The notes below the pieces were generated by a model. That model made no database searches and had not been told where the DNA came from. It worked only from the letters and a program-made list of their open reading frames with translations. From Uranotaenia lowii (Eukaryota; Arthropoda; Insecta; Diptera; Culicidae), in NCBI RefSeq assembly GCF_029784155.1, contig NC_073692.1, positions 366,835,160 through 366,899,159 on the forward strand: a stretch of 64,000 bases of DNA, written 5' to 3'. Numbering within the stretch: position 1 is the stretch's first letter; each line of letters begins with the position of its first letter. This document shows positions 1 to 64,000 of this stretch, in pieces. The position numbers and the translations under genes are program-made.

Positions 1-2458
1 ACTAAATCTGTTTTCAGATACAGCAATTTTTTTAAATGAAATAAAATATTTGTTTTTAATACTTTCTTTAATAATGTCAGAAATTCTGGTCTTCCAGAAT
101 TATAAAACACTAGATTTTTTTCGATCATTCATCATCATGAAAGTAGTATTCCTTAATTGAATAAAGTATAATAAACAAGTTCAGAATCAGTTTTTTTTTT
201 TTTCATGTTAACTTGTAAGTTCATCAGTTATCAATGATTGATTTCACTCAAAACTGATTGTTTTGAAAACTCCACATAACGAGAGGTGATAAACAAAATC
301 TAGTTGAAGATTCAAGTTCAGCGCACCAAAATCTACTAAATCAATCATCAAAAATTAAACACCAAAATGCTATCTTACATTATTTTGGTAAGACGTTTTT
401 ATTAGAAAAAACATTCCAAATGTTAAAAACTAATCTTTTCCATCTTCATATTATATTAAAATTTATGAAGAGTTAATCACCGTGATTTTGTTTGTTAATT
501 TTATTTATCGACCTTATCGATGGAAATTAAAAGAACATAACTAAGAACAATTCAACATTATGAAAATTCTTGCAAATAGAAAGTTAGAAATGTATGGATG
601 TTGAAAATGAGAGAGTAAAATTTTATAAGAAGCATTTTAATCACATGTCATCAATTCATTCTTCATGGATAGACAAATAAACAAATAAATAAATAAATAC
701 CTAAATTAAAGGGAACAGTTTCGTGTTTGATCATTCAAGAACTCTTCAATTTCCCAAATTGTTTGTACTCAGTAATGATGAATTATCGTTGTATTTTAAA
801 TCCATAAAGTTATAACTGCGACCACAATCTAAAATTAACTTTCCTTGCCTTTTATAATAATAACTGGTAGAATTTGAATATAAGTTAGGGATTTTATCTT
901 TGATAACCTAATAACTTGATAGAATTAATTATTTTCATTTTTAAATTAATCATCTACTAATTTCGAATAAATTTTCTGAAGTTCAAAATGGATATATTTT
1001 CCTCATCGATAATTCACATTTCAAATTGTGATTGAATATTATTTCAAATGGAAGATATTACAAAGGAATTTTTCAACCAAAACTACAATTGAAATTAAGG
1101 AAAAGAAATGTAAATTAATATGGTTGATAATTTAAATTGTCATCAATTATTCTGACCTGATCTGATTTTGGTAAGAATTCGAGTTAAATTTCTCACAAAC
1201 CTGGTGTTATATTTGATCTATTCTTCTTCTGTGCACTGATTGTTATGTCCGAGGCTTCAAATTCTGGCTCAATACCAATTTTTAATTGGCATTCTGTTTC
1301 TGATGTTTTGAAAATACTTGCTTGATTTTTTTTTTGTTCAGAAAAAGAATCTACATTTCGAATGATTTATTATAGACTAACCGGAAATTAACTTGATTTG
1401 AAATTTTGATTCTGATTTATTTTGATTCGTATCAGTATCTTTTTTTCGAGTTTGTGTGATGATTATGGGTTTGAATATGGTTATTGAATTCAATTTGCCT
1501 ATTTTTTGTTCTTTTTTGGTATTGTTATAATTTCTAACAAAATTTGAAATTCGAAACCCCTCACCCATGGACGTGTCCATCGCACGGGTCTGGTGTGGAG
1601 CAAATATTAAAGTCTCATTTGAAACTGCACACAACCTCCCCCCCCCCCCCCTTCCCCCCACTCGCACTCGCCAAATCAACGTTTTTTTCGCAATATATTT
1701 ACGTTATTGACTGATTTTTGAAATTTGGAAAATCAACCCCCAGCCCCCCCCCCCCCCCCACCCCAAGAGCCAGCTCTAGGACCGCCCCTGGTTGGTCCCA
1801 ACCTTTTGGACGAAAACTTATTTATTTTTAGTACATTTCAAAATTTTTGCACTAGATGCAACAAATGTGTGTTGATAAGTATGGAATAAGGGTTGGAACG
1901 CAACTTTAATTTTGAAATTTGGTCCACCCCACCCTGAGATGAACGGGTTTTAATTTTGAGTGCAGGTTTTAAAATATTCTAAAATATAGATTTTAAATCA
2001 ATACTCAACTTTCCCAAAGACCGTAAGTAATTTTGATTGCGGTGGAAAAAAATTAAAGAAGCTTTCATTTTGTTTACTTTTTCTCATTATTTACTTGACC
2101 CTGACTATATTGTTCTATCGATGGACTGACGTTAAATCAATAAAGAAAAATTACAATTACAATTATTCTCTAAACTACGGGAATTTTAACGAATTTCAGA
2201 AGTTTTAAACCAATTTGAGTAGATGACTTTAAAGTAAAAATCGAATCGTTTTGCGGGCTTCTATAAATGTGTTCAATGGTATAAAACCATTTTTAACTTT
2301 CTTAAGTAATGACAGAAATAATCGTAATCATATCCTTCAAAAACTAAAAAAAAAGGAAAATTTAACTTTTTGAGATAGTTTATTTTCTGAAATTAGAATA
2401 TCTTCAGGCAAATGCCATTCTTTGGGTAAATTAAGAATACCAAACAAATTCAGATTTT
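1..2458. other. AT-rich non-coding DNA, no gene recognised
   Basis: No ORF here has family features. The stretch is AT-rich with short homopolymers. Two C-runs (about 1638-1652 and 1744-1760) lie in sequence that looks like decayed repeat ends. I see no splice-bounded coding segment and no RNA gene. Confidence 0.6.
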
Positions 2459-2942
2459 TTTTGTTTCGTGTATAGGTTATGTTCGGCTTTCGGTCTTTCG
2501 GTCAAAATTTACAACACTTTTTATGTGCTCTTCATCCAACGTTTCGAATTAATATTTATTCTTTTTCAAGGAACTAAAATAAAACATAAAGCATAAAACA
2601 TATTTCTTATGGAACCAAAAATGTTCACTTACTCGAACATTCGTGCTATAGTCCGAAACAGATGCGCTCCTAAAGCGTTCATCAATCGTCGGTTTCTGGC
2701 TATTAAATTTTGGAATTTGAAATGGTTCAGCTCAAAAGTGAGGAGGATAGCGTGTAACTTACGTGCCCGATTTTATTTTAGTTCCTTGAAAAAGAATAAA
2801 TATTAATTCGAAACGTTGGATGAAGAGCACATAAAAAGTGTTGTAAATTTTGACCGAAAGACCGAAAGCCGAACATAACCTATAAATTATTCCCGGTCGA
2901 AAAATAAATAAGTAGAAAGATGGCTAACTTTTGTTTCGTGTA
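2459..2942. repeat. Perfect 114-bp foldback inside a target-duplicated insertion
   Basis: Bases 2471-2584 and 2771-2884 are exact reverse complements over 114 bp, with a 186-bp spacer. The block is flanked by a 14-bp direct repeat, TTTTGTTTCGTGTA, at 2459-2472 and 2929-2942. This suggests one insertion with a target-site duplication. After the right arm comes an A-rich 44-bp segment. Identical arms mean a recent origin or ongoing homogenisation. The short ORF at 2609-2806 lies mostly in the spacer and runs into the right arm; it has no recognisable features. The element class is unknown: the TSD length fits retroposition, the palindrome fits an inverted-duplicated insert. Confidence 0.85.
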
Positions 2943-3751
2943 AATTTGCTAGTTTCTCAATTATAAATGATTGATTTCACTCAAATTAAAAATATATTTT
3001 TAGGAAAAAAGGCTATCAGCATAACACTAGTCAAAAGTGTTTCCTAATTATTTCCTTTCCCCCACATTCCCAATAAATTTTTTTTGCAAGGGTGCCGAGG
3101 TGACCTCGGTCCTTAGGCATAAAGTTGTTCTTTTATCCCTTTCTCATTTTTCCTAACCTATCTATTGACTACTAGGACGTGGCCGGCGCCGTTATTGATG
3201 TTTAAAGAGAGAGCATCAGTTTTGTGCATTGTGAATGTGTAGCCAATCCCAGGTTCCGTTCATTTGACCTTTGAACAAAATTGATGGCCTAGGTCAATCA
3301 CGGAGTAGCAACCATTGGCGATGTGGAACTTGTTCTACTGAAATGTATTGAATGTATTTAAACCAAGTTTAGAAATCTATCACAGAGTTTACTAAAATAC
3401 TCTAAAATTAAAAGACTTTTTAATTTGCATTTCGGGTTCAATGATTCAAGGTAGATGTGAGTAGTCAATCAAGCTAAGCTCAAGCTCAAAATTGATTCAT
3501 TTTTTACCTTATAAACTTTATACCACTAAAACTAGACAAAATCTGACAAAATATTCTAGTTCACGAAGCCAATTTCTTTTACCACTATTTGAATTTTTGA
3601 TTTTTTTTTAATAAGTTGACTTTGTTTTCCATTTATGAAATTTTGTGTATGAATCTAATTTCGTCCTTTCCAGAACCACATTTAAAAATTGACGGTATCA
3701 AAATATAAAGAACTTCAAACTCTAAACTATATAACGATATAGATTAAGCTT
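2943..3751. other. Non-coding DNA with possible LINE 3'UTR remnant
   Basis: No coding segment is recognised. About 3050-3330 is less AT-rich than its surroundings and includes a GGTGCCGAGGTGACC-type palindromic stretch near 3090. It reads like a decayed retrotransposon end, but nothing proves this. Confidence 0.3.
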
Positions 3752-4185
3752 GCCAGATTGCCCGGTTTTATCCGGGTTTGCCCGGATACTTAATGCAGAA
3801 TTTGGGCACAGTCCGGTCCGGCCCGGTAGCCTGGATTTCAGTGAAAAATGCCCGGATTTTCCCCGGATTTTGCCCGGATTTATTAACTTTTTTGGCTAAT
3901 AAAAAAAATTGTGTTGAAAATATTATTTTCTTATGCCTCGAAAAACACAATTTCTGAGCAAGTGTTGTAAAATTGTAAAAATAATCCAGAAAGGTGTTTT
4001 TTGAAAGCCTGAAATACGATTTAAAATCTCTCGATGAATTTTGATAAAAAAAAAATTTCCATTTTTTTCTTGATTTTTGTCAAGTAATTTCTTGATTTTG
4101 ACAAAATTTTCCCGGATATTGCCCGGATTTTCGGTCGTCAATTTTGAAATCGGATTTTGCAAGGTTTTCATATAAAATTGCCCGG
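3752..4185. repeat. CCCGGAT-rich dispersed repeat, copy 1
   Basis: Contains many TGCCCGGAT / ATCCGGG words. Its start (TTGCCAGATTGCCCGG) is the reverse complement of the end of the copy at 7840-8262, and 32325-32700 is a third copy. The family is non-coding and diverged, probably a MITE-like or other short interspersed element. Ends are only approximate. Confidence 0.65.
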
Positions 4186-4210
4186 ATAAGTGCTGGAAAA
4201 ATTCTGTAGC

Positions 4211-4877
4211 ATAGCATAGCATAGCATAGCATAGCATAGGGTGACTACACACATCTTGCATTGGCTGATACACGAGGTACAACTAATCATCAAGCTCAAC
4301 ACAAGATGCCAAAATGAGAACCTGGATTCAATTCTCATTTCAAGTGTTGATATTGAGAATCAGTGTGGTACCACAATGCACACCGTGGCTAGTCAATGTA
4401 ATCATATAGGGATAGTCTGAACAGCTTAATGAACTTTTCAGGTGCAGAGAACTCATACGACCCTACGTGTAAAGATGCTGTTTCAGACAGGAAAGGGAAG
4501 GGTTACTCGTTTTGATGGGAAATCCTACTTGACAGATAGGATTGATGAATAAGGAATTGTTATGATGTTCACAAATATACAAGTAAAATGGAAAGAGCTC
4601 ACCAATTTTTTGTTTTAACCCGAGTATCTGCTGGCAACCACTTCAGATCTTGAAAACTACTATTCTCTGGTCACGATGCCCAATCAATTTCTTGAATCTA
4701 GTTCCAACTTTGAATATTTTCTTTGCTTCATTTCTGGTAAAACTTGATTTGGTGCAATTCAAAGCAAATTTCAATTAAACTGTTGAAGTTTTTTGAATAA
4801 TTTTGAATTTTCGCTAGCTTGATTTTGGCAGATGAAAAACAACACGTCTTTCTCGGCACACGCCTACTTCACTTTCC
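4211..4877 (-). mobile_element. Retroposon with pentanucleotide tail and 25-bp target duplication
   Basis: A perfect 25-bp direct repeat flanks the segment (4186-4210 and 4878-4902). Flanking bases outside the repeats differ (GG versus CC), so the repeat behaves as a target-site duplication. Next to the left copy is a run of ATAGC units (4211-4239), which would be a (GCTAT)n 3' tail if the element lies on the minus strand. The interior has no recognisable ORF. Length (667 bp), repeat tail and long TSD fit a SINE or 5'-truncated LINE. Confidence 0.7.
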
Positions 4878-4902
4878 ATAAGTGCTGGAAAAATTCTGTA
4901 GC

Positions 4903-5571
4903 CTTAATATAGTTTGTGCTTTAAATATTGATTAAATAATATTTTTCAGCTTTAAATTCCGGTTTCATTCAAAATATTAATTTGTATTCCATTTTTGATG
5001 TTTTGTAAATATTGATTGCAAATTTGTAAACTAGACTGCTTAAAATTGATTTTCAAGCAAATTTGTAGTTCAAGAAAAAAGAACATGATTTTTGATAATT
5101 TTGTTATGACTTTCTGGAGAAAACATTTATTTGAAACTTCGATTCTGATTCATTTTAATTTTTTTTTGTAATTCGTTTATTCGAAACGGCTCATACCTTG
5201 AGGCTTTAAGGAGCCAAACTCGTTACATTTTTTTTTACAATTGTCATTTGGAAATGTATTAGTAAAATTTATTATTTTTCCAAGTTCTGTGATGGTCATG
5301 ACTTATGAGTAAAAAATGGTATTAGAAATCAAATCGAATCAAAATCCTCGAAGGGAAGGAATTTACAAAGCGTAGGAAGATGTTTTATCAAGGGCTATCA
5401 GAAAATTTAATAGGGGAAGTGATAAGAACAAAACGCCTGTATTCATTTTAAATTGGAAAAAAGTAATCATTTTAAATGAGAAGCAACTTATTTTTCTCTT
5501 TAAACATTAGTTGTAAACCATCTTTTGGTTTTTCCCCACTCTTCGATCCCAATCGCATCACAGAGCGTAAT
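4903..5571. other. AT-rich DNA with a LINE-3'-end-like motif
   Basis: At about 5170-5230 the sequence (ACGGCTCATACCTT then AGGCTTTAAGGAGC) recurs in diverged form at 8618-8660. The two are probably 3' remnants of one retrotransposon family. No gene is seen. Confidence 0.4.
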
Positions 5572-5745
5572 TCAATTACCGATTGAAATTTCACCAAGCC
5601 ATAAATTTTCACCCGAAAAAATCCTTGACCCCAAAGCATTCCACTTATCCTTGCATGTAAAGTGAGCATCCGAAACAGTTCGGCCAGCCGCCACCAGTAT
5701 TCCAAGGCAACGAAGAGCAAAAGCAATATTTTTGGCCAGTTCCAT
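5572..5745 (-). CDS. Candidate short ORF / first exon with signal-peptide-like start
   Basis: The reverse strand reads an ATG at 5745-5743 in good context (AAAATGG) followed by 57 residues. The N-terminus is hydrophobic (MELAKNIAFALRCLGILVAA), resembling a secretion signal. No known domain is recognised. The sequence lies in a locally GC-richer patch with an Inr-like ATCAGTG upstream on the same strand. It could be the first coding exon of a gene reading left, but I cannot identify a downstream exon, and a chance ORF is quite possible. Confidence 0.22.
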   Translation of the reverse strand: MELAKNIAFALRCLGILVAAGRTVSDAHFTCKDKWNALGSRIFSGENLWLGEISIGN

Positions 5746-7070
5746 TTTAATGGTACAAAAATAAAGCATCCCTCCTCACACTGATCCTTATTACTGCACA
5801 ACACACACACAGTCAGTCAGTCACAGCACAGTGTAAACATACAGTGTATCCTTCCATCACTGCGTCCATCCATCTTGTTCCTGGTCCTGGACCTGCTTCT
5901 GTCCTCTGCCCGTCCTCGTGAACTCAGATTAAAATCAACTTATCGGAATGAATTAAACTCAACAAGCACACTTAAATTTGCACCGTTACGTTGCGATTTT
6001 TCACATTTTTGTTATTTTTTTCGAAACGGAAAACACTGTAAACATCAACAACCACCACCAGGGCACAGCACAAGCCCGAAACGTAAGTTGCCTATTTAAT
6101 TTTCCACGCTTCGGTAATCAGCTTCTCTCCTTTTCCCCACTCTTGAATTCACGGTGTTTTCATCCGTCAGGCCGCTGATTACAATAATGCGGTTCCTCCT
6201 GGCTGATTGCATCTCTTTCTCTCTCTCTCTCTCTGTCTCTCTTTAGGCCCACAACACAACAACACTGGAATCCGGCGTGCGATAAAAACCGGAAGACCGT
6301 TAATATACCTAAAATAAACACACATCAAATATCACCTCCGGTCCCTAGAGGGCACTTCGCTTTCTTTCGTTCTCCTCACCTTTTTCGGGGGAGCACGTGC
6401 TCGCTTCCAAAACGCGATTCCGATACTGCGAAGCGCGCGCCAAAATTCTCAACCTACGTCCTTTCGGCGGTTTTTTTCTCCTTCAATTTTCCCGAAGGTC
6501 CACTCAACCGCGCGAATCCGAAAGAGATCGGAAACCACCAGTAAAGCTAGAAAATATGTAGTCTAAATGTTGGCGCGCGGCGGAAAATTCGACTCTCGTG
6601 CACTCAACACAAAAACACGGATGGATCGTCAATCGTTGGTCGGTGCGATTCGTTCGAGCGAAGGAAAACGACTGCGGCCCATCCGAAACCGAAAACCCCG
6701 AAACGGATTCCCAAGTGGGAGGCAAACGGAATGCGCTTACCATACTACACATACCTTCCACTAGTAGGAGGAAGCAAGCGAAATAAAAAACGGAACCAAC
6801 CGTTGATCGTCGTCGTCGTCGTGCTCTATGGGTTTTCCTCCCCGAAACGTTTTACGGTTTGCTGCGCTTCGACCACTATAGGAATTACTAGAGGAGCGTT
6901 TGGCATATGTACAAGGAGGCATCCAAGCAAGCGAACCGGCAGCAACAACAGGCAAATCATAAGTCTAAACGTCAACGACGACGCTCTCCTGCTTTCCGAA
7001 CATCATTTTCTCGACCGTTTCCACGTGCCACCATGTAGTGGATGATAAGTTGAGACCCCAGTCATATGGT
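5746..7070. promoter_or_regulatory. GC-shifted, repeat-poor segment; possible promoter/5'UTR
   Basis: Composition changes sharply from the AT-rich flanks. The segment contains CA and CAGT runs (5805-5830), a CT microsatellite (about 6211-6243), CGT repeats (about 6808-6823) and a good donor-like AAC|GTAAGT at 6080-6089. No mobile-element hallmark is seen. Such islands in insect DNA often mark promoters and untranslated first exons. No long ORF is convincing. Confidence 0.35.
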
Positions 7071-7839
7071 CGCCTGTTGTAACGACCATCTGATGCTCTG
7101 CATCAGATGACCCAAACATAAAAAGCGCGAGGGGAAGGATAATTCAATTTTGGAAAATAGCTTCCACACACGCGTCTGACGTAATATGGCGGAGGAAATG
7201 ATCGATCATTATTTATGTTTTCCCCTGTCAATTCCGGAAAGTTTACTTTGAAAACGACAATTCCAAAAGTAGGTAGCCATTTCAACCATAACACCTATTG
7301 ATTGGGTCAGGAATCCTCCAAGGTAGTGCAAAATATTGATAATATACTCCGAGGCATCCGGAGTTCAAATTTGTGTTCCATTTGTGGGCGATAAATACTG
7401 ATTGCATAAATGGTTGTAGATCTACAAAAAAACAGATCTATCATGCGTCACACATTTTGAGATGAACTATAGAAATGATCATGCCGGAAATTTGCTTCAC
7501 TGAACTAGAACTTGCACCTGGGAGAGCTATCGGAATTTTGTCGCATTTGAGTATAAATATTTAATTGCTCGAGAAGGAAAGGGTCAACTCAGCAGAAATA
7601 ACCGGAAATTAGGAATTATATCACGGCAATGCAACGAGTTACGACTCGCGCACCTGTTGAAATGTTGCCATTCCAATGACCTCTCAATTGCGTAAATATT
7701 GACAAATAAACTTTTGAATAAATTTTATCTTTCTATCTGAAACCTTACTCAGCACTCGAGTTTAAACAGAATTTAAGGATTTGTAAAACAACCGGTAATA
7801 CTTAAAGGATTTGTACAACAGCCCTACAACATAAGGTTG
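7071..7839. other. Non-coding DNA, nothing recognised
   Basis: AT-rich and without a supported ORF. A short inverted repeat, CATCTGATGCTCTGCATCAGATG, occupies about 7088-7110. No other structure is seen. Confidence 0.5.
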
Positions 7840-8262
7840 AATTTTTTCAGCTCGTATCCGGGCCGCAAACCTCCGGGCTATTTTATCTAAAAACCTGGCA
7901 AAATCCGAGCACTTGATTTCAAAATTATCAACCAAAGCCCGGGAAATATCTGGGCAAATTTTGTAAGAACTCAGAAACTCAACAAAAATGAAGAAAAAAG
8001 GGAAAATTTTCGTTTCAATATATAGGAGCTGATTTCAAATCGTATTTTAAGCTTGCAAAAAACATTTCTTGATTAATAAAAAATTTTTGATTCTCAAATG
8101 TTTTACGTTTGATTTGGCGAAAAAAGGGGATAACTCTGGGCAAAATCTTCGCTTTTTTCAATGAAATCCGGGCAACTGGGCCGTATCAGACTTTTCTAAA
8201 ATTTTGAATTAAATATGCAAACCCGGATAAAAACGGGCAATCAGACACGCTTACTATAAGCC
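7840..8262. repeat. CCGGG-rich dispersed repeat, copy 2
   Basis: Shares phrases with 32325-32700 in the same orientation (TCCGGGC, TTTTATCTAAAAAC, GGCAAAATCC, ATTTGGCGAA) and with 3752-4185 in reverse. Its end reads ACCCGGATAAAAACGGGCAATC, which mirrors the start of copy 1. Non-coding and diverged. Confidence 0.65.
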
Positions 8263-8384
8263 TTAAGCCCTATAACAGCTATTTAATACCTTATTAATAA
8301 CATTTATAAACAGAGTGACAATAAAGTTCCCGTAGATACTTAAAAAAAATGCTTCAAAACCGAAACCTTGCCTAATTACACTAG

Positions 8385-8610
8385 TTTACAGTATTTTTGA
8401 GCTAAGCGAACTGTAGATAACTTTTAATGTGTAATCGGGCACTGTATTCAAAAATGATACGAAAAAACTCAGTTGAACCGCTTTTTGAGTTATGCTCCAA
8501 ACATAAAATGGCATATTTTTTGGCATATTTAATGTGAATAAATATGCAATCTATCATCTTAACTTCATTTTGCGTATGATCAACAGTATTGTTTTTATTT
8601 TGTAAATTCT
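8385..8610 (+). repeat. Dispersed repeat family B, copy 1
   Basis: Contains TTTTTGAGCTAAG, TTTTAATGTG, TCGGGCACTG and GCGTATGATCAACAGT in an order also seen at 33255-33510 and (more diverged) 37690-37960. Non-coding, class unknown. Confidence 0.6.
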
Positions 8611-10127
8611 TTATTTTAAACGGTTCATACCTTTAGGCTTTAAGGAGCAAAACTAGTTTTGTTTGGTTACAATTGTATGCTTATATCTAGTTCACTTTTT
8701 GAAAGATAGATAGGTAAATATGAAAATAAAAAGAATTAAATACGAAGATCAATAGCTTTTAGAAAAAGGTATATTTCGAACATGTAGTCCCAGTCCATCA
8801 CAGCTAGCACATCTCTCACTGGAACATAGGGTGGTTTATATTTATTTTTCGCTTTTTGCTATTGGTACGGACCAAAAGGTGGTTTTCCTCGGGCCCGAAG
8901 GGAGTCTACACGCAAAATAATTTAGAAATTAAATGCAGGAGATGTTTCACGTAAACTCAACTTTAACTGCATTACATCGGTTCTTCGCGTGCTTTTAGTA
9001 GCTATTGGTACTTCCATTTAATAGGCACATGAGTTTCACGTAAAATCGAAGTGGAAAGATTCTAATCCGTTTTTTCAATCAATTTTCTCAAGCTTGTGGT
9101 ACTGAATTCTTATAGGAAAAAAGGAATTTAAACCTGATATTTGCTGCGATAATGCACAATGAATGCGGTAATTCAGGAACATTTAGCTTAAAGGGTGTGT
9201 AAGATCCGTCTTACCACTTCCGCCGGCGTCTCAAAGACTCCCTTTTTTTTGGGCCTCAGGGCGGCACGCTTATCCACAAAAACAAATCGCAGGGAATATC
9301 AGTCGAATGAAAGAAAACTCCCAAAATTTATGCTTCTCTATGTGTACACGTATATTGCCAGACTTTACACTGCTTGCCCCCCACTTCCTTAACTAAGGCT
9401 AACCTGTTAGGGACCTTGCCCTTACTGCTACTGACGAAACCTCGAGGTCTGATGGCGACCTCGATAGTTGTTCCTGGAGGGGTTGCGTTCCAGTACAAGG
9501 GGGCTTCCGTCGTGGGAACCCCGACAGGACGTTCCAGGCTACCTTCTCCCCGAAACAAGATGGCTTCCGTCGGTGCACCAATGCGGCCTAGCGATGGGTA
9601 CCAAAAACAATGGCTGGCCTAACGACGACGCCGGAAACAAAGGCTTTAGCTTAAGCCAAAGGGGTCCTGATGTCCTTACTCACACCTTTTACAATACTCT
9701 TCTCACAGTTTCGACTATGGTTGACTTTTTTCTTGGTTTTTAGTCACAAGATAATGTTCGCGCTTTGGTGGGTTTTGGAAGAGTCGACGAGGATCAGCCA
9801 GTGTTCTTTGAGCGACCTTCACCTCTCATTCAGGTCGTTGCCCTCGCCTTGGCGCTCTTGCTTTTCGAGTAGAGTTTTGTCGACATCGTTACTATCGTTA
9901 GCTATCTGCTACCAACGGGTTCAGCTGACGGCCATCTGGTGGTCAAGTTCCTAAGCTTGGTCGGTGTATGTGTCTGACAGCAGGGGGCTTAATCATCTGG
10001 GGACTGCTTTTGGGAGAGAAAACTTTACATACCAATGACACTCACTGCGATATTCTACAAATAAACAAAATTTACATTTAACGCGAACAATCTATGAAAC
10101 CTCATTGGAAGTGTCATCTGGCGCTTA
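8611..10127. other. Non-coding DNA with a GC-rich, possibly retroelement-derived block
   Basis: About 9190-9990 is GC-richer. It contains pairs of similar phrases, such as GGCTTCCGTCG followed by GTGGGAACC or GTGCACC, at 9507-9580. This may be a decayed LTR or UTR, but no LTR pair, tRNA-binding site or pol-like reading frame is recognised. ORFs here overlap in several frames and lack family features. Confidence 0.3.
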
Positions 10128-10437
10128 CAGGTGTCCACGATGAAATTGTCACACACAAAATTGATTCGCAAAATTCGAGTTTTCATCCGATTGCCATCAA
10201 ATTTTCAGAGATTGAAGAATGACTATTAAACTTCATTTTACCATTTTTCTCGTATTTTGTTTACAGTCCATACGCAAATGCCAGCACATTGGCCTTAACC
10301 CCGGCCATTTTTTGCATGTAAACCCGTACTTTTTTAAGTTCCTCGACTGTTTTACTACCTTAGGTCGTTTAAGAAGGTGCTGCTTCCTAATCGCCCGGTT
10401 CCGAAAGTACAAAACTAAGGCTGGGCTTCGAATCTTC

Positions 10438-10690
10438 AAGGTACGAAAGGCCCCTTATCGCGAAGAGAAGCAGAACAAGTCCGCGAAAACCCGTGCCAGA
10501 AAGTTGTACCTCAACATGCTGGCGAAAGTTGAATGCTGCATCATGGAGGATGAAATATATGTGAAGGCCGACTTCACACAGATCCCCGGCAACCTGTTTT
10601 TTACGGCCAAGGATAAGGAGCATGTTCACACTCAAAAGATGTCCGAATTTGCGAAGAAATTCCTGGTTTGGCAGACTTGCTCTGCTTTTC
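10438..10690 (+). pseudogene. DD37E transposase fragment
   Basis: The reading (EEKQNKSAKTRARKLYLNML ... MEDEIYVKADFTQIPG ... EFAKKFLVWQTC) aligns by eye with the middle of the transposase at 13959-14941 (DDKQNTTAKARSRMLYTTML ... DEETHVKADYKQLPG ... KFAKKYLVWQAIC). It includes the region of the first catalytic Asp. The N-terminal DNA-binding half and the second Asp and Glu are absent. Reading stops where the right inverted arm begins, so the fragment is non-functional. Confidence 0.8.
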
Positions 10691-10829
10691 GTCACGATTA
10701 GGGGCCTTTTATACCTTGAACGTTCGAAACCCAGCCTTAGTTTTGGCCTTCTGGAACTGGGCGATAATGACGCAGCACTTTCTTAAACGGTAGTGAAGTC
10801 GAGGAGCTAAAGAAAGTATGGGTTTACAT

Positions 10830-11217
10830 TAGACTGCCCCAAATTTGTATGGGAAATTCAAAACCTGTGAAATGTTATGCGCTTGTCCATTTTTGAAGCC
10901 CAATAACTTTTTTATCTTAACTCTTATCGAAATGCAGTCTTCGGATGAAATATTTTTCATAATTTAGGTTTTGAGAAAACCCATTTTTGAAAGAAATTGG
11001 TCGACAGGAACCAAAGTTATTGATGAAAAACTTGTTTTTCATATTTCTCCCGAACAAAATGTCTCAATATCCCATACAAACTTCAGGCTTGTTGAGCGAC
11101 CCCTTCCCATGTTCCAATCTGGCCCAAATTTGGCGTGGGACCTTGTACTTGACTTTGGATCAATTGAAGCCTGCAGTGCATAACATTTTTAAAAGTCGGG
11201 TCATTTGGGGCACTCTA
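10830..11217. mobile_element. hAT-like MITE inserted in the mariner arm
   Basis: 388 bp long. Its termini are TAGACTGCCCCAAAT and, reversed, TAGAGTGCCCCAAAT. It is flanked by a perfect 8-bp duplication, GTTTACAT, at 10822-10829 and 11218-11225. An 8-bp duplication with TAG-starting termini fits the hAT superfamily. The interior has no transposase. A diverged relative lies at 57310-57597. Its position in the right arm shows it inserted after the palindromic mariner formed, because the left arm has no copy. Confidence 0.85.
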
Positions 11218-11446
11218 GTTTACATGCAAAAAACGGTTGATTCACAAGTTGTGCAGAATCTTATGGCCAGGGTTAAGGCCATTGTGCTGGCATTTGCGTA
11301 TGGACTGTAAATAAAATACGAGAAAAATGGTAAAATGAAATTTAATAGTCATTCTTCAATCCCTGAAAATTTGATGGCAATCGGATGAAAACTCGAATTT
11401 TGTTAATCAATTTTGTGTGTGGCAATTTCATCGTGGACACCCTTTA

Positions 11447-12209
11447 GGCTAACGAGCAGTAGTAGGTATACTCTGGACGTCCTGCATGACCCAAGGTAGC
11501 GTGAAGGTAAGTGACGTTGTTTGATTTAGGGTGAGGAATCCATGTTTTTTTATTTCGGAGGTATCAGCCCCAGATGGAATATACATTTATGGCAAAATAA
11601 AACAAGTTTTCTACTGATCCTCACAAGGTAAATACTAATCATTTTGCTGATTCTATTTTTAATCATTATATTTTTTTTTCAATTTTTACAGATTTCCACA
11701 AACCAACTCGTTGGAAAGAGGAATTGATTTTTTCATTATGAGTGGAGTGTAGCGGCAGTGTGACTTACAATGATGTTACTAAATCATTAAAACGATTAAA
11801 TTTAATTTATTATTATTTTATTATCCAAAGTAAAGAAGAACAAAAAAATAATAGGAAAGATCCAAATTTTATTTCTTTTATAAACACATTACAGGAAACT
11901 TCCATCCTCAAATCACGTTTGACACATTTAAAATTCACGGAATTTGTACGAGATGTTCATTAAGCAAATATTCCTATTAGGTACACTGACAAATCATTTC
12001 ACACATTTTTTAAAATCCCTGAGAACTAAGGAAAAAAATCACACATTAGTGTGTGAAATTTCACACACTATGGAAATAAGTAGTCCAATACATAATATGT
12101 GTGAAGGTACTGCTGCACATTAATGTAAAACACTGCCTAAGGAAACGAAATGTTTGCTTTTCACACACTATGCAAAAAAAACGTTTAAAATGTGAAAACA
12201 TGTGAAATG
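11447..12209. other. Non-coding DNA with repeated TCACACA/TGTGTGA words
   Basis: About 11990-12210 holds many TGTGTGAAA/TTTCACACA motifs, including a short palindrome around 12041-12058. It may be part of a TIR element that also includes the hairpin at 12210-12310. The ORF at 11742-11963 has no recognisable features. Confidence 0.4.
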
Positions 12210-12310
12210 TAAATAGATTCACTTGCAAAATATTAATTAATTTAATTTATTTTATTAGAGAGGCTTAAAATAAATTAAATTAATTAATATTTTGCAAGTG
12301 AATCTATTTA
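12210..12310. repeat. Perfect 45-bp hairpin with 11-nt loop
   Basis: 12210-12254 and 12266-12310 are exact reverse complements (arms begin TAAATAGATTCACTTGC). The loop is TTAGAGAGGCT. A third partial copy of the arm, TTTACTTGCAAAATAT, follows directly at about 12307-12322. Transcription would give a near-perfect long hairpin RNA; nothing shows that it is expressed. Confidence 0.9.
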
Positions 12311-12639
12311 CTTGCAAAATATGTAAAATTAATCTATACGAGCTCAGGGAGGTCACAATTTTAATTAATGATAATTTAATTACGAATTACGAATTTACGA
12401 ATAATGGTAATTTGATATCAGATTTCTTTAATTACAGTAAAGGGTAAAACAAAAAATTAGATTTGAAAGATTAATAAAAATTTCAAATTCAAATTCCATC
12501 GAAAGGCTTTCGATGATTTCTCAAGAAGTTATGATTTGATATTGAGAGGTTTGACAAAAATTTTAATGGATGAAATATTGTTCAATGTTGTTAATTTTTT
12601 CAATTTTATAACGTTACTAGCTGATCCCATACGAACTCA

Positions 12640-13720
12640 GTTTCGCTTTCAACTTTGAATATGTCATGAACAGTTTGTATGAAAGCCGATTGCCAAGCTA
12701 TTTCTAGATGCACTTCCGAATTCATTGTTTAGTAACAATTGCAAAAATATTGGACGATCACTTTTTCTGCGTCTGCTGCTAAATTTGAAATCAGAAATCA
12801 ATTGACCGTGCCAAAAAATCCTCGTGTATAAATATCGACTCGATCGTCACATAACTACGTAATTATAGCCAAAAAAGTTAAACCCCTTTCGAAGGCCTCT
12901 TATACAATCTTTGAAATCTGAAATTCATTGTCCTTCCCTGAAAACTCCCGTGTGCATATTTTCAAAGCAATCCAATGCATAATAACGTCAATATTGCTAA
13001 AAACAGTGAAAAATTAGTCAATATGGACGACCCCTTTTGTCGAGCCCTGGCAAAACATTTGACATCTGAAATCCCGTCCCCGAAAACTACCGCGTGCAAA
13101 TTTTCATCTCAATCCGATGCCAAATAACGACGATATTGCAAAAATATTGAAAGGTTAATAAGGACGACCCCCTTTGCCGGCCCCTTACACTGAATTTAAT
13201 TCCTGAAATTCATTGCTCGTCTCTTTAAACACTCGTGTGCCAATTTTCATCTGAATCCGATGTGCATTCACAGTGATTAGTTAATATGGATGACCCCTGT
13301 TTTTAATTTGGATAAGTGAAATTAATTGTTTGTCCCTAATAACTCCTATGTGAAAATTTTCATTCCAATCCGATGCAAAATAACGTCAATATAACTAATA
13401 TATTGAAAAGTTAATAAGGACGACCTCTTTTGCTGGCCCTTTACACTGAACTTGATACCTAAAATCAATTGCACGTCACTCAAAACTATCGTGTAACAAT
13501 TTTCATCTAAATACGACGAATAATAACGTCAATATCGCAAAAACAGCGAACAATTCATATGGACGACCCCTTTGGCTGACCCCTTACACAAAATTTGTCA
13601 TCTGAAATCGATTGCTCGTCTTTCAAAACACTCGTGTGCAAATTTTCAACACAATCCGACGAAAAGTAACGTCAATATCGCGAAAACAATATTTGTCTTG
13701 TATGCCGACCTCCTTCCGAA
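12640..13720 (+). repeat. Diverged tandem array, about 120-140 bp period, six to seven units
   Basis: The motif GGACGACCCCTTT (or close variants) recurs near 12886, 13024, 13164, 13287, 13418, 13558 and 13700. Each time it comes with TTTTCATCxxAATCCGA and AACGTCAATATxGC at similar offsets. Units differ by substitutions and small indels, and no reading frame spans them. It ends shortly before the mariner at 13815. Confidence 0.8.
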
Positions 13721-13814
13721 AATCTGAAAACATTTTTCATCATTCCTGATCCTAATGGGTATCCACGGCTGAGTCTATAGAGGATAAACAAACATGCAGA
13801 AATTGCTTTTTATA

Positions 13815-15095
13815 AAGGGTGTTACGGTCAAAATTTGGTCAATATCACCTTGACGTATTTCTTTCAATTTTGCATTTAAAAAACCTGAACACCCCTCATT
13901 TTGAAGGTGTATGTGTTGCTCCTATTTTGATTTGGGAATTCACTTTTCAGTTGTCAAAATGCCATCCAAGGAAGAAGAGCAGCGTATCAAAATTTTGCTC
14001 ACGCATCGCGAAAATCCGAGCTACTCGCACGCAAAATCGTTAAAAGTTGCCAAATCAACCGTTACAAATGTAATTCAAGTGTTTGGGGAACGTTTGTCGA
14101 CAGCCAGGAAGTCTGGATCGGGGGGAAATCGAAAACCGGAAGCCACTGAGACAACAAAGAGAGTTGCCGGTAGTTTCAAGCGAAGCCCTAACCTCTCTCT
14201 CTGATATGCCGCAAATAAGCTGGGTGTATCGTCTACAACCGTGCATCAAGCCGAAAAACGAGCTGGACTATCGACTTACAAGAAGGTAGTGACTCCAAAT
14301 CGCGATGATAAACAAAATACGACGGCCAAAGCGCGATCCCGGATGTTGTACACGACGATGCTGACGAAGTTTGACTGCGTGGTAATGGACGAGGAAACCC
14401 ACGTCAAAGCCGACTACAAGCAGCTTCCGGGGCAGAAGTTTTATACGGCAAAAGGAAGGGGAAAGGTTGCAGATATTTTCAAGCACATGAAACTGTCAAA
14501 GTTCGCGAAGAAATATCTGGTTTGGCAAGCCATCTGTACCTGTGGCTTGAAAAGCAGCATTTTCATAGCTTCCGGGACTGTCAACCAAGAAATTTACGTG
14601 AAAGAGTGTTTGAATAAACGTCTTCTGCCTTTCCTGAAGAAACACGGTTGTTTCGTACCATTTTGGCCAGATTTGGCATCTTGCCATTACGGTAAAAAGG
14701 CCATGGAGGGGTACGCCGCCAACAACGTGCAGGTGGTTCCCAAGGACAAGAACCCTCCCAACACGCCAGAGCTTCGCCCAATTGAGATATACTGGGCTAT
14801 TGTCAAGCGGAACCTAAAGAAGACCAAAAAAACTGCTAAGGACGAGCAGAAGTTCAAGGCAAAATGGCTTCCGCGGCGAAGAAGGTGGACAAGGTCGCTG
14901 TACAAAATCTGATGGCAGGGATTAAGCGTAAGGCCCGGTAATTCGGATTTGGAAAAAGGGAAGCCTAACTGACTATTTTTCCTGAATTTTATACTAATTA
15001 AACTTGAAAAAGAAATTTAATTTGATTTGTTAAATGAACGATTTCACCGATTTACACGCGTTTTCCCTTGACCAAATTTTAACCGTATCACCCTT
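13815..15095 (+). mobile_element. DD37E mariner-like transposon (ITmD37E type)
   Basis: 1281 bp flanked by TA (13813-13814, 15096-15097). The roughly 28-bp terminal inverted repeats begin AAGGGTGTTACGGTCAAAAT on the left and, reversed, AAGGGTGATACGGTTAAAAT on the right. The transposase lies inside in the plus orientation. Size, TA target and TIRs fit the IS630-Tc1-mariner superfamily. The DD37E catalytic spacing points to the ITmD37E group known from mosquitoes. Confidence 0.9.
13959..14941 (+). pseudogene. DD37E transposase, frameshifted
   Basis: The natural start is the ATG at 13959 (MPSKEEEQRIKILLTHRENP). The N-terminal helix-turn-helix part reads to about 14200, then needs at least two frame changes near 14190-14245 to continue as HQAEKRAGLSTYKKVVTPN. 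The catalytic core contains VVMDEETHVKAD (first Asp), WPDLASCHY (second Asp) and ELRPIEIYW (Glu). The second Asp and Glu are separated by 37 residues, i.e. DD37E. A further frame change near the end would be needed to reach the expected C-terminus (VQNLMAGIKRKAR, stop at 14939-14941). Core residues are intact, but the gene as it stands is dead. Confidence 0.88.
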
Positions 15096-15097
15096 TA

Positions 15098-16250
15098 TTG
15101 TATGATAATTAACAATCTAGAAAAATATCGTGAAATTAATTTAATTTGAGATTAGCTTCACGGGCAGCACAAACATGTCTCGAAGGGTGTACTGACCGCG
15201 GGTCGCGGGTTACCCATCCCTGGCTTAGATAAAAGTTAGGTTCGTTCCTATATACTGTAAAACATAGATATTGGAGAGTAATCAATGGAAAGTAATCAAA
15301 GAAAAAAAAATTTAAATTACCGAAAGTTCCTAAATAACGGTCAAAACTTCCCTTAACCCCATTGTTTTTGTCAATTTGAAAAAACACCTTTTTTAACCTT
15401 TAAATATGCAATTTATTCCATAAAATATTCCAAAATTGCCCCCTAATGCACTAAATACTCTAAATAAGAGCATGCATAAATTTCTTTAAATTTCCCTAGA
15501 AATAATTTTTCAAATTTTCGTTACAAATAAAAACCATGTTGAGCGACTACTCTCATAGCGAAGGTCAGAATAATGAGTAGAAGAATTTTTTTTTAATCAT
15601 AAAATTTGATCATGAGCTTTGGTTGTTAAATAAATATGCGATCATCGCTCATGTTAAGCTGAAAAATCAATCCGTAAAATCAATACCTCATTTGTATTTG
15701 TCAAAGTTGTTGTTTATCGCACATTACTCGTGATAATGATGCTGGCTAGTATGAGAGGGAAAAAACTAATGAGTTGGCATCGTGGTAAGAAGAGGGAAAA
15801 AACAACATAGTGGTCATCATCAAAAGATGGCATTGCATTGCAATGTCTCGGAGATTGCTCGAAAAGTTAAGAAGCGACCTAAACAAAAATCACGACAAGG
15901 TGCCAATCGATTGAGTAAATAACTGACATCATTTTAATGTAGAAAACAAAATGATTCCCAAATAAGCAATCATTAGGCTCTCAGAATTATTAGATGTTTA
16001 TCAACTTGATGACATGTTCATACGAAAATTTGTACCATAGTTTGACCTACAACTTCTATGTTTACCAGCTTTGAGATGCTAGAGGACGTCATTGGCCCAA
16101 AACATCATGAAGTTAATTCCTGGAAGATTTCGATTCTTCTTCAATAATCTACCATCAAACCTAATCCACCTTAAACCTAAAACTATATTGTTTCTTAGAA
16201 TGAATGAAAATGTTTTGCCTAGCTAGACCAATATAAACCTGCTCAAAACG
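15098..16250. other. AT-rich non-coding DNA
   Basis: No ORF with family features, splice-bounded segment or repeat termini is recognised. Confidence 0.5.
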
Positions 16251-17290
16251 GCAGGATCTTTCGCTTCCCCAATAACCTTGATTCAGGGGGAGGTGGAGAA
16301 ATCAATCGACGAAAGCAAACCCCGGGACCGATTTCCAAACATCAAAATATTATTCCTAATTTTATGGGAAAGTCAGAGAAATACAATCGGGTCGGAGAAA
16401 ACAAACAATCCAGCACCTGCACCACGCCATCTTCCACTGACCGCCTCTAGTCATTCCATTTAGTTGGCTTAATGTTAACCGGGGTAAGGTTTTTGTTTCA
16501 GGAAATGGATCAACCGGCCGACCTTTCAGCGCCAATTTTCTAAACATTCGAAATTTACTGAGAACGAAGAACGAATGATGGAAATGTGTCGATCTTTCCG
16601 TACCTTACGTTCGGTCGTCCATTCGAAAGTCGTATGCAAATGGTGGTTTAACTTAGTCTCTAACTAAGTGATTCGCAATATATTCTAGCTAGGCAAACGA
16701 AGGTAGATACCCACATGTGTGCTGATTCTACGATAGGCAAACTTCTGAATTCGGATGCACCACACATGCAGAGGAAAGGTGCTCGAAAAGTTCCTTCGTC
16801 GGACGCACTGAACCGAAAAGTTTTGTGTGGTACAAAGTTTTACGGTCGTTCGCTCGCTCGTTCGCTCACTAGAAGATGTTCGGAGGGTGAAATGGGCAAT
16901 ATGTTGTCAAACGTCATTATTTGTTTTTTTCTTTCGTTCGAAAAAAGGAAAAATTCAAATAAAACTGTTTAAATTTAAGGATTGGAACGTGTCATGCCTC
17001 ACGTTGGAATGTATAAGTAATGCACAAATTCCTACTCTACCCTAACGTAGCTGCACTAGTTAGTTGTGTACCTTCAAACAACCGAGTGGTCTTTTACTGC
17101 CGGTTGCTGATTCACTTACTTTGCTGTGTTTTACCTGGCTTAGCTGGCTTGAGCTGGTGGGTGCCATATGAATGAAGATGCGTTCCACTTGGCTGGCGCC
17201 TCTGGTGTTATTTATACCAAAATGTTTCCACGTTAGAAGGGGTGTTTGAGTCGATTTTGCTCCAGAGAAACTCATCCATCACTCAGCAGC
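16251..17290. promoter_or_regulatory. Repeat-poor, mixed-composition segment; possible regulatory DNA
   Basis: Less AT-biased than its flanks and without mobile-element hallmarks. It includes a cluster of TTCGTCGG / GAAAAGTTCCTTCG words (about 16785-16800), which resembles a heat-shock-element arrangement. It also has a CGTTCGCTCGCTCG run (16845-16865). The several short ORFs here are not recognisable. A first-exon/promoter role is inference only. Confidence 0.25.
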
Positions 17291-18371
17291 TGGAGAAACT
17301 TACTAGCTCTATGGCTTTGTTTTCATTTACTCTCCTCTTATCATGTGATATTACTGAAAAATATGTTCCTATCTCTAAAGCTAACTTAGTTTAAACTTCA
17401 GGAAGCTCCAGGGTTGATTTTCTCCGGTCAATCTAGCTTTTGTGAATATTTCATATCCTTTCACTATGTATTTCTAGAAGATGTTTGAAAGAAAGAAAAA
17501 AAACAGTAACTCTAATCTTTTCATAAATGGAATATTTAGCCATTTTCCGAGTCTTTTTTAGGCAAAATTAAAATATTTGGTCGGTGAGTCTACATACGCT
17601 TTGTTTTTTTTTTAAGATTTGTAGTCCATGTTTATAAATTTTCATCAGTACAATGGAGTAGCAAGGTTTTTCTATCAAAATTTTATTTTTTCATTTTCAT
17701 TTAAGGTTTTGTCATACCGAAACATAAAAAAAATCAAGGGCAGAAAATATTAGTGATTTGAATTGAAAAACTTATAAGCACGTTTCAACTGGAAAACCGA
17801 TTTTTATTTTTCGTTATTCAGTAATAAATTGCACAGCATTAGAAAGGTTATTCCTTGAGCTTCATTTTCCATCAAAAGATATTCAGTTCTCTTTTTTTAG
17901 AATTGAGTATGTTGTAGTTGAAATTTTAAAATTTAAGTACGAAAATAAACTGGTTTTTACAGTCATTCTTTATTTAAAACATAACTTTGTTAAAAATCTA
18001 GCTACATAAAAAAAAAATATTGAAAAATGATAGTTTAAAATCCATGAATGAATTCAATTATCAAGTTTTAAACCAAATTAAGAAACTTATTTTTTTCGAG
18101 GAGAAAGCCATGACTTTTGGGCGACGCTAATGCCAAGAAAGGGGGAGTGATGGCATTTTTATACTATATTTTTGGTGATCTGTGAAGGAATTTTTTTTTT
18201 CACTTGACTTGTTGGATATGCGGATAATTATGTGAAAGCGCATCCTTTCCATCAGATTCGTGCAAGATAGTTGGCAGTTTCTGGATGTTCAAAATTAAGA
18301 TGTTCAAAACGTGTGGATGCAGTCTCCACAACGCAAGAATAGTGAAAATTTTGGGTGGAGCTTATAAGGCC
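17291..18371. other. AT-rich non-coding DNA
   Basis: Nothing recognised beyond poly-A/T runs. Confidence 0.5.
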
Positions 18372-18650
18372 GGAACAAATTTCAAATCCTTCTTTTGTCT
18401 CTCAGAGTTGGGACATCGCGAGGGGGGGGGGGGGTCAATAAAAAACAATGCCAAAAACAAATAAATTAGAATAAATTGCACGGAAGCTTTTATGCAACAA
18501 AATTGCATACTATATCTTAACACAAAACTTATAAAACAAGTAATTTTTTATCGAATAATTCAATCAAATAAAAAAAAAAACAAAAGGTTAATAACTCTCA
18601 TCTTCTTAAATTTGCTTTTTGGTCTTGTAATCTTTTAGATAATGGATTTT
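18372..18650 (-). repeat. Partial copy of the GGAACAAAT MITE family
   Basis: Read in reverse, this matches 45200-45434: GGAACAAATTTCAAATCC, TCTTTTGTC, ACATCGCGAGGGGG, AATAAATTGCACG, GCATACTATAT and TTTTTTATCGAA occur in the same order. Only one end is evident here. The other side runs into the TA-flanked MITE at 18656. Confidence 0.7.
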
Positions 18651-18655
18651 TTATA

Positions 18656-19000
18656 CAGACCCCGTTCGTTTTTGGCAACACGCTCGTAAATTTCATGTTG
18701 CCAAAATCGAATGTTGCCAAAATCGAACGGATTTTTTTGTCACTTTTTTATTTCAAATTTATATTTCAAATTATTCTAAATTTATGTAAAACCTTATATA
18801 AGCATAAAATTTTTCAATTTGGCTCAATTATATTAGTTCTAAGCAGTAAAACATGGAAAATGAATTTTTACTAATTTGAAATGAAAATAAAAAATAAAAA
18901 AGTTACAAAAAAAACCGTCTTTTTTGGATGTTGCCGAAATCGAACGGTTTTTGCTCGGATGTTGCCAAAATCGAATGTTGCCAGAATCGAATGGGGTCTG
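18656..19000. mobile_element. TA-flanked MITE with CAGACCCC termini
   Basis: 345 bp. Terminal inverted repeats of about 25 bp begin CAGACCCCGTTCG / CAGACCCCATTCG and continue into TTGGCAACA. TA flanks both ends (18654-18655, 19001-19002). Subterminal ATGTTGCCAAAATCGAA motifs recur at both ends. Non-coding; a Tc1/mariner-type non-autonomous element is the best fit. Confidence 0.85.
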
Positions 19001-19002
19001 TA

Positions 19003-19690
19003 TTGAAATTTACATAAATTTTTTCAAACTTTATTTAATTCCCCCTTCTGATTTTTTGGAAATGGGGGGTTGTCAAAAGAAGAAATTGATATTTGTTCGA
19101 GCCTAATTGAATGGGAAAGATTGTGCCCAGATTCAGTGAAAAAGGTATTTATAAGCAGATTATTGGGCTGTTAAAAAAAGGGTTTGGAAAATTTATCGGT
19201 GAATTCAGCCATGATTTGGTGAGACAATTTTCATAACATTTCAACGTGTGTAAAATAAAGAAAAAACTGGTAAGTGTCACACGAAATCAGTGCACAGAAA
19301 ATTTAAAGATCATAAATACTTTCTGCCGATTCATGTGCCAGTAAAAGTAATTATGTATGTACCTGTTAGTGAAGTGATGTTGGTTTGCTGTGACTATCCC
19401 TGTCATATGTCAAATTATCAACTGTCTCTTAAGAGAACAACTGAAGGACTGAATATGGGAGCCACAAAAGATAAGTATCCTTGAGAATTTGTCGAGAATT
19501 ATACATTTTGAATGTTGTTGTAAAACTTAATTTAAAAATATAAATATACGGGGTTGTTGTAAAATTTTAAATTATCTAAAAAATATTTTATGATACTTAA
19601 AACTTAATGGTTCATTGAGCTACCTAATGAAAAGTGATGCAATACGTTGCAATACGTTGCTTCAATGACATTACGGGTAACTGTGTTTGA
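19003..19690. other. Non-coding DNA, nothing recognised
   Basis: Short ORFs only; none has family features. Confidence 0.5.
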
Positions 19691-19773
19691 TGACTATTTG
19701 GTTGTTGTTGTTGTTGTACATTTATTTAAAGAGGGTTTTTAGTCTTGAACTTTTACCCTATGACTATTTGGTT
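19691..19773 (-). mobile_element. Very short 5'-truncated LINE-like insertion with (CAA)n tail
   Basis: The 13-bp sequence TGACTATTTGGTT occurs at 19691-19703 and 19761-19773. Between the copies are (TTG)n and about 45 bp ending ACTTTTACCCTA. Read in reverse this is a stub of a retrotransposon 3' end with a (CAA)n tail, bounded by a target duplication. Confidence 0.6.
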
Positions 19774-20269
19774 ATTTTAAAACTTCCACATTGATTCAAC
19801 GCAATCTTGAATGAGTAAATTTCAAAAAACATTATTTTGTCTTTCTGTTCCTTCAAAGTTTCTTTTCAAGAGCGAGCAAAGGCGCTATATCCAAGGTCAT
19901 TAGAGAACCAGAGATGATGGTGCACGGAAATCCAAAACATGCAATTCTATGAAGCGTTTATTACAGATGTCATGCTAATTTTTAACAAGAGATTTTGCTA
20001 AATGCAGCACTATTTACTATCTTTTCATAAATTAGTTAACTATATCGCGAAGTTTTGGATTTCTGTGCAGAAAAACCTTATTTCCGAAGAAGGAAGAAAT
20101 CTCAACGACAATAATCATCAAGGAGCACAATCAATTTTAGCAAATGTGCTCCCAACGAGAATAACTTAAACATTTTATAATAAAATGAGCGTATAATTGG
20201 CTAGCGAACGGTAGACAATGTGCAACTCGAGACCCCATACACCCATCCTTCGGGTAGTGGTCATATAAC
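19774..20269. other. Non-coding DNA upstream of the RTE element
   Basis: No gene seen. The exact 5' boundary of the RTE element lies near here and was not resolved; no matching duplication was found around its 3' tail at 28559. Confidence 0.5.
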
Positions 20270-20607
20270 CTCTTGTCTGCAACTCTACCTCCCCGTGGTG
20301 CTAGCTGGGGTGCGAGCAACCTTAGCGGAGATCGGGTACCCAACCCCGGTGGATGCTTTGGTCGCATGCAGACTGAGATAGGGGGCTTCGTACGCGTCTG
20401 TTCTCCATGTCAGGGGCGGCGTGCGGAGTGCAACAACGTCCTGGTGGTGTTCGGGACCCAAAACAGCAACATCACGACGGTCCTCCTGCGAGATAGTGGG
20501 GTTAGCTGCGGGCCTTGCGAGCCCGTAACTACAAAAAAACATAAGCAACGAACAACGAACAACAAATTTCAGATGGAAATCGGCAAAGACCCACGCGACG
20601 AAAAGGG

Positions 20608-22456
20608 ACAAGCGATTGGAAACTTGGAACATGGAACTGCCGATCTCTAAATTTTGTGGGCAGTACCCACGTGCTCTCCAACGAATTGAAGAGCCGCAAA
20701 TTCGACATCGTAGCGCTGCAGGAGGTATGCTGGAAGGGCTCCACGGTACGAACGTATCCAGATGGTCGTGCCATCTACCAGAGCTGCGGCAACACACACG
20801 AGCTTGGAACAGCTTTTATAGTGATGGGAAAGATGCAAAAGCGCGTGATCGGGTGGTGGCCGATCAACTCACGAATGTGCCGGTGGAGAATCAAGGGCCA
20901 GTTCTTCAACATCAACATCATCAACGTGCACAGCCCTCACCTCGGAAGTACCGGTGCCGACAAAGACGAATTTTACGCGCAGCTGGAGCGTGAATACGAT
21001 CGTTGCCCAAAACATGATATCAAGATCGTCATCGGGGATTTCAACGCTCAGGTCGGCCAGGAGGAGGAATTTAAACCGACAATTGGAAGGTTCAGTGCGC
21101 CAAGCTGACCAACGAAAACGGCCTCAGACTGATAGATTTCGCCGCCTCCAAACGAATGGCCGTACGTAGTACCTTTTTCCAGCACCGCCTCCCACACAAG
21201 TACACCTGGAGATCACCGTACCAAACGCAATCACAGATCGACCACGTTTTGATTGACAGCCGGAACTTCTCGGACATCATCGACTTCAGATCCTGTCGAG
21301 GAGCCGACATCGAGTCAGACCACTATCTGGTGATGGTGAAGATGCGCCCAAAACTCTCCGTAGTGAAAAACACACGCAACCGGCGCCCGCCTCGGTTAAA
21401 TATCGCGCGACTGAAGCAACCTGAGGTCGCGGCAGACTACGCGCAATCGGTCGAAGCAGCGCTGCCGGCAGAGGGCGAGCTTGATGAAGCCCCTCTCGAG
21501 GACTGTTGGGATACTATCAAGACAGCCATCAACAGTACTGCGGAGAACGTCATCGGTTATGTGGAGCGAACTCGACGGAACGACTGGTTCGATGAGGAGT
21601 GTAGGAGGGTGATGGACGAAGAGAATGCCGCGCGGGCGGCAGTAGTGCAAAGAGGCACCCGTCGAAATGTGGAAAATCACCGACAGCGGAAGAGGCAGCG
21701 AGTCCGACTTTTCCAGGAGAAAAAGCGCCGCCTGGAGGAGGAGGAGCTCGAGGAGCTGAAGCAGCTGCATCGTTCCCAAGAAATACGAAAGTTCTATCAG
21801 AAAGTCAACGCATCCCGCAAAGGCTTCGTGCCGCAAGCCGAAATGTGCCGGGATGAGGACGGAGGCATCCTGACGGACAATCGTGAGGTGATTAAAAGGT
21901 GGAAGCAGCACTTCGATGAACACCTGAACGGCGCACATGCAGGAGATCAAGACGGTGGGGGAAGGTACATCGCCGGCGTAGCCAACGACGTAGAGGAGCC
22001 AATCCCAACGATGAGTGAAGTTAAGGAAGCCATTCGCCAGCTGAATAGAAACAAGTCGGCTGGGAAGGATGGCATCACAGCTGAACTCATCAAAATGGGC
22101 CCGGACAAGTTGGCCGATTGCCTACACCGGTTGATAGTCCGGATCTGGGACATAGAACAGCTACCGGAGGAATGGAAGGAGGGGGTAATATGCTCCATCT
22201 ACAAGAAGGGAGACAAATTGGACTGTGAGAATTACCGAGCGATCACTGTCCTCAATGCCGCCTACAAAGTGCTGTCCCGAATCCTACTCCGCCGCCTAAC
22301 GCCACAAGCAAACATATTCGTGGGAAGTCATCAGGCCGGCTTCATGGAGGGACGGTCTACGACGGACCAGATATTCACATTACGGCAAATCCTCCAAAAA
22401 TGCCGGGAACACCAAGTCCCCACGCACCATCTATTCATCGACTTCAAAGCCGCATA
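20608..22456 (+). pseudogene. RTE ORF, 5' part: endonuclease and N-terminal RT
   Basis: Apurinic-type endonuclease motifs are clear: FDIVALQEVCW near the start, VIGDFNAQVG, SQIDHVLID and IESDHYLV. RT begins around KSAGKDGITAELIK and runs through ENYRAITVLNAAYKVLSRI and SHQAGFMEGRSTTDQIF. It is cut at the AAY motif by the R1-type insertion. A one-base frame break lies at about 21100-21110, between the GDFNAQ block and RLIDFAASKRM. No clear initiating ATG is in frame just upstream, so the start coordinate is a guess. The ORF is broken twice. Confidence 0.88.
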
Positions 22457-22754
22457 TTTTTTTTTTTTTTTTTTTTTTTTTACAAGATGGAAATTTGACT
22501 TCAAACCATAACAGCCGGGTGTTTGCTGCCGTGTGTGGGTTTGTCCCACTAAAACCACCTTGGGCTTCGTGTGCCAGATGTGCCCCTTGGTTTCACCCTA
22601 TGATACTACATCAAGGGGTAGGCTGTGCTCATGCACTTATACATCTCACCCTTTTCCTCTTTCTCAATTTTTCCTCAATTTCTCCTTGATCATCATTCTG
22701 CTTTATCCTTTTTCCTCCTTCTCCTTATCCTCTATCGTGAACTTCAGACTGGTA

Positions 22755-22905
22755 CGGAAGACCCCGAAACGTGTGCCGGTTAGGTAACGCTTTCATAATA
22801 ACTCACGCCCGTCACAGCATCCACTATCCCGGGGACCTCGAAACGTGTGCCGGTTAGGTAACGCTTTCAAAGTAACTCGCGCCCGTCACAGTAACCACTT
22901 CCGCA
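22755..22905 (-). repeat. Tandem duplication in the R1-type 3'UTR
   Basis: A unit of about 70 bp (GACCYCGAAACGTGTGCCGG ... CGCCCGTCACAG) occurs twice in direct orientation, starting near 22758 and 22830, with few differences. Tandem 3'UTR units are known in some LINE lineages and may serve recognition by the RT; here that is inference. Confidence 0.8.
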
Positions 22906-23134
22906 GGATTTCTAACCACCAAGGCATGGCCGATTGAGAAACTACCAAGCTAGAATCCCGACACGACCACCCCGAATGGTATCTCCGCTTCCTTTTGCTG
23001 CAGGAAAGATCGTAGCTGAGTACGTGAGACCTTTTAAGTCCCACCACACGTATGAGTCCAGATTAGGGTTATACCGCGCCCTAAGATCGCGTTGCTTTTG
23101 AATTGAAGTGTCATACGAGGCCCAAGACCTTTCA

Positions 23135-26100
23135 TTAGCTTGTCAAATTTGATTGACTATCTCGCTCTCTTCGTTCATCATCTTTCCTGATCCTTATCAG
23201 ATCGCGCATGATTTGCGAGATTTCGTCGACTATAGCACGCCATGACTGTTCGTCGCGACACATTTCACTCACTATGTTTTCAGCGTTCAAATTTTGAAGT
23301 TGTTGACGCCTTGAATTGAACCTGGGGCAGACAAAGATAGCGTGTTCTGCCGATTCCTCCGTCTCTACGCATTCCGGGCAATAAGGCGAGCTGATAAGCT
23401 TAAACCGATGAAGGTATTGCTTAAAGCACCCATGACCCGAAAGGAACTGCGTCAGGTAGAAGTTGACCTCTCCATACTTCCGATTTACCCAGTCTGAAAG
23501 TCTCGGGATTAGCCTATGCGTCCATCTTGCGTTGTTCGATGCGTCCCATTGCTCCTGCCACTTGAGCATTGACGCTGCTCGTTGAATATTACGCACTCCT
23601 CTAACAGCTCTTGCTTTGTAACATTCCATATCCTCCGCCAGAGTTATGTCGATGGGAACCATGCCCGCGATGACAAAAGCTGCATCTGCTGATATGGTCC
23701 TGTACGCACAGGAAACTCGCATGGCTATCAACCGATGTGTGCTCCGTAATTTGGATCTGTTGCGCTCTACCTCTATCGCGGAGCTCCAGGCCGCTCCTCC
23801 GTATCGTAGTTTCGACAGTGCTACGCTCGCAAGGAGACGTCTCTTGCTACTCTTTGGACCATGGCAGTTCGGCATAATCCAGGCCAATGAATCTATGACT
23901 TTCGATGCACTTTCGCAACAGTATTTGACATGCGCACCAAAACTTAAGCGATGATCGACCATTACTCCAAGGTATTTCAGCTGCTGTTTCGAAGATGTCG
24001 TGTGCCCTCCAACAGTAATCTCCATGTGCGGCACAACTCTTTTATTGGTCACGAGCAGAACTTCAGTTTTATGGTGAGCTATCTGAAGCTTAACTCCCTC
24101 CATCCAGATACCAACCCTTTCTACGGACACCGTTGCAAGGTCTTCTACCTCCTCGATTGTTTCGCCGGTAATCATGAGCACGATATCGTCAGCAAATCCG
24201 ACTATCTGCACGCCTGCTGGTAGTTTCAGCGTTAACACCTCATTATACATGGCATTCCAAAGCACAGGTCCGAGTATGGAACCCTGTGGAACACCCGCTG
24301 TTAGGGCAGTAGATCGTATCCCAGTTTCGGTTTCGTACGTCAGGATTCGATTTTCGAAGAAGCTTCCTATTATCCTGCAAAGAGTATTGGGAACAAGCAT
24401 CCTGTGAAGCGCTTTGGCAATCGCTTCCCAGCTGGCATTGTTGAAGGCATTCTTAACGTCGATCGTCACAATGGCGCAGTGACGAACACCTGTTCGCTTC
24501 TTTTTATATGCGCGCTTCGCGTACTCTGTCACCATACGGATGGCGTCCACCGTAGATCTCCCTTTCCGAAAACCGAACTGTCTGTCCGACAGTCCACTTC
24601 CGCCTTCTGTGCTGATAATAAGTCTGTTTAATATTATCCTCTCCAGTAGCTTACCAAGGGTGTCCAGCAGACAAATGGGTCTATATGATGATGGATGCCC
24701 TGGGGGTTTCCCGGGTTTCGGTAGTAGCACCAACTTCGCCGTTTTCCACGAATTGGGAAAAGATCCCTCGTCGAGACACTTTTGTAGCACCACTCTGAAG
24801 GTATCCGGAATGGTCTGTACCGCCACCTTCAGCACTGCATTTGGGATTCCGTCCGGACCAGGGGCCTTATTCACCGCAAGTTTCTTAGCGATAGCCACGA
24901 GTTCTTCGTTCGTTACTGGCTCGATGTCGTGGGCACCCGCGTCGTACGGGGTAAGTGGCCACTGCGTCGGGCCATGCTGCGGGAAAAGATGTGCAACGAT
25001 CTCTCTCAGTTTTTCCGGACACTTTTCGGTCGGCGACCTTGGGCCACCGAATCTCGCCAGTGCAACTCTATAGGCTTGGCCCCATGGGTTATCATCTACG
25101 CTCTGGCATAACGCTCTGTAGCAGTTTTCCTTGCTTGTTTTAATAGCTCGCTTAAGTGCCACCCTGGCTGCTCGGTAAACGGCACCTCTCGTTTCTCTGT
25201 CGGCTTCATTTCTCGCCCGTTGAGCTCGTCGTCTCGCTTTTAGACAGCTAGTACGAAGCTCAGCTATTTCTGAAGTCCACCAGTAAACCGGTCGTCGCCA
25301 CCACTTCGGTGTATTTCTTCTGGGCATGGTCATGTCGCACACCGCTACCATCATTTTCGTCAGCTGCTCAGCATTATGGACCTGGGATGAGTCCTGCATG
25401 TATACAGCTTCGGTGCACACTTCCTTGTCGAACACTTTAGTCTTCCATCTCCGCTCGTGCAATGGCAGTTGCCTTACTGCCACCGGATTTCGGTTTCCTA
25501 CGCTATAGCGTATCGCCTGGTGATCGCTGTGGGTATAATCGTCACACACTCTCCAATTCATATCAGTTTTTAATGATGGACTCGCAAAGGTGATATCGAT
25601 CACTGACGTTCTGTCTGGTAATCCATGCTTGCGATAGGTGCTGATGGATCCAGTGTTGCACAGCTCAACTTCCAGTCTTGCGAAGGACTCTAGTAGACTG
25701 TGGCCCCTAGGGTTGTTGCACCTACTACCCCAGTTTACCGCCCAGGCGTTGAAGTCTCCTCCTATTACAACAGGGGCCTTTCCTGCCAGTTCGTGAGTGA
25801 GTTCATCCAACATTGTGTTGAACTCCCCGATCGTCCATCTTGGTGGAGCGTAGCAGCTACAGAAAAAGATACCGTTAATTTTGGCAATCACGAATCCGTC
25901 CCGAGAATCTACCACTATCTCCTGGATAGGAAAACGTCCCGTGGCGTAGACAGCAGCTGAGCCAGACCTGTCCGCTGCCCAATTACCGTTTCCAGACGGG
26001 ATTCTGTATGGTTCTGATAAAAGCGCCACATCACACTTCTTTTCGCCTACCGTTTGCTCCAGCAGAAGCTGTGCAATCTCGCTATGGTTGAGGTTTAGCT

Positions 26101-26224
26101 GGATTATTTCCAGTTTTACTGGCTTGCCTTTGCCTTTATATATACCGGACATTCCAAGCCACCAGTTTCGTGGACATTTCCATCCTCCTGCTTGCATAGC
26201 ATACATTTCGGCTGTTTTTTGCAT
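23135..26224 (-). CDS. R1-clade ORF2: endonuclease and reverse transcriptase, intact
   Basis: An uninterrupted 1029-codon frame. The first ATG is at 26224; Met26 (26149) is a likelier start since conserved sequence begins about residue 36. Both overlap the ORF1 end. Endonuclease motifs: GGDFNAWAVNWGS (about 154-166) and THSDHQAIRY (about 231-240). RT motifs: NKAPGPDGIPN (452-462), TIDVKNAFNN (587-596), GVPQGSILGP (644-653) and FADD (677-680, catalytic). A C-terminal CX2CX8HX4C finger uses C949, C952, H961 and C966, as in R1/I-type elements. With all key residues present it may encode active enzyme, although the source copy is truncated in ORF1. Confidence 0.92.
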   Translation of the reverse strand: MQKTAEMYAMQAGGWKCPRNWWLGMSGIYKGKGKPVKLEIIQLNLNHSEIAQLLLEQTVGEKKCDVALLSEPYRIPSGNGNWAADRSGSAAVYATGRFPIQEIVVDSRDGFVIAKINGIFFCSCYAPPRWTIGEFNTMLDELTHELAGKAPVVIGGDFNAWAVNWGSRCNNPRGHSLLESFARLEVELCNTGSISTYRKHGLPDRTSVIDITFASPSLKTDMNWRVCDDYTHSDHQAIRYSVGNRNPVAVRQLPLHERRWKTKVFDKEVCTEAVYMQDSSQVHNAEQLTKMMVAVCDMTMPRRNTPKWWRRPVYWWTSEIAELRTSCLKARRRAQRARNEADRETRGAVYRAARVALKRAIKTSKENCYRALCQSVDDNPWGQAYRVALARFGGPRSPTEKCPEKLREIVAHLFPQHGPTQWPLTPYDAGAHDIEPVTNEELVAIAKKLAVNKAPGPDGIPNAVLKVAVQTIPDTFRVVLQKCLDEGSFPNSWKTAKLVLLPKPGKPPGHPSSYRPICLLDTLGKLLERIILNRLIISTEGGSGLSDRQFGFRKGRSTVDAIRMVTEYAKRAYKKKRTGVRHCAIVTIDVKNAFNNASWEAIAKALHRMLVPNTLCRIIGSFFENRILTYETETGIRSTALTAGVPQGSILGPVLWNAMYNEVLTLKLPAGVQIVGFADDIVLMITGETIEEVEDLATVSVERVGIWMEGVKLQIAHHKTEVLLVTNKRVVPHMEITVGGHTTSSKQQLKYLGVMVDHRLSFGAHVKYCCESASKVIDSLAWIMPNCHGPKSSKRRLLASVALSKLRYGGAAWSSAIEVERNRSKLRSTHRLIAMRVSCAYRTISADAAFVIAGMVPIDITLAEDMECYKARAVRGVRNIQRAASMLKWQEQWDASNNARWTHRLIPRLSDWVNRKYGEVNFYLTQFLSGHGCFKQYLHRFKLISSPYCPECVETEESAEHAIFVCPRFNSRRQQLQNLNAENIVSEMCRDEQSWRAIVDEISQIMRDLIRIRKDDERRERDSQSNLTS

Positions 26225-27472
26225 TCTCGAGAGAAGTGTCCCTCTTCACCGCATCTTCGACAGCATCGTGACCGGTCGGGTCCGTTGCAGCTTCGGGATA
26301 GATGACCAAAATCCCAGCAGTTGAAGCAGCGTTGCATCTGCTTCGGTATCCTGGGTGCGGTTTTAAAATGCCCTATTGACCACCCTACTCTTACACTTCC
26401 TACCGTCAGTAGCTTGTTGGCCGCTGTTGGTGAGAGGCGAATCGTTGCAATCTGCATTCCACCGTACGCCTTTCTTAATTTTATAGCTACCGATTCGTTG
26501 CTCATGCCAGGTATGCTGGAGAGAGCTTTCTCGAGCTCCTCTGCAGTGGTAAACTCATCAAGGTCCTTACATTCAATGGACGCGATCTGTGATAGCGCTC
26601 GGACAGTCGCTTCATCGCCTAGGGTGCTTTCGACAAGCTCCTTGAAGTCGGCGCTTTTTACCGCCGGGTCTTTTTTTAGCTCGAAGAGCAGTTCGCCTTT
26701 TTGGGTGCGTCTTGTTTTGGTGACGCTCTCGCCAAAAGCAGATAACTTTGGCTCTGCGCGTAACTTCCGGAACAAGTCCGCATACGTTGTGCCTTCTTTC
26801 GCTTCCACGATAAGCGCATCACCCCTGGACATCACCCGTTGAGGTTTGGGTTTTGGGGGTGGTTCTGGTTTCATAACGACCTTTCTTTTTACGTTCTCCT
26901 TCCTATTGCGAACCATTCGCCAGCCTCCAGCACTGCTTTCACCGTCGGCATCCTCATAATCCGTGCCCCTCCTTTTTTTGGAGGAATCGTTCACGACAGG
27001 GGAGTCGCGGTCTCTTTTTGCGGTTTTTCTTGGCTTAGACTCCTTCGAAAGTCCTTGAGAAGCAACCAATTTTGCTTCCTCCAGGTCCTTTTCTGCAGCC
27101 TCGGCCTTCCGCACCAACTCCGTTCGTTCCTTGACGGCACTCTGCAGGAGCACCATCAATTTCGGCACCCAGGTCTTGATGTGCGTGTGCACGTTGTTGG
27201 TGCTTCGCACAAACTCCTGCATCTTGTCGACCATGTCGGCTGCCTCCAAAAGGCCACACTTTTTGATGCCCCTTGGTGCACCTCTTCCTGCGATTGGGAC
27301 CTGCTCCTCTTGCTGGGAACTGTTGAGGTTTTCAGTGGACCCCTCCGCGACCGGGCTTCTTCCCGCTTCCTTAGCAACCTCCCTGCCAATCTCCTTTCCT
27401 AGCTCCTTTACTACTTTGCTCAGTAGAGGAGACCTAAGGAGTCCTCTCTTAGCAAAGACCTCCGACCTCCGT
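26116..27472 (-). CDS. R1-clade ORF1 (gag-like, zinc knuckles), 5'-truncated
   Basis: Open from the insertion junction to the stop at 26116-26118, about 450 residues. The first residues after the junction (RRSEVFAKRGLLRSP) belong to the element; any reading further upstream is antisense RTE sequence. A charged, coiled-coil-like region (RTELVRKAEAAEKDLEEAKL) is followed by a basic stretch. Near the C-terminus are CX2CX4HX4C knuckles (CFNCWDFGHLSRSC, CRRCGEEGHFSREC) and a third Cys-rich motif (CMLCKQEDGNVHETGGLEC). Such ORF1 proteins bind the element RNA. No natural start is identifiable. Confidence 0.88.
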
Positions 27473-28557
27473 GCCGCATACGACACGATCGACCGTAACG
27501 AGCTATGGAAAATCATGGACGAGAACGGCTTTTCCGGGAAGCTGATCAGACTGATCAAGGCGACGATGGATGGAACGCAGTGCTGTGTGCGGATCTCGGG
27601 TGAATTGTCGAGTTCATTCGAATCACGCAGGGGGCTTCGACAAGGTGATGGTCTATCCTGCATGATGTTCAACGTGGCGCTAGAAGGTGTTATTCGACGA
27701 GCGGTGGGCGAAATGTGGGGCACGATTTTCAACAGATCCAGTCAACTTATCTGCTTTGCCGATGACATTGGTATAGTCGGCAGATCATCTGCGGCGGTGG
27801 AAGACATCTATCGCAAACGGAAACACGAAGCAGGAAGGGTTGGGTTGATGATTAATACGTCCAAGACGAAGTACATGCTGGCCTGCGGATCTGAGACCGA
27901 CCGAACCCGCTTGTCCAGTAATAACAAGGTCACGATCGACGGCGACGAGCTGGAGATAGTCGAAGACTTTGTCTATCTCGGCTCACTGGTGACCGCAGAC
28001 AATGACACCAGCCGTGAGATCCGGAGGCGAATTATCAGCGGAAGTCGTGCCTACTATGGACTCCACAAGCAACTGCGGTCGAGAAGACTTAGCCCTCGCA
28101 CGAAGTGTAACCTGTATATGACGCTCATTAGACCGGTTGTTCTCTACGGGCACGAGACATGGATATTGCTCGAAGAGGACCTGCGTACACTCGGGGTATT
28201 TGAGCGACGAGTGTTAAGAACCATCTTTGGCCGCAGCGTACAGGAGAACGGAGTGTGGAGGCGAAGGATGAACCACGAGCTCGCGCGACTCTACGGCGAA
28301 CCCAGTATCCAGAAGGTGGTGAAAGCTGGCCGGATACGCTGGGCGGGACATGTTGCGAGAATGCCGGACGACTGTCCTGCAAAACAGGTGTTCGCTACGA
28401 ATCCGGTAGGAACAAGACAAGCGGGGGCGCAACGAGCGAGGTGGTTAGACCAAGTGGAGCGTGATCTGGCGAACGTGGGGTGCCCGAGGAATTGGAGAAT
28501 TATGTTCGTCAAGTTATGTCGTGAGACGGAATACTATGAAAATAAAAAAAATAAATA
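27473..28557 (+). pseudogene. RTE ORF, 3' part: RT catalytic core and C-terminal region
   Basis: Picks up directly after the duplication (GCCGCATA at 27473-27480) with YDTIDRNELWKIMDENGF. It contains the RT palm motif CFADDIGIVGR, the thumb-side YLGSLVTADND and the family C-terminal RIRWAGHVARM, and stops at the A-rich tail. It is open throughout. Without the upstream half it is not translatable as a complete RT. It is nearly identical to 61778-62734. Confidence 0.9.
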
Positions 28558-28559
28558 AA

Positions 28560-28918
28560 GAATGAACATTGTAGGAGTTTTTTAGTTTTTTTCTATGAAT
28601 TTTGTATGGGAGCTCCCCGTTTCAAAAGCAAGAAACATCATTAGGGACAATGAATCAAACTCTCGTGTCAAATTGTGCTTCTGCACCCAGTTTCATGAAA
28701 ATCATATGTAAATCGTTTGAGTTATGTCATACTTCCAGTTGAATTTGTATTAGAGCCCCCTTTCTATAACATCTGATGGTTTTGAACCTATTCAATTTAA
28801 TTTCAATTTCAATTTTGTTTATTTAGAGAGGATATTAACCAACATGGTCATTCTTCCTCTTGCGGTTTTGAAACTATAATACAAACAATCCTCGGCCCAA
28901 AACAACCTTCCTTGTGTA
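28560..28918. other. Non-coding DNA, nothing recognised
   Basis: AT-rich; no ORF or repeat ends of note. Confidence 0.5.
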
Positions 28919-29260
28919 AATGAATAAGTGAGTAAGTGATTAAGTTAGTAAGTGAGTAAGTGAGTAAGCGAGTAAGTGAGTAAGTGAGTAAGAGAATAAG
29001 CGAATAAGCAAGTTAGTGAGTAAGTGAGCAAGCGAGTAAGTAAGTCAGAAAGCGAGAAAATGAGTAAATGAGTAGTAACAGAGTAAGTAAATAAGTTAGT
29101 AAGTGAGTAAACTTCCAATTGATTCAGTAAGCAAGCGAGTAAGTGAGTGTTTGATAAAATAAATAAGTGAGTAGGTGAGTAAGTGAGTAGCGAGTAAGTG
29201 AGTAAGTGAGTTAGTGAGCTAGTGAGTTAGTGATGCAAGTTTAAAAGTGAGTGCAAGTGA
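28919..29260 (+). repeat. GAGTAAGT-type microsatellite
   Basis: Imperfect tandem GAGTAAGT/GAGTAAGC units, most regular at 28925-29060 and 29150-29230. The same words resume at 29984-30000 after the MITE, so the array was continuous before that insertion. Confidence 0.9.
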
Positions 29261-29264
29261 TTAA

Positions 29265-29981
29265 GGGGGAGGGGGGGGTAGGGTCAAACGGGTAAAAAAA
29301 ACACCATTTTCACGATTTTTTTCTAGAGCTATCGTTCAAACAAATGTATTCAAATTTTTTGCATTATACAAAGCATTGTTAAAAGAACATTTAGTACTTT
29401 TTTCGTAAAAAAATATTGAAAAATGAGCCGGCGACGGAGCACTTTCGAGGACGCCTTTTAGAAAACAGGATTTGCGGTGGACACTGTATCTCAGCACAGA
29501 ATCATCTGAAGTCAAAAAATCAGAGAAAAATATTGATAAAAGATGTTTTTCTGGACCCCAACGTTTTTATTTAACTTAAAAAAAAATTTATGAAATTTTT
29601 GTGGCTGTTTGAAGTAAAAACTACGATTTTTCACGAAAAACTCCGCCATTTTTTATCTGTAAAATCTTCCCAAAGTAAAAAAAAAACGTTGGGGTCTGGT
29701 ATTTTATGTGTAGAAAATAAGTTCCAAATTTGAAAAGAATCGAATAAGTAGTTTTCAAATGACGATGTCCACGGACTTCAAAAATGTGCTTTCGAGAAAA
29801 ACGCGTTTGAAGTTTCTGCTCTTGCTTTCTTGCAGTATTAGATAGGAGGAGATAAAGGCCTATAATTTCTACAGTTTTGCTTCAATTGACTTGAAAATTT
29901 GACACAACATTCTTGAAATGTTTTACAATAAGAAAATAAAAAAAAATCGATTTTTTGAAAGTGTTAGACCCTACCCCCCCC
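29265..29981. mobile_element. TTAA-flanked MITE inside the microsatellite
   Basis: 717 bp flanked by TTAA at 29261-29264 and 29982-29985. G-rich terminal repeats (GGGGGAGGGGGGGGTAGGGTC) face GACCCTACCCCCCCC at the other end. Non-coding. A TTAA duplication fits piggyBac-type transposition, but the G-rich ends are not the classic CCCT start, so the superfamily is tentative. Confidence 0.8.
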
Positions 29982-29985
29982 TTAA

Positions 29986-32324
29986 GCGAGCAAGTAAGTT
30001 GGGGAGTTCTTATTGAATATCCAAACTCACGCGCTCTGTTGTTCTCATTCAAGTTTTAGCTGTAAAGTTTTTACGCTCACGTTTGGTTCGAAAATCGTAA
30101 TGCGTCACGCCGCTGCCTGCCTGATTGAAACACGAATAAAACAACAAAGCACCACACACTCTACAGCTCCAAGAAGTATTTAGAGAGATACGAATGCAAA
30201 CAAAGAAAGAAAAACTTATCCACCGGAACCGGAGAAATAGAAACCTTATCATCTTCACCGTACAGCACCTTGTTCAACTGACTGATCGCATTCAACCGCA
30301 CCATTCCAAAACCGAAACAACCAGGTGGTCAACGAACAAATTTAAGCCTCGTTTGATACTGGTTTTCACTTACGCTGAATGCCCTATACTTTATCAACAA
30401 AACACATGCCTTAAATTGTTTCATTCTACCGAGACGATCGAATAACGATATCAAATGGGTAACGAATTAAAAGAGCACTGTGGATTGCTATCGTAAACGA
30501 AATAAGATATTAGGAGCTTAGAAACGTTACGATCTCCTAATTTCATGGAAGGTAATTGAAGAAGTTGTAATTGTAACTCTGCAATGAGAACGAATTTCAA
30601 TTTATTTTCAATAGAAGAAATGGAAAGTCAACTTTCTGCTATGCATCCTAAAAATAAATATTTAAAAAGAATCTGAATTCTATCTATTTTAAAACTTTTT
30701 GACTCGACCAGAGATTTATTCGCAATTGATCGACGGTATTTCGACAAAATATAATAATACAACGATTAGAGGCGGAAAAAATGACTAAACAGCTGAGCAG
30801 CAAAAGTGCAATATTTCAAATTAATTTTGGTCACCTGTCTGTCGTCTAGGTTATTTTTTTCATTTCTCGTTTGCAAACATTCAAAAGTAGCTTACAAACA
30901 TCTCGCTGTGTTATTTAAAGAAATCTAACGACAGAGAAAAAAAAACCACAACGATGGAAAAATTTTTCGATGCCAAATCGTTAGATCATTTCTTTTCTGT
31001 GAGCGTTTAGGAAAAGTTGAATGAGGAAGGCAGCGAAAAAAAAAATAACACCAAGTCACTATTAATATCTGACACGAACCTTGAACAGGCATTAGTTAGG
31101 CATTCTAGCTCTAGCGTCAGCATATTCCCGGCGCTTTTTCCACTATGAACCAAGTCAAACGGATGTTTTCTCATTGTCAAGGCCTGGGTTAGGGCGTGTA
31201 CGGATGTGTGATGGTCATCATAAAGTAATTACAAAGTTCGACAAAAATTCCCATAAACTTTGTCAACACATTCTTCAGTGGATTTCTCATATAAAAGTAA
31301 ACACACAAGAATAAGAAAGCACCCTATAAGTTTAGAATTCGGTGTTTTAGTTTCCATTTTATCAACAAAAAAGTGTGTTTATGATCTCGATTTTTTCTCT
31401 AATGATAGTCAGTTTTCCAAACTTTGATCCTTGAAATATGTGGTAATAAGAAAATAAACATGAGCAAGCTTAAAAAATATATACATACTATTTAATCATC
31501 CCACAAATCCCACTGGCTGAATTAGATAATTCGCTAAAAATAAACCATCCATCATCGCTCTGACTGTCCTTTATTACTCGATTTAACGTACACATCACAA
31601 ACACAAACCAATCCGCCGCCCGCCCCTCGTCTTTCTTATGTAATGCAAAATAAAATAAATTGTGTGACCACCATGCAAGGGGAAAATCGACGAACATCTT
31701 GGAGGAAACATTAAAATTGAAACGTGCATTTTAGTAAAATCTGGCTGTGGTACTCTGTTTTTGCCAGACGTCATTCAGTTTATTCTCATTTACAGGAAAA
31801 CGGTACAAATCGAATCTAAATTATTCGAGTATTATTTAAGTTTTATTCTGAATGTTTCAGATTTTTTTTTTCCTTGTAGGGGAGAGCTTTCAGGTTATAT
31901 GAAATTCATAAAATGTCATTTTTATCATTGGTGTCATTTCTCTAATTTATGTCATTTTTGTCATTTTTATCTGTTTTAATTCTGCATTAAAGTTTAGTTA
32001 ACAAAAGTACGAAAGGTTTGAGAAAAATGTTTTTAAATACAAAAACAAATAAAAAAGTTTTTTGAATGCAATGACAAGAAATTATATTTATTTTTTTCCT
32101 GTCTGAGTTAAAAATATGAATGAACTTCAATGAAAAACAAAAATAAAGATGCCATCTAAAATCAAAATTAAATTCACAAGTTATGTCGTCATTTTAAAAA
32201 CCACTTAGAATATATTCCTTTTCAGCCTTGGGTCGCACAGAAAGCCACAACTGTCGGTGAAAAATTGAAACTTGTTTATTAATTATTTTCACGACCTTAG
32301 CGATGAAAATTATATTGTTTAGCC
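29986..32324. other. Non-coding DNA without recognised repeats
   Basis: About 30050-30480 is less AT-rich and repeat-poor. Other parts are AT-rich, with GTCATTTTT(A/T) runs at 31911-31972. No ORF shows family features. No host exon could be supported. Confidence 0.4.
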
Positions 32325-32700
32325 TAAGGTTGCCAAAATTTTTGCAGTACGTGTCCGGGCTGTTTTATCTAAAAACTTAGCAAAATCCTGGCATTTGATT
32401 TTGAATTTGTTGATCACAAATCCGGGCAGTATCCGGGCAAATTTGGTCAAAGGCCAAGTATTACTCAACAAAAAACAACGGGAAAATATTCAAAATAAAA
32501 ATTTTTCATCAAAACTCAGCAGATTTTAAATAGTATTTTAGGATTCCAAAAAAACTTTAATGATTATTTTTATAAAACTTGTTCAAAACTGGCGTTTTGC
32601 ATGCATATTTTTTTATGATTTGGCGAATAAAGTGCATGAATCCGGGCTAAACCGAGTTTTTTTTTATTTAAATGCGGACAACCGAGTCGGACCAAACTTA
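32325..32700. repeat. CCGGG-rich dispersed repeat, copy 3
   Basis: Shares TGTCCGGGCTGTTTTATCTAAAAAC, AGCAAAATCC, CCGGGCAGTATC and ATTTGGCGAA with 7840-8262 in the same order. Non-coding. Confidence 0.65.
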
Positions 32701-32759
32701 CCCCAACTTTTATATTAACCCCTATCTATCTGATTTTTAAAAAATTTCAAAGTCTGAGA

Positions 32760-33240
32760 AAATGAAAACCAGAAAACATGCTTAAAAAAGACTATAGATC
32801 AGCTACGGAATACTCATAAAAATTTATTTAGTGTTCAGGAAAGCTGAAGTTAGAAACTATACGTTGCGCACAAGGATTATTTTTTGATTTTTTTTTAAAT
32901 CATAACTACACAAATTGTAAAAAAAAAGTGGTGTAAAACCACACTTTTCAATCAATGGACCGTCAAAATTGTTTAGGTCTCACTAGATAAATTTGAGGAG
33001 AGGATTGGAAAGTTGACGTAATTTGGCACATTTGTGCACCTTCAGATTTAATATAATACGAATACGTAATACGAAACACAGAATTTTTGACGAATTTGAC
33101 GGTCCGAAAAACACATTTGAGTTACATTAAGAAGTTTTCAAAACTGTAAATTTTGTAAAAATCGGTTGAGAAACATGAGATACATGGCGATTTTATTCAG
33201 GAGTGTCAAATTGACACTCCAGGAACTCTATCGTGTATAA
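32760..33240. repeat. Repeat with GAGTGTCAAATTGACACTC palindrome
   Basis: Shares GATCxGCTAxGGAAT, AAGTTAGAAxCxATACGTTG, GAGGATTGGAAAGTT and ACGTAATTTGGCA with 57605-57965. Near 33205-33225 it carries the GGAGTGTCAAATTGACACTCC palindrome, also present in altered form near both ends of the MITE at 42489-43258. Probably a diverged member or relative of that family. Confidence 0.6.
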
Positions 33241-33254
33241 ATTTCAGGGACGGA

Positions 33255-33510
33255 TTACACTTGTGTACAGCATTTTTGAGCTAAGTAAACTTAAGATCAC
33301 TTTTAATGTGAAATCGGACACTGAATCTGAAAATGATGTTAAAAAAATCTCAGCAGTTGAACAATAACATTTTGGAAGAATTAAAAACATATTTGTACTT
33401 AGATTTAAATATCTCGGACTGCATAAAATCAATTTGAAATCTCTTTTCTGCATATTGAATAAATTTGATGAACTTTTATGCGTATGATCAACAGTTTGTT
33501 GATAAAAGTG
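33255..33510 (+). repeat. Dispersed repeat family B, copy 2
   Basis: Same word order as 8385-8610 (TTTTTGAGCTAAG, TTTTAATGTGxAATCGG, GCGTATGATCAACAGT) and 37690-37960. Confidence 0.6.
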
Positions 33511-33539
33511 AAAAAATGATAAAAAATTTTCTTTCATTC

Positions 33540-34389
33540 ATTTCTTTACAGAAAAAGCTTACAGAATCTTTACAAAAAAAACTCCCGCTTCTTTTGGTGA
33601 ATTTTCGAGGATCAAAAAATTAAAAAAATCAACGCTCGCGATTTGTCTCCCAACACAACCCCGCCTCCACTGCTCCAGTTAAAATTCATCTGGACTCGAT
33701 GATTGAACCATACTTTTGAAAAATTTGGTGGTTCATGGTAGACGAAGAAATTGCGGAAGCAGATTAATACAGAACTGAGGCCTTCAAATCACGTTTTACC
33801 GATTGACTGTGTGATTTTGTGATCTTCACTATATTGTGCTCAAAATAAGCAGATGACAGGGGGCCGCCCTAAATTCATGATTGTTATTTTAACCATTGCA
33901 CAGTGGGAATATTTGGACCTTAAATACCGATGAATTCCAAGCCGCCGTGGTTTAAGGACCTGAAATAATACGTATGTTTTGTGCATTGTTTCAGGAGTTT
34001 AAATCTGTCCCCAGATTTGGCCGGAGACATCTGAGTGCAGTGTTTTTTGCTCTTAAAGGAATCATTTTGAGCAATAATAATAATAACTCAGCAAATTTTT
34101 TTTCGGGAAGCTTTGTGATGTGAAAGTTTTATAAAGATTGATGAAGTGTTACTAGAGTTACTAGTCACATATATGATCACTCTATTAAAAATAAATACAC
34201 TATTTTGATTTTGAACAAACTTTTTGGAAAGGCTAACGAATGTATGCACAATTGAATATCGTTTGCATACATCGTTCGATTTAAAATAAATTTTGAGCGT
34301 TGTTGAACGCATTCTGGCCCTTTAATATGATTTCCATTTTGTTAAAATCGATCAACATTAAAGTGAGATATAAAGCAATTACATACACC
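33540..34389. other. Non-coding DNA left of the foldback element
   Basis: No gene recognised. Confidence 0.5.
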
Positions 34390-34609
34390 AAGGTTTTTTT
34401 AACATGGTTTTTTACGCGGTTTTTTTACACGGCTTTTTTTACACGGATTTTTTTACACGGATTTCGCGAATTAACACGGTTTTTGAGAGAAAATATTCCC
34501 TTTTCCCCTTTTTTTTTTTTTTTTGTTTTCCTTTGAAAAGGAAATAAGTCCTTTTCAAAGGAAAACACTTAGAATCTTTTGAAAGTTGGGGAAATCTTAG
34601 CTCTGAGAC

Positions 34610-34985
34610 TAAGAACATGATACATGAGACCTGAGACCTGGGACCTGAAACCTGAGACCTGAGACCTGGGACCTGAGACCTGAGACATGAGACCTGAGAC
34701 CTGAGACAAGAGACATGAAACATTAGAAATTAGACATGAGACCTGAGACCTGAGACCCAAGACCTGAGAACTGGAACCTGAGACAAGGGATATTAGACTT
34801 GAGACCTCAGCATGAGAAATTAGAACTGAGGCATGAGACAAGAACCATGAAACATGAGACTTTAGACCTGAGACATGAGACATGAGACATGAGGCATGAG
34901 ACAAAAGACATAAGACATGAGACCTGAAACATGAGACCTGAGACCTGAGACATGAGACTTTGGACCTGAGACCAGAGACAAGCTA
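34610..34985 (-). repeat. GAGACCTGA tandem array, left arm
   Basis: Dozens of imperfect GAGACCTGA / GAGACATGA units. Overlapping ORFs here (SQVSGLRSQVSG-type reading) are a product of the repeat, not genes. Confidence 0.95.
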
Positions 34986-35199
34986 CTAATGTTAGTACCG
35001 CGAGAAAATAGTTTTGCTCCGATTTCAACTTTCGACCAGTCTTCACGAAAACATGTACCGAGTTCAACTTGAGAGCGGAAATTCAGGCGCATGTTTTCTC
35101 TGAACTTGCACACAAACTTGTAGGGTATTTCGGGGGAATATGCACCTGCTAAGGGAAATGACCGAGTATGCTGAATACGTAAGCTGAACACCCGAATAA

Positions 35200-37689
35200 A
35201 TTGCAACATGTGCTTCGTATTTCTATCTTCTACTCATATTCTGTCAAAAATATTACTTTTTATGGTAAAAACTATGAAAATATTCGATTTTTTACAAACG
35301 CCTTTAAAAGCAACCTTTGAAACCATTGGATGTTAAACGCCCCAGTGTAGGCAAATGATGCTCCAAAACATTGGATCAAAACGACTCGAAAACAACACAA
35401 TATTCACAGTGAAAATAAATTAATTCTTTTATTTGATTCAGAAAAAAGTGCAAAAAATATTTTTTTTCCAAGTTTATCTACACATAAAAACAAATGGTTT
35501 GTTAACATTTCCCAATGAAAAAATTAAATATTTTGAAATTCTTGACTTTATTTTGAACTGTGTCAGTTTCAACCAAATTTTTCTGCTGCTTTTGGCGACA
35601 AATTTAGTGAACCGATTCGATTTTCTGTGCACGTTTTTTACTCAAAATCGGTCGAAAGTTATAATTATTATGCATCCTAATGATAATTAAGGACTAAGCA
35701 AAGAAGAAGATCGATACATCTTTTCGATAATCGGTCTGTATTCATGGAAAACTGCACTTCAAAATTTAGAATAAAACACGTGGTTTTGTTTACATCTTAC
35801 CGAACAGCACCTTGAGAGGAGGGCGATTTGTCCATAAATTCATGGGGGCATTTTGATCGGATATCTAAAATTTAATATGTCTTTAGTTTACCATAAAACA
35901 ACAATTTACCACAGTTTTTCATCAATTGATAATTCAAATAACAAAATTTAACAAAATATAGTTGCTGTCGTTTTACCCCGCATGGGCGTTATGGACAGAA
36001 GTACCCTACTTGGGTTTAGCTCGAACCTGAACTCGAGCACATTTATTGTACCCGAGTGCGCGCCCCGATGTCCCTACCCTGGTTCGCTTCGGGTTCGTAC
36101 CGAGTTTTGTACTCATAGTGGCTGGCTGAACTGAGATTGAATGTGTCTACCTGTGTATGCCTGGGAGTTGAATGCGGTATGAATTAATTTCTTCAGTTAG
36201 TTTTTCTATCATTTGTGCGTATGTTATTCAATTTCACTACTGTTTTTTGAGCATTTTTGGAGTTATGTATGGGGTGTTAAAACCGACACATATATATGGT
36301 TGGTTTTTGAAAATTATCGATGAAATTTTTTTGTCTTCTGGCCAAAAAACAGAATAAAAAATTTGGCCGAAAATTTGTTTGTTTGAAACTAGATAGGTAG
36401 TTCCCAAATATTCCCAAATATTTCATAAAATCACCGGTTGATGATTTTATGAAACATTTGGGAATTGCCATTCCAACTCTCGCTCCGCAAACCTCATGAA
36501 ACAATGTTTATATTTATGAGGCATTAAAAAATGCAAACATAAAATCGATAAATAATCGCATGGCGAGTAGAAAACATGTAAAATTTTGCATAATTTGAAT
36601 GATTAAAAATTATAAAAAAGATCCAATTGACACAAATGAAAAAACGGTCAAATATTCAAAATGTCAACAATAACAAAAATATAAAAAATGGCTTTAGTGA
36701 CAAAAAAGAAGAAAATGACAGAAATATCACAAATGGCAAAAATGAGCCCATGGTTAAATGGCAAAACCTTCTAAAGCTGTTCGAAAAACATCCGTTACAA
36801 GGAAATTTGAGTTGCAGTTTGATGGCGTTCCCAAAGCCGCAAATGTTATCCGATTTTTATGATATTATATTCATTGTGTAGATTATTTATTCAAGCTACT
36901 CAACATTTCAAAATTAAGTCGATATGTATTGCCAGCTTTTAAGAAACTGGTTCAGACAGAAAATAGTAAATATAAAAAAACAATTATATTTTCAAAATAC
37001 TTATGCCACTGATCTTATACCTTCTGACAGCTTTGCTGTATTTGAATGTTTCATTGATGTTTGGAATTGTCAAGAACACATCCATCCGACTGTGTTTAGA
37101 TATGTTGGAATCCAATGAAAGTTTTGACCGCTATTTCGGACTAGAAAAAATTCATACTTTAAAAGCGGCATCTAATTTTGGCTTTGCTTAGTTGTATTTC
37201 ATTTCTATATGAGCTGATTTTTTTAAATAAAATTTTAATTTTTTGTTGTTCATTTGATTATCGTTTCGAATGAACATACTTGATCTTATCATATTGACCC
37301 AAACAATTTTGAAGGGTTAGAAATGACAACAAATATCATAACTATGAAACTGGCAAAAATGGGAAAAAATAAAACTCATAATAATTTGGAAGATTCGTTG
37401 ATTAGATTTCATAGACTTTCCACTGGTAAGATGTTGAAAAAATTTAATACCTCATTTTATTGTACACCTGTCAAATTACAAATCACATATAATTTCTTTT
37501 ATTTGTTCTACAATTAATTCGTCATATGAATTATAAAAGCTCTGTTAATACCAGGACAATAAATTGTTTTACAATTGTTTTTCAGATAATCTATTTGTTT
37601 AATTGTTTTTTACACTATTACTTCAGAGAAAGATTATGTTCATCATTTTAGTCGTACATGAAATAATGTTTTTATAGTCTTTAAAACTT
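35200..37689. other. Interior of the foldback candidate, no gene recognised
   Basis: AT-rich. A 36000-36110 block rich in GAGTTCGAAC / GGTTCG words resembles 39340-39500. A hairpin-forming segment spans 36410-36468 (CCCAAATATTTCATAAAATCA facing TGATTTTATGAAACATTTGGG). No transposase-like frame is recognised. Confidence 0.45.
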
Positions 37690-37960
37690 CGTTTAAATGA
37701 CCTTTATTTTTAATGTGATATCGGGCTCTGAATCGGAGAATGAAATTTAAAAAAAAAACTCAGTAGAACAGTTTTTAAGTAATGCTCGAAATATGAAATT
37801 TTGAAAAATTTTTAAAAAGTAGGTACTTGTACTGAAATTCAAATATCTCTTTATGCATGACGTGAATTTGAAATCTCTTATTTGCATATTAAAGGTGATT
37901 AAATTTCCTATCGATCTTGCAAACTTTATATTTGAGTATGATTAACAGTATTGTTGATAT
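37690..37960 (+). repeat. Dispersed repeat family B, copy 3 (diverged)
   Basis: TTTTAATGTGATATCGGGCTCTGAAT, AATATCTC, TTTGAAATCTCTTxTxTGCATATT and GATTAACAGTATTGTTGAT parallel 33255-33510. Confidence 0.55.
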
Positions 37961-38079
37961 TAATGACTTAATGATAGAAAAATTTATAAAAACGGATTTT
38001 TATAGAGAAAATTTTGTTTCAGCTTTAGTTTCAGACTCGAAGGTAATATGTTAAAAATCCGATTTTCTTTTGTACTTAA

Positions 38080-39290
38080 ATATCAGTTCAAAACAAAGAT
38101 TTCAAGTGGTTGTTTATCAAAATCGTTTGAAAATTTGCATTTTTGAATAATTTTGCGAACCACGGTGTACTTATCATAGTGTAGGAAGAATAAAATATAG
38201 TAAATCTCACTCGCTCCAAGTCAAAGTTGGGTATTAGTGTACCAGAAGGTCACATGCCAAATTTCAGATTGATCTGACCATGGGGAGGGCTACTTGAGTC
38301 TCAAAAGTGAATAGGATTTTTAGGTATTTTGCTCGGGAGGAACAAAAAATACTGGTTTTTCATTCATAACTTTTTTCTTCACTGGCCGGTTGCTTTTTAT
38401 GAATAATTTTCTTAAAGCCTGAATTTAGAAAAATATTTCACTCGAAGACTGCAATCCGATTGGACTTAAAACAAAAATGTTATTGCGATGGTAACATTCT
38501 AATATTGTTTGTTTTATACGGAACTTGAATGTTGATATAAAACAAAGATTTTAAGTTCTTATTTATCAAAATCGGTTGAAAGTGGTAGAAGTTATGGTCA
38601 AGGTTGCCGAAATCACAGAATCTATAATTTTACAGAATTTTGAGCATAAATATTTTTGTCACAGATTCTATGTCATGGAACAAAATATTCACAGATTTTT
38701 GAAATTTTGTAGGCTTTTCCAAACTAATAAATTTTCATACCAATACTTACTTTGGATTTCTGAATCAAATTAACGAAAATGTTATAAAATTAACACTGTA
38801 TATACAGCGTAATTGTAATATTGTAAAAATAAGCATATGGGAAATGTTTTTCAGTGAAAATCGTATTAAAACATCACAGAACCTTGTCACAGAATTTTGG
38901 AGCCAAATCAAAGAAATATAGAACTTTTTTTTTTCAAAAACACACAGTTTCTCCGGTTATGGTTACTTTACGTAAGTAATATTAGCATTGGAAGAATAAA
39001 ACATGGTAAATCTAATCAGCTCCAAGCTAAAATTAAACATTGCCTTACCAGAAGTTTACAAGCCTAATTAAGCAAAATCTAACCATCAGAAGGGGTTTCG
39101 ATTGAGCCTCAAGCGTGAATGGGATTACGAAATCCCATTCACGCTTGAGATTTTTCATTAATAACTTTTTTATCCCCTAGCCGATTGATTTTTTTAAATA
39201 ATTTTCTCTAAGCCTAAATGAAGACAAACATTTTACCCGAAGACAGCATCACGATTGGAATTGAAACAAAAAAGTTACCTAAGCTGCTCA
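38080..39290 (+). repeat. Partial direct duplication, about 800 bp apart
   Basis: 38188-38470 and 38990-39280 share GGAAGAATAAAAxATxGTAAATCT, GCTCCAAG, ACCAGAAG, GAGCCTCAA/GAGTCTCAA, CATTCATAACTTTTTT and the GAAGACxGCAxxxCGATTGGA phrase in order. They look like two diverged copies of one repeat. No coding content. Confidence 0.65.
39108..39149. repeat. Perfect 19-bp hairpin, 4-nt loop
   Basis: CTCAAGCGTGAATGGGATT (39108-39126) and its exact complement at 39131-39149 flank ACGA. The related copy near 38300-38330 has only the left half, so the palindrome arose here by a local inverted duplication. Confidence 0.9.
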
Positions 39291-39514
39291 AGCGCTTACA
39301 CTTTCTGCATTTTATTCCGTTTCCTGGATTCTGAACATGGATGCGCGCACACGGGTTCGCACCCGAGTTCGAACTTGCACCCTACACTTTGAGTGCGGTG
39401 AGTTTAAATGGGTGCGTGTTGAACTTGCACCTCAAAAGTTGTGTGCAAGTAAGTACAAAAACTTGCGTGCACTTCGCACCCAAGTTGTACCGTGAAGACT
39501 GCTTTCGACCGGTC

Positions 39515-39605
39515 AAGTGAAAGGGTTAGTGGTTAGCGTGGTAAGACGATAATCGCTGGTCCACTGATGGCATGGGTTCGATTCCCATCGCGGTACTGGG
39601 TGTTC
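39515..39605 (+). repeat. tRNA-related (SINE-like) sequence
   Basis: A perfect B-box GGTTCGATTCC lies in the stem context ATGGGTTCGATTCCCAT (about 39571-39587). A degenerate A-box-like TGGTTAGCGTGG lies about 40 bp upstream. The 5' flank CTTTCGACCGGTCAAGTGAAAGG (about 39503-39525) is the inverse of part of the 119-bp repeat. A functional tRNA cloverleaf is not evident, so a tRNA-derived repeat is likelier. Confidence 0.5.
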
Positions 39606-40299
39606 AATGTTAAGTTGATTGCACATAAAATTGAGGTAGTCAGAAAAATTATTGGTTTCACCAGTTTTTTAAATTTGCGATTTTTACCGCACTAAGAAAA
39701 AGGGCTAATTTGTTACAAACTTAATTTTTATTCAAAATCTTAAAAAACGTTTAAAAATTTATAGTTTTTGATGTATTTGTGATTTCGTAACGCATGAAGC
39801 ACCAATTGCAGTAATTTTTGGCTATGTTCGAATTAAATATTATATTTTTTAAATCAAAAATGTTTTTATAGAAAAAACATGAGTGTGATACAAACATTTA
39901 GGGGTAAAAATACTGCAACAATTTCTTCTAGCTGAATTCATAAAAATTCATGAGAGGATGGATAAAAATTTTGAAGTTATATTTTCATTACTTACAAATT
40001 TCAAAGAATGCGATGTTTGAAAACAATTTTTGAAAATTTGTAGTATCTTCTTCAAGTTTTCAAACAATCAAAGAACGCAAGGGCTCACAGCCACACCGGC
40101 TCTCTAGAATGATGATTTTACTCAACTTTCGGCTGGGTGGGTCCTGCAGTTTCTGCTTGCGCGTTATGATTTATTTTGCCAGTTATCAAAAAAAACATGA
40201 TACAAAATATAAAAAAACGCTTTATATACCATTCAATTCCCCGGAGTCTCAAGATTACCCTATGTCACCAATATCACCAAGAAGTCAATCCCTTTCACT

Positions 40300-40788
40300 T
40301 GACGAGTCGAAAGTTGAAATCGGAGCAAAACTAATTTCTCACGGTACTAGCACAAGTAGCTTGTACAAGCGAACTCGCGACACTATTTTTCGTCACCTAC
40401 AAGTGAAGCTCTTTCACTTCACACCGGTCTAAAGTTGAAATCGGAGCTAAACTAATTTCTACTGGTACTAAACCTAGTAGCTTAAACTAACGAACTAGCG
40501 ACACTATTTTTCGTCACCTACAAATGAAACCCTTTCGCAAGTTGAAATCGGAGCTAAACTAATTTCTCGTGATACTAACCCTAGTAGTTTGTACTAGCGA
40601 TCTCACGACACTATTTTTCGTCACTTTCAAGGGAAGCCCTTACACTTGACCGGTCGAAAGTTGAATTAGGAGCTAAACTAATTTCTCGCGGTACTAACCC
40701 TAGTAGCTTGTACTAGCGAAGTCGCTACACTATTTTTCGTCACCTACAAGTCAAACCCTTTCACTTGACCGGTCGAAAGTGGAAATCT
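40300..40788 (+). repeat. 119-bp tandem repeat, units 1-4 plus start of 5
   Basis: Units begin at about 40310, 40432, 40539, 40658 and 40777 with AAGTTGAAATCGGAGC. Each carries GCGGTACTAA, GTAGCTTGTACTAGCGAA, CACTATTTTTCGTCACC and CACTTGACCGGTCG. The fifth unit is cut by the insertion at 40789. Confidence 0.92.
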
Positions 40789-41437
40789 TCTTCTTCTTCT
40801 TCTTCTGACACCAACATGGCCAAAACTTGTATGCATCCTGGAAAATGAAAAACTTGCGTTCCTCATTTTTCTTTTCAACATAGTATCTGAGACATAGAAC
40901 ATGCATTGAAGATACTACTACGGCCAGGCCAACCATGTGATGATAAACGCAAAAGATTCAGGAACAAGGGAGGAATGAAGCGTGGAGTTCCCTGCCAAAC
41001 GCTTCATATGATTGTATATGGTTTTGGTGTTAAATTTAAAATAAAATATAAATAAATAAACGGATTAAAAATAATACAGAACGGGCTCACCAAATCAAAG
41101 GGAAACTTTAGTTACGGATGATTCAGGGCGCAAGAATAGCTTTACTGCGGCAATAATTTCTGGAAACTCGGCTTGACTGGATCAGGGGATGTTGGGGAAA
41201 CAGCTTGCTTTGCTTCTTCGCAGGAACCGAGGCTAACTAGTAAGTCTTCTTTAGGGTGGGCCACTATTCCAAAGTCCAGTCGGTTCCATTTTTCGGACTT
41301 AAGCAACAGCTACCAAAAAGCTTCCAATTCCGAATATTTCACATATAAATTCAAATTTCACATATAAAATTATCACAAATTGCAGTAAATTTTCATGTCA
41401 AAAAATAAACTGATCCGCTTTCTTCGCCCACAGCCTA
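40789..41437 (-). mobile_element. Retroposon-like insertion in the 119-bp array with (GAA)n tail
   Basis: The same stretch of about 20 bp, ending GAAAGTGGAAATC, precedes the insert (about 40768-40788) and follows it (about 41440-41460), after which the array unit continues. Both copies carry GTGG where other units have GTTG, so they derive from one target site. The insert starts with (TTC)n, i.e. a (GAA)n tail on the minus strand. The interior is not recognised. Confidence 0.7.
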
Positions 41438-41632
41438 CCTGACCGGTCGAAAGTGGAAATCGGAGCTAAACTTATTTTTCGCAGTACTAACCCTAGAAGC
41501 TTATACTAGCGAACTCGCGACACTGTTTTTCGTCACCTACAAGTCAATCCCTTTCACTAGAGGGGTCGCAAGTTGAAATCGGAGCTAAACTAATTTTTCG
41601 CGGTAATAACACTAGTAGCTTGTCTCAGGTCT
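41438..41632 (+). repeat. 119-bp tandem repeat, final units
   Basis: Completes unit 5 and adds a partial unit 6 (about 41570-41625) that runs into the TCAGGTCTC array at GTAGCTTGTCTCAGG. Confidence 0.9.
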
Positions 41633-42200
41633 AAAGTCTCAAGTCTTAGGTCTAATCTTTCATGGCTCTTGTCTCATGCCTCAGTTCTCATGTCTTATGT
41701 CTCATGTCTCAGGTCTCAGGTCTCAAGTCTCAGGTCTCAGGTCTCATGTCTCAGATCTCATGTCTAATTTCTAATGTTTCATGTCTCTTTTCTCAGGTCT
41801 CATATCTCATGTCCCATATCTCATGCCTCATGTCTCATGTCTCATGTCTCAGGTCTCAGATGTCATGTCTTAAGTCTCATGTCTCATGTCTCGGGTCTCA
41901 AGTCCCATGTCTCAGGTCTCAGGTCTCAGGTCTCAGGTCTCGTGTTTTATGTCTTAGGTTTCTTGTCTCAGGTCTCAGGTCTAATGTCCCATGTCTATGG
42001 TCTCATTCTTCAGGTCTCAGGTCTCATCTCTCAGATCTCAGGTCCCTGGACTCAGGTCTCAGGTGTCATGTCTAAAGTCTCAGGTCTCAGATCTTAGGTC
42101 TCATGTCTCTAGTCTACATTCTCAAGTCTCAGGTCTCAAGTCTCAAGTCTCAGGTCTCAGGTCTCAGGTCTCAGGTCTCAGGTCTCAGGTCTTAAGTGTC
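41632..42200 (+). repeat. TCAGGTCTC tandem array, right arm
   Basis: Imperfect TCAGGTCTC / TCATGTCTC units over about 570 bp, in inverted orientation to 34610-34985. ORFs across it are low-complexity artefacts. Confidence 0.95.
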
Positions 42201-42488
42201 AGAACTTCAGAGCTGTAGAATTTGAATGGTCTTTTTTTACGGTTTTCGGGAATTAATACGGTTTTTTTTGCACGATTTTTTTACGCGGTACGTTCATCAG
42301 TGTAAAAAAAACCTTACTGTATTTCACATAATCTTCATAGGGGTAAAAAGGGGCAAGAAAGATCGCTTCTTAGGAGCTCCACCCTTGTAAATGGTTCCTT
42401 TCAAATGATTTTAAGTTTTAAACAAACGTTTCAACTCGTTTTATAATATTGCAATGACTTAATATTTCATGTTGTGAAGACATATTAA

Positions 42489-43258
42489 CCCTCATCTGCA
42501 TCAGATTTCATTGCCCTAATCAGCACTAGGAGTGTCAATTTGACACTACATGCTCAAATCGTTATAACTTATGGCGTGTTCAATCGATCTGAATCATTTC
42601 TTTTTCGGCTTATTGGTCCAAACAAAGTAAAAGTACTGAAAATCCGGGTACAACCTGACGGTGGACTCCAAAAAAACAGATGAAATTTTAATTTGTAAAA
42701 TAATCGCACAAATTAGTGAACTTTGAAAAATTCGTGTCAATTCAATTTTTGTGGCATCGAAAATCTAAAGACAGCAAAATGTTTGAATTTCAATAAATTT
42801 TGTAATCATATTATTTTTACAAACTCTACAATCGCTTAAACAGTATTTACTAGCAATCGAATGAAAAGTAGGTTTTTCAGACCCTTTTTTTAACTTTTTG
42901 TGACCATTTCATTAAAAAAAAAAATAAAAAAAAATTTTCTTGGCTTCATGATGTAGGAATTAACTTCAGCTTTTATAAGCATAAGGCAAGTATTTTTTTG
43001 GACGTATAATATATAAACTATACAGCAGTTTTCCTAAGGCATGTTTTTTCGGATTTTTTTTTCTTTCATGCTGAATAACGAGAAAATTAAAAGCTTTAGC
43101 TATATATAATGTTCTAAACATATTTTACCGACATTACAAAGTTTCTATTGATATAATTTTATATAATTTTTATATAATTTTATATATAATTTTATATAAT
43201 TTTTGTATTCTGAAGCTTCTGCAAGAGTGTCAAAATGACACTCTAATACGGATGAGGG
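42489..43258. mobile_element. piggyBac-like MITE
   Basis: 770 bp flanked by TTAA at 42485-42488 and 43259-43262. The ends read CCCTCATCTGCATCAG and, reversed, CCCTCATCCGTATTAG. Subterminal AGTGTCAATTTGACACT and GAGTGTCAAAATGACACTC palindromes lie near the ends. TTAA target plus CCCT start fits piggyBac. There is no transposase, so it is non-autonomous. Confidence 0.85.
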
Positions 43259-43262
43259 TTAA

Positions 43263-44396
43263 GAAAATAGCTTGCTTTTGGGTTATTTAAGTCAAATAAC
43301 ACCCCAAGGAGACAGATTGGAATTTCTGAGAATATTTCAAGTAAGATAAGCACTATTTCAAGTTCTTGTTTTTTTGGGTCAAATTTTCCCTCTGCCATAG
43401 TGACATGTGACGTTTGTATGACATTTTTGTCCCATTTGTTCAAAACTCGGTATTAGTCATACAAATTTAATATTCTTTCCTTAATTTTGGAATTTAACAT
43501 TATTTTTTGGCCCTTTCCAGTGGAAAATCAATAGTTCACTCTTAGGTGAATTTTGAGGGATAAAATAATCGAAACTGTGAGCGCTTCGATGTAGGTTATC
43601 ATTCCTAGTTGTAGGGGTATAATTCTTAATTTATGAGCTAACTTATCAATCTTATCCCATAAAAATTCGAGATAACGTTAAAAATTCCAGCACCGTCCCG
43701 GTCAACAAAGTCTTCTTTCGCGGTTATAAATTCTCTGATTTGTAGCTATTCCAACTGTAGCTGGCCAGCTCTAATGTAATATGAAGCCCTTCATCTGCAC
43801 AGACAGCAAAGCTTTAATGCCTATGTCATGTCCCATGCGTGCTATGGGTGATGACATGCCTGCCATTATGATTGTTTCTGTGAGGCTTTGAACTCAAACA
43901 TTGCCATTTGTAGCATGAAATCGAGGCTTCCCTTACTAGGTTCCCAGAAATGCTTAACTATGCTCAACGTATTGCTTGCTTTTTAACGTTTTGTCAGCAT
44001 GTACTAGCAAAATCGCATCGCAACCCTCCATTTGTTTTCGATCATTTCTTGTGTCTGTTTGGAATTATACAGTGCTTGTCACTCAAATTCGTTTATGAGG
44101 TCAGGTTAGGCGCATTTCTTTCTGAGTAGAATTAATTGATCTAGAAAACAAACGTTTTATTTGTAAATGTTCGGAAAATGTTGCTGTTTTAAGATTATTC
44201 ATGATTGATCTGTTCAAATTTCAATCCTAATGTGTTTTTAGGCGTAGTCACATAGTGAGTGGTTTAAGAAAAAAAGCGCTCATCCAGTGAAAAACAAACG
44301 CAACGCGTCCAAGTGTGTCGAGATTGTGCATAGCTAGCTTCATACATATGTTCGGAAGTAAGATCCGGAACGTCATCTCAGGTTACCTTTTCCGTC
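43263..44396 (+). promoter_or_regulatory. Upstream region of P450 gene A
   Basis: No ORF with features. Close to the start codon an Inr-like ATCCAGTG (44282-44290) and a CAACGCGTCC stretch could mark transcription start and 5'UTR. No TATA box is placed with confidence. An in-frame-independent ATG at 44348 precedes the chosen start. Confidence 0.3.
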
Positions 44397-44737
44397 ATGA
44401 TCTACGCCGGCTGGGATACTCTCGGGGGATGTGTGGTAGTTTGGCTGTTGGCCCTGGTCATTTTCATGGCCTGGTTCCTCTCGACCTCGGGAACTCGATA
44501 CTGGCACTTCCACGAGCTACCGTACATAGCCGGTAAGCCCCTGGTGGGGAACTTTTGGCCAGTTCTGTCGATGAAGAAAAACACCTTCGAGCTAATGGAA
44601 GAGTTGTACTGTGATGCCAAAGTGGCCGGTAGTTCACTGTTTGGTGTCAGTATCATGATGCAGCCCAGTGTGGTTCTGCGAGATCCAGAGCTAATCAAAC
44701 AGGTGCTGATCAAGGATGCGGGTTGGTTCTGTAATAG
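44397..44737 (+). CDS. Cytochrome P450 (CYP3-clan), gene A exon 1
   Basis: Encodes the N-terminus of a microsomal insect P450, a heme mono-oxygenase of the ER membrane. The start ATG is 44397. A hydrophobic anchor (VVVWLLALVIFMAWFL, about residues 13-28) is followed by a hinge ending GKPLVGNF, then FGVSIMMQPSVVLRDPELIKQVLIKD, which matches the beta1/helix-B region of CYP6-like proteins. The exon ends at 44737 with AG|GTGAGC, phase 2. Joined to 60375, the codon becomes Arg and the reading continues as HMCTDPESDPIGYYNL. The intron is 15.6 kb and full of transposons. The heme-binding part is not in the window. Subfamily not assigned. Confidence 0.88.
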
Positions 44738-45032
44738 GTGAGCACAATTGTTTTTTTTTTTAAATTCAACTTATTGTCGCTTTCTTACTTTGTTGCTTGA
44801 TGCGCTTGCTGTCTTTCATCCTTTATGATTCTGAACATGCATGTATCCTATTATTTTATAGAATATGAGACAAACATAATTTTATACGCATTGTAAAAGT
44901 ATTTCAAACTACCAAAACCTGTAGGGATTCATTTTTCGACACACTTAAGTACCGTCAAACGGGGCATTATACAATAGCAGGGTTAGATGTAATCTTTGTA
45001 TACCACAACACGTAAAAAATGATTTCAATTAG

Positions 45033-45434
45033 ACTGGAACAAATATCGATTTCTTCTTTTGTCACCCCCTACCCCCCCCCTTCGAAATTTCCAAAATCCC
45101 GAAGGGGGAAATAAATAAAGTTTGAAGTGTTTTAAGTAAATTTCAAATAAAAACTCAAATATCGGACAGATTTCAAGACCAAGAACCAAATTTTGGAAGA
45201 TGGAAGTTAATTCTCGTTTTGAATTCTTGATTTTAGTGAATTTTTCGATAAAAAAAACTTAATTTATAGGTTTTATGCAATAATATAGTATGCTATTTGG
45301 TTGCATACAAGTTTTCGTGCAATTTATTTGTTTTTCGCATTATTTTTTAATGTCCACCGCCCCCCTCCCCCCCCCGCCCCCTCGCGATGTTCCAACTCAG
45401 AGTGACAAAAGAAGGATTTGAAATTTGTTCCGGC
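45033..45434. mobile_element. GGAACAAAT MITE
   Basis: About 400 bp. The ends read CTGGAACAAATATCGATTTC and, reversed, CCGGAACAAATTTCAAATCC, both followed by TTCTTTTGTCAC. C-rich tracts lie inside each end. A second copy (partial, reversed) is at 18372-18650. Target duplication not resolved. Confidence 0.7.
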
Positions 45435-45833
45435 TTTATTGATTGCAAATTGATGATGACATAGTTTCTCACATTGTGAGATAGTTTTAGAAGTTATTTA
45501 TTCTCATAGAAAATTTAAAAAATCGAGCAATATATGTACAAATTTTTACATTTTTGGATGACGTAAAAAACTTTACCCAGTATAAGGGATCGGCTTCATG
45601 ATATCACCTAAAAACTCTATAGTGTTTTTATTATTATTAATAATTATATAATGAATATTTTTATAATTCAGTAACCAGTCTGGGATAAAATGCACCAAAT
45701 CAAGGATTCACCTTTTAAATCTCGTTTCCATATGCTAGAAAATGATTGTTTTGCATCACACGTTTGTTAATTTCAAAATTTCATCCATCCACACGTTAAT
45801 TGGAGCTTGATTTCAGCTAGTAGGTTTTTTGTA

Positions 45834-47579
45834 CACTCAGAAAAATACTATTATATATACCATAAGATTCTCTTATGAAGTGGCGCCATAAGAAAAATCT
45901 ATGAAATTCCTAAGATTGTCTTATGAAGCGAATGAATTCTTCAGATGAACACCTGCTTCAATCAATGAGAGGTTGTTGCTTTTCATAAGAGGGTCTTATG
46001 GAAATGAAAATTTTACGTTTGAAGGGAAAATATCAAGATAGTTGATGTTAAAAACGATCAGTTTATTTTCTGGGTAATTTGTTGTTTGTTTACAATAACG
46101 GGTGGTATGAAAAAAAAAACCTAGTAATTGCTTTTGCTAAACTAAATCGAGCAGTCGAGCAGTCGCTTAAAGCAATTGCTTCGGTTGTTATGAATAAAGT
46201 TTTTTTTGACAGCTGTTTTCTCAGTCAGGAGCTTTTACTTTTAGAACAAACTAGTTTGGTATGAATAAAGCTCAAATCTGAAGCAATTGCTCGACAAATC
46301 TCCTAGCAATTGCTTTATTTTCTAAGCATGCTCGGTAGCAGACTTTTCCAATAAAAAAATCTTTAATAACGTCATGAATTTATCAAATTAGCAATATTTC
46401 ACTTCAAAACAATTCAAAAAGGCATTTTCAACATGGATGAAGAAAATTCGAAGTGATAACTCAACTTTTTCCATATTCCTGTCGTTGTATAAAATCATTC
46501 GTCTAAGATAAAATTAAACAAATCAATCAGTAAATATTTCAAATTAAAAAAAAATCCGGCTATAGTGGAAGAATTCCCAATTGGCTCAAAGTAAGAAATA
46601 AATTGTAATAATTTGAAATATTATACAGATCTATCATTTTTATATAATTTTGTTATAATCCTAAGATTTAAAAAAAATCTAAATTAAAATGCGCGCCTAT
46701 TGCTATTTTTTTATACATCGGATTATCCCGATCCGAATACATGTGGAAGAGCTTATGATAAATATTAAAGTAAGGCAATTTTTTGTTTGACAATATTCGA
46801 ATATGTTTTCATTTTTCTTTAAACATCGACATACTAGCACGCATTTACCAAAAAAATTCCGGTCGTTCTTACACCCACCAACCGCTTCGTCGACTTCAAG
46901 GCTACTTTAGCCATACTTTTCAATTTTCTGATCGTCTTCTTTCATTTTACTTTAGAAAACTTCAGATTCTGCTGGTTGGATAGCTCTATTTTTCGAAGCA
47001 AAAGCTATGTTCTAAAACTTTAGTACACATCCGCTAAGCAAATGTTTATTCATATCAAACTAAGAAAATGCTTTGGACATTTGCTTTGATTGATTTCGAG
47101 CTAAGTAAAAGCTTTCGAAGCAATTGCTAAATCTTATTCATACCACTAAACATCATGATCACCATATCACATTGCACATCAAGGCACGGTTCCAACAGTC
47201 ATTCTGCCGCACCCGGTCCATTGAACTTATCCTTTTCGCCGGTCAACATGCTGAAAAGTAAACATAAAAATATGTGTTTACGTTAACAAATAATTTGAAC
47301 GTTCACAAAAAATAAACTTACCATGTAGAATAACAAAATCACTTTCAACTTTGAAAAAAACTGATGGCTCCACAACTGGTTAGTGCTTGGTACAACGACA
47401 AGAAAATGACTGAATGTGTTCATTATTTTTTCACAATGTCGCTTCTTCTATTTTTCATAAGAACTTCGTATGAATATTGAAAGAATTCCATAAGACTCTT
47501 ATGAAAAATTAGTTTGGACGCAAAAAAGTGGTTCATAAGATGTATCTTATGAAATTTATAATAAGATTTCCTCTGAGTG
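45834..47579. mobile_element. TA-flanked TIR element with CACTCAGA ends, carrying a nested element
   Basis: The ends are CACTCAGAAAAAT and, reversed, CACTCAGAGGAAAT, flanked by TA (45832-45833, 47580-47581). Subterminal CATAAGA/TCTTATG words occur many times at both ends (45861-46000, 47450-47570). No transposase is recognised. A separate repeat occupies 46102-47146. Confidence 0.65.
46102..47146. mobile_element. Nested TIR element rich in AGCAATTGCTT
   Basis: The ends read GTGGTATGAA and, reversed, GTGGTATGAATAAG, each followed within 25 bp by AATTGCTT. AGCAATTGCTT-type palindromes recur inside both ends (46130-46320, 47115-47130). The target duplication is not evident, so the ends are approximate. 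Non-coding. Confidence 0.6.
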
Positions 47580-47581
47580 TA

Positions 47582-48783
47582 GTATTTTTACCCCTAAATG
47601 TATGCAGCATCCTCATGCTTTTTCTCTAAAAACATTTTTGCCAGAAAAAATGGAAAATTTAATTCAATCAAAACCAAAACTGACTGAAATTGGTGCTTTA
47701 TGCAATATTTCATCAAAAATATGTTAAAAGTTATCAATTTTCAAAAGGTTTTCATTTGATTTTCCATTAAAAACAAAATTTTATGCAAATTTACCCTTTC
47801 TTTGTAGGGTGAAAATCGCATGTTTTTCTAAATTTAAAAATAACTTTCGAAACCAATAATTTTTCTGATTACGTCTATTTGATGTTCCATTAACTTTAAA
47901 ACTTTTTATGTGAAAGCGGTATGATTATATGTGGACGTTAAATTTCTAGAATCCATTGAAGTTGAAAAGCGTTGCATGATGCCCCAGTTGACAGTACGAA
48001 TCATCCACGCGTTTTTTTTTTTTTTTTCAAACCACGTTAGTACACTGGTCACAAACACGGATGTAGGTAGGTGTACTTTTGTAATAAAGTGCACTCACGT
48101 CTGCATTCAAAATCTGACTAGCAGACTTTTTTTCCAAAAATTCTCTAAAAAAGAATTTGATATTTTTTTAACATTCAAAAATAGTAAAAAAAAGAGTTTT
48201 GAATCAAAACTATTTCGATTTTTGAAATGTGAAACAAATTCCACCGACAAAATAAAAGTGAAACAATCTTTAGTGAATTCGGCTACCTAAATTGGGATTT
48301 TTTCTCTTCTACGGTAAAAGGACTATAATTGATACAAAAAAAGAGTTGAAATATTTCGGTTATTTGTAGTACAACTTTAACAATTTTTTTTTAAATATAG
48401 CTACGAGACAGGTTGAAGTGTGTAAAAACTACAACCGAAAGTTACGCTCCTTAGCCCCTGTGGTTATGCAATTTTGAAACAAATTTCGGACATTTTTTTG
48501 TCGGCAAAAAAGTTTTTCGTTGGAAAAAAATCCCTTATAATCATTAAACTAAGCTTCTGTGAATTTTCAGAAAAAAAATAGAATTTTATGAAGGATTAAT
48601 CACCGTAATTTATATTTGTGGATGTAATTTATCGGCCTAGCGGTGAAAAGTCATGTCCTTTTTAGTAGGGACATCTGAAGATTATGAAGTATTTATATAG
48701 GTGGATAGAAGGTTAGATGAAAATGAAAGATGTTGAAAATGAGCGGGTAGAATTTATTTAGAAGCTTATCATCACATATCAAA
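47582..48783. other. Intronic AT-rich DNA
   Basis: Nothing supported as a gene; poly-T and A-rich runs. Confidence 0.5.
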
Positions 48784-48807
48784 TTTTTGTTCCTCACGGG
48801 CCTACTA

Positions 48808-50019
48808 CTATGAAGCGGTAGATACAGATAGAGTTGCATCTACCACCACACATTGTGGGGCGGACCACGCTTGGCCTACTAAGACTCTGTTGTAGGTCTT
48901 CGAAAGGTCTAAAGCGGCCATATTGATGTGCAGATTATTTTTAGATGCTTTGTTTAAAATACTAGCTAGGTTTCTGAAACATACACCAGTTCCTTTCCCT
49001 TTTCTAAAAGCATATTGTCGTTGGTCAAGTAAATTATTGCTTTCCAGGTGCGTTACGAGCCTCCTATTCACCATTCGTTCAAGAATTTTAGACATACAAC
49101 TTGTTAGGCTGATAGGACGAAAGCTTGATGGCGTTTTTGTGTTGTTAGATACTTTTGGTATAGGGACGATAATACCTCTGCGCCATTCTTCAGGGAAGCA
49201 TCCGGTTTCCCGAAGCATGTTGTATCCGTCAAGAAGAGCCTGTTTAATTGGTAGTGGTAGACGCTTTATCATGGGATATGCCACTTCATCTGGGCCACAA
49301 GACTTGCTTTTAACATTGTCTAAGGCATACAATAGTTGAGTCATATAGAAGGGATCATTGTATGGTTGCCTAGGTGATGTCAAGGTTTGATTGAATGTTA
49401 TTTCACGCTCTTCCATCAAACCTGTCTTACTTATAAACGCAGAAGGGTACAATTCAGTGGAAGAAATTTCGCAAAAATAACGGCCATTCATTGCTTATTT
49501 TTGTAGGGTTATCAGTTATTTTTTCGTCGACAGTTAGGGTGAAGCCGTTTAATCTTCTATGTCCTCGTAACGAGTTAACTCGACGCCACACTTCTTGCGA
49601 TGATGATCGTGGTGATATTCCATCTAGAAATTCTAACCATGAATCCCGTTTTGCTTCTTTTATAATGCGGCGACATGACTGTCTTGCAGTACGCCAGTTT
49701 TCCAGATAAGCATCTCGATTGGGATCATCAGGGGGAACACGTTTCCAGGCTCTCAAAGCTTTCCTACGTTCTTTGATGGCTAGTTTTACATCTACGTTCC
49801 ACCTGGAACTGAACGCGGACCTGGTTTGGCCGAAGTTCTTGGTATGGATTTATGTGCTGCTTCAAGGATGAAGTTGCCAATCTGGCTAGGTGAATATTGG
49901 GTGTCTCAATCTACAAGTGTCAATAGTTTGGCTTCATAATCAACCCAGTTGGCTCAGTCTAATTGCCATCGCGGTCGTTTACCTGTTTGAGGAAAGCTTT
50001 TATTACCAATAATTTCAAT
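48808..50019 (-). pseudogene. I-clade ORF2, linker and N-terminal RT
   Basis: After the LTR element the frame resumes with IEIIGNKSFPQTGKRPRWQL, meets stop codons near 49955 and 49918, and continues as MRAWKRVPPDDPNRDAYLEN and WRRVNSLRGHRRLNGF. RT motifs are KSKSCGPDEVAYPMIKRLP, FRPISLTSCMSKILERM and QYAFRKGKGTGVC. It breaks off after LDLSKTYNRV. Several frameshifts or stops make it non-functional. Confidence 0.85.
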
Positions 50020-50023
50020 TGGG

Positions 50024-50408
50024 TGTGGCTCAGCATAATTTATGCTTCAGCCACCTGGGTTCGAATAAATTGTTTCCCTCTGTTTGTCTCCTACGCTTGG
50101 GTTAGAATCATTGGTGATTTCCATCACGTTTGTTTGGTTTTATGCATAGGCAGTGCATCTATGCGAAGAAGGAACGAAACCAAGAACAACGATGGAAATT
50201 ACCAACGCGTCGGGTACCTATTCTTAGCTTACTTAATGATCCCGCGCCGATCTTCCGGTGCATAGGGCCGTGGTTAGAGACCTCCACTGTTAACGATCCG
50301 GAGCTAGCGTCTTCATTTGGTATAAATAAAGTGGAACGAGGTTCCAAAAAAAGTAGTATTAGTTGAGACATATCAGTGGACACGTCATTCCATCCGAAAT
50401 ATTCTACA
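50024..50408 (+). repeat. 5' LTR
   Basis: TG...CA termini. A TATAAATA box lies at 50321-50328, overlapping an AATAAA. The short ORFs here recur in the 3' LTR and are not genes. It differs from the 3' LTR at scattered bases and in a cluster at about 50370-50392. Confidence 0.92.
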
Positions 50409-50410
50409 AT

Positions 50411-50466
50411 TGGTGGCAGCGGTGATGCGGTGAGAATTTGCCACTTGTGGTAAATTTCCTCACCGC
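50411..50466 (+). promoter_or_regulatory. Primer-binding-site-like sequence and leader hairpin
   Basis: TGGTGGCAGCGGTG starts 2 bp after the LTR, as expected for priming by a tRNA CCA end; the tRNA was not identified. GCGGTGAG (50427-50434) pairs with CTCACCGC (50459-50466), and the inner bases also pair largely (AATTTGCCAC facing GTGGTAAATT). The position suits a dimerisation or packaging hairpin, by inference. Confidence 0.6.
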
Positions 50467-52084
50467 AGACCCAGTTAAATAGTTGTGGCTACCCTGAAAG
50501 TTATAAGTGCTCCTAAATGCGCATGTTGTGTAATATGCGCATACAGCCGATTGACGATATGGCTGGAGATTCAACGCATCTAATCAGTGCAGTTACCACC
50601 GAGTGCGGAGTGTGTGCGAAAGCGATGTTCGTGCCGATTGTAATATGCCTTCAGTGCATGCCGCGGATATCTTGGCATAATTTTTTTTTATTGTTGTGGC
50701 CAACGTGTAATTATTGGCTTGGACATTTGATTGTATTTCAATCGTCTAAAATAAGTGAATTTTGGACTGAAGCCGCGTGAATCGGATAAGGCAGCGTGAA
50801 TACTAATTCGTGAAAAGGAATTTATTGATACATCACATCAAGGACAATGTGCCGAAGTAAACATTCTAATGCGGATTGGAGACCTTCGTGTAGTTTAAAA
50901 CGAAAGATCAGTTGCTAATAATGTGCTTTATCTATGATTTTGAGCATAAACGCCAGATCGGACAGGGTAGGTGGACGGGTCCCATCAGTGATGGTGTGTG
51001 TTTACGAAAAGTTTCTCAAGTGCTTCATGTGTAACGTGGAAAGGCCATCGGCGCAGAGAAAAAAAAATCGAAGTGCGAAACCAACCAGCAGACGAAACTT
51101 GCGGAGATTGCGGCAGTGGCAATACAAACAGAAAATTGAAAAAATTTCTCTGAATTAATAACAGCCGAAAATCGACGACATCGAAGCAACGACGACAACG
51201 ACGACGACCAACGAAGAGGCAACAACATGAGAAGTCGGTGCTGCTGGAAGAGGGAAAAAGGATCGGTGTCCGCTACATCGGAGAAGTAGCAGTATGTTAG
51301 CAGACGACAGACAACAGCTCTCGGATGTGTGCAGCAGCAGAAAAAAAATGTATGAACTCTAATAAGAAGCATGGGGGAAGCAAAGGGGGTGAGTAATAAA
51401 AAAAAAATCGTAAGCATATGAAGTTAAAAATGATAAAAAGAATAACAAATTTCGGCGCTCGATGGTTTGACCAGAAGTTGCTAGAAGAGAGATTCGTTTA
51501 ATAGCGTACGAATGCGGCGGAATCGAATACCAGGAGAGCAGGAGGAAAGAAAATCAGAAATTATTTAAAAAAAAAACACAGAAAATTGAATTGACTTTAG
51601 GGCTAATTCGCTACTATTGCTACATTTACCATTTAAACACAAACAAAATACACCATTGAAAATTATAACGAAAAAACGAGCAAACATAAAGGATATTGAA
51701 AACCGAGCATTGCAATGCTGCGAATAAATGCAGATCGAACGTTTAAACAAAAACTGCTTGAATGAAGATAATGATGACATAGGCTGGTATGATTGAAAAT
51801 CAAGCGGAGTTACATTTATTTGATAGATGATAGATTGTTGGATTTTGGTTCTTAAAGGTTTTTATGCGAAGTTTTAAAATGAACACTGGGGAAATCAAGT
51901 ACTTTTATTCGAACGCGATTTCCAGGGCCAATTTTTGTTTTTGAAAAAAAGGCCATAAAATATTTTTCTTTGGAACTCGAAAAAAAATAAAACAAAAGCG
52001 GAATGATTAACCCAAAATCAAATAAAGTTGAGTGAATCCGATGCTTATAAGTCATCAAAAAGGGTCCTCACTTCAAATAGGCTA

Positions 52085-52205
52085 AAATGCCGAATAAATT
52101 CCAGCTAGAATGCTGATGACGGCATTGACCGTTTTATAATGGAAAAATATTCATTTTTAATTCCAGCAAAATAAATGCTGAAGACGGCACTGACCGTATT
52201 TAAAA
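52085..52205 (+). repeat. Short duplicated motif in the LTR element interior
   Basis: TGCTGATGACGGCATTGACC (about 52112-52131) and TGCTGAAGACGGCACTGACC (about 52176-52195) are near-copies about 65 bp apart, each followed by an AT-rich TTTTATAAT / TATTTAAAAT. Confidence 0.7.
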
Positions 52206-52842
52206 TACCTGCCATAAAAAGGTGGATGAAAAGAAGAGATTAAAGTTCAAAACGGAATTTCCGAGGATAATTCACGTTTTGATCTTAAAAAAAAATCTCC
52301 ATAAAAATTTAAAAAACAAAAGGGTCTTGACACCGCACAATTTTATTTATTTTCAAAATTCCATAAGATAATATTTAATTTTTTTTACTGTCATATATCG
52401 GGTAAATTAATTTCCTTATGATCAAGATCATAAGAATTTTTGTATTTTCAACTTGAATATCATATTTCGACCAATGAGAGGCGCCAACTCATTGGAAGAA
52501 TATGGTTTCAAAATTGCAATACAAAAGGAAATTAAATTTAATGCCTTGACGTGATTTAGTACTGCAGTTCTAGTCACAGATATATTGACGGAGCAGTAAG
52601 GAGTGAATTTTTATTTTTTTTTAAAGTTTTCAAATTTGTCATACTTTTGAAAACTTATTTTTGGAGGGTTGAGGAGGATGACCCTCATGTTGCTCAACAT
52701 TAAAAACGTTTTTGAGATGAAAAAAACAAAAACATCAATTATTAAATGAGAAAACATCAATTATTGGCCAAGAAAAGAGCCAGATTTAAGAATAATTAAA
52801 TGTCATAAAATAAAAAATTGTTGTCCGCAAGTGTTTAGGACC

Positions 52843-53040
52843 GTTAAGGGTGACACCTTCTGGCCCTTAACCGTAGGAATTATAAAAAAAAAAAGCTAAG
52901 TTAGGACTGTTCTGGCCCTTAACAAAAAAAAAATTTGTTAGTATCGTCAAGGGTGACACCTTCTGGCCCTTGATCGTAGGAATTGTAACTGGAGTTTAGC
53001 TCAGGATGATCAAGGGTGACGCCTTCTGGCCCTTGATCAT
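52843..53040 (+). repeat. Three covarying stem-loops before the polypurine tract
   Basis: Each copy has a 13-nt loop, TGACACCTTCTGG (TGACGCC in copy 3), closed by AAGGG/CCCTT. Stems: GTTAAGGG/CCCTTAAC (52843-52850 with 52864-52871); TCAAGGG/CCCTTGA (52947-52953 with 52967-52973); ATGATCAAGGG/CCCTTGATCAT (53006-53016 with 53030-53040). A T-A pair in copy 1 is a C-G pair in copies 2 and 3, so pairing is kept. A 3'-half-only copy lies near 52900-52916. This suggests a selected RNA or DNA structure. Confidence 0.8.
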
Positions 53041-53055
53041 AAAAAAGGGGGTGAG
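53041..53055 (+). promoter_or_regulatory. Polypurine tract
   Basis: AAAAAAGGGGGTGAG lies 3 bp upstream of the 3' LTR, the expected plus-strand DNA primer site of an LTR retrotransposon. Confidence 0.75.
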
Positions 53056-53058
53056 TAA

Positions 53059-53443
53059 TGTGGCTCAGCATAATTTATACTTCAGCCACCTGGGTTCGAA
53101 TAAATTATTTCCCTCTGTTTGTCTCCTACGCTTGGGTTAGAATCATTGGTGATTTCCATCACGTTTGTTTGGTTTTATGCATAGGCAGTGCATCTATGCG
53201 AAGAAGGAACGAAACCAAGAACAACGATGGAAATTACCAACGCGTCGGGTACCTATTCTTAGCTTACTTAATGATCCCGCGCCGATCTTCCGGTGCATAG
53301 GGCCGTGGTTAGAGACCTCCACTGTTAACGATCCGGAGCTAGCGTCTTCATTTGGTATAAATAAAGTGGAACGAGGTTCCAAAAAAAGTAGTCTTAGTTC
53401 AGACATAGAAGTTGTTTGATCTTTCCATCCGAAATATTCTACA
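53059..53443 (+). repeat. 3' LTR
   Basis: Same length and ends as the 5' LTR. Most of the sequence is identical, with single changes near 53079 and 53108. About 20 bp (53405-53425) differs almost completely from the 5' LTR. Confidence 0.92.
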
Positions 53444-53447
53444 TGGG

Positions 53448-55705
53448 TGATGGTCACTGCCTCGAGGATCATCATGTAAAAACCAGTTAATTTTTCTTAT
53501 AAAATCGCTTGAACATATCGATAAGTCGATTGCTGTCGATGTGCTGCCTCTTGAAAAGGTTGTACCACCGTCATTCATTACAAACAAATCGTGTTGCTCA
53601 CATACACGGACTATAGCCTTACTTCTGGGATCATCTCGGTCACAGCCCCAATTCCTGTGATGGGCGTTAAAATCTCCCAGAATTAAGAAAGGTGCTTCGA
53701 GTTGGTTAACCAGGTCAGAGAAGTCACTTTCAAAGCTCGGATGTGGTTCGTTAGTAACGTAGATGTTAACAACTGTGCAGGGCAATCTACCTTCGATTTT
53801 GTTGCCAGTGCTAGGAAAGGAGTGTCCAAATGAATCTGATGATGGAGCTCGGTTGTAAGGACTCCTAGAGCGATGGACTGATAAATGTTGTTTTTTGCTG
53901 AGGTTTTCCAAGTGTATTGGTTCCGTAATGTGTTAACTAAGCTTCCTTCTGCATTTGACCGGAGATGGGTTTCCTGAATAGCAAGTACAGTTGGGGGATT
54001 GAAATTGGTGAGCAAAACCAAGTCACTTACATTATTGAAGAATCCATTCATGTTCCATTGAAGAGCGATGCGATGTTTCAACGATGCGTTGTGGTCTGGT
54101 GTGGACATGTTAGATCTGGTTTCGAGCCCCCAGTTGTCATCGAGCCTTGCACCGACAGACAAGGTGGATGATGTTGAGTGACCGACATCTGGAACAGGTG
54201 TAGGATGGACCCGCTGGCTACAGTGGGTGTCCTGAACCTCCACAGGATATGACACGATTTCATCAATAGAATCGTTTCGAAATATTTCTACAGCGGCTTC
54301 TTCCGATAAGCGATGTTGTTGTATATCTGTGGCTGGGGAATAATCAAGACCAGTCAGTCTGTCGGAGACAATAAATTGAAAAATACTTGCCTGAGAGAAT
54401 TGGTTTCTCGTTCTTGGTCTGGATTCATCACACAAAGATTGGATACCCTCTTCGGTGGTAGTCATCGATATTTGTCGAGTTGGAGGACTTATCAGTCGTT
54501 TTTGACTTCTGCTACGCATGAGCATTTCAGATTTACTTTTTGGGTAGCCGTCTATTCTCGAAGGTCTTTGCGAGAGATTATTCGGTTGTTTACTGTTATT
54601 CGAATTGCAAGAAGGGTCTGGTTTGCTACTTCGTCCCATTTGTTGGTTTGAGTTTGAATTCTGTGTGTTAAAAGAGTCAGTTAGTCTGGAATCTACTGGA
54701 GACGATTTTTGAGTTGTTGTTTGATCGGCTAAAGATTCCTTCAAAGATTTAAGTTCAGTTCGTACTGCCAGTAGTTCATCACGTAGCATTTGAATAATTT
54801 TGTCCTTTTCGTCAGTGTTTTGCGATAGACGTTGTTGAACTAAGCTTGAAAAGGAGGTACCTTGGTTGGCTTCACGGATTAGGGCTCTAGCTTCCCCAAA
54901 CGATATGCCTCGATCTACTTTGATTTTGATAATTTTCTCTTCCTCTTTGTATTTGGGACATGTTCTAGCAATGGGAGCGTGATCTCCATTGCAGTTCTTG
55001 CAGAATGGTGACCTTTCGCACGGTGTTTTCTCGATTTCATGGTTTCCGGAACATGTTAGACAGACGGGTGTTTTGGCGGGACATTTGTCTTTGCCGTGGC
55101 CATAATCAGCGCATTTGAAACACAATAAGGGAGACGGGTAAAAAGCGCGAACTTTAACACGGAGCAATCCTACATATATAAAATCTGGTCGCACTGTTCG
55201 TTGAAAGGTTAATATTAGGAGAGGGGTGTTGACCCTTGACGACCCTTCTCCTTTCTTGGTGATTCTTTTAACCTTTGTAACACCTTGAGGTTGAAGCTGT
55301 TCGAGAATGAATTGTTCTTTTTCATCAATCGTATCAATATCGAAAATTACTCCTTGAACATAACTTAATGTGGGGTGAAGAATGATTTCTACTGAAGTGC
55401 CATCTACCAGAGATTTTATGCTTAGAAGTTGTTCCATAATTCGTTTCGAGTCTGTCCTTAGGATATTTAGCGCCCCTAGCTTCCTTCGTGGCTTGAACTC
55501 TCTTGGCTTTCTCATAACCAATCGTCAGTTGAACCGTTTGGGCTATTAAAAAGGGTTTTGACGGAAGTCTGGGTTCTTTCGTGTCGTCATCATTCTCTTT
55601 CACAACTTGCATAAGTAATGTTCGCATTTCACCCAAGTCGTCGGGCCCAAGCATCCACCTAGGTACTCTGGATCCCCCATCGGGGGGATCTGAGATGTCA
55701 GCCAT
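53448..55705 (-). pseudogene. I-clade ORF1 and ORF2 endonuclease
   Basis: ORF1 starts with the ATG at 55705 (MADISDPPDGGSRVPRWMLG) and changes frame near 55510. The main frame to 53683 holds three zinc-knuckle-like motifs (CFKCADYGHGKDKC, CLTCSGNHEIEKTPC, CKNCNGDHAPIARTC). It runs without a stop into the ORF2 endonuclease start (ALQWNMNGFFNN, LAIQETHLRS). A second frame change near 53810 leads to ILGDFNAHHRNWGCDRDD and SDHHP, where the LTR element interrupts. The in-frame ORF1-ORF2 join is odd: I elements usually separate them. Confidence 0.86.
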
Positions 55706-55735
55706 CAGCTGATCCGACTCCTCTCTCTCTACACT

Positions 55736-56122
55736 TTAAGTGGTGTTGTATGCAAGTTTCCAATCAAGAAGTATAACAACTGGTATAAAAGCTGACTGAT
55801 AGCCCTCGTGGGGCTGCCTCGAAAATCAACGATTAGAAATCTAGATAACTATCCGGGAAGATCACAAAACGATACTTCTCCACCGAATACAGAAGAACTG
55901 GAATTCCGGGCAACAAACTATCCACTTCACACGCTTTTAATTATCCGTTTCCCCGAGAAAAACTCTTTTAAAAGCAACGCAGTCTTAGGTTAGACCAAAC
56001 GTTAACAAACCGTGTTGCCAACGTCTCATTTCAAATTTAATGTTGATATGAAATATTCTTCAAGAAACACAAAATTTACATTTTTCTGAAGTGAAATGAA
56101 CATAAAAGGTCGTTTGGATTTA
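55736..56122. other. Intronic DNA, nothing recognised
   Basis: No supported feature; the short ORF at 55808-55993 lacks family features. Confidence 0.5.
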
Positions 56123-56249
56123 TTTTTGATAGGCAATTTTTGACAAAACTTTATAACAAAAACCTAATATTTTAAAATAAAAGTTTTTGATAGGCAATTT
56201 TTGACAAAACTTTATAACAAAAACCTAATATTTTAAAATAAAAGTTTTT
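56123..56249 (+). repeat. Exact 61-bp tandem duplication
   Basis: TTTTTGATAGGCAATTTTTG starts at 56123 and again at 56184. The whole 61-bp unit is repeated without change, so the duplication is recent. Confidence 0.92.
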
Positions 56250-57309
56250 AATCAATTATTAACTTTCCTCAAGACTTCAAGTTATTTTTTTGAGCTCTGC
56301 AAAAAAATTCTTGATGCTTTCTATTTGTTTAATACAATTACCTACACAATGAATATAATATTATCAAAACCGGTTAACATTTACAGCCAGGAGAACGAAA
56401 TCAAACTACAACTCAAATTTCCCTGAAAAAGTTATTTTGCGAACGGCTTTGGAAGGTTAACGAATTTAGGAAAAAATTGAACCAAATTGAATTTAAGATA
56501 TTCTTTAAAGCATAAATCTTAGCGTTGGGCAGGGTTCATTTTTTTTTTAACTTTCCGCAGTAATGTTAAAAATACTTGTACCTAATCATACTTTTTGAAA
56601 TTTTTAAAAACTGTTTAATTTTACTTTTTTAAATCATGCATCATCTTCATCGGAATATTATTCTCAAAATGAATGAAATATAATAAACAAAAACAAAATC
56701 AGATTTTTTTTTTCTTAAATGTAGGTTTAATAGTTAATCAGTGATTTCACTTAAAACTGACACATTTTTAAACTCCATATAAACAAAACTAAATATGATC
56801 GTCCAAAAAAATTGTTTTTTTCATCTTAATATTTTATTTTAATTTTCAAATGAATTTATCGAATTTTTTAGTACAATTTTTTTTCAATTTTTGAATAAAT
56901 TTACCGAATTTTGAAGTCAAACGATTTAAATTTATAGGAATATTTTTGATAAGTTTGTCTATGTTTTTCAATTCTGATTTTTTTGTGTTCCAAAAACATA
57001 AACCTTTAATGCTTAAATTATTAGAAATTCACATTCCTGCTGAATTTTTCAATCAATTTTTCGATTGAAAATGAAAAAAAAAAGGAAATTAACTCAAATA
57101 ATAAATAAAAATTATTATCATATTCTTAACAACTAATCATAGTTAATTTTTTACTTGCTCTGAAATTTATTTAAAAATTCAATTTATTTTTCTAAATCTG
57201 TGTTTTGAGAATCTTTATTTCAAATTTTGAAACAAAACTGCTTAAAAATTATATTGAAAATTTTATTAATGACTTACTGAAAATATCATTTATATGAAAC
57301 TTTCTTGGG
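56250..57309. other. Intronic AT-rich DNA
   Basis: No gene or clear repeat boundary seen. Confidence 0.5.
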
Positions 57310-57597
57310 CTGAAATATTTGTCATAATATAAGCTTTGAGAAAAACCATATTCAAAAGAAATCGGCTCAAAACAACCAAAGTAATTGTTGAAAACTGATT
57401 TTTCAGATCTCCCCGAACAAAATGTGTCCAAATCCCATACAAACTTCAAGCTCGTTGAGCGAACTCTTACGGTGGTCCGATCTAGCTCAAATTTGTCATT
57501 GGACTATAATATGTTTGTCTAGAATCAATTTTAGCCTGCAGCACATAACATTCCACAGGTTTGAGGTAAATTTCCAATACAAATTTGGGACACTCTA
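57310..57597. repeat. Diverged copy of the hAT-like MITE
   Basis: Matches 10960-11217 phrase by phrase (CCCCGAACAAAATGTxTC, ATCCCATACAAACTTCA, TTGAGCGA, GCCTGCAGxxCATAACATT) and ends in the same CACTCTA (57591-57597). The left end is not recognisable. Confidence 0.75.
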
Positions 57598-57604
57598 ACC
57601 CGCA

Positions 57605-57965
57605 ACCGTCCAAGAAATGTCAATTTGGCACTCCTGACTTAAACCAATATATCTTTCTTGTTTCCCCACCGATTTTTACAAAATTTATAGATTTTGAAAC
57701 CTCGTAATGTAACTCAAACATATTTCTCAGACAATATGCAGCTACAATACTTCAGATCTGCTATGGAATGTTAAAAAAAATTTACTTAATGTCCAAAAAA
57801 GTTGAAGTTAGAAGCAATACGTTGTGAAAAAAATGTAAATAGTAGTGTAAAAACCGGCATTTCTCAATTAAAGAACCGTAAAATTGTTCAAGTCACACCA
57901 GATAAATTTTGAAAAGAGGATTGGAAAGTTTACGTAATTTGGCATATGATACACGCAGATATGTA
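57605..57965. repeat. Relative of the repeat at 32760-33240
   Basis: Shares CAATTTGGCACTCC, TCAGATCTGCTATGGAAT, AAGTTGAAGTTAGAAGCAAT and GAGGATTGGAAAGTTTACG with that segment, partly in different order or orientation. Confidence 0.55.
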
Positions 57966-58024
57966 TATTGACAAATTTTCAAAGGTAGCTGTTTTTCAAA
58001 CGTTTTGTAAATTTGCAATTTCAC

Positions 58025-58954
58025 ACACACAAAACTTTCGGGGCTCCACTAAGCAAAATTTCGCTGTTACTTTCCGTTAGTAAAAATATTTTTTTACTAT
58101 TGAGTTAGCGAAAAGCTAGATTTACTTGATTTTAGCAAAAAGAAAGTTCATTTTGCTTGATTTTAGTAAAACGAAGGTTTTTTTACTGTTGAGTTAGCAA
58201 AAATCTAAATTTACTTGATTTTAGCAAAAAGAAAGTTCATTTTGCTTGATTTGAGTAAAACGAAGGTTTTCTAGCCGCTTTGTGTACAGACAGCAGCCGC
58301 CGCGGATTGGAAGAAAAATAGCGCGCGTTGCCGAAAGTTCGATGTTGGTGGTTCTAGAGGTGGCTATAAGTCAACAACTAAATACTAACCAAATCGACAC
58401 GGGATGCGTACAGGTAAGGGCCGATTATGAATTGTACAGATTTTCCGATTTTTAATTCAAAATTGTTTGTTTGTTTTTCTTCCGACCAGGTTACAACTGC
58501 AACAGGAAACTCGCAACAGCCAGGAAATGAAGGGGGACCACAACTGGAATATCAACGAACTGCATCCGGCACACACTCCGGTGCATTCGTTGAAGTAAAT
58601 GGCTCGGCAGTTGGCTCGCCGGAATCGGAACTTCCGTTGTACGAAAAGTGTGAGAGAAAATAGCAAAAAATGTGAAAAATAAAATGAAAGCAAAGGAAAT
58701 TTGTGTATTCTATTTCACAATCAAACATTCTCCCTGATTCTCCAGAAAAAAAAACAATAAATTTTGTAATTTCAGAACCAGCGAACTTTTCCTCCGGTTT
58801 TTGCTAAAAATTTGAGTAAAAATTGCGGCGGCTAACTTTTCGCTCGTTTGCTAAAATAATAGTTTAAAAATATTGCTAAATTGATTGCTAAGTTTCTAGC
58901 TGGTCAAATTTGAGCAAATTTTTGCTAAATTTCGGCCTTGAAAATTTTGTGTGT
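58025..58954 (+). mobile_element. TIR-bounded element carrying a small spliced ORF
   Basis: The ends read ACACACAAAACTTTCG and, reversed, ACACACAAAATTTTCAAGGC. Both are followed by TAGCAAAA/AAGCAAAATTT words that fill the subterminal regions. Two direct copies of a block of about 100 bp (ACTxTTGAGTTAGC ... AAAACGAAGGTTTT) lie at about 58098-58168 and 58178-58271. No transposase is recognised. The target duplication is not resolved, so classification is open. Confidence 0.6.
58342..58663 (+). CDS. Hypothetical two-exon ORF inside the TIR element
   Basis: Exon 1 is 58342-58413: ATG, 24 codons, starting MLVVLEVAISQQLNTNQIDT. A 76-nt intron, 58414-58489, follows, with a GTAAGG donor and a pyrimidine-rich TTTTTCTTCCGACCAG acceptor. 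Exon 2 is 58490-58663: 57 codons plus stop, containing GNSQQPGNEGGPQLEYQRTA and ending YEKCERK. The splice is phase 0 and keeps the frame open, 81 residues in total. AATAAA follows at 58679. GC content is higher than in its flanks. Intron size and signals are typical of insects. Ser/Gly/Glu-rich, no known domain. It could be a captured host fragment, a decayed element gene or chance. Confidence 0.42.
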
Positions 58955-58965
58955 AGAGTGTCCTA

Positions 58966-58994
58966 CCCGGGAATTCCCGGGAATTCCCGGGAAT
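58966..58994. repeat. CCCGGGAATT tandem palindromic units
   Basis: Three consecutive 10-bp units of CCCGGGAATT, each self-complementary in overlapping register, begin 12 bp beyond the TIR element. This may be the end of another repeat. Confidence 0.85.
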
Positions 58995-59954
58995 ATAAAA
59001 AAAATCGGGAATTTCCGAAGCCCGGAAAACACAAAAAAATCAAGGAAATTCCCGAAGCCAATAAAAGGTTCTGAATTACTGGTCATGATCTTGAAAAATT
59101 AAAAAAAAAAGTACCATCAAGACGCCATTTACCGCCCAAAATCACCCTTTTGTGTGTATTTTGAAAAAACTGGGATGTTTTCTCCAAATATAAGACCTGT
59201 GTTCTGTGTCGGCATCATTGTTCGACAATTTCACCGAAAAAACATCACTTAATTATGCTAACTATAGCCAGAAATAAAATATTTGGTTTTTCGTTTCTGG
59301 TCAAATTATTGAATTCGACGCCTGTTAGCGAACTAAGCATGACTGTACTCCTAGGGCAAAAAGGGTTTTTGTTTAGTAGATAGTACCTATTGGACCTAAA
59401 ATCGACTTGAAACGATAGTTTTATTTTCGTAGAATAGATTTGCATCAAAAAATTTTCGATTTTTTCAATAGTTGTTGTTTTTTGAAGCGTTTAGTGATGG
59501 GAGGTAATTGGTGTATAAAAAAAAGTGTGGGTTCCTAATGACCGGTCACGCACAATTTCTTTGTTTTTAACGCATGTATTGTGTCAAATGTGTAAATTGT
59601 AAGAAGCATTTAGTTTGATTATGTTAGAAAATGATGTTTTATCGCTGAAAGTAACCGGTTACTTGAGGTTGTTTGCCGGGAATCATCATTTTGTCAGTCA
59701 ACGCACTTTGTTAAAATTTGTACTAAATTTGAGGAAAAAATTTCACAAAATGTATTCTCTAAAGAGCCAAAATATGGTTTTGACAGCTCGTTGTATGGAA
59801 AATACTAAAAAGAACAGTTTCCGTGTTGTTTAGATAGTTTTTCCTTAAGAAAACATTATCGATACCCGAAAAAGTCGAGTGGGCGGTAATAAGGCCAGTT
59901 TAACACCCCAAAGTTTAGTTAATTATTTTGAAAAGCGTACATTTCTCGCATTCC
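58995..59954. other. Intronic DNA, nothing recognised
   Basis: No ORF or repeat with evidence. Confidence 0.5.
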
Positions 59955-59968
59955 ACTAAATTTTTTAT

Positions 59969-60159
59969 GGCTTGTGATATAGCTCAGTTGGCAAGTCTGT
60001 TGTCTCCTGAGCCGATGTCCGCGAGTTCGAGCCCAAGAGTAAACATCGAACACAGTTGTACCGGATAAGTTTTTCAATAACGATCCGCCAACTGTAACGT
60101 TGATAAAGTCGCGAATGCCATAAAGATGGTAAAACGACTATATAATCGAAACAAAAAAA
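59969..60159 (+). mobile_element. tRNA-derived SINE with perfect target duplication
   Basis: 191 bp. Pol III A-box TAGCTCAGTTGG (59980-59991) and B-box GAGTTCGAGCC (about 60023-60033) are near-consensus. The tRNA-like head is followed by an unrelated body and ends ATCGAAAC + A8. A 14-bp duplication, ACTAAATTTTTTAT, flanks it at 59955-59968 and 60160-60173 without mismatch. It inserted recently, 200 bp upstream of P450 gene A exon 2. Confidence 0.92.
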
Positions 60160-60173
60160 ACTAAATTTTTTAT

Positions 60174-60374
60174 TTAAAGTAGAGGGGTTTTGGGATGTAT
60201 TGGAAAAGAAAGCGAATAAAAATCTGCCGTCGTTTTTTTATTACACATGTTTGAAGTTGAAAAACCGCTTAACTGGGCGGTGAATGGCGTGTTGATGGTA
60301 AACATTTTTCTTTATGGGTATCTTCAAGACACAAATAGACTATGGTAACAAAAAATCCCTTTTTCAATTTTCAG
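60174..60374. other. End of gene A intron 1
   Basis: AT-rich; ends with the acceptor TTTTTCAATTTTCAG at 60360-60374. Confidence 0.7.
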
Positions 60375-60522
60375 GCACATGTGCACCGATCCGGAGAGTG
60401 ATCCGATCGGTTACTACAACCTGCTGATGATCAAAAATCCCCACTGGAAACAGTTACGTACCTTTCTCACCCCATCACTGAGCCTGAACAAGATCAAACG
60501 AATGTACGAACTGGTCGATCAG
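60375..60522 (+). CDS. Cytochrome P450 (CYP3-clan), gene A exon 2
   Basis: Completes the Arg codon from exon 1, then 49 residues beginning HMCTDPESDPIGYYNLLMIK. It contains the helix-C motif WxxxR (WKQLR), whose Trp and Arg contact the heme propionate in P450s, and ends ...RMYELVDQ at a phase-0 donor CAG|GTAAGC (60522|60523). No further gene A exon is found before gene B starts at 61055, so the substrate-recognition, I-helix, ExxR and Cys-ligand parts are missing here. Gene A is truncated, or its 5' exons splice over gene B to downstream exons beyond the window. Confidence 0.88.
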
Positions 60523-61054
60523 GTAAGCTACCTTTACAAAACAAGTCGTTCACAAAAAAATATAATTTTATTCTAGTTCAAACCTTTACCGGTGGCAATC
60601 GAACATTCACGTGGCAATAGCCTGACTTAACAAATCAATTTCAATTGATGAATGTAATACTCTTGGCAATGGGTGATGATATGATTTACGTTATCATATG
60701 CTATCCAATGCGGTTGCACCAAAATCTCTGTACATATACAGAATCATTGATAAGCTGTTGAAAACCGGATGAACTTTTCGTTCAACGAATTTATGTGAAT
60801 GTTAAACAAAATGTCCTATCTCCAACAAATACGGAAAATCTGAGCACAGGTTACCTAAATTGCTTCATCGATTACCGTTTGCTACACACGTGTGATTAAA
60901 AATAATACAAATTCCATCGTCAGCCCAGTGATGGCTGATAAGCCAAATCGAAGGCGATTAAACTTTATTATCAATCAAGCGTCTTTTTGTCTAATTGAAA
61001 TTTGATTCCTTAATTTCCTGGTTTTAGTATCGGACAAGTTTTTGAACTGTGATA
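60523..61054. other. Gap between P450 gene A exon 2 and gene B
   Basis: 532 bp with no coding remnant of a P450 third exon that I can see. It serves as gene A intron or 3' flank and as gene B upstream region. Confidence 0.55.
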
Positions 61055-61510
61055 ATGTTACTATATTTGTTCGTTGTTTTGATAGTAATATTTTTAATAT
61101 TTGGCGGTTGGAAACGACACAATTTTTGGAATGATCACAAAATCCGATACATTCTGGAGGTTCCTCTGATAGGGAACTTCTGTTCAATCGCGCTTCAAAT
61201 TCATTCCGCCTTCAACTACATCGATTGGATCTATTGGCATCCGCGGACCCGGGATGTCGATTTTTTCGGGATCAACATATTCTTCCGGAAGGCTTTGGTT
61301 CTGAGAAATCCGGCTCTCATCAAGCGCATGTTCATGGAGGATTCGGCTTACTTTATCAACCGGCAAATGTGCAGTGATCCCGTTGGCGATCGGTTTGGAT
61401 ATTATAATCTGATCATGATAAAGGAGCCGCTGTGGAAGAATCTGAGAGGCAATCTTTCGCCTCAGGTGACCTCACACAAGCTGAAACGAATGCTTCCGTT
61501 GATTCAACAG
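61055..61510 (+). CDS. Cytochrome P450 (CYP3-clan), gene B exon 1
   Basis: Starts at the ATG at 61055 with a membrane anchor (MLLYLFVVLIVIFLIFGG), then EVPLIGNF, FGINIFFRKALVLRNPALIKRM, the DPVGDRFGYYNLIMIKEPLW block and helix-C WKNLR. It ends LPLIQQ at the phase-0 donor CAG|GTAGGG (61510|61511). It is homologous along its length to gene A exons 1+2 but has no intron where gene A has its 15.6-kb one. 152 codons are present, about 30 per cent of a normal 500-residue P450. The next exon would lie beyond a copia/RTE-filled intron and is not in the window. Confidence 0.88.
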
Positions 61511-61761
61511 GTAGGGTTGACTTATCCCAGAGGAAGTTATTAGCAGATGTGGGGGCGCAAATGTTTTCAAGACCCTTGGGCGTTTAATTTAAAAACACTT
61601 TAAGGCTCTAGATTTTGAAATTTGCATGATGTAAAGTTTTCAAAATGTGCTACAAGTGTCAAAATTTCTACCACTTTTTCCCAACACGAGTGAACTGGCT
61701 CTAAAGGTGACTTGCTTTTAAGAGAGTTCTAACAAGAGTGAAAATTTTATTGATTGGTTAC
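61511..61761 (-). repeat. Gene B intron start; probable remainder of copia 3' LTR
   Basis: The stretch next to 61761 was contiguous with 63275-63312 before the RTE insertion. It contains, on the minus strand, CAATAAAATTTTCACTC, a possible poly-A signal. Its outer LTR edge was not identified. Confidence 0.4.
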
Positions 61762-61774
61762 TTGATTGATTACT

Positions 61775-63261
61775 TATTTATTTTTTTTTATTTACATAGT
61801 ATTCCGTCTTACGACATAACTTGACGAACATAATTCCAACCGTTCTCCAATTTCGCGGGCACCCCACGTTCGCCAGATCACGCTCCACTTGGTCTAACCA
61901 CCTCGCTCGTTGCGCCCCCGCTCGTCTTGTTCCTACCGGATTCGTAGCGAACACCTGTTTTGCAGGACAGTCATCCAGCATTCTCGCAACATGTCCCGCC
62001 CAGCGTATCCGGCCAGCCTTCACCACCTTCTGGATACTGGGTTCGCCGTAGAGTCGCGCGAGCTCGTGGTTCATCCTTCGCCTCCACACTCCGTTCTCCT
62101 GTACGCCGCCAAAGATGGTTCTTAACACTCGTCGCTCAAATACTCCGAGTGTACGCAGGTCCTCCTCGAGCAATATCCATGTCTCGTGCCCGTAGAGAAC
62201 AACCAGTCTAATAAGCGTCATATACAGGTTACACTTCGTGCGAGGGCTAAGTCTTCTCGACCGCAGTTGCTTGTGGAGTCCATAGTAGGCACGACTTCCG
62301 CTGATAATTCGCCTCCGGATCTCACGGCTGGTGTCATTGTCTGCGGTCACCAGTGAGCCGAGATAGACAAAGTCTTCGACTATCTCCAGCTCGTCGCCGT
62401 CGATCGTGACCTTGTTATTACTGGACAAGCGGGTTCGGTCGGTCTCGGATCCGCAGGCCAGCATGTACTTCGTCTTGGACGTATTAATCATCAACCCAAT
62501 CCTTCCTGCTTCGCGTTTCAGTTTGCGGTAGATCTTCCCCACCGCTTCAGATGATCTGCCGACTATATCAATGTCATCGGCAAAGCAGATAAGTTGACTG
62601 GATCTGTTGAAAATCGTGCCTCGCATTTCGCCCACCGCTCGTCGAATAACACCTTCTAGCGCCACGTTGAACATCATGCAGGATAGACCATCACCTTGTC
62701 GAAGCCCCCTGCGAGATTCGAATAAACTCGACAATTAACCCGAAATCCGCACACAGCACTGCGTTCCATCCATCGTCGCTTTGATCAGTCTGATCAGCTT
62801 CCCGGAAAAGCCGTTCTCGTCCATGATTTTCCATAGCTCGTTACGGTCGATCGTGTCGTATGCGGCTTTGAAGTCGATGAATAGATGGTGCGTAGGGACT
62901 TGGTGTTCCCGGCATTTTTGGAGGATTTGCCGTAATGTAAATATCTGGTCAGTCGTTGACCGTCCCTCCATGAAGCCGGCCTGATGACTTCCCACGAATC
63001 TGTTTGCTTGTGGCGTTAGGCGGCGGAGTAGGATTCGGGACAACACTTTGTAGGCGGCGTTGAGGACAGTGATCGCTCGGTAGTTCTCACAGTCCAATTT
63101 GTCGCCCTTCTTGTAGATGGAGCATATTACACCCTCCTTCCACTCCTCCGGTAGCTGTTCTATGTCCCAGATCCGGATTATCAACCGGTGTAGGCAATCG
63201 GCCAACCTGTCCGGGCCCATTTTGATGAGTTCAGCTGCGATGCCATCCTTCCCAGCCGACT
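61775..63261 (-). mobile_element. RTE-clade LINE, 5'-truncated copy
   Basis: About 1.49 kb on the minus strand, with the A/T-rich 3' tail at 61775-61799 and truncation at 63261 within the RT domain. It is flanked by a perfect 13-bp duplication, TTGATTGATTACT, at 61762-61774 and 63262-63274. The protein is almost identical to the interrupted RTE at 20270-28559. Confidence 0.93.
61778..63261 (-). pseudogene. RTE reverse transcriptase fragment with nonsense mutation
   Basis: Begins in the conserved KSAGKDGIAAELIKMGPDRL, runs through SHQAGFMEGRSTTDQIF, FIDFKAAYDTIDR and ICFADDIDIVGR, and ends with RIRWAGHVARM. One stop, at 62735-62737, replaces the Glu found after VRISG in the other copy (GAA to TAA on the coding strand). 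No endonuclease part. The stop and truncation make it inactive. Confidence 0.92.
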
Positions 63262-63274
63262 TTGATTGATTACT

Positions 63275-63330
63275 AAGATCGATATTAACAGATCAATGCT
63301 TGCTTTTCGAATACTCCTCCTTAAGCGGAA
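63275..63330 (-). promoter_or_regulatory. copia polypurine tract and start of 3' LTR
   Basis: On the minus strand the copia ORF stop TAA is followed at once by GGAGGAG and then TATTCG, the usual order of pol end, polypurine tract and 3' LTR. About 40 bp of the LTR lie between the tract and the RTE insertion. Confidence 0.55.
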
Positions 63331-64000
63331 TTATAATTTGATATTTTCAGGATACCCACTTCGATTCGATTCTGCTCCAGCTTAATCCGCTGCAGGGGTT
63401 TTGTCAATCCGTCAGCAACTTGTTAATCAGTGCTTACGAACAACAACGTAACAGTTTTGCGATCCAGTACGTCTCGGATGAAATGGTGCCGGATATCGAT
63501 GTGCTTCGTCCGAGGTGTGTATCCAACTTTTTTTGCAATGCAAATGGTGCTCTGATTGTCGCATCTTACCCGATACCTTTCGGTTGACCAAATTGAAACA
63601 AAAGTCCACCAACAGGCTTCTTGTACGGCAGCTCAAAGTGCCATCTACATATTAAGCCTCGCAGGTTGAGAGTGCCACCGTAGTTTGACGCTTGCAGCAC
63701 TAGGACACGGCTCCGCATTGTAACAGGAAAATGTATCCACTAGTGGATTTCCTATCGTCGAGATCTGCTGCCCAATCTGCGTCGAAGTAACCGATGAGTT
63801 TCGATTTGCCGTGCCTCATATTCCACAGCTTGTACTCCGCAGTTCACATCAGATGTTTGAAAGAAGGATTGGTGTTAAATCTGCTCAGCTTCTTGACAGC
63901 TGCTCCGTTTCTTCGGGTTCCGGTGTTCATCGGGGTTATCGCAGTCTTCGCATCGTCCATATTGAAGCGCTTCAGTACTGTTCCAATATATGTTTCAAGC
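63331..64000 (-). pseudogene. Ty1/copia pol, C-terminal RT-RNase H, degenerate
   Basis: Minus-strand reading from the window edge gives LKRFNMDDAKTAITPMN, GYFDADWAADLDDRKSTSGY, AVS(stop)CCKRQTTVALST, VRCDNQSTICIAKK, KHIDIRHHFIRDVLD and LTKPLQRIKLEQNRIE. These are the hallmark copia connection/RNase H motifs, including the catalytic-region DADWA. Stop codons replace expected residues near 63690 and 63655 and a frame change is needed there, so this is a relic. Gag, integrase and the 5' LTR would lie beyond 64000. Confidence 0.88.

What the first reader, a model, noticed from the sequence alone, without database searches (positions are those of the whole stretch)
34390..42315. Mirror-image compound ends suggest a 7.9-kb foldback transposon
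The sequence shows three different repeat blocks (AAGGTTTTTTT/ACACGG, GAGACCTGA array, 119-bp repeat) in the same order inward from both ends, in opposite orientations, with the same junction AGTAGCTTGTCTC. Inverted termini made of short tandem repeats are known for Drosophila FB foldback elements. A family with a 9-bp array plus a 119-bp satellite-like module may be undescribed, and could be a source of the satellite.
Basis: partly seen in the sequence, partly recalled or inferred. Interest (0 to 1): 0.75.

Follow-up and report, generated by a model that had tools for sequence, protein, structure and literature searches.

The report
TA-targeting foldback transposon with array arms
The mirrored repeats are the two arms of one copy of a common non-coding jumping element in an insect-like genome; it is about 2.8 kb long, split here by two younger insertions, and is a variant of the known foldback transposons.

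Summary
The mirror structure is real and is a transposable element, but not a 7.9-kb one and probably no FB relative. The window copy runs 34386-42319 between TA dinucleotides. Two nested insertions (35037-39501, hAT-like; 40788-41440) inflate a ~2.8-kb element; an uninterrupted, collinear copy elsewhere is 2,982 bp. The right-end pattern (up to 3 mismatches) occurs 559 times in the genome, control 0. Full plan: tip, (TTTTTTTACACGG)n block, 7-bp array, 119-bp array, interior, then 119-bp and 7-bp arrays inverted; shorter copies lack modules, and 2 of 11 complete fetched copies are one-armed. The outer block is not mirrored: it is direct at both ends, only the ~20-bp tip is inverted. TA flanks 11 of 12 complete copies; unoccupied paralogous sites show no longer duplication. 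This argues against FB/Mutator (8-10 bp) and Galileo/P and points to a Tc1/mariner-type transposase acting in trans; none was found. A copy's own arms are no more alike than arms of different copies, so the mirrored plan is probably inherited. No sign that the 119-bp unit seeds a homogenised satellite. A new family of a known architectural kind (closest: Tetris).

The parts
34384..34385 (.). TA target-site copy, left
   Evidence: TA on both sides in 11 of 12 complete copies examined (window row there cut one base off and corrected; exception L024, right side CA). Complete copies were picked with a tip pattern that includes TA (up to 2 substitutions)
34386..34505 (+). left tip CACCAAGGTTTTTTT and outer block of ~13-14-bp TTTTTTTACACGG repeats
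   Evidence: tip pattern in 88 exact places of the genome
34506..34544 (+). T-run and first half of a short palindrome (34525-34566); in many of the scored copies the query jumps from about 119 to about 161, so this stretch is missing there
   Evidence: query ranges
34545..34614 (+). sub-terminal stretch shared by copies
34591..34982 (+). left GAGACCT 7-bp array
34978..35036 (-). left 119-bp-type repeat, first part (interrupted); ends with the left target copy CTTTCGAC 35029-35036
35037..39501 (.). nested 4,465-bp insertion, hAT-like: 11-bp perfect TIR CAGTCTTCACG, 8-bp TSD CTTTCGAC; no Pfam match above cut-off in six frames
39502..39526 (-). left 119-bp-type repeat, continuation after the insertion (39502-39509 is the right target copy)
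   Evidence: joined flanks extend the alignment to a right-arm unit from 75 to 90 columns
39527..40277 (+). non-coding interior module; homologous stretches lie inside other copies but also outside the family (e.g. window 47896-47578)
   Evidence: inside; outside; ARAGORN and Rfam negative
40278..40787 (+). right 119-bp array (about 4 units)
40788..41440 (.). nested 653-bp insertion beginning with (TTC)n, flanked by a 21-bp direct repeat (retroposon-like; it lies inside a tandem array, so the repeat is weaker proof)
41441..41623 (+). right 119-bp array, remainder
41621..42206 (-). right 7-bp array (GTCTCAG on + strand)
42225..42319 (+). right outer block (direct orientation) and inverted tip ...CCTTACTG
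42320..42321 (.). TA target-site copy, right

Best explanation
A non-autonomous, TA-targeting DNA transposon family with foldback architecture. Shown: many dispersed copies with the same two ends, TA on both sides, unoccupied sites without a longer duplication, a recurring module order, no recognised coding capacity in the window copy. Inferred: a transposase encoded elsewhere, most likely of the Tc1/mariner (IS630) type, binds the short inverted tips (perhaps also the repeated TTTTTTTACACGG motifs), cuts the element out and pastes it into TA. The long arms are carried passively; the number of 7-bp and 119-bp units changes by slippage or unequal exchange, giving copies from 0.6 to about 3 kb and one-armed derivatives. 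The mirrored plan most likely arose in an ancestor and was then copied.
For: Family: 34385-34600 finds 40 scored of 1616 candidates; left tip 88 exact places, reversed-pattern control 0; right end 559 places with up to 3 mismatches, control 0. Pairing: 18 of 31 left tips on C1 and on C2 up to 109.8 Mb face a listed right end 0.7-9.4 kb away, 13 of them at 1.8-3.5 kb (two of these 13 are the near-identical L057/L058); none back to back within 12 kb, 2 same-strand pairs (only 100 of 559 right ends were listed, all without mismatch). Modules: of 57 loci (L003-L061 less duplicates L032 and L058) 56 have the outer block, 53 a 7-bp array in its direction, 33 the 119-bp unit, 23 7-bp arrays in both directions (about 1.5 kb either side seen). 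119-bp clusters: 9 of 39 show both strands and all 9 are minus-then-plus (40 of 870 candidates scored, 150 of 276 matches listed). TA: both flanks in 11 of 12 complete copies. Unoccupied sites: the site of the 2,982-bp copy matches L012 and L031 with a single TA; the site of L031 matches window 47599-48003, L051 and L090 without a gap at the junction. Inherited plan: a copy's own arms score 0.35 (0.41 without the one-armed L024 and L026), left against right arm of different copies 0.40, left against left 0.55.
Against: No transposase was found: none of 148 DDE_3 (PF13358) hits on C1-C3 lies within 5 kb of 185 listed ends, and the Tc1 remnant inside L047 has relatives whose 29 other fetched loci show no outer-block match (8 of them have weak tip-like matches with up to 3 substitutions). 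Only best-scored candidates are seen, so this is a weak negative. Other TA-duplicating superfamilies (for example CMC/Mirage, recalled) are not excluded. Complete copies were chosen with a tip pattern that includes TA, and three mirrored loci (L007, L018, L023) were dropped because one tip did not fit. The unoccupied sites are diverged paralogous repeats, not alleles: at the L031 site the empty relatives read TT, and a further window stretch (39896-39610) has a 10-base gap; at the site of the 2,982-bp copy two window stretches read TG. Right arms of different copies are not specially alike (0.37), and in the window itself the two arms (0.56) are as alike as its left arm is to other left arms (0.54).
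Confidence: 0.85

Rival explanations
1. A member of the FB/Mutator foldback group (FB, Tetris, or the mosquito Muta elements, which also have short subterminal tandem repeats), with the duplicated target overlooked.
For: Architecture is very like Tetris and Muta1 (passages).
Against: No 8-10-bp direct repeat is seen in the flanks of the complete copies (by eye); unoccupied sites show no longer duplication; in a scan around the window copy the 25 best-ranked direct repeats lie within the two direct outer arrays.
Confidence: 0.06
2. Not a transposon but palindromic satellite clusters, duplicated with chromosome segments.
For: 119-bp and 7-bp arrays are tandem repeats; one 3.1-kb one-strand 119-bp cluster exists on C2 at 195.59 Mb (not examined further).
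Against: Sharp left ends with different flanks in the 29 other loci; TA and unoccupied sites; dispersal over all three large contigs.
Confidence: 0.04
3. Each copy makes its second arm anew by inverted duplication (fold-back repair), so mirror symmetry is a local product, not an inherited plan.
For: One-armed copies exist (L024, L026); some copies have head-to-head 7-bp arrays of very different length; in the window the two arms are fairly alike (0.56); right arms of different copies are not specially alike (0.37). Odds raised from 0.08 to 0.12 after a recheck for these last two points.
Against: On average a copy's own arms (0.41 without one-armed copies) are no more alike than left and right arms of different copies (0.40), and left arms match other left arms better (0.55).
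Confidence: 0.12

Closest known systems
Tetris of Drosophila virilis (PMC4079207; start of abstract in a listing, and passages)
   Same: Non-autonomous foldback; termini in modules with an outer flanking part and an inner tandem array; middle part without genes; variable array copy number; autonomous partner not found by its authors
   Different: TSD 8-10 bp and placed in Mutator by its authors; one array (~220 bp); forms long homogeneous satellite arrays (94% alike). Here TA, two arrays (7 and 119 bp), outer blocks in direct orientation, units no more alike within than between loci
Muta1/Muta5 Mutator-like elements of Aedes aegypti (PMC5225508; passages)
   Same: [quoted passage not shown] Muta1 called a type 2 foldback element by the authors; many non-autonomous copies
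   Different: 8-9-bp TSD; repeats belong to the inverted termini; a coding partner exists
Tc4 of Caenorhabditis elegans (PMC11071193; passages)
   Same: Tc1/mariner-group element whose original description (title in the reference list) calls it fold-back
   Different: Duplicates TNA in CTNAG; tandem-array arms are not mentioned in the passages seen
Drosophila FB elements (recalled; mentioned in PMC4079207)
   Same: Inverted termini of short tandem repeats
   Different: 9-bp TSD (recalled), Mutator group; no sequence kinship tested
Galileo (P superfamily; recalled, and passages)
   Same: Foldback-like, internal tandem repeats in termini that carry extra transposase sites
   Different: 7-bp TSD (recalled)

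Membership tests
Foldback-type transposon (architecture class) | Long inverted arms built of tandem repeats, present in many mobile copies | tested here: met
   2 of 11 complete fetched copies are one-armed
FB / Mutator foldback (incl. Tetris) | 8-10-bp target duplication | tested here: not met
   only TA (paralogous unoccupied sites, not alleles)
FB / Mutator foldback (incl. Tetris) | MULE transposase in a partner with the same ends | not tested
   MULE domains were not searched near the ends
Galileo / P superfamily | 7-bp target duplication | tested here: not met
Tc1/mariner (IS630) | TA target, duplicated | tested here: met
   11 of 12 complete copies, chosen with a TA-containing tip pattern; unoccupied sites L012 and L031 with one TA, others TG or TT
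Tc1/mariner (IS630) | DDE/D transposase encoded by an element with the same tips | tested here: inconclusive
   none of 148 DDE_3 hits within 5 kb of 185 ends; first look had 8422 candidates, 150 scored
Tc4 | TNA duplication in CTNAG | tested here: not met
   TA, flanks show no CTNAG
hAT (nested insertion 35037-39501) | 8-bp target duplication and short TIR | tested here: met
hAT (nested insertion 35037-39501) | hAT transposase | tested here: not met
   no Pfam match above cut-off in six frames, stops read as X; non-autonomous at best

The most novel reading that the evidence does not exclude
A Tc1/mariner-lineage transposase has amplified hundreds of copies of a gene-free element whose arms are two unrelated tandem arrays of different period (7 and 119 bp), with the terminal motif block repeated in the same direction at both ends; foldback architecture would thus have arisen independently outside the Mutator and P lineages, as a way to disperse satellite-like arrays.
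Probability: 0.5. Interest if true: 0.5.

Novelty: new variant of a known kind. Interest (0 to 1): 0.4.

Why it matters
[quoted passage not shown] A TA-targeting family with hundreds of ends suggests that the same architecture can be built on a different transposition system, and it gives a natural series (0.6 to 3 kb, one-armed, 7-bp only, 7+119 bp) for studying how tandem arrays grow inside a mobile element. It also warns that mirrored satellite-like arrays in large insect genomes can be transposon arms.

Tried and rejected
A 7.9-kb element: rejected, two nested insertions. Full mirror symmetry including the ACACGG block: rejected (an earlier, looser comparison was no better than shuffles). 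A longer TSD around the window copy: the 25 best-ranked matches of 4-12 bp lie within the direct outer arrays. tRNA or SINE in the interior: motif by eye only; ARAGORN and Rfam negative (the two Rfam rows are far below their cut-offs). I first took the interior for the family's own; it sits inside 9 of 57 loci (L015, L016 inverted, L017, L020, L038, L048, L051, L053, L057) but related stretches also lie outside the family (window 47896-47578, flanks of L031, L014, L090), so it may be a captured dispersed repeat. An autonomous partner through the Tc1 remnant in L047: not supported. L061, which shares the tip but has another interior, shows no open frame over 81 aa in the 1.6 kb viewed. Relatives in viral contigs: three patterns, one hit (L001), a short GGTCTCA array in a prokaryote- or phage-like contig, unrelated. 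Translated 7-bp array against the protein set: 37 matches with E up to 0.001, mostly from short contigs, no informative names; not used. Literature: the listings of searches show no paper that I recognised as describing this family; Repbase, Dfam and TEfam were not available. The junction-pattern census and the copy check of the nested hAT-like insert did not complete.
Full report
Setting. The window is G000:C2:366835160-366899159 of an unnamed 1.08-Gb assembly with three large contigs among 2009. Its reading frames (retroelement proteins, P450-like exons, a Tc1-like gene) look like an insect, perhaps a culicine mosquito; these names are mine and no call identifies the species.

Observation. 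Self-comparison confirms inverted arms: 34591-35042 matches 42004-41559 at 76% over 454 columns (E 1.8e-92), and AGTAGCTTGTCTC occurs exactly once on each strand, at 41614 and 34975. The array unit is 7 bp (self-match 0.75 at lag 7 against 0.30 and 0.34 at lag 9). The 119-bp repeat occurs on the right at 40278-40787 and 41441-41623, and on the left as part of one interrupted unit. Only the tips are inverted: 19 of 24 letters, TA included.

Nested insertions. Joining 35036 to 39510 (keeping one CTTTCGAC) lengthens the alignment with a right-arm 119-bp unit from 75 to 90 columns; the stretch between begins CAGTCTTCACG, ends with its perfect reverse complement and is flanked by an 8-bp repeat. 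That is the signature of a hAT element; no transposase was recognised in it. A second stretch, 40788-41440, lies between two copies of a 21-bp repeat inside the right 119-bp array. Without both, the element is 2,787 bp.

Family. Searching the genome with 34385-34600 gave 40 scored places of 1616 candidates. The left tip as a 24-base pattern occurs exactly 88 times, reversed control 0; the right end as a 33-base pattern with up to 3 mismatches 559 times, control 0. Of the 59 loci L003-L061 I dropped two duplicates (L032, L058); of the remaining 57, 56 have the outer block, 53 a 7-bp array in its direction, 33 the 119-bp unit, 23 7-bp arrays in both directions, and 11 match the interior, inside the element in 9 of them and outside in L014 and L031. 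Only about 1.5 kb on either side was seen, so absence means little. Layouts differ: 119-bp arrays followed by the interior (L038, L048, L053, L057); 119-bp arrays with no interior in the stretch seen (L036, L043, L045) or with inverted 119-bp units meeting directly (L037, L050); and 7-bp arrays alone meeting head to head (L035, L039, L041, L046, L049, L052). A complete copy in L063 is 2,982 bp, and the three pieces of the window copy (34384-35036, 39502-40787, 41441-42321) align to it in order. Eleven complete fetched copies measure 582-2,982 bp; 5 of them have 119-bp units (L006, L021, L031, L034 and the L063 copy), only the last has the interior, and 2 (L024, L026) are one-armed. Of 31 left tips in the stretch covered by the listed right ends, 18 face a right end at 0.7-9.4 kb, 13 of them at 1.8-3.5 kb, with no back-to-back pair within 12 kb and two same-strand pairs. 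Of 39 clusters of 119-bp hits, 9 contain both strands and all 9 run minus then plus (40 of 870 candidates scored, 150 of 276 matches listed).

Mobility and target. TA stands on both sides in 11 of 12 complete copies (the window row there was cut one base off and is corrected; the exception is L024). These copies were picked with a tip pattern that contains TA, up to 2 substitutions allowed, and L007, L018 and L023 were dropped because one tip did not fit. For the 2,982-bp copy, joined flanks with one TA align through the junction with repeats that lack the element: L012 reads TTCCA-TA-TGTGCAACATATAG where the filled site reads TTCCG-TA-[element]-TA-TATGCAACATATAG (with a 3-base gap just upstream); L031 also reads TA, two window stretches read TG. 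For the insertion in L031, window 47599-48003, L051 and L090 align without a gap at the junction but read TT, and window 39896-39610 has a 10-base gap. These are diverged paralogous repeats, not alleles. No longer duplication appears, so TA is the best-supported target.

Arms. Normalised scores: own two arms 0.35 (0.41 without the one-armed copies), left against right arm of different copies 0.40, left against left 0.55, right against right 0.37. Own arms are thus no more alike than arms of different copies, which speaks for an inherited plan; but the right arms give no support of their own, and in the window the two arms score 0.56. Full 119-bp units (99 from 25 loci) are as alike between loci (0.887) as between neighbours in one array (0.891) or between opposite arms (0.886): no sign of recent local homogenisation, in contrast to what is reported for Tetris TIR-220. 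The sub-terminal stretch is 96% alike at the median among 56 loci (alignments were trimmed locally and overlapping loci not removed, so this is an upper estimate).

Interior. Related stretches lie inside copies and also outside the family: window 47896-47578 (74%), the flanks of L031, L014 and L090. It may be a dispersed repeat captured by an ancestor. ARAGORN and Rfam find no tRNA in it.

Partner. No coding copy was found. The Tc1-like remnant in L047 has relatives whose 29 other fetched loci show no outer-block match; 8 of the 29 have weak tip-like matches with up to 3 substitutions, which I take for chance. Open DDE_3 genes are plentiful (150 scored of 8422 candidates), but none of 148 on C1-C3 lies within 5 kb of 185 listed ends. 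This does not exclude a partner.

Comparison. Architecture is closest to Tetris (PMC4079207, start of abstract and passages), and short subterminal tandem repeats are known in the Muta elements of Aedes aegypti (PMC5225508, passages); they duplicate 8-10 and 8-9 bp. Tc4 is a precedent for fold-back structure in the Tc1/mariner group but duplicates TNA (PMC11071193, passages). The present family fails the TSD test of the first two and of Galileo, and meets the TA test of Tc1/mariner, whose transposase remains to be found. I rate it a new variant of a known kind.

Noticed in passing
window 35037-39501: A 4,465-bp hAT-like non-coding insertion (11-bp TIR, 8-bp TSD) inside the left arm; its copy number was asked for but not answered.
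   Followed up: partly
window 40788-41440: A 653-bp insertion starting with (TTC)n and flanked by a 21-bp direct repeat, possibly a truncated retroposon.
   Followed up: partly
window 34525-34566: A perfect 18-bp-armed palindrome (GTTTTCCTTTGAAAAGGA, 6-base loop) after a T-run; in many of the scored copies the T-run and the first arm are missing.
   Followed up: partly
window 47578-47896 (- strand): A 74% copy of part of the element's interior, standing outside any element.
   Followed up: partly
window 28916-29233: Another degenerate short array (8-bp GTAAGTGA, about 40 copies); no inverted partner in the window at E 1e-5.
   Followed up: partly
window 13349-13688 and 13905-14912: A 143-bp tandem repeat just upstream of a Tc1-like transposase reading frame interrupted by a stop.
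   Followed up: no
L057 and L058 (G000:C2 87.70 and 87.96 Mb): Two copies with near-identical arms and the same 20-bp left flank 255 kb apart: local duplication or a haplotype duplicate in the assembly.
   Followed up: no
G000:C2:195594266-195597349: A 3.1-kb one-strand cluster of 119-bp units, the longest in the listing; could be a longer satellite-like array.
   Followed up: no
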